Positions 1 through 31,229 of a stretch of 31,229 bases of DNA are shown here, piece after piece; the first letter of the stretch is position 1, and each line of letters starts with the position of its first letter. Location: positions 1 through 31,229 of the IMG/VR virus record IMGVR_UViG_3300039159_000019; one strand, given 5' to 3'. The position numbers were made by a program, and so were the translations under genes. The notes beneath the pieces were generated by a model. It searched no databases. It was not told the DNA's origin and saw nothing but the letters and a program-made list of their open reading frames with translations. The DNA is from a virus.

Positions 1-127
1 AGATTTACAAAATTAGCCGATTATGATGTTACTTTAGAAACAAACCTTGTTTCGTATGTTCAAAAAGCATTAGCTGAATTGCGCGCAACGCCAACAGTGT
101 ATATAGGAGATGCTAATAGACCCGAAA
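1..127. repeat. Terminal direct repeat, copy 1 (circular assembly overlap)
   Basis: The first 127 bases are identical to bases 31103-31229. The repeat lies in the middle of one reading frame that continues across it, and its length matches a common assembler k-mer. It is therefore best read as the overlap of a circular assembly, not as a biological terminal repeat. The unique circle is 31,102 bp. Confidence 0.93.
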
Positions 128-219
128 CAGTGGTTTTTGGCTATTACAGGAATTTTAATATTGTTCTTTCCACACCAAGCATATCCGATTGCACTATTGA
201 AGTTGAGGGACTAATTTAA
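1..219 (+). CDS. Tail protein downstream of the tape measure, 3' part (gene spans the circle junction)
   Basis: This is the C-terminal part of the gene that begins at 30437. Joined across the circle (30437-31102 plus 1-219) it encodes 294 residues. The part here ends in a segment with 'ELRATPTVYIGD' and the terminal 'CTIEVEGLI'. I recognise this ending from an uncharacterised family of siphophage tail proteins encoded directly after the tape measure. Its stop codon (217-219) shares a base with the ATG of the next gene. The role is probably distal tail or tip, from position only. See the 5' part for the N-terminus. Confidence 0.85.
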   Translation, partial: RFTKLADYDVTLETNLVSYVQKALAELRATPTVYIGDANRPETVVFGYYRNFNIVLSTPSISDCTIEVEGLI

Positions 220-578
220 TGGCCTATCCACCGATTACTCCATTGCCAACATCGCCTAGTAGGTCACAATCACCCGCCACATTTAGTGCTGATGCTGACG
301 CATTTCTTGGTGCATTGCCTGACTTTGGTTCAGACCAAAACGCATTGGCAGCTTATATTGAAGATTTGGCAATTGATGTAGAAGCAGCCGCTACAATTGG
401 CTCCGCAGCCATTGCTAATTTTAAAGGTATTTATAGCGCCGTAGTAACCTATCAAATAGGGCAGTCTGTTTTGTATAATAATTATTTTTGGTTAGCTTTA
501 ACTGTAAACATAGGCATAACACCTGTTAATGGCGCTAACTGGCAGAATGTGTCAATAATTGACGGTGGGACATTTTAA
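219..578 (+). CDS. Small tail protein with CBM5/12-like segment
   Basis: The product has 119 residues. The N-terminus, a Pro/Ser-rich stretch followed by 'SADADAFLGALPDF', matches a common opening of phage tail-fibre-associated proteins. Residues 70-112 have the pattern Y..G..V.YNN..W.A...N....P.....W, which resembles carbohydrate-binding module family 5/12. A similar segment (W-S-A-V-T-A-Y, then V-Y-Y and W-I-A-I) occurs near residues 27-66 of the preceding protein. The ATG overlaps the previous stop as TAATG, and the next gene starts on this gene's last base. It is likely a tail-tip or fibre-attachment component that may bind surface glycans. The fold assignment is by pattern only. Confidence 0.75.
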   Translation: MAYPPITPLPTSPSRSQSPATFSADADAFLGALPDFGSDQNALAAYIEDLAIDVEAAATIGSAAIANFKGIYSAVVTYQIGQSVLYNNYFWLALTVNIGITPVNGANWQNVSIIDGGTF

Positions 579-2050
579 TGGCAAACACTATTTTAGTAAA
601 GCGTGGCTTAGAAGCTAACCGCACAACAGTAACTCCCAACGCGGGTGAGATTCTTTACACAACAGACACAAAACAAGTGTTTATTGGAGATGGCGCAACT
701 TCTGGCGGTAATGCTGTTGGTGTTTCTCAAGTCAAATATCCACAAAACATTCAATCTGCCAACTACACGCTAGTTTTAGATGATGCTGGTAAGCAGATAT
801 TCCACCCTGCCGCAGATACGTCAACTCGCGTATACACCATCCCTTCAAACGCCAGTGTTGCCTTCCCTATTGGCACAGTGGTTTTGTTCACGGTTGAAAA
901 TAGTGCCCGTAACGTAGCCGTTGCAATTAACAGCGATACTTTGATAAATGGTAGTGGATTAACAGGGGCAATTACAGTCCCCGCAAACAACACGCTTGAG
1001 TGTATAAAAGTTACTTCATCAAAGTGGATGGCTAATTTTTTATATCCAGCAAATAGTGTGCAGCCATATCAAATAGCAGTAGCGCACACCACATCACCAT
1101 TCGTATCTGCATACCCGTGGAGCGGCTCTGGTTTTGGCACTAAATACGCCAATCCGGCAACGGTACCTACAACCACTGGCCGAGGCGTAGCGTTTTCACC
1201 ATCTGGCGATGCTATAGCCGTAGCGCACGATGGGCCACCAAATGTTTCCGCGTATCCGTGGAGCGGCTCTGGTTTTGGCACTAAATACGCCGACCCAGCC
1301 ACACTACCTACAGGTAGTGGCTTAGGCGTGGCGTTTTCACCATCTGGCGATGCTATTGCTGTAGCGCACGTTGTGTCACCCTTCGTGTCTGCGTATCCGT
1401 GGAGCGGTTCTGGTTTTGGGGTTAAATACGCCAACCCAGCTACACTACCTACAGGCGTTGGCAATGGCGTAGCGTTTTCACCCGCTGGCGATGCTATAGC
1501 CGTAGCGCACAATACAACACCAAGTGTTTCCGCTTATCCGTGGAGCGGTTCTGGTTTTGGGGTTAAATACGCCAACCCAGCTACACTGCCTGTAGGAATT
1601 GGCTATGGCGTAGCGTTTTCACCTGCTGGCGATGCTATTGCTGTAGCGCACTCCACAACACCTTTTATATCCGCGTATCCGTGGAGCGGTTCTGGCTTTG
1701 GAACTAAATACGCCAATCCGGCAACCCTACCTACATTTAATGGCAACGGCGTAGCATTCTCACCTGCTGGCGATGCTATTGCTGTAGCGTCACCTCTCGT
1801 ATCTGCATACCCGTGGAGCGGCTCTGGTTTTGGAACTAAATACGCCAACCCGGCAACCCTACCTACAGGTACTGCCTTTGGCGCAGCGTTTTCACCATCT
1901 GGCGATGCTATTGCTGTAGCGCACTCTACAGCCCCTTTTATAACAGTTTACGTGTGGAGCGGTGCTGGCTTTGGAAATAAATACCAAGTCGATCCAGCCA
2001 CCCTACCTACAGGTACTGGCAACGGCGTAGCCTTTAACTTTACCCCATAA
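578..2050 (+). CDS. Tail fibre: Mtd-like N-terminal domain plus seven-blade beta-propeller repeats
   Basis: The product has 490 residues. Residues 1-47 ('KRGLEANRTTVTPNAGEILY', then 'VFIGDG') match the N-terminal attachment domain of major-tropism-determinant-type phage fibres. A beta-rich linker follows to about residue 165. The rest is seven tandem repeats of about 47 residues built on AYPWSGSGFG, KYANPATLP, GVAFSPSGDA and IAVAH, a WD40-like pattern. Seven copies fit one closed seven-bladed propeller. Variation is concentrated at two short positions per repeat, as expected for exposed loops of a receptor-binding face. This is probably the host-recognition protein. Start is ATG overlapping the previous stop. 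Confidence 0.85.
   Translation: MANTILVKRGLEANRTTVTPNAGEILYTTDTKQVFIGDGATSGGNAVGVSQVKYPQNIQSANYTLVLDDAGKQIFHPAADTSTRVYTIPSNASVAFPIGTVVLFTVENSARNVAVAINSDTLINGSGLTGAITVPANNTLECIKVTSSKWMANFLYPANSVQPYQIAVAHTTSPFVSAYPWSGSGFGTKYANPATVPTTTGRGVAFSPSGDAIAVAHDGPPNVSAYPWSGSGFGTKYADPATLPTGSGLGVAFSPSGDAIAVAHVVSPFVSAYPWSGSGFGVKYANPATLPTGVGNGVAFSPAGDAIAVAHNTTPSVSAYPWSGSGFGVKYANPATLPVGIGYGVAFSPAGDAIAVAHSTTPFISAYPWSGSGFGTKYANPATLPTFNGNGVAFSPAGDAIAVASPLVSAYPWSGSGFGTKYANPATLPTGTAFGAAFSPSGDAIAVAHSTAPFITVYVWSGAGFGNKYQVDPATLPTGTGNGVAFNFTP
1073..2047 (+). repeat. Seven tandem 141-bp repeats encoding propeller blades
   Basis: Copies 1-5 are 47 codons each. Copy 6 is 44 codons because three residues are missing in its first variable loop. 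Copy 7 is a diverged 46-codon end copy (VYVWSGAGFG). Nucleotide identity between copies is very high in the core segments and low in two short windows, roughly blade residues 6-10 and 33-38. Such an array could change copy number by recombination. Confidence 0.9.
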
Positions 2051-2061
2051 AGAAAGAATAT

Positions 2062-2361
2062 ATGTCCTACTCACAACTGCCAATTGAATACAAATACGAC
2101 ACGCTTGCGGATGCAATGTATGCCCGTGAGGTGGAGCATTTCCACTATGACTTTGACCGCCGGAACTTTGAGCATCTGCTGGCTAACGCTACAGACAACG
2201 AGTTTGCGGCGGGTGTGGCCGAGCGGCTCCAAGACACAGCAAAGCAAATGGGTAACGTGGCTGGAATTATGGCTGCGCTTGAAGCACAAATTGAAGACAA
2301 AGATGCTTATGCGGCAGCAGTAGAACGCGCTATTGCACGCAGGGCAGCTAAGGAGGAATAA
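2062..2361 (+). CDS. Hypothetical protein in tail/lysis interval
   Basis: The product has 99 residues and is rich in Ala, Glu and Asp. It is predicted to be mainly helical, with a charged C-terminus (AIARRAAKEE). I do not recognise a family. It lies between the fibre and a tail chaperone-like protein, so a role as fibre chaperone or small tail accessory protein is possible but unproven. The last bases carry AAGGAGG, which serves as the ribosome binding site of the next gene. The stop TAA overlaps that gene's ATG. Confidence 0.7.
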   Translation: MSYSQLPIEYKYDTLADAMYAREVEHFHYDFDRRNFEHLLANATDNEFAAGVAERLQDTAKQMGNVAGIMAALEAQIEDKDAYAAAVERAIARRAAKEE

Positions 2362-2813
2362 TGCGCTACGTCCAAGCCCTCAACGGTGTATTCCAGCGCC
2401 ACATTAACGGCTTCGAGCCTACCCAGTGGGATGCAGACAACTACTGCTATGCAGTGCGGCTGACAGACGAGCAAGTTGAGCACTACGGTGTGTCAAAGCT
2501 CAAACTGGTAACACCACCATATTATGACCCCACTACGCAGACCCGTGATGAAGGTGATGCCCTGCTGGTTGACGGCCTGTGGACACAGAACTGGATAGTG
2601 ACTGACTTGGACGCTGAAGCAGCAATTGCAACAGCCGACACGCAGTGGGGCATTGTCCGTAACGAGCGTAACAGGCTGCTGGCTGACAGCGATTGGACGC
2701 AGCTTCCTGACGCGCCTGTTGATGCCGCTGCGTGGGCTACATACCGCCAAGACTTACGCGATGTAACTGACCAAGCAGACCCGTTCGCTATCCTCTGGCC
2801 CGTATCACCATGA
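2361..2813 (+). CDS. Tail fibre assembly / tail chaperone-like protein (Phage_tail_APC-like C-terminus)
   Basis: The product has 150 residues. The C-terminal 50 residues contain 'RNERNRLLADSDWTQLPDAP', then W..YRQDLRDV and a terminal P-F-x-x-L-W-P. This is the signature of the small phage tail assembly chaperone family found after fibre genes (Phage_tail_APC, PF16778). The N-terminal half is less conserved and probably contacts the fibre. It has a strong AAGGAGG site and overlaps the next gene by ATGA. The family assignment is fairly secure; the exact client is inferred from position. Confidence 0.8.
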   Translation: MRYVQALNGVFQRHINGFEPTQWDADNYCYAVRLTDEQVEHYGVSKLKLVTPPYYDPTTQTRDEGDALLVDGLWTQNWIVTDLDAEAAIATADTQWGIVRNERNRLLADSDWTQLPDAPVDAAAWATYRQDLRDVTDQADPFAILWPVSP

Positions 2814-3010
2814 AAATCCACACATTCTTAAATTATTTGGGAGATAATCTGAAGCACATAGCTGATGGTGCGGCTGCATTGGCGGCTTTTGGTGCTTTGG
2901 CTCAGTTATTGCCTCCGCTTGCTTCTTTACTTACAATAGTGTGGATGAGTTTACGCATATACGATTGGCTCGAAGCAAGGCTCAACGGGGAGCGTTTGCC
3001 AAAAGAATAA
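2810..3010 (+). CDS. Small membrane protein, holin candidate 1
   Basis: The product has 66 residues. A hydrophobic segment from about residue 20 to 52, interrupted by Pro-Pro and closed by 'SLRIYDWLEARL', fits one long or two short membrane helices. A charged C-terminus (NGERLPKE) follows. This pattern is common among small phage holins. The gene sits two genes upstream of the endolysin and overlaps the preceding gene by ATGA. A second membrane protein at 4701-4967 could share the role or act as antiholin. Confidence 0.65.
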   Translation: MKIHTFLNYLGDNLKHIADGAAALAAFGALAQLLPPLASLLTIVWMSLRIYDWLEARLNGERLPKE

Positions 3011-3019
3011 AGGAAATTT

Positions 3020-4198
3020 ATGCGGAAGCTATCAATTGATGATGCGCTATTAGCGTGTGCTAATCCATACCAACGACACGTTTTAGAAGCTATAAACCTA
3101 CATGGCAGCGCACGGGCTGCATCTGTAGCCCTAGGCTTAAATGTTGGTCAAGCATCCGAAATATATTTGCGTGTAAAGCGTAAGGCTGCAAAGCAAGGTT
3201 ACGCGCCGGAGCATGATTTTACACGCCCTGTACCCGATGGCTTTATCGCCAAGGGTGTTTCGACCTACTACAACAAAGACGGCAAGCCAACTGCTCAATG
3301 GGTAAAAGCTTCTCTTGACGCAGAGCGCCAGCAAGAGTTGTTTCGCGAAGCAGCAAATGCAATGGCAAACGAACTGCCTCGCCTGACGCCTATTGTCGCC
3401 CCTGAGCAGTTTAACGCCGACCTGATGACGATGTACACGCTAACCGACGCGCATATTGGAATGCTGGCGTGGCATCGTGAAGGCGGCGCTGACTGGGACT
3501 TGACTATCGCAGAGGCGGTCATCGTCGGGTGCTTTGAACAGATTATCAAATGCTCGCCTGACAGTGAGACAGCCGTGCTTAATCAGCTTGGAGACTTGCT
3601 GCACTACGACGGTTTGTCTGCGGTAACTCCCACCAGCGGACACGTGCTCGACGCTGACGGACGGTTTACCAAGATGGTTGAGGTCGCCGTGCGCGTGCTG
3701 CGCCGTATCGTTAATATGTTGCTGGCGAAGCATCAAAAGCTTCATGTGATATTAGCCGAAGGCAATCACGATATGGCGTCAAGCGTATGGTTACGCACCA
3801 TGTTCAAGGCGCTTTACGAAAACGAGCCGCGCATCACGGTAGACGACAGCGCACTGCCCTACTACGCATATGAGTTTGGTGAGGTAATGCTGACATTCCA
3901 CCACAGCCACCTGAAGAAGTTTGGCGCAATGCGTGAAGTGATCCCAGCAATGTTTGCGCCTATTTGGGGCCGCACTACAAAGCGTTATTGCCACACAGGA
4001 AACTACCACCACAGCAAAGAAGAAGAACACGCAGGGATGAAGGTGATGCAGCACCCGACGCTAGCTGCGCGGGACGCCTACGCTTCACGCGGGGCATGGT
4101 TTTCAGACCGCGAAATTTGCTCTATAACGTACCATCGGAAATTTGGTCAGGGAATGCGCGTCTATGCTTGCCCTGAGATGTTGGAGGATGCAGCATGA
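3020..4198 (+). CDS. HTH-containing calcineurin-like metallophosphoesterase
   Basis: The product has 392 residues. The N-terminal 60 residues look like a helix-turn-helix (LHGSARAASVALGLNVGQAS). The rest is a metallophosphoesterase with all expected metal-site motifs: LTDAHIG at 141-147, LGDLLHYD near 190-197, GNHD at 248-251, HHSH at 294-297 and HTGNYHH at 325-331. Proteins of this architecture are frequent in phages of alphaproteobacteria. Their substrate is unknown; nucleic-acid or nucleotide phosphoester hydrolysis is plausible. The gene has a good AAAGGA site and overlaps the endolysin gene by ATGA, so it is expressed with the lysis genes. Confidence 0.85.
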   Translation: MRKLSIDDALLACANPYQRHVLEAINLHGSARAASVALGLNVGQASEIYLRVKRKAAKQGYAPEHDFTRPVPDGFIAKGVSTYYNKDGKPTAQWVKASLDAERQQELFREAANAMANELPRLTPIVAPEQFNADLMTMYTLTDAHIGMLAWHREGGADWDLTIAEAVIVGCFEQIIKCSPDSETAVLNQLGDLLHYDGLSAVTPTSGHVLDADGRFTKMVEVAVRVLRRIVNMLLAKHQKLHVILAEGNHDMASSVWLRTMFKALYENEPRITVDDSALPYYAYEFGEVMLTFHHSHLKKFGAMREVIPAMFAPIWGRTTKRYCHTGNYHHSKEEEHAGMKVMQHPTLAARDAYASRGAWFSDREICSITYHRKFGQGMRVYACPEMLEDAA

Positions 4199-4704
4199 AC
4201 AACAACTTTGGAAAGAGCCTGGCTTTGGTGTTGGAGCACGAAGGCGGCTTTGTAAACGATAAGCACGACAAGGGTGGCGCTACCAATAAAGGCGTAACCC
4301 AAGCCGTTTACGATGGCTATCGTCGCATTCGTGGGCGTGGGAAGCAGTCTGTTAAGTTTATCAGCGATGAAGAAACCCGCTCAATCTACAAGCTGCAATA
4401 TTGGGATAAGGTGCATGGCGACTATCTTCCTACTGGCCTTGATTACGCCATGTTTGATTTCGCCGTAAACTCTGGCGTCAGCCGTGCGTCGAAGTATTTG
4501 CAAGCAGTGCTAGGTGTGCCTCAGGATGGCGTTATAGGGGCTAGAACGCTCGGAGCTATAACTAATCCCGTAAACACCATCAACGCACTGTGCGACCGCC
4601 GCATGGGGTTTTTGCTTAACATCGACACGTTCTGGCGGTTTGGCAAAGGCTGGATGCGCCGCGTTGCCGAAGTGCGCCAGGACGCTTTGGACATGGCTGC
4701 ATGA
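4195..4704 (+). CDS. Endolysin, glycoside hydrolase family 108 type
   Basis: The product has 169 residues. The N-terminal 'VLEHEGGFVNDKHDKGGATN' is the GH108 motif, with the likely catalytic Glu at position 16. 'LDYAMFDFAVNSG' is also typical of the family. The C-terminal half contains 'YLQAVLGVPQDGVIG' and R-R..FL, matching the peptidoglycan-binding domain usually fused to GH108 (PG_binding_3). It cleaves the peptidoglycan glycan backbone at lysis. There is no signal peptide, so release needs a holin. It overlaps both neighbours by 4 bases. Confidence 0.92.
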   Translation: MNNNFGKSLALVLEHEGGFVNDKHDKGGATNKGVTQAVYDGYRRIRGRGKQSVKFISDEETRSIYKLQYWDKVHGDYLPTGLDYAMFDFAVNSGVSRASKYLQAVLGVPQDGVIGARTLGAITNPVNTINALCDRRMGFLLNIDTFWRFGKGWMRRVAEVRQDALDMAA

Positions 4705-4967
4705 TTAACCTGTGGACTCCTGACGGTCGAAGGGCTGCTGCCTTTGCTGCACTGCTAGGCGGTTGCGTCATTATGACGGTCTTTGCTGCCGTTGGTGTTT
4801 ATTTAGTGTCAGGCAACGCTACCTATAGCTTTTACCTTGCTCTAGCTGCTCATGTCCAGATTATGCTTGGCCTAGCAGGATTTACCGCTTTATTTGTGCG
4901 CCGCACAATTCGCGCTGGCAAAGATGGTGTTGAGATTATCGACATGGAAAACAAAGATGCTAACTAA
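4701..4967 (+). CDS. Two-helix membrane protein, holin candidate 2
   Basis: The product has 88 residues with two hydrophobic segments (about residues 12-37 and 43-66), the second ending in 'FVRRTIRAGKDGVEI', and a charged acidic tail. It lies directly between endolysin and Rz, the usual place for a holin or antiholin, and overlaps the endolysin by ATGA. The 3' end also overlaps the Rz start by 11 bases. Two small membrane proteins in one lysis region suggest a holin/antiholin pair, but which is which cannot be told from sequence. Confidence 0.7.
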   Translation: MINLWTPDGRRAAAFAALLGGCVIMTVFAAVGVYLVSGNATYSFYLALAAHVQIMLGLAGFTALFVRRTIRAGKDGVEIIDMENKDAN

Positions 4968-5445
4968 GTATATCCCATACCTCCGCCTTGCACCATACGC
5001 GGCAATAGTCGTATTTGCTCTTGTGGCAGCCATACAGTGGCAAAACGCACGGCACTGGAGTAAGGTGGCCTTAAATGAACGCGCCGCACACAGTGCCACC
5101 GTAGAGCGTTATAATGGCGCACAAGTGGTGGCGGCTGAAATTAATAAGGCCAAGGTCGCACAGATTGAACGCGAATATGAAATTGCAGGACAGAAAGCAG
5201 AGGCAGAACATGAAAAACTTATTGCTACCAATCGCGCTAATCTTGCTGGCTGGCTGCGCTCCAAAGGCGTTAAAGGTGCTTCCCGTAGCGCCGATACAAG
5301 CAGCGCCGCCCCAGTGTCCGGTGACGCTATGCAGGGAACCGATACGGCCCTCGTTCCTGTTGCCGACCTCGAAATAGTGGCCGATGCTTACGCGCAGTTA
5401 GACGCGCTTAGAGCGTGGGCGCTTGAGGTCGGCAAGGTTAAATAA
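4957..5445 (+). CDS. Rz-like i-spanin (inner membrane spanin)
   Basis: The product has 162 residues from the ATG at 4957. I chose this start because it puts a membrane helix (about residues 11-27, APYAAIVVFALVAAIQW) at the N-terminus after a short cytoplasmic tail. A charged, heptad-like segment follows (ERYN...EINKAKVAQIEREYEIAGQKA), as in Rz proteins. A longer upstream reading from 4894 would bury that anchor. The protein would sit in the inner membrane and bridge the periplasm to the lipoprotein encoded inside it at 5210-5377. No neighbour on this strand follows it. Confidence 0.82.
   Translation: MLTKYIPYLRLAPYAAIVVFALVAAIQWQNARHWSKVALNERAAHSATVERYNGAQVVAAEINKAKVAQIEREYEIAGQKAEAEHEKLIATNRANLAGWLRSKGVKGASRSADTSSAAPVSGDAMQGTDTALVPVADLEIVADAYAQLDALRAWALEVGKVK
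5210..5377 (+). CDS. Rz1-like o-spanin lipoprotein embedded in Rz
   Basis: This 55-residue product is read in a different frame wholly inside the Rz gene. It starts MKNLLLPIALILLAGC, a short signal sequence with lipobox LLAGC and acylated Cys at position 16. A proline-rich remainder follows (APIQAAPPQCP, REPIRPSFLLP). This is exactly the Rz1 pattern of embedded outer-membrane spanins. An AGAGG ribosome site lies 6 bases before the ATG. Together with Rz it would fuse inner and outer membranes at lysis. A longer reading exists upstream in the same frame, but it lacks a signal peptide at its N-terminus. Confidence 0.88.
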   Translation: MKNLLLPIALILLAGCAPKALKVLPVAPIQAAPPQCPVTLCREPIRPSFLLPTSK

Positions 5446-5485
5446 TCCCGTCATATCTTGTGGAGCCTCTCACTGAAGCGCAATA

Positions 5486-5536
5486 CACAGGAGCCAGTTT
5501 GCCGGACTCTGGCATAAAAAAGCCCGGCATCCTGTG
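5486..5536. terminator. Nested inverted repeats at convergent gene junction, possible bidirectional terminator
   Basis: Between the converging plus and minus blocks, CACAGGA (5486-5492) pairs with TCCTGTG (5530-5536). GCCGG (5501-5505) pairs with CCGGC (5524-5528) inside it. An alternative hairpin GCCAG/CTGGC (5493-5497, 5509-5513) overlaps. A run of six A after position 5515 gives U6 in the minus-strand transcript. Position supports a terminator; the hairpin-plus-U arrangement is not canonical. Confidence 0.45.
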
Positions 5537-5556
5537 ACCGATAAGCGGCTAGGTTA

Positions 5557-5736
5557 TCAATCAGTGCCAAAGTAGTCCAACATCCGCTTTAACGCCTTGA
5601 TGTCTTTGCGATACGTCTTAGCGTCCTCTGGGTGGACATAGCCGTGTGCTGCGTTTATCTCAATGTCCTCTAGTGTCTTCTTTAGCCATGCGCGAACAAG
5701 GCCGTCCAACGCGGCGGGGTGTATCTCAATCATCAT
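5557..5736 (-). CDS. Small hypothetical protein, last gene of minus operon
   Basis: The product has 59 residues and begins MMIEIHPAALDGLVRAWL. It is mostly helical and charged, ending KRMLDYFGTD. It is preceded by ACAGGAGC, a good ribosome site 8 bases before the ATG at 5736. That ATG overlaps the stop of the upstream zinc protein (ATGATGA), so it is probably translationally coupled. I do not recognise the family. Confidence 0.72.
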   Translation of the reverse strand: MMIEIHPAALDGLVRAWLKKTLEDIEINAAHGYVHPEDAKTYRKDIKALKRMLDYFGTD

Positions 5737-6044
5737 GTGCTTTGCTCCTGTAGTGCTGCTATCTCGCCAGACGCTTGCGCTAGTGCATCCTTGTGGCTGT
5801 TGATTTCATGCGTAAGGCGCTCGACATCTGCGCGAAGGCGGGTTAACTCGTCGGCGGTGTCAGGCGTTCGCGTGCTCCATAGGTCCACAACTTTTGCTTT
5901 ACTCGGTAGTTGCGGTGTCTTGAAATGACACTGGCAACATTCAACCCAATGGCGTCGGCGCGAAGCATCAAAGTGACGCATCTTCACATCGGGGCTGCCA
6001 CACCACGGCACAGGGCAATTCTTGAGCGTAGGTGCATCAGTCAT
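5733..6044 (-). CDS. Lar-like zinc-finger protein with coiled-coil tail
   Basis: The product has 103 residues. Residues 9-60 contain C-P-V-P-W-C and, 21 residues on, CCQC, then K-A-K-V-V-D-L-W-S-T-R. This matches the Lar restriction-alleviation family pattern of two Cys pairs followed by A...W..R. The last 40 residues are a heptad-like helix (LTRLRADVERLTHEINSH). Lar-like proteins in phages are thought to modulate host restriction or bind nucleic acid; activity here is unproven. The start ATG overlaps the stop of the Ala-rich gene by ATGA. Confidence 0.7.
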   Translation of the reverse strand: MTDAPTLKNCPVPWCGSPDVKMRHFDASRRRHWVECCQCHFKTPQLPSKAKVVDLWSTRTPDTADELTRLRADVERLTHEINSHKDALAQASGEIAALQEQST

Positions 6045-6799
6045 ACAGACTCACTTATAAGTGTTAAAAGTAGGTCGCGTTGTCTGCGTCGGGCAGCAGC
6101 AGCAGCAGCATCAGCAGCACAAAAAGCATCAACAGCAGCATCAGCAGCAGCAGCACAAGAAGTAGCAGCAGCAGCAGCAGCAGCAGCAGCATCAGCAGCA
6201 CAAGAAGTAGCAGCATCAGCAGCACAAGAAGTAGCAGCAGCAGCAGCATCAGCGGCATAAGCAGCAGCATCAGCGGCATAAGCAGCAGCACGAGCAGCAT
6301 AATCAGCATAAGCAGCATAAGCAGCAGCAGCAGCACGAGCAGCATAAGCGCCAGCATAAGCAGCAGCATCAGCATCAGCGGCATTACGTGACCGTATTTC
6401 GCCATTAGCGAGCAGGTCTATGCCTGCAATCACAGGATCGATAACGGCCTGAATTTCCGGCTCTTGCTTTGGCAATGAACGCAATTCAGCGGCAAGAAAC
6501 TGCCAGTGTATTTTGGATAGGTCCTTACCGTCTCGTCCAACGGCTGCGGGTAAGGCTGCAAAAAACGCTTTAGCGTCTGTCGCAGGAAGTGCTTCAAATA
6601 TATCTTCCGCAATACGCAAAAGATGTGGCGTCAAGCCAAACTTTTCAACAGCAAACATTGGTTCGTCCAAATGTGACAAGCAGCCGATAAAGCATCCGTG
6701 TGAACCATTCCAGTATTTACCTTGGATAAGCTCATCAGCGGCTATGTGTTGTGCGACTTGCGTCTGTAGCAGGTCGAAGTTTTTTGTTAGGGTGGTCAT
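6041..6799 (-). CDS. Ala-rich repeat protein with conserved N-terminal domain
   Basis: The product has 252 residues. Residues 20-130 form a conserved domain ('GKYWNGSHGCFIGCLSHLDE', 'FGLTPHLLRIAEDIFEALP', 'DLSKIHWQFLAAEL'). I recognise it from uncharacterised phage and bacterial proteins that likewise end in long alanine-rich repeats. Residues 140-235 are about two thirds Ala, punctuated by Tyr, Asp, Arg and the repeated unit ATSCAADA with four Cys. A basic/hydrophobic end follows (RRRQRDLLLTLISESV). The tail should form a long helix. Function is unknown. The ATG overlaps the upstream stop by ATGA. Confidence 0.75.
   Translation of the reverse strand: MTTLTKNFDLLQTQVAQHIAADELIQGKYWNGSHGCFIGCLSHLDEPMFAVEKFGLTPHLLRIAEDIFEALPATDAKAFFAALPAAVGRDGKDLSKIHWQFLAAELRSLPKQEPEIQAVIDPVIAGIDLLANGEIRSRNAADADAAAYAGAYAARAAAAAYAAYADYAARAAAYAADAAAYAADAAAAATSCAADAATSCAADAAAAAAAAATSCAAAADAAVDAFCAADAAAAAARRRQRDLLLTLISESV
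6095..6382 (-). repeat. Trinucleotide-rich low-complexity tract (GCN codons)
   Basis: On the plus strand the tract reads as runs of GCA/CAG interrupted by CAT, CAC, TAA and AAG triplets. It encodes the alanine-rich tail of the minus-strand gene. Because the period is three, open frames also appear on both strands (a Ser-rich one on plus, a Leu-rich one on minus), but these are artefacts of the repeat. Replication slippage could change its length without shifting frame. Confidence 0.85.
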
Positions 6800-6957
6800 G
6801 TGGTCAGTGCCTTGCTTTGTTCAGCGCGGCGTTCGGCGAATGTCTTTCCATCCGCGCCACGCAAGGGCCAAACTGATTGAGATGAAATGCGGTGATTTAA
6901 GCCTATAGGAGCCGCCGCCCAGATTGTTGGCTTAGTAGTCATGCTTGGCTTGGTCAT
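6796..6957 (-). CDS. Small hypothetical protein
   Basis: The product has 53 residues from the ATG at 6957. I chose this start because AAGGGG lies 9 bases before it, whereas the longer frame from 7074 would overlap the neighbouring acidic gene by more than 140 bases. The sequence is basic, with 'VWPLRGADGKTFAERRAEQS' near the end, and I do not recognise it. It overlaps the upstream gene by 26 bases and the downstream Ala-rich gene by 4. Confidence 0.55.
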   Translation of the reverse strand: MTKPSMTTKPTIWAAAPIGLNHRISSQSVWPLRGADGKTFAERRAEQSKALTT

Positions 6958-7192
6958 ATCGGTAATCCCCTTCGCTGGCCGCACTATCTTCAAAGTCTTC
7001 GTCAAGCCGTTCAATGCACGCTTGCAAAATGACGAGGTCTTCAAAGCTGCTTGTTTCGATTTCTTCACCTTCATGCGTCACGTTAACGATGTCGATGTCA
7101 ACGTCATCAGAATATCTTGTGGCGGTGTATTCTACCATCACTTCAAAGTCTAAGTTCTGGCGGATTAGCGTGTGTGCAAATTCAACTATCAT
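6932..7192 (-). CDS. Small acidic hypothetical protein
   Basis: The product has 86 residues from the ATG at 7192 and begins MIVEFAHTLIRQNLDFEVMV. It is strongly acidic in the second half (EGEEIETSSFEDL, ERLDEDFEDSAASEGD). A longer in-frame reading to 7342 exists, but I reject it because the ATG at 7192 overlaps the stop of the small membrane gene by ATGA. The acidity might indicate a DNA-mimic or protein-binding role, but this is speculation. Confidence 0.65.
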   Translation of the reverse strand: MIVEFAHTLIRQNLDFEVMVEYTATRYSDDVDIDIVNVTHEGEEIETSSFEDLVILQACIERLDEDFEDSAASEGDYRYDQAKHDY

Positions 7193-7302
7193 GGCAACAC
7201 CACCATCAATGCGATAAAAAGTATCGGCAAGACAATCGCCATTGCAATACCACTGATAATTTCGCTTAAAGACTGTGATTGTATAATTTTGCGGATGGTC
7301 AT
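7189..7302 (-). CDS. 37-residue single-span membrane protein
   Basis: The start MTIRKIIQSQSLSEIISGIA is followed by a hydrophobic segment 'AMAIVLPILFIALMVVLP', predicting one C-terminal membrane helix. A strong site AAGGAGC lies 5 bases before the ATG at 7302, and the stop overlaps the next ATG (ATGA). It is the first gene after a promoter-like element and a GC-rich stem-loop. Short membrane proteins in early operons can modify host envelope or block superinfection; nothing here identifies the target. Confidence 0.65.
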   Translation of the reverse strand: MTIRKIIQSQSLSEIISGIAMAIVLPILFIALMVVLP

Positions 7303-7321
7303 ATTTTGCTCCTTGGTTGGC

Positions 7322-7335
7322 GGGGCCGCTGCCCC
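7322..7335 (-). promoter_or_regulatory. Leader stem-loop before the ribosome site (copy 1)
   Basis: On the minus strand GGGGC-AGCG-GCCCC forms a 5-bp stem with a 4-base loop. It is followed by CGCCAACCAAGGAGC and the ATG at 7302. The same arrangement, with the same flanking bases, occurs before 13274 on the plus strand. Confidence 0.6.
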
Positions 7336-7344
7336 TGTCCAATT

Positions 7345-7373
7345 TCTATCAACCATTTTTATATATATGTAAA
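7345..7373 (-). promoter_or_regulatory. Promoter-like element TTTACA-17-GATAGA
   Basis: The minus strand has TTTACA (7368-7373), a 17-base spacer and GATAGA (7345-7350). The -35 sequence and its next two bases (TTTACATA) are the same as at 11282 and 13199. It lies in the 79-base gap before the 37-residue membrane protein, so the distal part of the minus operon may have its own promoter. The -10 match is weak. Confidence 0.4.
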
Positions 7374-7381
7374 CAACTTTT

Positions 7382-7732
7382 TTACAAAATGTATTTTTCG
7401 TGCAATCCGAACTCTGGCTTTAGGTTGGATATTGCCTCGTAGAACCTTTGTTTTGACAGCCAGTGGTGCCCAGTTTCAAGCTGCCTAATTAAAAGCTGCT
7501 GTGTTGCAATTCGTATTTTTTCCTGCTCGTTAAGTGAGCGTTGCAGAAACTGGCTGTATTTTTTGGTTTCTGGATCAATTTGTAATTTAGACTTTGAGTT
7601 TGTTTTGCTGTAAACCATAGGTCGACAAGCCTCTACAACGTGCTTTGAACAATTTAGCGTTCGGGCAATTTTGGCATCGTCTGCATAAACTACGCACATA
7701 TCCACAATTTGTTTAATGGTTGTTTGTGTCAT
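7382..7732 (-). CDS. Hypothetical HTH-like protein
   Basis: The product has 116 residues. Residues 15-38 (VYADDAKIARTLNCSKHVVE) look like a helix-turn-helix of the type that recognises DNA. The rest is charged and helical (KYSQFLQRSLNEQEKIRIAT). I do not recognise a family. The gene is AT-rich like the adjacent HNH gene, from which it is separated by 2 bases. A regulatory or DNA-binding role is inferred only from the HTH-like segment. Confidence 0.65.
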   Translation of the reverse strand: MTQTTIKQIVDMCVVYADDAKIARTLNCSKHVVEACRPMVYSKTNSKSKLQIDPETKKYSQFLQRSLNEQEKIRIATQQLLIRQLETGHHWLSKQRFYEAISNLKPEFGLHEKYIL

Positions 7733-7734
7733 GG

Positions 7735-8160
7735 TTACTTGTTCCTAAATTTTGTTGTTGGGGAATTTTCACCAGTCCTACTTTTGCAATAAGCAATAAA
7801 TTTTGGCATATTAAGGTTCTCTTTTTGAGTTCCCCATTTAAGATTTTCTGGATTATTATTTAAAGCGTTTTCGTCTAAATGAATAACTACTGCCCTAAGG
7901 AATGGCGCTGGGCCATGAAATGCTTCGCAAATTAAACGATGTATCTTCATATTACCCCGTTCTTTTTGAAACAGACCGTAATATTCATGCCGTGCGGTTT
8001 TATGTGATTTTCGTTTATGCCCATATGTCGGAACGGGAGCGTAAGTTCGCCATCCGCCATGTGGCATTGGGGCAATCCGTTCAGGTAAAAGCACCCTACC
8101 CCATGATGAAGCCATCATTCCAGATTGCGAAGGTATAAATTTCCATATTTCTTTTTCCAT
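7735..8160 (-). CDS. HNH endonuclease with NUMOD4 motif (homing type)
   Basis: The product has 141 residues. The N-terminal 'IWKFIPSQSG' and SSWGRV (18-23) are the NUMOD4 motif found beside HNH nucleases. Residues 72-113 (KIHRLICEAFHGP, then VIHLDENALNNNPENLKWG) are an HNH_3 domain with the expected His and Asn residues. The C-terminus (RTGENSPTTK) resembles nuclease-associated DNA-binding repeats. Free-standing genes of this type are usually homing endonucleases. Its composition is more AT-rich than neighbouring ssb, and no strong ribosome site precedes it, which suggests later acquisition. Confidence 0.87.
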   Translation of the reverse strand: MEKEIWKFIPSQSGMMASSWGRVLLPERIAPMPHGGWRTYAPVPTYGHKRKSHKTARHEYYGLFQKERGNMKIHRLICEAFHGPAPFLRAVVIHLDENALNNNPENLKWGTQKENLNMPKFIAYCKSRTGENSPTTKFRNK

Positions 8161-8198
8161 ACCATTCGCAATCCATTAGAATTGATACGTTGTCAATC

Positions 8199-8585
8199 CT
8201 AAAAAGGACACTCACTATCAAGGTCTTGGTTATTATCCCAAGATGTATGCTCGCCCTTTGATGGGTTTACGGACGCATCTAATGGCCTTGGCTCACCCCT
8301 AGCTCCGCCTGTATCAATGCTACCAACGCGCACATTAAATTGCGGCTTACCCTCGTATTCGTCATGCGTCAGTTCGCCAGAGATAAATACTTTTGTGCCT
8401 TTGTTTATGCTGCCGGAAAACGCTTCCGCTGCTTTGCCCCATAAGCTACACCGATACCAAACGCTTGCGGCATCTCGCCCAAATCCGTTTTTTACGCCAA
8501 CATTAAAGCTAAGGACTTGGGTATCTCGCACTGTGCGAAGTTCCGCATCTTTGCCTACGTTACCTGATATTGTGATATTTTGCAT
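8199..8585 (-). CDS. ssb: Single-stranded DNA-binding protein
   Basis: The product has 128 residues. The OB-fold pattern is clear: 'ITISGNVGKDAELRTV', a central 'VWYRCSLWGKAAEAF', and 'GTKVFISGELTHDEYEGKPQ'. The extreme C-terminus DLDSECPF is the acidic tip with final Pro-Phe that SSB uses to dock partner proteins. It coats ssDNA during phage replication and recombination, in line with ERF and exonuclease upstream in the same operon. AGGAGC precedes the ATG. Confidence 0.93.
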   Translation of the reverse strand: MQNITISGNVGKDAELRTVRDTQVLSFNVGVKNGFGRDAASVWYRCSLWGKAAEAFSGSINKGTKVFISGELTHDEYEGKPQFNVRVGSIDTGGARGEPRPLDASVNPSKGEHTSWDNNQDLDSECPF

Positions 8586-8596
8586 TGTGGTTGCTC

Positions 8597-8830
8597 CTAA
8601 AGACCAAGTGCGGTCATGTATGTATCGAGGATAGCTTGGTATTCGGCGCGGTCATTTGCCTCCATTGCGCGAAGGCGAATAACTGCACGAACTATTTTAA
8701 CATCATAGCCATGCGATTTTGCTTCGTTATAAACGTCGCGGGCGTCGTCCTGGATGCCTTTCTTTTCTTCGTTCAATCGCTCAATGCGCTCAATCAAAAG
8801 ACGTAGTTGTTCGCTGTGTGGTTCACTCAT
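8597..8830 (-). CDS. GapR-like DUF2312 DNA-binding protein
   Basis: The product has 77 residues from the ATG at 8830. It is a full-length match to the DUF2312/GapR pattern: 'QLRLLIERIERLNEEKKGIQ', then ARDVYNEAKSHGYDVKI..AVIRLR and a final helix. In alphaproteobacteria GapR is a small nucleoid protein that binds overtwisted AT-rich DNA ahead of replication and transcription. The phage copy may manage supercoiling of its own genome. A GTG at 8839 also opens the frame, but it lies inside the GGAGTG ribosome site, so ATG is preferred. It overlaps ninB by 8 bases. Confidence 0.88.
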   Translation of the reverse strand: MSEPHSEQLRLLIERIERLNEEKKGIQDDARDVYNEAKSHGYDVKIVRAVIRLRAMEANDRAEYQAILDTYMTALGL

Positions 8831-9203
8831 ATTTTTCACTCCATTTTACGTTGTTTTTTGCGCCGTATTCATAAATAAATTCAATCAAGTCCGACATTTG
8901 CCCTACGCTTAGCTTTGATGTTCTAAAACCTATCGGAAAGGGCTGATTATCCAACCCCATCTCAAATTTTGTTTCGTGGCCCAGTGCTGCCATAAAAATA
9001 GCTTTCCAAACTTCAGGTATGTGCAATCTGCCATCGGGCTTTGCACGGCTTATATCTGATAGCATTGCCCACATCTTTGCGTTTTGATCATCCGTGCGCT
9101 TGGCTGCACTGATCGATATAACTGCATCGACAGGGGCCTTATCGATCAGTTGCTTTGCCAATATCCGCTGTTGCTCACCTCGCAAGATAACTGTTTGCGT
9201 CAT
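8823..9203 (-). CDS. ninB: NinB-like recombination protein
   Basis: The product has 126 residues. It carries the NinB hallmarks: R-T-D-D-Q-N-A-K-M-W-A-M-L near residue 40, E-V-W-K-A-I-F, 'FRTSKLSVGQMSDLIEFIYE', and a final WSEKYE. In lambda, NinB (Orf) is a recombination mediator that works with SSB and can replace RecFOR. Here it is encoded with ssb, an ERF annealing protein and an exonuclease. It overlaps the next upstream gene by 4 bases. Confidence 0.88.
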   Translation of the reverse strand: MTQTVILRGEQQRILAKQLIDKAPVDAVISISAAKRTDDQNAKMWAMLSDISRAKPDGRLHIPEVWKAIFMAALGHETKFEMGLDNQPFPIGFRTSKLSVGQMSDLIEFIYEYGAKNNVKWSEKYE

Positions 9204-9547
9204 AAACCTAACTCGCGCTTTTTTGCAGCTATTTCAGCAGCCTTGGGACTAGCCTTGGCAAACGCTTCAGCTAGTTCCATTGGGTCAATATTGTAGTTAG
9301 CCCAGAACGTGATTTCGCCTTTACTGTGTTGCCGCTGGTGACAGTCTTTGCAAAGGCTTACGGTAAACCAGTCATGCGCTTTTTGCCCCATGCCAGCCCC
9401 GCTACCGTTGCGAACGTGAGCAACTTCGATAGCCATAGTGCTATTGCATACAGAGCAAGCGTGCTCTCTAACAAAGTTGCAATGCGCTGGCGACCTCCAC
9501 CTACTTTCGCGCTTTGGTTTTTTGGGTATTTTGCGCGGTAGCATCAT
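9200..9547 (-). CDS. DUF968-type HNH protein
   Basis: The product has 115 residues from the ATG at 9547. A TTG start at 9568 would add seven residues, but the ATG overlaps the upstream stop by ATGA, the pattern used throughout this operon. The core has C-S-V-C, A-H-V-R, W-F-T-V-S-L-C, C-H-Q-R-Q-H and F-W, matching the zinc-bound HNH fold of DUF968 proteins in nin-type recombination regions. A basic N-terminus (PRKIPKKPKRESRWR) could bind DNA. It is likely a nuclease involved in recombination intermediates, inferred from family and neighbours. Confidence 0.8.
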   Translation of the reverse strand: MMLPRKIPKKPKRESRWRSPAHCNFVREHACSVCNSTMAIEVAHVRNGSGAGMGQKAHDWFTVSLCKDCHQRQHSKGEITFWANYNIDPMELAEAFAKASPKAAEIAAKKRELGL

Positions 9548-9858
9548 TGGATTAAACTCGATTGCCAAATGATAATATGGCTTCCGTGCATTGATGGCCG
9601 TCTCGACCGCATGGTTTCAAACTCAACCATAATCCCATTCTTGCTGGCTGTCCTGGCAATGTGCCCCCAGGCGCTTTTGTTTGTTGGCGGGTGAACGTGT
9701 GTGGCCTTTATACGCACATCCTCTGTAGTAAAAAACCTATTGCGCTGCGCGTGCTCTACATAGGCTTGATAAGCTATTGCTTTCCATTCTTGCCCTTGCT
9801 TATCAGCGGACAGTTTAGCTAGCCTTAACCCTTCCTCTAATCCCGTCGATTGCTGCAA
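9544..9858 (-). CDS. Hypothetical winged-helix-like protein in recombination operon
   Basis: The product is about 104 residues if translation starts at the TTG at 9858. An ATG at 9924 would give 126 residues but overlap the exonuclease gene by 110 bases. The conserved part is 'EWKAIAYQAYVEHAQRNRFF', then T-T-E-D-V and A-W-G-H-I-A-R-T-A, resembling a winged-helix domain common in phage nin-like regions. The start is uncertain because no good ribosome site precedes either option. Function is unknown. Confidence 0.65.
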   Translation of the reverse strand: MQQSTGLEEGLRLAKLSADKQGQEWKAIAYQAYVEHAQRNRFFTTEDVRIKATHVHPPTNKSAWGHIARTASKNGIMVEFETMRSRRPSMHGSHIIIWQSSLIQ

Positions 9859-10456
9859 GGTCGGCTTCGACTTCGGCAAGAAATTCGCAAACAGATTGCT
9901 CAAGTTCCAAGATTTTTTTGTCATCGCGTTGCATCCTTTTGATAAACAGTTTCAAGTCTTCAGGAAAGTCTGGATTATAGCAAACGTAGTCAACCCATTG
10001 GCGCTCTGGCATACAAGCAAGCTGCCAGTTCATCTGAGTAATGTATTCAAGCGGTATCTCGCCTGTTGTTAGCGTTTCAAGGTGCCCCGCTGGCTGGCGG
10101 CACTTAATCTCGACTAGTCCATCATCTCCAACAAGACCATCGGGTGAACAATGCGTCCAAGGGATGCTCGAATGCCTGACCAACCCAGTTTCGTTAACCG
10201 GTACGTTTTGGTCAAAGCTATAAGCTATCCGTGCCTCAGCCTCAGTATCGATGCCATGCTGCATAGCTGCACTTGTAAAACTCGCTGTCTGTTTACCAGT
10301 TAGACGCTCCAACATTAGTTTTAAGCGTAGGTTGGCTCTAGTGGCGCTGTAGCCGCTTTTAGTGCGAGATAACGCTCCAGCAACCTGTGACGCACCCAGC
10401 GATCCGCATCGGGCGCTAAACCATTCTGCTGATCTTTGCTCGACATCAATTCGCAT
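9815..10456 (-). CDS. YqaJ-type recombination exonuclease
   Basis: The product has 213 residues. Motifs of the lambda-exonuclease/YqaJ fold are in order: R-S-A-E-W-F at 8-13, G-A-S at 21-23, M-x-x-G-x-x-x-E near 65-73, S-P-D-G at 104-107, V-E-I-K-C near 115-119 and Q-M-N-W-Q-L at 141-146. The Asp of SPDG and the Glu and Lys of EIK form the metal site. It would resect dsDNA 5' to 3' and hand ssDNA to the ERF protein encoded just upstream. It overlaps that gene by 11 bases. Confidence 0.92.
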   Translation of the reverse strand: MRIDVEQRSAEWFSARCGSLGASQVAGALSRTKSGYSATRANLRLKLMLERLTGKQTASFTSAAMQHGIDTEAEARIAYSFDQNVPVNETGLVRHSSIPWTHCSPDGLVGDDGLVEIKCRQPAGHLETLTTGEIPLEYITQMNWQLACMPERQWVDYVCYNPDFPEDLKLFIKRMQRDDKKILELEQSVCEFLAEVEADLAAIDGIRGRVKAS

Positions 10457-11024
10457 TCTGCACCTTCTTTTCCAATGCTATTTTGGCAGTCTCAAATGTG
10501 TTAGCTGGTAGCATAGCAATAGCTGGCACTTTATAATATGCCGCCATGACAGCAACGTCAGTGCCCGTGCGGTCGATAAGGTCTTGCAAGATAGCAAACT
10601 GCGCTGCTGTAATTGTTTGTGCTGGTGCTGGTGGAGCTTGTTGAGCCTTCACTGCTGCGTTGCCGTCATCATCTTCAGTTGGTAAACCAAAGCAAGTAAC
10701 TAGCGCATAACGCCGAGCATAAGTTAGGGCCGAACCGTAACCATGCGCGTCATGCTTATTGGCTGGCACAAACAAAACGCCCATAGGCAGTTTATCGCCG
10801 CTTTCATGTATCAGGACAGTTTCAATTGCTATGCCTCCTTCGCTGGGCCTTGGCATCTGCATAAATGCTAAGCCATGCTTTGCAAGGTGTGGTTTGATAG
10901 CCTCAATCACTGCTGGCAAATCTGCGTATTTAGATTTAAAATGCGGATTGTTAGCAGTCTTGGTGGCTGCTTCCAATTCGGCAAATGCTGCAACATACGC
11001 AGCGCATATTTTATCATCACTCAT
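10446..11024 (-). CDS. erf: ERF-family single-strand annealing protein
   Basis: The product has 192 residues. Signature segments are 'NPHFKSKYADLPAVIEAI' (26-), 'HGYGSALTYARRYAL' (94-108) and GLPTEDDDGN (113-122), all diagnostic for the ERF superfamily. A Pro/Ala linker then joins a C-terminal domain of about 50 residues. ERF proteins anneal complementary ssDNA. With YqaJ exonuclease, SSB and NinB it forms a complete phage recombination system. Ribosome site AAGGAGC precedes the ATG and overlaps the previous stop. Confidence 0.93.
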   Translation of the reverse strand: MSDDKICAAYVAAFAELEAATKTANNPHFKSKYADLPAVIEAIKPHLAKHGLAFMQMPRPSEGGIAIETVLIHESGDKLPMGVLFVPANKHDAHGYGSALTYARRYALVTCFGLPTEDDDGNAAVKAQQAPPAPAQTITAAQFAILQDLIDRTGTDVAVMAAYYKVPAIAMLPANTFETAKIALEKKVQNAN

Positions 11025-11036
11025 ATTGTTTGCTCC

Positions 11037-11246
11037 TTAATAAAAACGTGGGTGCATTTTGCGAACATTGATGGTTGTGTGCCAATCATTGTCCATTAAG
11101 AGGTTGCTTATTTTCTCAGCAAGAGCCTCTTTAAAATTAAGATGGCAGCCGCCAGCTTCGACAATTGCGTCAGCGGCATCACAAGCTGGGCAGCAAAAAG
11201 ATGATGTAAGTTCAAAGTTACAGATTGTGCAAGTTTCGGTGTTCAT
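11037..11246 (-). CDS. Small zinc-ribbon-like protein, first gene of minus operon
   Basis: The product has 69 residues. Cys at 6, 9, 18, 19 and 22 (C-T-I-C, then C-C-P-A-C) suggest a zinc ribbon. A helical segment (FKEALAEKISNLLMDN) follows. A strong AAGGAGC site lies 8 bases before the ATG at 11246. It is the promoter-proximal gene of the leftward early operon, so it may be made early and in quantity. No family is recognised. Confidence 0.72.
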   Translation of the reverse strand: MNTETCTICNFELTSSFCCPACDAADAIVEAGGCHLNFKEALAEKISNLLMDNDWHTTINVRKMHPRFY

Positions 11247-11281
11247 GTTGGTTGCTCCTTGCCACCTTTCTTAAATAGCTA

Positions 11282-11310
11282 TTTACATATGTAAAGCTTT
11301 TTTTTATACG
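11282..11310 (+). promoter_or_regulatory. Divergent control region: palindromic operator overlapping plus-strand promoter
   Basis: Bases 11282-11295 are a perfect 14-bp palindrome, TTTACATATGTAAA, flanked by AGCT and GCT. On the plus strand its first six bases serve as a -35 (TTTACA), with a 17-base spacer and -10 TATACG (11305-11310). The leftward operon starts at 11246 and the rightward Cro-like gene at 11340. The palindrome is therefore well placed as an operator controlling both directions, perhaps bound by the HTH protein at 11340. Confidence 0.65.
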
Positions 11311-11339
11311 CAATTGGCATTTAGCAAAAAGGACAGAAA

Positions 11340-11552
11340 ATGACATTGAGCCATAAAGCCGTTATGCGTATCTACGGACGCGCTGCCGAACACAAAATAA
11401 CTGCTGGGAAGCTTGCTACCGCTGCTGGCATTAGCCGTGTAACATTAAGCAATTGGAAGCGTGAGCGCAGCACCCCAATGCTGGAAGCGTTTTTGGCGGT
11501 AGAGCAAGCTTTAGATAAGTTGATTGCAGATAAGGCTAAGGACGCTGTTTAA
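11340..11552 (+). CDS. Cro/CI-like XRE helix-turn-helix regulator
   Basis: The product has 70 residues. Residues 20-42 (ITAGKLATAAGISRVTLSNW) are a clear XRE-type helix-turn-helix, followed by a helical end (EAFLAVEQALDKLI). There is no C-terminal oligomerisation or protease domain, so it is Cro-sized, not a lambda-CI-type repressor. It lies directly downstream of the palindromic operator and promoter, which it probably autoregulates. AAAGGAC precedes the ATG. Confidence 0.82.
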   Translation: MTLSHKAVMRIYGRAAEHKITAGKLATAAGISRVTLSNWKRERSTPMLEAFLAVEQALDKLIADKAKDAV

Positions 11553-11892
11553 TCGTCGGTCAAAGTTTAACGCCAAGAAAGCGTATTGCAGCAACGCCCA
11601 TAAACATGACAGCAAGAGAGAGGCGGCGCGATGTGACGAACTGCACGTTTTATGGTCTGCTGGTGTGATTGCTGACTTAGTGATTCACCCTCAGTTTTGG
11701 TTTGTTATCAACGGCAAGCAGGTAAAGCACGATAACGGTCGCCGCTGCGGTTACAAACCGGATTTTTCTTACACTGAAAACAGTCAGGAAATTGTTGAAG
11801 ACATTAAAGGTATGGTGACGCCTGATTTTACATTACGGAAAGCCATATTCAAGGCGTTGTTTCCGACAATCGAATTTCGGCAAACAAAGTAG
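11524..11892 (+). CDS. DUF1064 protein (nuclease-like fold)
   Basis: The product has 122 residues from a TTG at 11524, overlapping the regulator by 29 bases. No ATG is available before the conserved region. The conserved part starts 'KFNAKKAYCSNAHKHDSKRE' and continues E-L-H-V-L, G-V-I-A-D-L, Y-K-P-D-F-S-Y and V-E-D-I-K-G. These match DUF1064, a phage family with a restriction-nuclease-like E/D-E-x-K core (here D-F and V-E-D-I-K). It is a probable endonuclease or Holliday-junction-type enzyme by family; activity is unproven and the exact start is uncertain. Confidence 0.8.
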   Translation: MQIRLRTLFNRRSKFNAKKAYCSNAHKHDSKREAARCDELHVLWSAGVIADLVIHPQFWFVINGKQVKHDNGRRCGYKPDFSYTENSQEIVEDIKGMVTPDFTLRKAIFKALFPTIEFRQTK

Positions 11893-11923
11893 CTTTTAAA
11901 TCGTTCAAGTTAAGTTATAAGGG

Positions 11924-11962
11924 GGGCCAGCAAGAGAAAGAGCACCAAAATCTCGCTGGCCC
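11924..11962 (+). promoter_or_regulatory. Stem-loop upstream of leader peptide and initiator gene
   Basis: GGGCCAGC (11924-11931) pairs with GCTGGCCC (11955-11962). Inside it GAGA (11934-11937) pairs with TCTC (11951-11954) after a two-base bulge, leaving a 13-base loop. No U-tract follows. An AGAGGAGGAGC ribosome site follows 10 bases later. It belongs with the other leader stem-loops in this genome or acts as an mRNA stabiliser. Confidence 0.55.
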
Positions 11963-11989
11963 GCAACGCTCAGAGGAGGAGCATCGCAT

Positions 11990-12040
11990 ATGAGTGATTA
12001 TATACGCCACAGAACCATTGTGCAAGGTGGTTTGTTGTGA
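11990..12040 (+). CDS. 16-residue leader peptide coupled to the initiator gene
   Basis: The short frame reads MSDYIRHRTIVQGGLL. It has the strongest ribosome site in the area (AGAGGAGGAGC), and its stop overlaps the GTG start of the next gene as GTGA. The initiator frame has no earlier usable start, so ribosomes finishing this peptide could reinitiate there. I infer translational coupling; no function of the peptide itself is evident. Confidence 0.5.
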   Translation: MSDYIRHRTIVQGGLL

Positions 12041-12768
12041 GCCGCCACAGCTTTGACCCAGAGGTCGCTAAGCGCGTTGGTGTCAATGCCGCTGTGATAT
12101 TCCAAAACATCCTTTGGTGGGCAGAAAAGAACGCTGCCAATGACAGGCATCACCATGAAGGGCGCTATTGGACATACAACAGCATAACAGCATTCGAAGC
12201 TTTATTTGATTACCTGACTGTTAAGCAAATCCGCACAGCTTTAGATAAGCTTGAAGCTGATGGATTGCTTATGACAGGCAATTTTAACACTTCGGCATAT
12301 GACAGAACAAAATGGTATTCTCCGATTTGCCCTAACGGCATTTCCCATTTGCCCGAAAAGGCAAATCAATTTGCCCAAAATGGCGAACCTATACCAGATA
12401 GTAAACCAGTTATTAAACCAGTTATTAAACAATATATAGGCGATATGCCCTTTTGGATGCCTTTGGAGGCTTGGCAGGATTGGGTAGATATGCGGAAGAT
12501 AAAGAAGAAACCGCTGACAGCCAGAGCAACCACAAAGGCAATTAACAAGCTTGATGTTATGCGCCAAGCTGGCCAGGACATCGCAGCAGTATTAGACCGC
12601 AGCACATTGAACTGCTGGGCAGACATTTATGAGATAAAGGAACAGACCAATGGCAAACCAAATAGCAAACACACAACAGAGCCAACTAACCCAATGGTCA
12701 GAGCCGTTCTTGCCAGCCGAGCTAGGCGCGCTGCTGGAGAGCGACCACCTGCTGACGATTGGGCCTAA
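12037..12768 (+). CDS. Replication initiator-like protein (lambda O-like layout)
   Basis: The product has 243 residues with a GTG start preceded by AAGGTGG. Residues 1-95 look like a winged-helix replication protein N-terminus ('VNAAVIFQNILWWAEKNAAN', 'YLTVKQIRTALDKLEADGLL'). A variable linker (100-135) contains KPVIKPVIK. Residues 138-205 ('MPLEAWQDWVDMRKIKKKPL', ALDR-like helix, CWADIYEI) match a C-terminal module seen in phage replication proteins. The DNA of the linker holds iterons, as the lambda O gene holds the lambda origin. It probably binds those sites and starts replication. Confidence 0.75.
   Translation: MSRHSFDPEVAKRVGVNAAVIFQNILWWAEKNAANDRHHHEGRYWTYNSITAFEALFDYLTVKQIRTALDKLEADGLLMTGNFNTSAYDRTKWYSPICPNGISHLPEKANQFAQNGEPIPDSKPVIKPVIKQYIGDMPFWMPLEAWQDWVDMRKIKKKPLTARATTKAINKLDVMRQAGQDIAAVLDRSTLNCWADIYEIKEQTNGKPNSKHTTEPTNPMVRAVLASRARRAAGERPPADDWA
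12325..12440 (+). other. Candidate replication origin: three 22-bp iterons, 12-bp repeats and AT-rich stretch
   Basis: ATTTGCCC occurs at 12325, 12347 and 12369, exactly 22 bases apart, each followed 4-5 bases later by GGC. The middle unit is a perfect inverted repeat (ATTTGCC, 6 bases, GGCAAAT). Next come two tandem copies of AAACCAGTTATT (12403-12426) and an AT-rich run to about 12438. The 22-base period places each copy in a different codon phase of the gene, so the repetition is conserved as DNA, not as protein. Confidence 0.65.
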
Positions 12769-13186
12769 GACAGCAGAAATGTTGCAACAGTATGTGGACG
12801 CCCTCAAGCCGCCAATGCCTGAGCGCGAACATGTGGAGGTTATGATTGCCAAGCTATCACTAGCCACTGCCACACCTAAGCGCAGCGTCGACGAAGAAGC
12901 AGAGCGTTTGGAACTATACTGGATGACCCTTCGGATATATCCGTTGTCCGATTTACGCAGCGCATTTATCAAGCTGCTACGCACTTGCAAGTTTATGCCA
13001 ACGACAGCCGAAATTGATTCGGTGGTGCAAGAGGAGGGCTACGAAAGGCGACGTATGATAGGCAGAGCAAAGTATTTGATACAGATTCACAAGCGCGATT
13101 ATGTGCTGCCAGTTGAATATGTGACAGCGCAGGAATTGGCAGATTTGCGTGCTGAAATAACAAATATCGGAATAAATGCAAAATAA
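12650..13186 (+). CDS. Replication-associated protein, possible helicase loader
   Basis: The product has 178 residues. It overlaps the initiator gene by 119 bases, yet the ATG at 12650 has a good AAAGGAA site 7 bases upstream. The segment 'VEVMIAKLSLATATPKRSVD' followed by 'LELYWMTLRIYPLSDLRSAF' and K-F-M-P-T-T-A-E-I-D is a conserved module in replication operons of alphaproteobacterial phages. Its place directly after an O-like initiator suggests a lambda-P-like loader, since no helicase gene is present. If the overlap is not real, the next start would be the ATG at 12779. Confidence 0.7.
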   Translation: MANQIANTQQSQLTQWSEPFLPAELGALLESDHLLTIGPKTAEMLQQYVDALKPPMPEREHVEVMIAKLSLATATPKRSVDEEAERLELYWMTLRIYPLSDLRSAFIKLLRTCKFMPTTAEIDSVVQEEGYERRRMIGRAKYLIQIHKRDYVLPVEYVTAQELADLRAEITNIGINAK

Positions 13187-13198
13187 ATGAAAAACCGC

Positions 13199-13227
13199 TT
13201 TACATAAACGACAGATGCTTTCATAAG
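13199..13227 (+). promoter_or_regulatory. Promoter TTTACA-17-CATAAG
   Basis: TTTACA at 13199-13204, a 17-base spacer and CATAAG at 13222-13227 lie in the 87-base gap before the gene at 13274. The first eight bases TTTACATA are shared with the element at 11282 and with the minus-strand element at 7368-7373. Confidence 0.5.
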
Positions 13228-13240
13228 AGGGCATCAGCAA

Positions 13241-13253
13241 GGGGCAGCGCCCC
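13241..13253 (+). promoter_or_regulatory. Leader stem-loop before the ribosome site (copy 2)
   Basis: GGGGC-AGC-GCCCC is followed by CGCCAAATAAAGGAAACGAC and the ATG at 13274. Compared with the minus-strand copy before 7302, the stem, the AGC(G) loop and the downstream CGCCAA..AAGGA are the same, although the genes they precede are unrelated. Confidence 0.6.
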
Positions 13254-13273
13254 GCCAAATAAAGGAAACGACA

Positions 13274-13519
13274 ATGGCTATTTTGAAACTTAACGGTAAA
13301 ACGCATTTCATTAACGTATCTGACATTAAAATTACAGAAGTTGGTGCTGGTCGTTTTGAAATTACTTACGATAATGACCGCACTTTCCAAGTTTTAGGCG
13401 GCACTAAATCTGGCGGTTCAAGCCGCGAATGGTTTGTACAGCACGAGCTGTTATACGGTGATAAGTGGTTGCCAGCTAATTCGATGGTTCAAGCGATAAA
13501 GCTTGGCGCACAGTATTAA
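13274..13519 (+). CDS. Hypothetical protein
   Basis: The product has 81 residues. The first half looks beta-rich ('KLNGKTHFINVSDIKITEVG', RFEITYDNDRTFQV) and the second half contains 'SSREWFVQHELLYGDKWL'. I do not recognise the family. It has its own promoter-like element, leader stem-loop and AAAGGAAA site, so it is probably expressed well. It is followed by two more stem-loops before the next gene. Confidence 0.75.
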   Translation: MAILKLNGKTHFINVSDIKITEVGAGRFEITYDNDRTFQVLGGTKSGGSSREWFVQHELLYGDKWLPANSMVQAIKLGAQY

Positions 13520-13525
13520 CCAACG

Positions 13526-13561
13526 GGGGCTTTGGCCCCTACCAACCAGAGGCTAAGCCTC
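13526..13561 (+). promoter_or_regulatory. Tandem leader stem-loops (copies 3 and 4)
   Basis: Two hairpins sit end to end. GGGGC-TTTG-GCCCC spans 13526-13539 and GAGGC-TAA-GCCTC spans 13549-13561. The second is followed by GCCATAAAGGAAAATAAA and the ATG at 13580, the same order of stem, GCCA and AAGGA as in the other copies, though the stem sequence itself differs. Changed bases that keep pairing suggest the structure matters. Confidence 0.6.
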
Positions 13562-13579
13562 GCCATAAAGGAAAATAAA

Positions 13580-13780
13580 ATGATTATCGAAGCAACTACA
13601 CAAGACAGCACATTTGAAAGCTGGATGGCATGGTATACAGACCGTTTTACCAATATCAGCAATGACGCATTAAAGGGCTACTGGTATACTTATGGCCGCG
13701 ATAGCGAAGATGATGCATCGCCCCGCGACTTAGCAGCTTGGGCAGCCGTTAACTACGCAATGCAAGCACGGGGGCTATAA
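13580..13780 (+). CDS. Small hypothetical protein
   Basis: The product has 66 residues from the ATG at 13580, chosen because AAAGGAAA precedes it. The upstream in-frame start at 13532 would translate through the stem-loops. It contains 'FESWMAWYTDRFTNISNDAL' and ends 'DLAAWAAVNYAMQARGL'. It is acidic and Trp/Tyr-rich. I do not recognise the family. Confidence 0.7.
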   Translation: MIIEATTQDSTFESWMAWYTDRFTNISNDALKGYWYTYGRDSEDDASPRDLAAWAAVNYAMQARGL

Positions 13781-13781
13781 A

Positions 13782-14036
13782 ATGATCACCCCAACCTTAA
13801 ACATAAACGGGTCCAGCGCGGTTGACCTTATTGAGCCACGCCTTAAAGCAATGGGCTACCTAAGCGACGCAATACATGCCCTATGTCAAGTTACGCCTAA
13901 CGGTAGAGACTACAGCGATAGCGAGAAATGCACTGCCGACCGTAAAAAACACTATGACCGGATTGAAGCTATTGATGATATTTGTAATGCAATTATGAAA
14001 GAAGCATTGGCAATCCAGCAACAAGAAAGAGCATAA
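13782..14036 (+). CDS. Small hypothetical protein
   Basis: The product has 84 residues and is mainly helical, with 'DLIEPRLKAMGYLSDAIHAL' and a second half around 'HYDRIEAIDDICNAIMKEAL'. It starts one base after the preceding stop, and its own stop overlaps the next ATG (TAATG). No family is recognised. It lies in the replication block between an uncharacterised protein and the DnaA-domain protein. Confidence 0.7.
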   Translation: MITPTLNINGSSAVDLIEPRLKAMGYLSDAIHALCQVTPNGRDYSDSEKCTADRKKHYDRIEAIDDICNAIMKEALAIQQQERA

Positions 14037-14287
14037 TGACGCCAAGAGAAAAGAATTTAACTATCATTAGTTACATTGCATCCCAAGGAGGCTTTACAAT
14101 AGATGACATTTTAGGCCGTCGCAAGTTTCCAGATTTGGTAGCAGTGCGTAGAAATTGCGTTATGGCATTTCGGAATATGGGTTATAGCACGCTTCAAATA
14201 GGGCGCATTATGAACCGCGACCATTCGACTATCGTGCACGCAATACAGCAACACGCAAAGCGAGAGGCAGCAAATGACAAGCAGTAA
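14036..14287 (+). CDS. Stand-alone DnaA domain IV-like DNA-binding protein
   Basis: The product has 83 residues. Residues 37-70 carry the DnaA C-terminal signature: R-R, M-G-Y-S, Q-I-G-R and, above all, R-D-H-S-T-I-V-H-A (61-69). In DnaA this motif reads the DnaA box. The rest of DnaA (AAA+ and N-terminal domains) is absent; the N-terminal 35 residues are a short helical lead-in. It could bind DnaA boxes on phage or host DNA and act as a competitor or cofactor of initiation. This is inferred from the motif. Confidence 0.85.
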   Translation: MTPREKNLTIISYIASQGGFTIDDILGRRKFPDLVAVRRNCVMAFRNMGYSTLQIGRIMNRDHSTIVHAIQQHAKREAANDKQ

Positions 14288-14402
14288 CTGGCTAGTAGTA
14301 TTTATTGTGGCGACCTTAGGATTGGCTGCATATTTGCTAGCAACTGCGCCTGGCGTCAATAATGACGAACTCGATGAAATGGAAGAAGATTGGTGGTTAT
14401 GA
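14274..14402 (+). CDS. 42-residue membrane protein
   Basis: The start MTSSNWLVVFIVATLGLAAY is followed by LLATAPG and an acidic tail NNDELDEMEEDWWL. There is one N-terminal membrane helix with a negatively charged end. GAGAGG lies 6 bases before the ATG. It overlaps the DnaA-domain gene by 14 bases and the next gene by ATGA, so it fits the packed operon. Function is unknown. Confidence 0.68.
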   Translation: MTSSNWLVVFIVATLGLAAYLLATAPGVNNDELDEMEEDWWL

Positions 14403-14620
14403 TAATTACAGCAGATGACGTTAAGGCCGCAAAGAAACAGCTTGGCATGAGCGTGTATGATATAGCTGATGCACTGCGTCTTAGCTCCACTACAGGGAGC
14501 ACTACGGTCCGAAGGTGGATTAATGGCAGGACACAGATTAGTGGCCCAGCAGCCGTTGCTCTGGAAGCAATGCTTGCTGGATACGAGCCAGAATATTTGG
14601 GAGATTACGATGACGATTAA
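14399..14620 (+). CDS. XRE-like helix-turn-helix protein
   Basis: The product has 73 residues from the ATG at 14399, which overlaps the previous stop as ATGA. Residues 5-50 ('DVKAAKKQLGMSVYDIADAL', then T-V-R-R-W-I-N-G-R) form a helix-turn-helix of the type found in small phage and antitoxin regulators. A short acidic tail ends DYDDD. It could be the regulator of the switch to late genes, as it is the last DNA-binding regulator before them, but this is a guess. Confidence 0.75.
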   Translation: MIITADDVKAAKKQLGMSVYDIADALRLSSTTGSTTVRRWINGRTQISGPAAVALEAMLAGYEPEYLGDYDDD

Positions 14621-14786
14621 ATCAACGGAGCCAGAGGCTACAGATTATCTTGTTGACCTGTTACGATACAGCATGAGCTCAAAAAAAGATAAGAAGGCTT
14701 TGTTTAACAAGTGGCGCGGGCATAAATGGTCCAGTGATGGAATGCGGCGCTGGGCATTGTGGCAATGGCGGGAGATGGTTGGCTAG
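14610..14786 (+). CDS. Small hypothetical protein rich in Trp and Lys
   Basis: The product has 58 residues from the ATG at 14610, preceded by GGGAG at 6 bases. It contains 'YSMSSKKDKKALFNKWRGHK' and ends 'RRWALWQWREMVG'. The basic, Trp-rich nature suggests nucleic-acid or protein contact. It overlaps the HTH gene by 11 bases. I do not recognise the family. The 66 bases after it (14787-14852) hold nothing I can name. Confidence 0.65.
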   Translation: MTIKSTEPEATDYLVDLLRYSMSSKKDKKALFNKWRGHKWSSDGMRRWALWQWREMVG

Positions 14787-14852
14787 TCACCATTGCAAAG
14801 CTAACGCCAAAAGCGTAAAGATGCAATCAAGGTTGTTGGAAAGGAAAAGCAC

Positions 14853-15017
14853 TTGGCAAAGAACGGACTATACGCAAACATCGCAGCCAAACGTAAGCGC
14901 ATAAAGGCTGGCTCAGGTGAGCGCATGAACAAACCTGGCGGCAAAGACGCGCCTAGTGCTGGTGATTTTAAGGCAGCGGCTAAGACAGCCAAAAAGCCCA
15001 AGGCAAAAATGAAATGA
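14853..15017 (+). CDS. Small basic conserved phage protein (KRKRIKAGSGERM type)
   Basis: The product has 54 residues from a TTG start with AAAGGA 7 bases upstream. The sequence 'GLYANIAAKRKRIKAGSGER' followed by M-N-K-P-G-G-K-D-A-P-S-A matches a short, very basic protein found in many phages and plasmids (ANI.AKRKRI..GSGE.M.KPG..GAP). It probably binds nucleic acid, but its function has not been established as far as I know. Its stop overlaps the methyltransferase ATG as ATGA. Confidence 0.78.
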   Translation: MAKNGLYANIAAKRKRIKAGSGERMNKPGGKDAPSAGDFKAAAKTAKKPKAKMK

Positions 15018-16231
15018 CAATTCCAACTATTGTGCAGTGCAAGGTTGCTGACTTAATTCCATACGCATCTAACAGCAGAACGCACAGTGATGCTCAGGTT
15101 GCACAGATAGCCGCAAGCATCCGTGAATTCGGCTGGACAAACCCCATTCTTATTGATGGGGAGAATAGCATTATAGCAGGACATGGACGTCTATTGGCGG
15201 CGCGTAAGTTGGGTATGCAAGAAGTGCCAGCAATCATTCTAGACCATCTCAGCAAGGCTCAGCAACGCGCTCTAGTAATAGCTGACAACCAGCTTGCCTT
15301 AAACGCAGGGTGGAACATGGATATGCTCAAAGCTGAAATTGAAGACCTAGGGCTAGATGACTTTGACATATCGCTGCTGGGCTTTGACGATGATTTTCTT
15401 GATGGCCTGTTGGAGCCAGAGCCCACAGATGGGCTAACAGACGAAGATGCTGTGCCAGATGTTCCAGAAGTGCCAAAGTCTGTTTTGGGTGACGTTTGGG
15501 TGTTGGGTAAGCACAGGTTGATGTGCGGCGACTCAACCAGCATCGATGCGGTTGATAAGCTGATGGATGGGCAGAAGGCGCAATCCGTCTTGACTGACCC
15601 GCCATACAATCAAGAGACAGAGGGTGGATTTAAGGGAAATATCGGAAAATCACTAAGAAAACAATCTAATGACATTGAAAGTATGTGCAATTTTCAGGTT
15701 GGGCCATTCTTGCAAGTTTTACCTACTGTTTACGAAAAAGGAAAAATGAACGCTACGGTCTTTTGTAATAAAGACCTAGTGCCAAACTACTTGCAATGGG
15801 CGCGAGACTTTGGCTATTCCTTTAACATTTTGGTGTGGAAAAAGCCTTCAGCAATCCCTTTGGGCGGAAGTTATATGCCGGATGTTGAGTATTGCCTAGT
15901 TTTTCGCAAATCTGGTATTTTCAACACTAAAGTTGAAGGCGTAAGCTATTCTAAGGTGTTAATCCATAACAGGGAAACAGGACTGCATCCAACAATGAAG
16001 CCGGTTGATATGCTGGCTAATCAAGTTTTGATTGTTTCCCATGCGGGTGGCATAGTCTTAGACCTATTCGGCGGCAGCGGCTCAACCTTGATTGCCTGCG
16101 AAAAGACAAGCCGTGACTGCCGTATGATGGAACTCGATCCCAAATATTGCGACGTCATCATAACGCGCTGGCAGGATTTTACAGGCCAGCAAGCGGTTCA
16201 CGCAGAGACAGGGGAAGCCTTTGATGGCTGA
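15014..16231 (+). CDS. ParB-like domain fused to DNA adenine methyltransferase
   Basis: The product has 405 residues. Residues 8-130 are a ParB/sulfiredoxin-like domain ('SNSRTHSDAQVAQIAASIRE', G-H-G-R at 56-59). The C-terminal part is a beta-class methyltransferase: catalytic DPPY at 195-198, then H-P-T-M-K-P at 325-330, and the AdoMet loop LDLFGGSGST at 349-358. DPPY points to N6-adenine methylation. The gene lies just before terminase. Likely roles are protection from restriction or marking DNA for packaging. The target sequence cannot be read from the protein. Confidence 0.9.
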   Translation: MTIPTIVQCKVADLIPYASNSRTHSDAQVAQIAASIREFGWTNPILIDGENSIIAGHGRLLAARKLGMQEVPAIILDHLSKAQQRALVIADNQLALNAGWNMDMLKAEIEDLGLDDFDISLLGFDDDFLDGLLEPEPTDGLTDEDAVPDVPEVPKSVLGDVWVLGKHRLMCGDSTSIDAVDKLMDGQKAQSVLTDPPYNQETEGGFKGNIGKSLRKQSNDIESMCNFQVGPFLQVLPTVYEKGKMNATVFCNKDLVPNYLQWARDFGYSFNILVWKKPSAIPLGGSYMPDVEYCLVFRKSGIFNTKVEGVSYSKVLIHNRETGLHPTMKPVDMLANQVLIVSHAGGIVLDLFGGSGSTLIACEKTSRDCRMMELDPKYCDVIITRWQDFTGQQAVHAETGEAFDG

Positions 16232-16646
16232 TGTTAAGCTAACAGCAAAGCAGGAAGCATTTGCCCAAGCCATAGCTGACGGCATGGGACAAGCAGACGC
16301 TTACCGCTCTGCATATGATGCTCAAGCCATGAAGGATAGCACAGTTTATCCTAAAGCATCGCGCATGATGAATGAGGGCAAGATAAGGGCAAGGATAGAT
16401 GAACTGCGTTCTCAGGTCGCTCAAAAGCAGCTTTGGTCGCGTGAAATGTCGGTCAAAGGTCTTGTAGCTGCATACAGAGTGGCGAACGATGGCAAGAACT
16501 CAACTGGCATGACAGGCGCAATCAAAGAACTAAACGCAATGCACGGATTTAATGCGCCATCTAAACTGGATGTAGATTTAAAGGGCGGTTATGACGTAAC
16601 TGTCAATGTTGTCGGTGAGGCTTCGCATGAGGGCGATAAGCCTTAA
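16224..16646 (+). CDS. terS: Terminase small subunit
   Basis: The product has 140 residues from the ATG at 16224 (a TTG one codon earlier also opens the frame). The N-terminal 'KLTAKQEAFAQAIADGMGQA' followed by D-A-Y-R-S-A-Y and 'ASRMMNEGKIRARIDELR' is the small-terminase DNA-binding domain with an HTH. It recognises the packaging site and hands DNA to the large subunit, whose gene overlaps its end by 20 bases. Confidence 0.9.
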   Translation: MADVKLTAKQEAFAQAIADGMGQADAYRSAYDAQAMKDSTVYPKASRMMNEGKIRARIDELRSQVAQKQLWSREMSVKGLVAAYRVANDGKNSTGMTGAIKELNAMHGFNAPSKLDVDLKGGYDVTVNVVGEASHEGDKP

Positions 16647-17877
16647 TCTCACCGACCCACAGCGCCGCTTTGTCCTAAGCGACCAACCCCATCCGTTAAT
16701 GGTTGCGGGTTACGGCGCTGGTAAATCCGAAGCTGCCGTTGTTAGGTTATTGCTGCTAGCTCTTAAATACCCAGGCTTATCGTTTGGATTTGTTGAGCCA
16801 ACCTTTGACCTTGTGCGCCTGATTGCCTGGCCGCGTTTTTCAGGCATATTAAATGCATGGGGAGTAGCCTTTACGCTAAACAAGTCAGACAATACAATCT
16901 TGATGGAAAATGGCTCACTGATAATCTTTCGGTCGGCGGACAACGTGGAAAAGATGGTCGGCTTTGAAATATCAGATGGCGTCATTGACGAAATTGACAC
17001 GCTTAAAACTGACCATGCATCCGAGGTATGGACAAAGATGCTGGCACGTTGCCGTCAGCGCAAACCAGATGGCTCAGCAAACACGCTAGCCGCTGCGTCG
17101 ACTCCTGAGGGCTTTCGCTTTTGCTATAAGACATGGGGCAAAGAAGCGCGTGCTGGTTACGAACTAATACGCGCACCGACAACCTCGAATCCATATCTTC
17201 CGACGGGATATATTGACCAGCTTAAAGCAATCTACACAGGACCACAGCTTGACGCTTACCTAGAGGGCATTTTTACCAACCTCAATAGCGGTAGCGTATA
17301 CCCTGAATTTGACCGCAAACTGAACAGTGTGTTCAGCACTATCCAGCCAAACGAGCCTTTGCACATCGGCCTAGACTTTAACGTTAACAACATGAGCGCA
17401 GCCGTGTGCGTTATCCGTAACGGCAACCCATATGCGTTAGATGAACTAACAGGCATTAGAGACACGCCAGCGATGATACAGGCGATTATCGAACGCTATC
17501 AGGGGCATTCCATCACAGTCTATCCCGATGCATCTGGCGGCTCTCACAAGAGCGTTAACGCCAGTCTGTCTGACATAACCCTATTACGTTCAGCAAGATT
17601 TTCAGTGCTGGCTCCTAATAAAAACCCGCCTGTTCGTGACCGAATATTGTCTATGTCAAATATAATACACAGTAACGGCATTAGAAGGCTGCTTATCAAT
17701 CCTGATAAATGCCCGCATTTGATCGAAGGATTAGAGCAACAATCATACAACAAAAACGGAGAGCCAGACAAATCGAGTGGCTTTGACCACCTTAATGATG
17801 CTATAGGCTATCTGATTGCCTATAAATATGCTATCGGTAGAGGAACGGTTTCCTTTGCTCAAATTTCTGGGGTGTAA
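16627..17877 (+). CDS. terL: Terminase large subunit
   Basis: The product has 416 residues from the ATG at 16627, preceded by GTGAGG at 6 bases. The ATPase part has a Walker A variant GYGAGKS (29-35) and Walker B GVIDEID (118-124). The RNase-H-like nuclease part has H-I-G-L-D-F-N near 246-252, V-Y-P-D-A-S-G-G near 298-305 and D-H-L-N-D-A-I-G-Y at 387-395, giving the metal-binding Asp residues. It is the packaging motor and DNA-cutting enzyme. All key motifs are intact. Confidence 0.96.
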   Translation: MRAISLNLTDPQRRFVLSDQPHPLMVAGYGAGKSEAAVVRLLLLALKYPGLSFGFVEPTFDLVRLIAWPRFSGILNAWGVAFTLNKSDNTILMENGSLIIFRSADNVEKMVGFEISDGVIDEIDTLKTDHASEVWTKMLARCRQRKPDGSANTLAAASTPEGFRFCYKTWGKEARAGYELIRAPTTSNPYLPTGYIDQLKAIYTGPQLDAYLEGIFTNLNSGSVYPEFDRKLNSVFSTIQPNEPLHIGLDFNVNNMSAAVCVIRNGNPYALDELTGIRDTPAMIQAIIERYQGHSITVYPDASGGSHKSVNASLSDITLLRSARFSVLAPNKNPPVRDRILSMSNIIHSNGIRRLLINPDKCPHLIEGLEQQSYNKNGEPDKSSGFDHLNDAIGYLIAYKYAIGRGTVSFAQISGV

Positions 17878-19383
17878 ATGTCTGTATCGAACACCAATTC
17901 TGAATATGACGCAAACAGGTTTAAGTGGAAGCGTTGCCGCGATGTAATAGAAGGGCGAGATGCTCTTATTCAAAACTACGTTAGCAACACACGCTATTCC
18001 GGTAGCCTTTATAATCCGTCGTTTGATACAAACAACTATTTGCCGCGCCTATCAGGTCAAACAGATATTGAATACATAACCTATCAGGAACGGGCTGCAT
18101 TCTTTAACGCAAGTGCACGGACGCTAGATGCGTTTACTGGCATGATATTTGCTAAAGACCCAGTATACAAGCTGCCAACAGCCATTGAGCCTTACGCTAA
18201 CGATATAACGCTTTCAGGCGATAACTTGCGAGAGTTTAGCGAACAGATTGTTGAGCAACAGATTGCTGTAGGTCGAGTTGGCATCATGGTTGATTACCCA
18301 GCCAATGCGCCGACCAACATTACGATTGCCCAAGCCGAGGCGCTAAACATACGCCCGTTTTTGCGTTACTACACAGCGGAAAGCATTATTAACTGGCGCA
18401 CAAGCTACATCAATGGCGCTCAGGTGATGACCTTGGTGGTGCTAAAGGAAACTATAGACGTTGCCGAGGATGAGTTTACTTCTAATCAGGTCGTCCAATA
18501 CCGCGTCCTTGATATTACAGAGCAAGGTTATCGCGTTCGCGTTATGGATGATAGTAACGCTTTAATAAGCGAAACTTACCCAATACAAAATGGCGGGCCA
18601 TTAACCTACATTCCTTTTGTTATCCTTGGAGCTAACAGCGCAACATCTGATGTGCAAAAGCCGCCATTGCTTGACCTTATCGACACGAACCTTGCACACT
18701 ACCGCAACAGCGCAGATTATGAACATGGCTTACACTTTACTGGATTGCCGACGCCTTATGTAGCTGGCGTGCAGTTACCTGAAGGCGCAACGCTTGCTGT
18801 AGGCTCAATGACAGCATGGGTTTTTCCTGACCCAGCAGCTAGTGCCGGATACTTAGAGTTTAAAGGTGACGGCCTAAAGACGCTACGGGAAGCCCTAAAA
18901 GACAAGGAACAGCGCATGGCTGTATTGGGCGCACGGATGCTAGCTGATGACAAGCGCACTGCTGAAGCCTTCGGCACTATAGAGCTAAGGACTGCTGGCG
19001 AACGCTCAATCCTTGCGTCGATAAGCCGTTCGGCATCTGATAGCATTACCCGTGTGCTTAACTGGATGGCTGAATGGGTAGGCGCACCACAAGACGTAGA
19101 GTTTAACCTAAATACGGACTTTGGTGCTGCACGGATGCAACCACAGATGGTTACGGCTCTTTTGGGCGCATATCAAAATGATGCAATGCCTCTGTCAGTG
19201 TTGTTTGATAACTTCCAGCGCGGCGAGCTTGTGTCACCAAATATGGAATATGAAACATATGAGGCGCAGATTGCGGATGCTGGCCCTAGCTTTGACCAAT
19301 CAATGCCTGACCCATCTCAAACTGATGCAGTAGCGCATGAACAAGGTCTATTGGATAACATACGCAGCCGACTAGGTTTATAA
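17878..19383 (+). CDS. Portal protein, DUF4055 family
   Basis: The product has 501 residues. 'YLPRLSGQTDIEYITYQERA' followed by A-F-F-N-A-S-A-R-T-L-D-A-F-T-G-M-I-F matches the DUF4055 portal signature. Central 'LLDLIDTNLAHYRNSADYEH' and the helical end with A-D-D-K-R-T-A-E-A are also typical. It forms the dodecameric DNA gate at the head vertex. It follows terminase directly and is separated from the next gene by one base. Confidence 0.93.
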   Translation: MSVSNTNSEYDANRFKWKRCRDVIEGRDALIQNYVSNTRYSGSLYNPSFDTNNYLPRLSGQTDIEYITYQERAAFFNASARTLDAFTGMIFAKDPVYKLPTAIEPYANDITLSGDNLREFSEQIVEQQIAVGRVGIMVDYPANAPTNITIAQAEALNIRPFLRYYTAESIINWRTSYINGAQVMTLVVLKETIDVAEDEFTSNQVVQYRVLDITEQGYRVRVMDDSNALISETYPIQNGGPLTYIPFVILGANSATSDVQKPPLLDLIDTNLAHYRNSADYEHGLHFTGLPTPYVAGVQLPEGATLAVGSMTAWVFPDPAASAGYLEFKGDGLKTLREALKDKEQRMAVLGARMLADDKRTAEAFGTIELRTAGERSILASISRSASDSITRVLNWMAEWVGAPQDVEFNLNTDFGAARMQPQMVTALLGAYQNDAMPLSVLFDNFQRGELVSPNMEYETYEAQIADAGPSFDQSMPDPSQTDAVAHEQGLLDNIRSRLGL

Positions 19384-19384
19384 C

Positions 19385-20413
19385 ATGGCAGTTAGTGAGG
19401 AAATCATTGCCTCGCTTGTGGAGGCGGTAGCTGCATTAAATCAGCGCACCAATGACGCTGCATCGCGCACGTTGTTAGCTGGGCCGCAAGGCGAGACGGG
19501 GCCACAAGGTGAAGCTGGAAAAGACGCTGCGCCCATCACTGACGAGCAAGTTAAAGCTGCCGCTATTATTTGGTTACAAGAGAATATAACGCAGCCAGTA
19601 GACGGAATAGACGGACAAGATGGCGCACAAGGCATTGAAGGGCGTCCACCTACAAATGAGGAGATACAACTTGCGGTTGATGTATGGTTTGAAATTCATC
19701 GCGCTAAATTGGTTGGCGCTGCTGGAAGCAATGGTAGCGATGGCATTGATGGGCGTGATGGCCGCGATGGTATTAATGGCAGGAACGGCTCTAATGGTGT
19801 TGCTGGTTCCTCTGGTGTTGGCGTCGCATTGGTGGAACAGCGCGACGAATCGTCTTTTTGGATAACACTAACTGACGGTCAAGAGTTCCAGATTGAATTG
19901 CCTGTTGCCAAAGTTAGAACAGGTGGCTCTTTTGGCGGCGGGATTTCTAATCCTGTTTATTTATCCGCTGTTGATATTGAAACACAACTAGCAGTTGCCG
20001 ACATAGCAACACCCATGGAATTTAATAATGTTATTGAAAGCAATGGAATATCAATTCAGGATAGCGTTAAGGTAGTTTTTAGAGAAAGCGGATTATATAA
20101 TATTCAGTTTAGCGCACAATTAAATAATAATGATAATAAAGAGCATAACGTTAGTATTTGGCTTGCCCGTGACGGTGTGGCTGAACCTGATAGTTGTGGT
20201 GATGTTACAATTCCGCCAAAACACGCAAACTTTCAAGGCTCTTATGTTTTATCTTGGAACTATTATTACCGCGTTCAAAAAGGCGAGTATTTTAGACTAA
20301 TGTGGTCAACTCCGAGCACTTCAGTTTATTTAGCTGGATTGCCAGCACGAACAATTCCTATTAGACCAGCAACACCATCTATTATTTTAACTGTTAACAA
20401 GGTTTCACCTTGA
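19385..20413 (+). CDS. Collagen-like fibre protein with C1q/TNF-like C-terminal domain
   Basis: The product has 342 residues. Gly-X-Y triplets occur at about 34-48 (GPQGETGPQGEAGKDA), briefly near 75-87, and at about 116-150 (GSDGIDGRDGRDGINGRNG). They alternate with two similar helical segments. The last 140 residues are beta-rich with 'VFRESGLYNIQFSAQLNNND', a pattern of trimeric C1q/TNF-like jelly rolls. The product should be a trimeric fibre. Unusually for a fibre, the gene lies between portal and MuF, so it may decorate the head or neck. Confidence 0.82.
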   Translation: MAVSEEIIASLVEAVAALNQRTNDAASRTLLAGPQGETGPQGEAGKDAAPITDEQVKAAAIIWLQENITQPVDGIDGQDGAQGIEGRPPTNEEIQLAVDVWFEIHRAKLVGAAGSNGSDGIDGRDGRDGINGRNGSNGVAGSSGVGVALVEQRDESSFWITLTDGQEFQIELPVAKVRTGGSFGGGISNPVYLSAVDIETQLAVADIATPMEFNNVIESNGISIQDSVKVVFRESGLYNIQFSAQLNNNDNKEHNVSIWLARDGVAEPDSCGDVTIPPKHANFQGSYVLSWNYYYRVQKGEYFRLMWSTPSTSVYLAGLPARTIPIRPATPSIILTVNKVSP

Positions 20414-21435
20414 CCGTATCTGACCAATTGCATGACCTAATCATTATAAGGCAACTGCTTTTGCAGCGCGTTATTGCTGGTCAAAATGCTGCTATAAACA
20501 AGCAACTTGATTCCGTTGCAGCAGATATACAAAAAGCATTAAAGGGAGACGAGTTGTCTACCTACAAAGGCAAACGCCTTGCAAAAGCAATTGATGAATT
20601 AAAATCAATGGTTTCAGTGTCGATTCCTGACATTGCATCTTTATCTTTGGCTGAAGCTTCATTCTTGCAGAGCGCATTTGTTTCAGTTGGTATAGATACG
20701 GTAATACCTCCAGCATCTGTCGTAAATGCAATTGCTAAATCGTCATTGATACAAGGCGCTACAATTGGCGATTGGTTTGGACGCCTAAACAATTCAGCAA
20801 AGTTTGATATAGAACGCGCTATTAAAAACGGTGTGACGCTTGGACAGACAAACAAAGAAATTGCTAATGCTATAGTTGGCAATGGCTCGGACAAAGGCCC
20901 ACAGGCGCTTGCAAAGGCGCGGCGCGATGCAATGGCTATAACACGCACTGCGGTTCAAACTGTTGCTAATGACGCTCGTATGGCTGGATTGATGGAAAAT
21001 CAAGACATTATCAAGGCAGTGCGATGGGTATCTACCTTAGACAGCCGAACTAGTGAAATCTGTATTGCTCGTTCTGGTAAGACATGGACGTTTCCAGAAT
21101 TTAAACCAATTGGTCACAGTATACCTTGGAATGGTGGCCCACCAGCTCACTGGTCTTGCAGGTCAACATACGTTCCTATTACCAAGTCATTTGCTGAAAT
21201 ACGCGGCAAGCCTTTTGCAAAGGAAATATCGCAAACAACGCGGTCTAGTATGAATGGACAAGTCGCTGCTGATTTATCATTTGACCAATTTTTAAAGAAT
21301 AAGCCAAAAGAGTTTGCCGACGAAATGCTTGGTAAAGGAAAAGCTGATTTATGGCGGTCAGGTAAAATAACATTATCTCAACTATTAGACCAGCGCGGTA
21401 ACCCACTAACTCTTTCAGAATTGCTACGCCTATAG
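20410..21435 (+). CDS. Phage Mu gpF-like head morphogenesis protein
   Basis: The product has 341 residues with a TTG start overlapping the previous stop (TTGA). The C-terminal half has the Phage_Mu_F signature: I-T-R-T-A-V-Q-T near 177-184, 'RWVSTLDSRTSEICIARSG' and P-P-A-H-W-S-C-R-S-T near 244-253. MuF proteins are minor capsid proteins packaged in the head and sometimes ejected. The conserved Cys/His residues are present. Its order after portal and before scaffold and capsid is standard. Confidence 0.9.
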   Translation: MTVSDQLHDLIIIRQLLLQRVIAGQNAAINKQLDSVAADIQKALKGDELSTYKGKRLAKAIDELKSMVSVSIPDIASLSLAEASFLQSAFVSVGIDTVIPPASVVNAIAKSSLIQGATIGDWFGRLNNSAKFDIERAIKNGVTLGQTNKEIANAIVGNGSDKGPQALAKARRDAMAITRTAVQTVANDARMAGLMENQDIIKAVRWVSTLDSRTSEICIARSGKTWTFPEFKPIGHSIPWNGGPPAHWSCRSTYVPITKSFAEIRGKPFAKEISQTTRSSMNGQVAADLSFDQFLKNKPKEFADEMLGKGKADLWRSGKITLSQLLDQRGNPLTLSELLRL

Positions 21436-21496
21436 TATTATTATGCTTACCGTGTTAATAAAAGAATTACGCCAAGGCAGTGCTGAGGCATAAACC

Positions 21497-21509
21497 GCCC
21501 CTGAGGGGC
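21497..21509 (+). promoter_or_regulatory. Leader stem-loop before scaffold gene
   Basis: GCCCC-TGA-GGGGC forms a 5-bp stem in the 98-base gap before the scaffold gene. It is followed by AGAGGACAAAACC and the ATG at 21534. It resembles the early-gene leader hairpins in size and placement but has the reverse base order (C-rich arm first) and lacks the GCCAA flank. Confidence 0.5.
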
Positions 21510-21533
21510 AATAATAGTCCAGAGGACAAAACC

Positions 21534-22127
21534 ATGAGTGAAGAACGGATTGCAGAATTAGAACAAGCGATGGAGGCACTGAGTGCAAAAAACCGCGAAC
21601 TTCTTGGTGAAGTCAAAGTTGCTAAGGCGAAAGCTAAAGGAGCAGAGATAGACCCTAACGAATTTGTTGCGCTTCAAACTGAAAATGAAACGCTCAAATT
21701 GCAACTTGATAAGAATACAAAAGATAGCTTCAAAGCGATAGAAACATTGCAAACAACCCTGACCGAAAAAGACGGCGCATTGCAATCGTATCTAATTGAT
21801 AACGGGCTAAACGACGCGATGCTGAAGGCTGGTATTAAGACCGAATTCATGGCTGCTGCAAAGGCCATGCTTAAGTCACAAACCAAACTGACAGCGGAAA
21901 ACGGACAGTATTCTGCACTTATGGGTGACAAACCGCTGAATGAAGCAATTGCTGAATGGGCCGCTGGTGATGAAGGAAAGCACTTTGTTACCGCTCCCGC
22001 TAACTCTGGTGGTGGAGCCACTGGCGGAACTGGCAATGGCATTCCTGTTGCACCCAAGGGGAACCTTGGTGGTGACAAGGCACAGCGGACAAATGCAATT
22101 AAACAAATGTTCCCTGAATTAAACTAA
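21534..22127 (+). CDS. Capsid scaffolding protein
   Basis: The product has 197 residues from the ATG at 21534, chosen for its AGAGGAC site; the in-frame start at 21480 would read through the stem-loop. The N-terminal half is a long charged coiled coil ('ERIAELEQAMEALSAKNREL'). A Gly-rich linker (SGGGATGGTGNG) leads to a short basic C-terminal hook ('DKAQRTNAIKQMFPELN'). This is the usual scaffold architecture, immediately upstream of the major capsid gene. Confidence 0.85.
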   Translation: MSEERIAELEQAMEALSAKNRELLGEVKVAKAKAKGAEIDPNEFVALQTENETLKLQLDKNTKDSFKAIETLQTTLTEKDGALQSYLIDNGLNDAMLKAGIKTEFMAAAKAMLKSQTKLTAENGQYSALMGDKPLNEAIAEWAAGDEGKHFVTAPANSGGGATGGTGNGIPVAPKGNLGGDKAQRTNAIKQMFPELN

Positions 22128-22137
22128 GGATTAGATC

Positions 22138-23109
22138 ATGTCACTTTCGCAAATGAAAGTATTTAACGAATACGTTATGCCAGCTACCATCGAGACACTC
22201 TCGCAGATGGTGGATAAGTTCAACGCAGCTTCTAATGGTGCAATCCGTCTCACGACCACTGGTTTTGATGGCGACTTTTACCAAGAGTCGTTTTTTGCTG
22301 CCGTGCATAGCGCACAGCGCCGTGTTGACCGTTACGCATCGCAAGCCGATGCAACTGCGACGGACCTTACACAGCTCCAGCTTAATGGCGTAAAGGTTGC
22401 TGGTGGTTTTGGCCCCATCCGCTTTGAGCCATCACAGCTTACTTGGCTGCAGAAGCCAACTTCGGAAGGCATTGAAGTTGCATCGCGTAACTTTGCTGAA
22501 GCATTGATGGCTGACCAGTTGAACACTGCAATTGCCGCTCTTGTTGCTGCCATTGCAAACCAAGGCGCTGCAACAACTGTAGACGTTTCGGCAACTGCTG
22601 CTGTAACCTATGCAACCATGAACTCGGCCAATGGGTTGTTCGGTGACAATTCGTCAAGCATTGTTGCTAACGTAATGAACGGCTCCGCATATCATAAGTT
22701 GATTTCGCAGAACTTGACTAACGGCGCACAATTGTTTGTCGCTCAGAACGTGCAAGTTGTAGACATCCTTGGTCGTCCAGTAATTGTTACTGATGCCCCT
22801 GCGTTGTATGTAGCTGGCACGCCTAACAAGTCGAGGGTTCTCGGTTTGGCCGATAGCGCAGCAATCGTTTATGACGGCGGCGACGTAATCAGCAACATCG
22901 AAACCAACAACGGCCAGACCCGTATCGAAACCACGATGCAGGTCGATTATACCTTTGGCGTTGCGCTTAAGGGCTATAGCTGGGATACTGCAAACGGTGG
23001 CAAGTCGCCAACTGATGCAGAGCTTGCGACTGGTTCCAACTGGGACAAGGTAGCTACCTCAATCAAGCACACTGCTGGTGTCTTGGCAATCGGTGACGCT
23101 GACCTGTAA
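22138..23109 (+). CDS. Major capsid protein
   Basis: The product has 323 residues, with a strong AAGGA site and a position right after the scaffold. It opens 'MSLSQMKVFNEYVMPATIET' and contains 'FDGDFYQESFFAAVHSAQRR', 'LTWLQKPTSEGIEVASRNFA', 'DILGRPVIVTDAPALYVAG' and a closing 'GVALKGYSWDTANGGKSPTD'. These fit the major capsid proteins (HK97-type fold by inference) that accompany DUF4055 portals and MuF proteins. No N-terminal delta domain or protease gene is present, consistent with a separate scaffold. Confidence 0.9.
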   Translation: MSLSQMKVFNEYVMPATIETLSQMVDKFNAASNGAIRLTTTGFDGDFYQESFFAAVHSAQRRVDRYASQADATATDLTQLQLNGVKVAGGFGPIRFEPSQLTWLQKPTSEGIEVASRNFAEALMADQLNTAIAALVAAIANQGAATTVDVSATAAVTYATMNSANGLFGDNSSSIVANVMNGSAYHKLISQNLTNGAQLFVAQNVQVVDILGRPVIVTDAPALYVAGTPNKSRVLGLADSAAIVYDGGDVISNIETNNGQTRIETTMQVDYTFGVALKGYSWDTANGGKSPTDAELATGSNWDKVATSIKHTAGVLAIGDADL

Positions 23110-23118
23110 ACCATAGTG

Positions 23119-23146
23119 AGGGGGCTGGCAGTTGGTTGCTGGCCCC
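23119..23146 (+). promoter_or_regulatory. Stem-loop after major capsid gene
   Basis: AGGGG at 23119-23123 pairs with CCCCT at 23143-23147 across a loop that itself has weak pairing (CAG/CTG). No U-tract follows; instead ATTAGGAG and the ATG at 23167 come next. It could be a weak terminator that lowers expression after capsid, or a leader hairpin like the others. Confidence 0.4.
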
Positions 23147-23166
23147 TAATCTATTAGGAGTATTTT

Positions 23167-23448
23167 ATGGCTAAAATCATTTACGAGCCTCATCCCATTA
23201 GCCCATCGCGCAAAGCCAAATTGCAAGCGCAAGGTTACAAAATCATTGATTCCATTTTCGCTCCCGCTGGAACGCCCGTCCATCAAAAACTAGATATTGA
23301 TGACGAAGTTGCCGTAAAAACACCCGCCGAACCAGAAACTAATCTGACTGCGGATGAGGAAGTAATTGAAGAAGCTATTGTTCAGATTGAAACAAAAGCT
23401 AAATCACCTTATTTGTCTGCAAAGCGCGGCAAGGCTCACAAGGAGTAA
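23167..23448 (+). CDS. Small head-associated protein
   Basis: The product has 93 residues. The N-terminal 'IIYEPHPISPSRKAKLQAQG' followed by Y-K-I-I-D-S-I-F-A-P-A-G matches a short conserved phage protein often found after the capsid gene. The remainder is acidic and low-complexity (TADEEVIEEAIVQIE) with a basic end (SAKRGKAHKE). It could be a head decoration or assembly factor. AGGAG precedes the ATG. Confidence 0.75.
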   Translation: MAKIIYEPHPISPSRKAKLQAQGYKIIDSIFAPAGTPVHQKLDIDDEVAVKTPAEPETNLTADEEVIEEAIVQIETKAKSPYLSAKRGKAHKE

Positions 23449-23451
23449 CAA

Positions 23452-23964
23452 ATGGCATTTGTAGTCGAAACGGGCGCGGGGCTTTCTAATGCTAACAGCT
23501 ATGCGAGCGTTTCGGCTGCGGATAGCTACGTTTCAGACCGTGGCATAGCGGGATGGGCTGCTTTAACATTAACGGTAAAAGAGCAATCGTTGGTTAAAGC
23601 AACGGATTATTTCGAAGCCACCTACCGCAATGCGTGGAAGGGCAATCGCGTTAGTGAGACGCAATCTTTATCTTGGCCACGCTATAACGTAGTTGTTGAT
23701 GGCTTTAATTACGCAAGCAATGTTGTTCCGCCCCAGGTGCTGAACGCTTGCATCGAAATGGCGCTAAAGGCATCATCTGGCGAAACACTAATTGCAGACC
23801 AAGGCCAAAAAGTGAAGCGCGAAAAGATTGATGTTATTGAAATTGAATATCAGGATTACTCAGACCCTACGCAACGCTACCCGTTTGTTAATCGAATGGT
23901 TACACCATACCTTATATCTGCATCTGAAAGCGGCTTTAGCGTTACTAAAGTAATTCGCACATGA
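23452..23964 (+). CDS. Head-tail connector (DnaT-like phage family)
   Basis: The product has 170 residues. It starts 'MAFVVETGAGLSNANSYASV' with A-D-S-Y, and later 'LVKATDYFEATYRNAWKGNR', S-W-P-R and 'VPPQVLNACIEMALKASSGE'. These are the features of the phage family labelled putative DnaT-like ssDNA-binding protein, which in virions corresponds to the adaptor joining portal and tail. The name is historical; in this position I favour the connector role. AAGGAG precedes the start, and it overlaps the next gene by ATGA. Confidence 0.8.
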   Translation: MAFVVETGAGLSNANSYASVSAADSYVSDRGIAGWAALTLTVKEQSLVKATDYFEATYRNAWKGNRVSETQSLSWPRYNVVVDGFNYASNVVPPQVLNACIEMALKASSGETLIADQGQKVKREKIDVIEIEYQDYSDPTQRYPFVNRMVTPYLISASESGFSVTKVIRT

Positions 23965-24314
23965 GCAGCCAAGCGCAAACAGCATCTAGGCTGCTTGCTA
24001 AGTTTGGCGAAGCTGTCACAATTATCTTTCCTGATTATAGCGCAAATAACCCTATAACTGGCGAAACATCCGGCCCTACAAATAATACCACAATTGTAGG
24101 CAATGGCTATCCGTCTGCTTACCACAAGCGCGATATAGACGGCACAAGCATACAGGCTGGTGATATACGCCTAATACTCGAACTTATTGCCGCACGGCCT
24201 TCTGTGGGCTGTTTAGCGGCTATTGATGGCACAACATATCGATTGATGGATGTGCAGCCAATTAGATTAACTGGCGATGACGTCATTTACATATGCCAGA
24301 TAAGGGCTAACTAA
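23961..24314 (+). CDS. Head-closure / stopper-like protein
   Basis: The product has 117 residues. Its size, place after the adaptor and beta-rich character ('AVTIIFPDYSANNPITGETS', 'IQAGDIRLILELIAARPSVG', YRLMDVQPIRLTGDDVIYIC) fit phage head-tail joining or stopper proteins. The stop overlaps the next ATG (TAATG). Assignment rests on synteny plus the general pattern. Confidence 0.7.
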   Translation: MSSQAQTASRLLAKFGEAVTIIFPDYSANNPITGETSGPTNNTTIVGNGYPSAYHKRDIDGTSIQAGDIRLILELIAARPSVGCLAAIDGTTYRLMDVQPIRLTGDDVIYICQIRAN

Positions 24315-24481
24315 TGATACCTCTAGGAGAGCGAGTATTTTTCCCGTCGCAATGGGACTCTGGAATACTTGATAGCGTGCTGCACGACACAGGAGGCTTG
24401 ATAATTGCTTATATCATTAAATTGGATTGCGGCAAAAAGGTTGCGATAGATTGTCAGATGGTGGAGCCTTTGGATGATTAA
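24314..24481 (+). CDS. Small hypothetical protein in connector block
   Basis: The product has 55 residues, starting MIPLGERVFFPSQWDSGILD and containing 'GGLIIAYIIKLDCGKKVAID'. It looks like a small beta-barrel-type protein. The ATG shares a base with the previous stop and the 3' end overlaps the next gene by 8 bases, so it fits the operon exactly. It may be a small neck component. No family is recognised. Confidence 0.68.
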   Translation: MIPLGERVFFPSQWDSGILDSVLHDTGGLIIAYIIKLDCGKKVAIDCQMVEPLDD

Positions 24482-24869
24482 TGCTAAGATTAGCGCGGCA
24501 TTGGCAACGCAACTAAACACCTTGGCATTGCCTACACATTGGGAAAACAGCAAGTTCGTTCCTGATGCTGGCGAGATTTACCTCAGCGAGAGTTTGTTGA
24601 CTGGCGAAACATTGCCAGTTGGCATTGCCAGTGCTGCGTCTGATGAGTTTAGAGGCGTCTATCAGGTGCTTGTATACGCTCCTATGGATGCAAACAAAGG
24701 GCCAGCCAGAACAACGGCTGACAATGTTGCATCCGCGTTTCAGCGTGGGGCACGGCTTGTTTACGATGACGTAACCGTGACCATCCAGCGCACTACACAA
24801 AACCCTGCGTTTGCTTCAGGTGACAGATTTGTAATACCCATTAGCGTTACCTACAGAGCGTTTGCATGA
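24474..24869 (+). CDS. Tail terminator-like protein
   Basis: The product has 131 residues. 'LALPTHWENSKFVPDAGEIY', later 'GVYQVLVYAPMDANKGPART' and a closing 'DRFVIPISVTYRAFA' match the phage family (DUF4128-like) that acts as tail terminator, capping the tail tube. Its order between head-closure and HK97-gp10-like genes agrees. It overlaps the next gene by ATGA. Confidence 0.82.
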   Translation: MINAKISAALATQLNTLALPTHWENSKFVPDAGEIYLSESLLTGETLPVGIASAASDEFRGVYQVLVYAPMDANKGPARTTADNVASAFQRGARLVYDDVTVTIQRTTQNPAFASGDRFVIPISVTYRAFA

Positions 24870-25252
24870 GCACGTTTAATTTAGACATAAAGGCATTCAC
24901 CGAAAAGGCTGGCAAGAATGCCGACCAAGTTGTTCGCAAGATATGCTTAGATTTATTGTCTAATATTGTTTATAACACGCCTGTAGACACTGGCAGGGCA
25001 CGCGCCAATTGGTTTACAAGTATTGGAAGCCCAGTTTCTACAACAATAGAATTTAATGCTAGCGCATCGTCTGCTGCTGGCGTTGCAGTTGCTCAGGCAT
25101 CTGCCGATATTGCTAAAGCCACAGGTAATTTATTCTGGATTAGTAATAACCTGCCATACATTTACAGGCTAGAATTTGAACAATGGTCAAAACAAGCTCC
25201 AAATGGTATGGTTCGCTTAGCAATCAATAAAGCGGAGCGCTCTATTAGGTAA
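24866..25252 (+). CDS. HK97 gp10-like tail completion protein
   Basis: The product has 128 residues. 'NTPVDTGRARANWFTSIGSP' and 'WISNNLPYIYRLEFEQWSKQ' followed by A-P-N-G-M-V-R are the conserved segments of the HK97-gp10/minor tail protein family. These proteins join the tail tube to the neck. The order in the operon is typical (usually just beside the tail terminator). A 58-base gap follows. Confidence 0.85.
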   Translation: MSTFNLDIKAFTEKAGKNADQVVRKICLDLLSNIVYNTPVDTGRARANWFTSIGSPVSTTIEFNASASSAAGVAVAQASADIAKATGNLFWISNNLPYIYRLEFEQWSKQAPNGMVRLAINKAERSIR

Positions 25253-25310
25253 CGTGACTTGATTGTGTTTTTATGTTATTTGTTTATTTCCATGCATGGA
25301 GTTTATTATT

Positions 25311-25763
25311 ATGTCTGATATTGTTTCTTCCGTTGGCACAATCGTTTCTGTTTCAACGTTTGCGCCTACTACCTATGATGCGGCTGGATTTGCTGCTTTA
25401 ACCTTTTCGACCTGCGGCGAATTGGCTGAACTACCCTCGTTTGGTGCTGAAGCTGCACTTGCGACACACACACCGCTTGCTACAGGCGTTGTTGCCAAGC
25501 GTCGCGGTTCGCTCAACTATGGCTCCGTTGCTTTGACAATGGCTGTTTCTGAAGAAGATACGGGCCAAGCTGTATTGCAAGAAGCTGCCGAATCTGGCGC
25601 TGGTGCTGATGCGCTTGTCTCGGTCAAGGTTGTGCTTGTTAACGGTGAAATACAGTATTTCACTGGTCAGGTTATGTCCTACAAGGTCAATGTTGGTAAT
25701 GCTGATGCCATCACAATGGCTGAAGTTACTCTTGAAATTGACAATACGATTATCAAGGTCTAA
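25311..25763 (+). CDS. Major tail tube protein
   Basis: The product has 150 residues from the ATG at 25311, chosen because GGAG precedes it; the in-frame ATG at 25263 adds an unlikely hydrophobic start. The pattern 'VGTIVSVSTFAPTTYDAAGF', C-G-E-L-A-E-L-P-S-F-G and 'KRRGSLNYGSVALTMAVSEE' fits siphophage tail tube subunits. A palindrome TCCATGCATGGA (25289-25300) overlaps its ribosome site. It forms the hexameric rings of the tail tube. Confidence 0.87.
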   Translation: MSDIVSSVGTIVSVSTFAPTTYDAAGFAALTFSTCGELAELPSFGAEAALATHTPLATGVVAKRRGSLNYGSVALTMAVSEEDTGQAVLQEAAESGAGADALVSVKVVLVNGEIQYFTGQVMSYKVNVGNADAITMAEVTLEIDNTIIKV

Positions 25764-25783
25764 TTAGCTTAACTGCTTAAAAA

Positions 25784-25836
25784 CTTGGGTAGGCAAAACA
25801 CTATCCGGCTTGCCTACCCAAGACAAAAGCCGGATA
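25784..25836 (+). promoter_or_regulatory. Overlapping inverted repeats between tail tube and tail chaperone genes
   Basis: CTTGGGTAGGCAA (25784-25796) pairs perfectly with TTGCCTACCCAAG (25810-25822). Its loop contains TATCCGGC (25802-25809), which is fully complementary to GCCGGATA (25829-25836) and partly to GGATA of the ribosome site (25844-25848). No U-tract follows the stem. It may act as an RNA switch, a pseudoknot or an attenuator that sets the ratio of tube to chaperone. Confidence 0.6.
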
Positions 25837-25855
25837 TTTAGAAGGATAGTTTCTA

Positions 25856-26257
25856 ATGGATTTAAATAACCTTAAGCCAGTAATGGCTGACGATGGCGCT
25901 GTATTGAACATTGTTCACCCTGAAACTGAAGAAGTTATTGAGGGCATGACTATTACTTTGCTTGGTCAGGACAGCAAGGTTTACCGCAAAATTGCATTGG
26001 CTAAACAGCAGACAGCATTAAACCGCATTTCAAAAGGAAAGAAGGCTGTCGATTTTGACGCTGAAAAGCTGGCTGAAGATAGCATTGAAGATTTGGTAAA
26101 GCTGACAACTGGCTGGGAAGGCTTTATGCTTGATGGCAAAGCTCTTGAAGCTACGCCAGCCAATATCAAAAATGTATACACAGAATGGGTTTGGATTAAA
26201 GAACAAGTCTCTGAATTTGTGGCAGACCGTTCTAACTTTTTTCGCCCAAACAATTGA
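25856..26257 (+). CDS. Tail assembly chaperone, upstream frame (gpG-like)
   Basis: The product has 133 residues. 'EVIEGMTITLLGQDSKVYRK', then K-L-A-E-D-S-I-E-D-L-V and 'LTTGWEGFMLDGKALEATPA' match the G-type tail chaperone that binds the tape measure before tube polymerisation. The gene lies between tail tube and tape measure, the invariant place for this pair. AAGGAT precedes the ATG. Its 3' end overlaps a second frame that is probably reached by frameshifting at 26237-26243. Confidence 0.87.
   Translation: MDLNNLKPVMADDGAVLNIVHPETEEVIEGMTITLLGQDSKVYRKIALAKQQTALNRISKGKKAVDFDAEKLAEDSIEDLVKLTTGWEGFMLDGKALEATPANIKNVYTEWVWIKEQVSEFVADRSNFFRPNN
26237..26243 (+). promoter_or_regulatory. Probable programmed +1 (or -2) ribosomal frameshift site TTTTTTC
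   Basis: In the upstream frame the codons are AAC TTT TTT CGC, five codons before the stop. A tRNA-Phe on the second TTT can slip +1 onto TTC (its better match) or -2 onto TTT, both giving the downstream frame (GCC CAA ACA). A -1 slip would meet a stop after seven codons, so it can be excluded. Six T in a row occur exactly where the tail chaperone frames overlap. Confidence 0.65.
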
Positions 26258-26675
26258 GCAACTAACGCTTTTTGTAAAACAAGCGGCATGGCTTAACACA
26301 ATCCCATCTAGGGCAAAGCGCCCTAGACGGGAAACCAAATCAAATGCAATGCCCCAGTTGATTGGTGGAGCTTACCTAGTCGAAATATTGTTCGAGGTAG
26401 GCCCTGCGAAGCCATTAGGCATGGGTGGCAGCGTTGCCATTGATGAAATAGACTTAGCTGCATGGATGTCCAACCAAAACGTGCGATTAACGCCATGGGA
26501 AGCACAGGCAGTAAAGCATTTATCACGCGAATATGCTGGTATGCTGTCTGCTAGTGCAGAGCCTAATACACCAGCGCCGTGGTCTGACAATAAAATGTTA
26601 ACCGAAGAAATGCGCGAAAAAATATCAAATGCTATGTCTAATTGGAGTAATCGTATCAACATCAAGACAAGATGA
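26244..26675 (+). CDS. Tail assembly chaperone, frameshift extension (gpT-like)
   Basis: This 143-residue extension would be fused to residues 1-129 of the upstream frame, giving about 272 residues. The conserved part is 'AYLVEILFEVGPAKPLGMGG', then D-L-A-A-W and 'VRLTPWEAQAVKHLSREYAG', a segment found in the second tail chaperone gene of many siphophages. An open frame with ATG exists from 26130, and an internal ATG lies at 26349, so separate expression is possible. The fusion is favoured by synteny and the slippery T-run. Confidence 0.7.
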   Translation, partial: AQTIEQLTLFVKQAAWLNTIPSRAKRPRRETKSNAMPQLIGGAYLVEILFEVGPAKPLGMGGSVAIDEIDLAAWMSNQNVRLTPWEAQAVKHLSREYAGMLSASAEPNTPAPWSDNKMLTEEMREKISNAMSNWSNRINIKTR

Positions 26676-26735
26676 TATTTTTGTGCTATGAGATTAATTA
26701 AGCGATAACGCTATTGGCATCATGGGATATTGCGA

Positions 26736-29700
26736 TTGGCAGATTTAGCTAACCTAAGAATTTCAGTTGATAGCCGTGAAGTTAAAACAGCAACCAGCGA
26801 CTTAAATAGTTTGTCTGGTGCATCTGGACGCGCTGAAACTTCGATAGGCAAAATGTCTAGCGCAGCTAAGTTGTTTGGTGGTGTTTTAGCTGCTGCTGGC
26901 GTTTTAACACTTGCTACCAATGTGGCTAAAGCAACCGCTGAATTTCAATCTTTGAGCGCATCTTTAAAGGTTGCAACTGGAAGTTCCGCTGCTGCATCTG
27001 CCGCATTTTCTGAAATTCAAAAGTTTGCTGCGGAAACTCCTTATCAATTAAATCAATCTGTCGAAGCATTTCTACGTCTGAAAAATCTTGGATTAGACCC
27101 AAGTATGAATTCACTGCGGTCTTATGGCAATACAGCAGCTTCAATGGGCAAAGATTTAATGCAGATGGTGGAGGCTGTAGCTGATGCTTCTACTGGCGAA
27201 TTCGAAAGATTAAAAGAATTCGGAATTAAAGCGAAAAAACAAAAAGATGAGGTTACGTTTACGTTCCAAGGTGTTTCAACGACTGTAAAAGATACATCTG
27301 AACAGATACAAAAATATTTACTCGACATTGGTAATACGCAATTTGCGGGTGCAATGACTGAGCAGATGAATACTTTAAATGGCAGAATGTCTAATCTACA
27401 AGACAATATAGATAATTTTTACAGAACTATAGGTAACCTTGGCGCAGCTAATATATTTACTGTTGCATTGAATGCTGCATCTAATGCTGTTGTATTTTTA
27501 ACAGATAATTTAAAAACAATTTTGTATGCATTAGAATTAGTCCTTGTTGCCCTTGCTGGTGTTGCTGCTGCATTTGTTGCATTTAAAGCGGTGTTGGGCG
27601 TTCAATTTGTTGTGGCTTATATTGGTCAATTAATAGCTATGCAGTTTGCGCTAGGAGCCACCACAACGGCTACTGCATTGGCTGGTGCTGGCATTAAGGG
27701 TTTACAAGCAATTCTTGCTGGCACTGGCTGGGGATTAGCTGTTGTTGCCATTGGTGCTGTTGTTGGTGCAATATACGCCCTTGCTACGGCTCAATCACGC
27801 GCCCGTGCAGAAACCAATGCTACCATTGCATCATTAAAAACGCTCGCACAGGCGAAATCGGTAGGCTTTGAACAAGCACGAACAAACGCAGAAATTGAAA
27901 AGCGTTTGTTAGAGCGTGATATTAAAGTGATTAGAGATAGAAATAAGGCACAGGCTGTAGGCCAAGGCAAAAAAATTGAATATGTTACACCAGACCTTGC
28001 TTCAAAGCGAGAACGGTTAGACGCCTTAAATATAGGTATTCGTGAAGCTGATACATTAAGAGCGCAAGCAGACGCCATGTCAGCAATAACTGTTCCTGCG
28101 GCGGCTGCGGCTGCTGGAATTGAAAAAACTGGTTCTGCCGCAAAAGCTGCTGAAGACCCGTTGAAAAAATATCGCGATGCCTTGGCTGATATGGTCGAAG
28201 AAGGCAAAAAAATCGGCATGACGCCTGAGGCTGTAAAGAAATTTGAAGTTGAAAAGCTTGCTGTCGCTGCTGCTACCGCTGGCTATAAAGACTATAACAA
28301 AATCAAAGAGCAAGGCATGATAAACGCTTTTAGGGAATTGGGTGTTGATATTGCTGCAAAGCTAAAAGAAGAAACCAAAGCCCGTAATGACGCAAGCAAG
28401 ACGCACAAAGAAACTATCACAACGCTGCAAGGCGAGCTATCTTTGATTGGACTTGTTGGAGTAGAAAGAGAAAAGGGTACTCTTGCTTTAGAAAAAGAAG
28501 CTTATGTTTTGAAATTTGGTGCTGCCGCTTGGGAAGAATACCACGCAGCAAGAATTGCCAACATTAATGCAAAAAGTGTTTTAGACAAAGACGTTAAAGC
28601 AGCGGAAGCACTTGTTAACAACCTTGAAACTGCTGCTGGAATGATTGGCGGAAAAGCGGGTAAAACGCTACAAGGAATATTAAAAACAGAAATCACTTTA
28701 AAAGACGGTGAAACTAAAAAAATAAGCGAAGCTATCGCGGCATCATTTCCTAAACTTGGGGCTGCGTTATCTGCTGCTATGGCTGGCGCACAAATTGGCA
28801 CAACGGTTGATAGTGTGTTTAAGGCAGTTGGCGTCAAGTCAAGCAAAGCTGGGGCACAAGTCGGTGGTGCAATTGGTATGGCTGCGTTTGGCCCAATAGG
28901 TGCTGTAGCTGGAAGTATCCTTGGTGGCATTGTTGGCGGTATGCTCAAAAAGGTAAAAACAGGCTCGGTAACGCTTAGCCAGATTGCTGGTGGTGTTATG
29001 GAACGCACACTGACGGGGAACAGCGCACGGTTAAAAGGCATAGCTGATAAGATGGCGACTGGATTGCTCTCTGGCCTGGGTGACATTGCAGAGCAACTTG
29101 GAGGCACATTGGGCGGGAACGTAAAGGTTAGCCTTGGCCAGCGCAAAAAAGACTTTGTTGTTGACCCAACGGGCATGGGTCGCACCAAGGGTTCTGGGGT
29201 TATGAACTTCGGCGAAGACCAAGCGGCTGCTGTTGCATACGTTACTCAACTTGCAATCCAGCAGGGTATAATCACAGGCATTAGTGCTGGCGCTCAGGCT
29301 CTTATCAAGGCTGGTAATGACCTTAACGCACAGGTCGCTAAAGCATTAAAGTTCGACCAAGTGTTCAAGGACTTGAAAAAGGAAAGCGACCCATTGGGCG
29401 CAAGCCTTGATGAACTGTCGGCTGAAATGCTCAAACTGAAAGCCATCTTTGATGAGGCTGGCGCATCAGCGGCGGATTATGCCAAGCTACAAGAACTTTA
29501 CGCCATCAAGCAAGCTAAGGCCATTTTTGAAGCCAACAAGCCGCGCCGCGAACTGGAAATACAGTTAATGGAAGCGCAGGGCGATGCTGTCGGTGCATTG
29601 GCTGCACAACGTGCGCTTGAACTTGAAAGCATGGATGCTGGACTGCGTGGACTTCAGCTGCAAATATACGCGGCTCAAGATGCTGCAAAAGCAACTGAGC

Positions 29701-30440
29701 AAATTGCTGAAGCCGCTCAAGAAGCTGCTAACGTCCAGAAAGAAGCACAAGACACATTGCGTTCTGCTTATGAGCGTGAATCTATTGTTCTTGAAGAAAC
29801 GGCGCAAAAATTTCGAGAACTTGGTGATTCTTTGCGCCAAGTATCAAAAGACATTAACGTAATGATTGTTGGCAGTGATTCGGTAAGTGGTGAATTGCGT
29901 AGCCGATTTTTTAGCACATCAGCATCGGCAAGACTTGGCAATGAACAAGCTTTAGGTGATTTACCAAACCTTGCTACACAATATGCTGACTTGGTGGTAG
30001 ACACTGCGCCTGACCGCTTAAGCATGATTCGTGAATTGTCGGCTATACAAGCAGAAACAGATGCTTCCGCTATTGTCGCAGATAGGCAAGCGTCAATTGC
30101 TGAACTTCAATTGACCGCGCTTGAAAAGCAAGTTTCCTCACTGATAAGCATAGAAGAAACGGCGATAAGTGTTGCAACTGCTTTAAGACAGCTTGTTTCG
30201 CTTAGTGGAGGCATACCAGCGCCGACAACATCATCCGCTATTTCTACGCCATCAACAATCTATGACAGCAATCAGGTTTCAACATTTGGCACTAACGACA
30301 ATGTTACAAGTCAAGTAAGCGCATTGCGCGACGAAATGAAAGTTGCAATGTTCCAAATTGCCAAAAATACTAGCAATACTGCTACTCAATTGCAACGTTG
30401 GGACGGCGATGGTTTACCTGAAGCGAGAGACTACGCATGA
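26736..30440 (+). CDS. Tail tape measure protein
   Basis: The product has 1234 residues from the TTG at 26736, which lies 8 bases after GGGA; a TTG two codons earlier is too close to that site. The N-terminus (LANLRISVDSREV) and 'LPYQLNQSVEAFLRL'-like region near residues 80-240 are typical of lambda-type tape measures. Hydrophobic segments lie at about 260-306 and 331-352, a Gly-zipper stretch at about 706-740, and long Ala-rich coiled coils in the last third. Its length predicts a tail of roughly 185 nm at 1.5 Angstrom per residue. Confidence 0.93.
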   Translation: MADLANLRISVDSREVKTATSDLNSLSGASGRAETSIGKMSSAAKLFGGVLAAAGVLTLATNVAKATAEFQSLSASLKVATGSSAAASAAFSEIQKFAAETPYQLNQSVEAFLRLKNLGLDPSMNSLRSYGNTAASMGKDLMQMVEAVADASTGEFERLKEFGIKAKKQKDEVTFTFQGVSTTVKDTSEQIQKYLLDIGNTQFAGAMTEQMNTLNGRMSNLQDNIDNFYRTIGNLGAANIFTVALNAASNAVVFLTDNLKTILYALELVLVALAGVAAAFVAFKAVLGVQFVVAYIGQLIAMQFALGATTTATALAGAGIKGLQAILAGTGWGLAVVAIGAVVGAIYALATAQSRARAETNATIASLKTLAQAKSVGFEQARTNAEIEKRLLERDIKVIRDRNKAQAVGQGKKIEYVTPDLASKRERLDALNIGIREADTLRAQADAMSAITVPAAAAAAGIEKTGSAAKAAEDPLKKYRDALADMVEEGKKIGMTPEAVKKFEVEKLAVAAATAGYKDYNKIKEQGMINAFRELGVDIAAKLKEETKARNDASKTHKETITTLQGELSLIGLVGVEREKGTLALEKEAYVLKFGAAAWEEYHAARIANINAKSVLDKDVKAAEALVNNLETAAGMIGGKAGKTLQGILKTEITLKDGETKKISEAIAASFPKLGAALSAAMAGAQIGTTVDSVFKAVGVKSSKAGAQVGGAIGMAAFGPIGAVAGSILGGIVGGMLKKVKTGSVTLSQIAGGVMERTLTGNSARLKGIADKMATGLLSGLGDIAEQLGGTLGGNVKVSLGQRKKDFVVDPTGMGRTKGSGVMNFGEDQAAAVAYVTQLAIQQGIITGISAGAQALIKAGNDLNAQVAKALKFDQVFKDLKKESDPLGASLDELSAEMLKLKAIFDEAGASAADYAKLQELYAIKQAKAIFEANKPRRELEIQLMEAQGDAVGALAAQRALELESMDAGLRGLQLQIYAAQDAAKATEQIAEAAQEAANVQKEAQDTLRSAYERESIVLEETAQKFRELGDSLRQVSKDINVMIVGSDSVSGELRSRFFSTSASARLGNEQALGDLPNLATQYADLVVDTAPDRLSMIRELSAIQAETDASAIVADRQASIAELQLTALEKQVSSLISIEETAISVATALRQLVSLSGGIPAPTTSSAISTPSTIYDSNQVSTFGTNDNVTSQVSALRDEMKVAMFQIAKNTSNTATQLQRWDGDGLPEARDYA

Positions 30441-31229
30441 TTATTATCCGGCCTACTGATATAACTCCAGCAATGTTTGTTAGCAGTAGTGCGGCTGTTA
30501 GTAGTCGTGCAACTTGGAGTGCCGTTACTGCTTATGTGACAAACAATGAAGTGTATTATAACTTTAAAGACTGGATTGCTATTGCTGGAAGTACTAATGT
30601 AATTCCTGGAAATGACGCAACAAAATGGTTAGAAATAGGCGATTCTAATCGTTATGCAATGTTTGATAACATTATAGGCAATGTAACTACTGGTACTAGT
30701 CCTCTTAATGTTAGAGTCACACCAAGCTCTGTAGTAAACGCAGTGTCATTGTTCGAAGTTTCAGCTAACACTGTCCAGTTACAGATTATTGACCCAATCG
30801 ACGGAATTGTTTACGACAAAACAATAAACATGATTGATGTTAGTGTTGTTGTTGATTGGTATTCATACTTCTTTGAAGGCATACTTTTAAAGGATGATGT
30901 TACCTTTATTGACTTGCCAGCATACGGTTCTGCTGATGTTGTGGTTATAGCTAATAATGGCGCTAGCAGTGCGGCTATTGGAGAATGCGTAATTGGCTTT
31001 CAAAAAGAATTAGGTGTTAGTAATTTTAACACGAGTGTGTCGATTCAAGATTATAGCCGTAAAGAGCGCGACCAATTTGGACAAACCAAAGTTGTAGAAC
31101 GCAGATTTACAAAATTAGCCGATTATGATGTTACTTTAGAAACAAACCTTGTTTCGTATGTTCAAAAAGCATTAGCTGAATTGCGCGCAACGCCAACAGT
31201 GTATATAGGAGATGCTAATAGACCCGAAA
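30437..31229 (+). CDS. Tail protein downstream of the tape measure, 5' part (continues at window start)
   Basis: The ATG at 30437 overlaps the tape measure stop by ATGA. The frame stays open to the window end and, because of the 127-base overlap, continues at 1-219, giving 294 residues in all. Residues 27-66 have a CBM5/12-like pattern (W-S-A-V-T-A-Y, V-Y-Y, W-I-A-I, K-W). 'VVVDWYSYFFEGILLKDDVT' and D-Y-S-R-K-E-R-D-Q-F-G are conserved marks of an uncharacterised siphophage tail family. A distal tail role is inferred from position. Confidence 0.85.
   Translation, partial: MIIIRPTDITPAMFVSSSAAVSSRATWSAVTAYVTNNEVYYNFKDWIAIAGSTNVIPGNDATKWLEIGDSNRYAMFDNIIGNVTTGTSPLNVRVTPSSVVNAVSLFEVSANTVQLQIIDPIDGIVYDKTINMIDVSVVVDWYSYFFEGILLKDDVTFIDLPAYGSADVVVIANNGASSAAIGECVIGFQKELGVSNFNTSVSIQDYSRKERDQFGQTKVVERRFTKLADYDVTLETNLVSYVQKALAELRATPTVYIGDANRPE
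31103..31229. repeat. Terminal direct repeat, copy 2 (circular assembly overlap)
   Basis: These bases are identical to 1-127. Dropping this copy gives the non-redundant 31,102-bp circle. Confidence 0.93.

Follow-up and report, generated by a model that had tools for sequence, protein, structure and literature searches.

Why should the gene for a phage replication initiator carry, within its own coding sequence, an array of palindromic units whose spacing takes no account of the reading frame? The question is raised by IMG/VR virus record IMGVR_UViG_3300039159_000019, of which positions 1 to 31,229 (31,229 nucleotides; the window) were analysed and for which a first-pass annotation had proposed a lambda-type origin. 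Taken as a whole, the evidence is very probably best explained by an intragenic iteron-type theta replication origin that would be bound, unwound and used through its own initiator. By its affinities it is best read as an intragenic iteron origin of RepA_N-like type, carried by a phage and combined with a lambda-like unwinding element that is AT-rich.

The initiator gene and its predicted domains

The open reading frame that contains the array matches PHROG 11233 ('replication initiation protein', E 8e-39) and PHROG 678 ('replication initiation O-like', E 8e-27). Pfam gave no match to it even at E<=10, NCBIfam gave none, and neither the protein nor two profiles had a credible match in PDB sequence searches. 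An AlphaFold2 model built from 28 relatives divides the protein into two predicted domains and a linker:

12037-12768, plus strand: replication initiator gene, putative host of the origin; 243 aa, GTG start (PHROG profile matches)
12058-12324, plus strand: N-terminal winged-helix domain, residues 8-96 (AlphaFold2 model, block pLDDT 67-95)
12220-12258, plus strand: predicted recognition helix, residues 62-74 (AlphaFold2 model, column scans, held-out checks)
12223-12225 and 12232-12234, plus strand: codons of K63 and R66, both in the predicted recognition helix, which track the iteron core
12334-12438, plus strand: predicted disordered linker, residues 100-134 (pLDDT < 50)
12448-12765, plus strand: C-terminal helical domain (helices 143-155, 162-177, 182-191 and 219-232 in the AlphaFold2 model; swaps among relatives)

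The linker-coding DNA takes in the greater part of the iteron array and the AT-rich element described below. The original suggestion that the array lies between the initiator's two domains thus agrees with the model, in which the predicted linker spans the array with the winged-helix domain on its N-terminal side and the helical domain on its C-terminal side. Since the array and the AT-rich element overlap the low-confidence residues 100-134, the putative origin DNA sits where the protein appears least constrained.

Helicase or helicase-loader genes are found 3' of the initiator in several relatives. In the window, a 178-aa ORF (12650-13186, plus strand) shares 119 bases with the 3' end of the initiator gene and has marginal matches only in phage records and weak PHROG matches; by its position it might be a helicase-loader analogue, although the reading as a lambda P-like loader, considered from gene order, was rejected for want of profile support. 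Further 3', an 83-aa ORF (14036-14287, plus strand) corresponds to DnaA DNA-binding domain IV alone (PF08299, E 5e-11; phrog_27829), and the region 15014-16231 (plus strand) encodes a ParB N-terminal domain fused to an N6/N4 DNA methylase. A leftward SSB, YqaJ-like and ERF recombination module occupies 8199-11024 (minus strand), and an inverted repeat, GGGCCAGCAAGA / TCTCGCTGGCCC (11924-11962, 92% complementary), lies just 5' of the initiator gene. Elsewhere in the window, a 490-aa ORF with ~141-bp tandem repeats (578-2050, plus strand; AVAH..SAYPWSGSGFG..) possibly encodes a tail-associated repeat protein, and a low-complexity Ala-rich ORF (6041-6799, minus strand) contains long AAAD/AAAT repeat runs.

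A frame-independent array of 22-bp units

Direct reading bears out the copies of ATTTGCCC first annotated at 12325, 12347 and 12369. Continued through GGC, this sequence forms three 18-bp dyad units at exact 22-bp steps (12326, 12348, 12370):

12326-12343, plus strand: iteron 1, TTTGCCCTAACGGCATTT (direct reading, repeat family D4, lag-22 analysis)
12348-12365, plus strand: iteron 2, TTTGCCCGAAAAGGCAAA, a perfect dyad (direct reading, repeat family D4, dyad test)
12370-12387, plus strand: iteron 3, TTTGCCCAAAATGGCGAA (direct reading, repeat family D4, dyad test)

The middle unit is, as had been noticed, a perfect inverted repeat, ATTTGCC (12347-12353) / GGCAAAT (12360-12366). The three copies also occupy three codon phases, with offsets of 289, 311 and 333 from the GTG at 12037, and the translation across them reads ...PICPNGISHLPEKANQFAQNGEPIP... 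The best lag score is significant against codon shuffles of the initiator gene (p = 0.005, all lags 14-39), and when the whole window was scanned the array scored 18 at lag 22, with 11 for the runner-up segment. Dyad symmetry of the window's own array, measured against a position-permuted unit control, gave p = 0.06, above 0.05.

Stray iterons elsewhere in the window, with <=2 mismatches, occur at chance level (41 versus 38 expected). Cumulative GC skew, proposed as a check, does switch near 11 kb, but gene orientation changes there as well, and the skew was therefore set aside as an indication of the origin. The DnaA box TTATNCACA is absent from the window, which neither supports nor excludes involvement of host DnaA, and Rfam and tRNA searches returned no matches.

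Selection on the DNA and the AT-rich element

The first-pass annotation had argued that selection must act on the DNA. Comparison of the window initiator with 11 close relatives, using synonymous-codon identity at conserved residues, confirms this. At the amino-acid level the N-domain (0.71) and the C-domain (0.66) are more alike than the iterons (0.52) and the AT element (0.57), and synonymous-codon identity follows the opposite trend, with 0.53 and 0.54 for the two domains, 0.83 for the iterons and 0.94 for the AT element. Both of these segments are thus under selection at the DNA level.

The AT-rich DNA begins immediately after the third iteron:

12388-12437, plus strand: AT-rich element, probable unwinding element; starts CCTATACCAGATAGTAAACCAG, with 12-mers at 12392, 12404 and 12416 (codon conservation)

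Two perfect copies of the 12-mer AACCAGTTATTA (12404-12415 and 12416-12427) follow the iterons as annotated, with AT-rich DNA continuing to about 12437, and an imperfect copy (9/12) precedes them at 12392-12403. The window's own element (CCTATACCAGATAGTAAACC...) is a variant of a conserved 25-mer, CCTATACCAGATATAAACACAGATA. Scanning all IMG/VR viral contigs for the exact 25-mer, with no protein information, recovered 43 stretches, and in 43/43 the match lies in frame in an initiator gene of the window's type (2 of these are truncated ahead of the N-domain). Over the 150 bp that precede the 25-mer on its upstream side, lag 22 is the best lag in 43/43 stretches (tied in one), compared with 3% of 860 random control segments from the same contigs.

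When the peptide PIPDINTD was sought irrespective of codon use, 85 stretches were listed; 83 of them were read back, and 75 encode initiators by their winged-helix signature. Out of 4608 possible codings for this peptide, a single one is used by 63/75 initiators (46/56 distinct proteins). Truncated cases have the identical predominant coding, and most of the remaining matches use other codons. Isoleucine is encoded by ATA at 46/59 positions in the AT element versus 169/473 elsewhere in the same genes.

These data bear on the possibility that constraint on the protein, such as a repeated linker peptide, or chance produced the repeats. A linker peptide ending in GEPIPD is recognisable in many relatives and the length of the 12-mer is divisible by three, as such an account would have it. 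However, each 22-bp step shifts the reading frame, and the iteron copies code for different residues, in a linker that is predicted to be disordered. Amino-acid identity in the linker is lower and synonymous identity higher, so that the explanation is contradicted by the synonymous-site result, and the predominance of one coding out of 4608 also speaks against it. It is exceedingly improbable.

Distribution of the 22-bp layout among relatives

Relatives were gathered from viral contigs, bacterial genomes, phage records and plasmids. Across 46 initiators the mean z per lag is by far highest at 22 bp (9.2), followed by 44 (3.9), 12 (3.5), 45 (3.1), 23 (2.6) and 24 (2.3), with the rest near zero. 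The single best lag is 22 in 22/46 initiators, 44 or 45 in 8/46, and 12, the period of the AT element, in 9/46. The expectation that related phages carry periodic repeats therefore holds for most of them, but a minority (for example L026, L029, L059 and L074) have no clear 22-bp array. Judged from these comparisons, the 22-bp layout appears to be a rule of the whole family across phages of several phyla, strong although not absolute. Among the hosts that the phage records name are Vibrio, Pseudoalteromonas, Flavobacterium, Bacteroides, Burkholderia, Erwinia, Listeria and Staphylococcus, and the relatives in culture include Pseudoalteromonas phage H6/1 and Flavobacterium elemo phages. No description of the family-wide layout was found in the searched literature, a scope outside which most subscription journals fall.

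The iteron arms vary by lineage (e.g. TTTGCCC, TTTCACC, TTNAGCC, TTGTGCA and TTTGTCA), and AAA or GAA stands at the centre of most units across lineages with differing arms. Dyad symmetry exceeds the within-unit position-permuted control at p<=0.05 in 30/38 arrays. Higher-copy arrays often show a 23-bp step or a 45-bp period (22+23 or 21+24), and these longer steps may serve to restore the reading frame in the larger arrays.

Predicted recognition-helix residues covary with the iteron core

Every N-domain column was scanned for whether a shared residue goes with a shared iteron core, using arms that were partly hand-read, with automatic arms run in parallel. Residues 63 and 66, three residues apart and both within the predicted recognition helix, are the top two columns at <80% identity with hand-read and automatic arms alike, and in an enlarged set at <80% identity they reach family-wise p values of 0.0002 and 0.0007, respectively. 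Of the lineages that combine K63 with R66, 9/9 have the core GCC, against 2/28 of the others (Fisher 4e-7); at <65% identity the figures are 6/6 and 2/24. The window itself pairs K63/R66 with GCC arms, whereas L095 pairs N63/Q66 with AGCC arms and L019 pairs R63/E66 with CACC arms. Family-wise significance is lost at <55% identity, so that shared descent is not fully excluded as a source of the covariation, and in a small independent set of 8 residue 63 ranks only second and is not significant after correction. Held-out initiators with clear arrays agree: L154 and L176 combine K/R with GCC, L143 combines N/Q with AGCC, and L157 combines R/E with CAC. Two further held-out K/R cases (L153 and L163) were left out of the judgement for their poor automatic registers.

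Conservation at the DNA level and covariation of helix and site require only that a protein binds here. The array could therefore be an autoregulatory operator through which the initiator, or another repressor, limits transcription of its own gene, with the true origin elsewhere. Such an operator would, however, lie some 290 bp 3' of the start codon. The array is also often joined to a codon-conserved AT-rich element, which is the layout of known intragenic origins such as those of lambda (PMC7466680), SPP1 oriL (PMC6316719) and pSK41 (PMC5703833). The operator is accordingly considered unlikely, and an intragenic origin remains the preferred reading.

Exchange of modules and a proposed mechanism

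Comparisons among relatives reveal exchanges of both the N-terminal and the C-terminal part. First, the gene at 2650-3459 of L009 is a natural chimera in which an HTH_36 N-domain (PF13730, E 2.5e-12) and its own, different repeats (CACGTTCAC at 17- and 22-bp steps) are joined to the C-terminal part of L002-L005, with 93% identity to L002. Second, six relatives (L007, L091, L096, L100, L108 and L114) have an unrelated C-terminus but keep the N-domain and TTTGCCC-type arms. The same kind of domain swap has been published for plasmid pPR9 (PMC5703833), and in PLE satellites the origin and N-domain are co-swapped (PMC8263062); both thus resemble the window family in having exchangeable domains with a co-swapped origin.

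Further DNA-binding proteins are encoded nearby, among them a small HTH protein at 11340-11552, and this protein or a host factor could in principle be what binds the array. The arm sequence, however, tracks the initiator's own predicted recognition helix, and the N-domain and array stay together through exchange of the C-terminal domain. Binding by another factor is thus very unlikely.

A mechanism for the initiator-bound origin can be proposed from these features. The N-terminal winged-helix domain of the initiator would bind the three A-tract-centred dyads, whose 22-bp spacing, about two helical turns, would align the sites along roughly the same face of the double helix. Once occupied, the array may strain and open the adjoining AT-rich 12-mers. 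The C-terminal domain presumably recruits the replication machinery, by way of a helicase loader or helicase, and this putative recruiting domain is exchangeable downstream of the AT element. Because the site DNA lies inside the gene of its own binder, helix and sites would be inherited as one specificity module.

Relationship to known initiators

The closest known initiators are those of RepA_N plasmids (pSK41 and pTZ2162 RepA, pLS32 RepN) and PLE RepA, whose winged-helix N-domains may resemble that predicted for the window initiator. A fold search gave 4pql, 4pt7 and 5kbj as the best PDB matches, with 4pta lower (probability about 1.0, TM 0.57 on target, Foldseek E 0.04). The entries 4pql and 5kbj are RepA_N plasmid initiators. 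4PTA and 4PT7 are staphylococcal RepA structures (PMC7145576). In sequence comparison, a profile-profile hhalign run against RepA_N gave a weak match (E 1.8e-4, probability 49%), the single-sequence version was not significant, and the RepA_N profile PF06970 did not match the window initiator at E<=10 while it matched the positive control, pLS32 RepN, at 8e-14. A second intended control, pWCFS103, was of no use, as no RepA_N was found in the plasmid.

Iteron anatomy points the same way. Most characterised RepA_N iterons hold inverted repeats that converge on a poly-A tract (PMC7145576), and the window family likewise has semi-palindromic, A-tract-converging iterons, here in the gene and compared with those of pLS32. 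RepN of pLS32 has five intragenic A-tract-centred iterons, measured here at spacings of 33, 24, 23 and 23 bp. In pSK41, too, the binding boxes lie in rep between the N- and C-domains, where the linker is dispensable (PMC5703833). RepA_N C-domains vary with the host and contact its replication machinery, and C-domain swaps are seen among the window relatives. The initiator gene of Streptococcus thermophilus phage CHPC879 (L140, 792-1658) is of RepA_N type and has a near-perfect 45-bp intragenic repeat array.

There are also differences. The RepA_N genes that were read have periods of 23-24, 45 or 54 bp, whereas the window family has mostly 22 bp. Replicons of the pLS32 type are described without an AT-rich region (PMC4490491), in contrast to the codon-conserved AT-rich 12-mer element of the window family. 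Unlike RepA_N systems, the window family spans phages that infect Gram-negative bacteria and Firmicutes alike.

The proposed lambda-type origin stands as a matter of design, and no evidence of kinship with lambda O was found. Like the putative origin of the window, ori-lambda lies in the middle of the initiator gene with an adjacent AT-rich region, and its four ~19-bp iterons, imperfect inverted repeats with an A-tract, resemble the window units (PMC7466680). Iterons in the initiator's own gene, between two domains and followed by an AT-rich element, are thus features of both; fold and iteron anatomy are nearest to RepA_N. The lambda O structure is absent among the 50 fold matches listed, the lambda O Pfam family (Phage_rep_O) is unmatched, and the 'O-like' name of PHROG 678 is an annotation label. 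A similar arrangement is found in SPP1, where gp38, the initiator, binds to direct repeats that lie in its own gene 38 (oriL) beside an AT-rich unwinding element (PMC6316719), although SPP1, unlike the reading proposed for the window, also possesses a second origin at a distance of about 13 kb. By analogy, lambda O and SPP1 gp38 may be regarded as functional parallels. Given the missing RepA_N profile match, the mostly 22-bp period and the AT element, the window origin is called RepA_N-like for its fold and iterons and lambda-like for its AT-rich element.

Implications for phage replication

It is on balance probable that these loci represent one widely spread phage origin class that can be read from sequence: a winged-helix initiator, a frame-independent 22-bp lattice, an AT-rich motif that is strongly conserved and a pair of recognition-helix residues that set the iteron core would together form a readable, exchangeable replication-compatibility code. 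The array and AT element provide a clean example of DNA-level selection superimposed on all three frames of a coding sequence. With dozens of initiators and their iterons built on a single scaffold, and two residues going with the core, the family amounts to a natural experiment in protein-DNA specificity. If the reading is correct, the origins of many uncultured phages, whose initiator genes are often annotated merely as hypothetical or replication proteins, could be located from DNA alone, including by the 25-base marker. It would also connect RepA_N plasmids and satellites with the initiators of phages from both Gram-negative and Gram-positive hosts, and replication compatibility among co-infecting phages, prophages and satellites would become testable.
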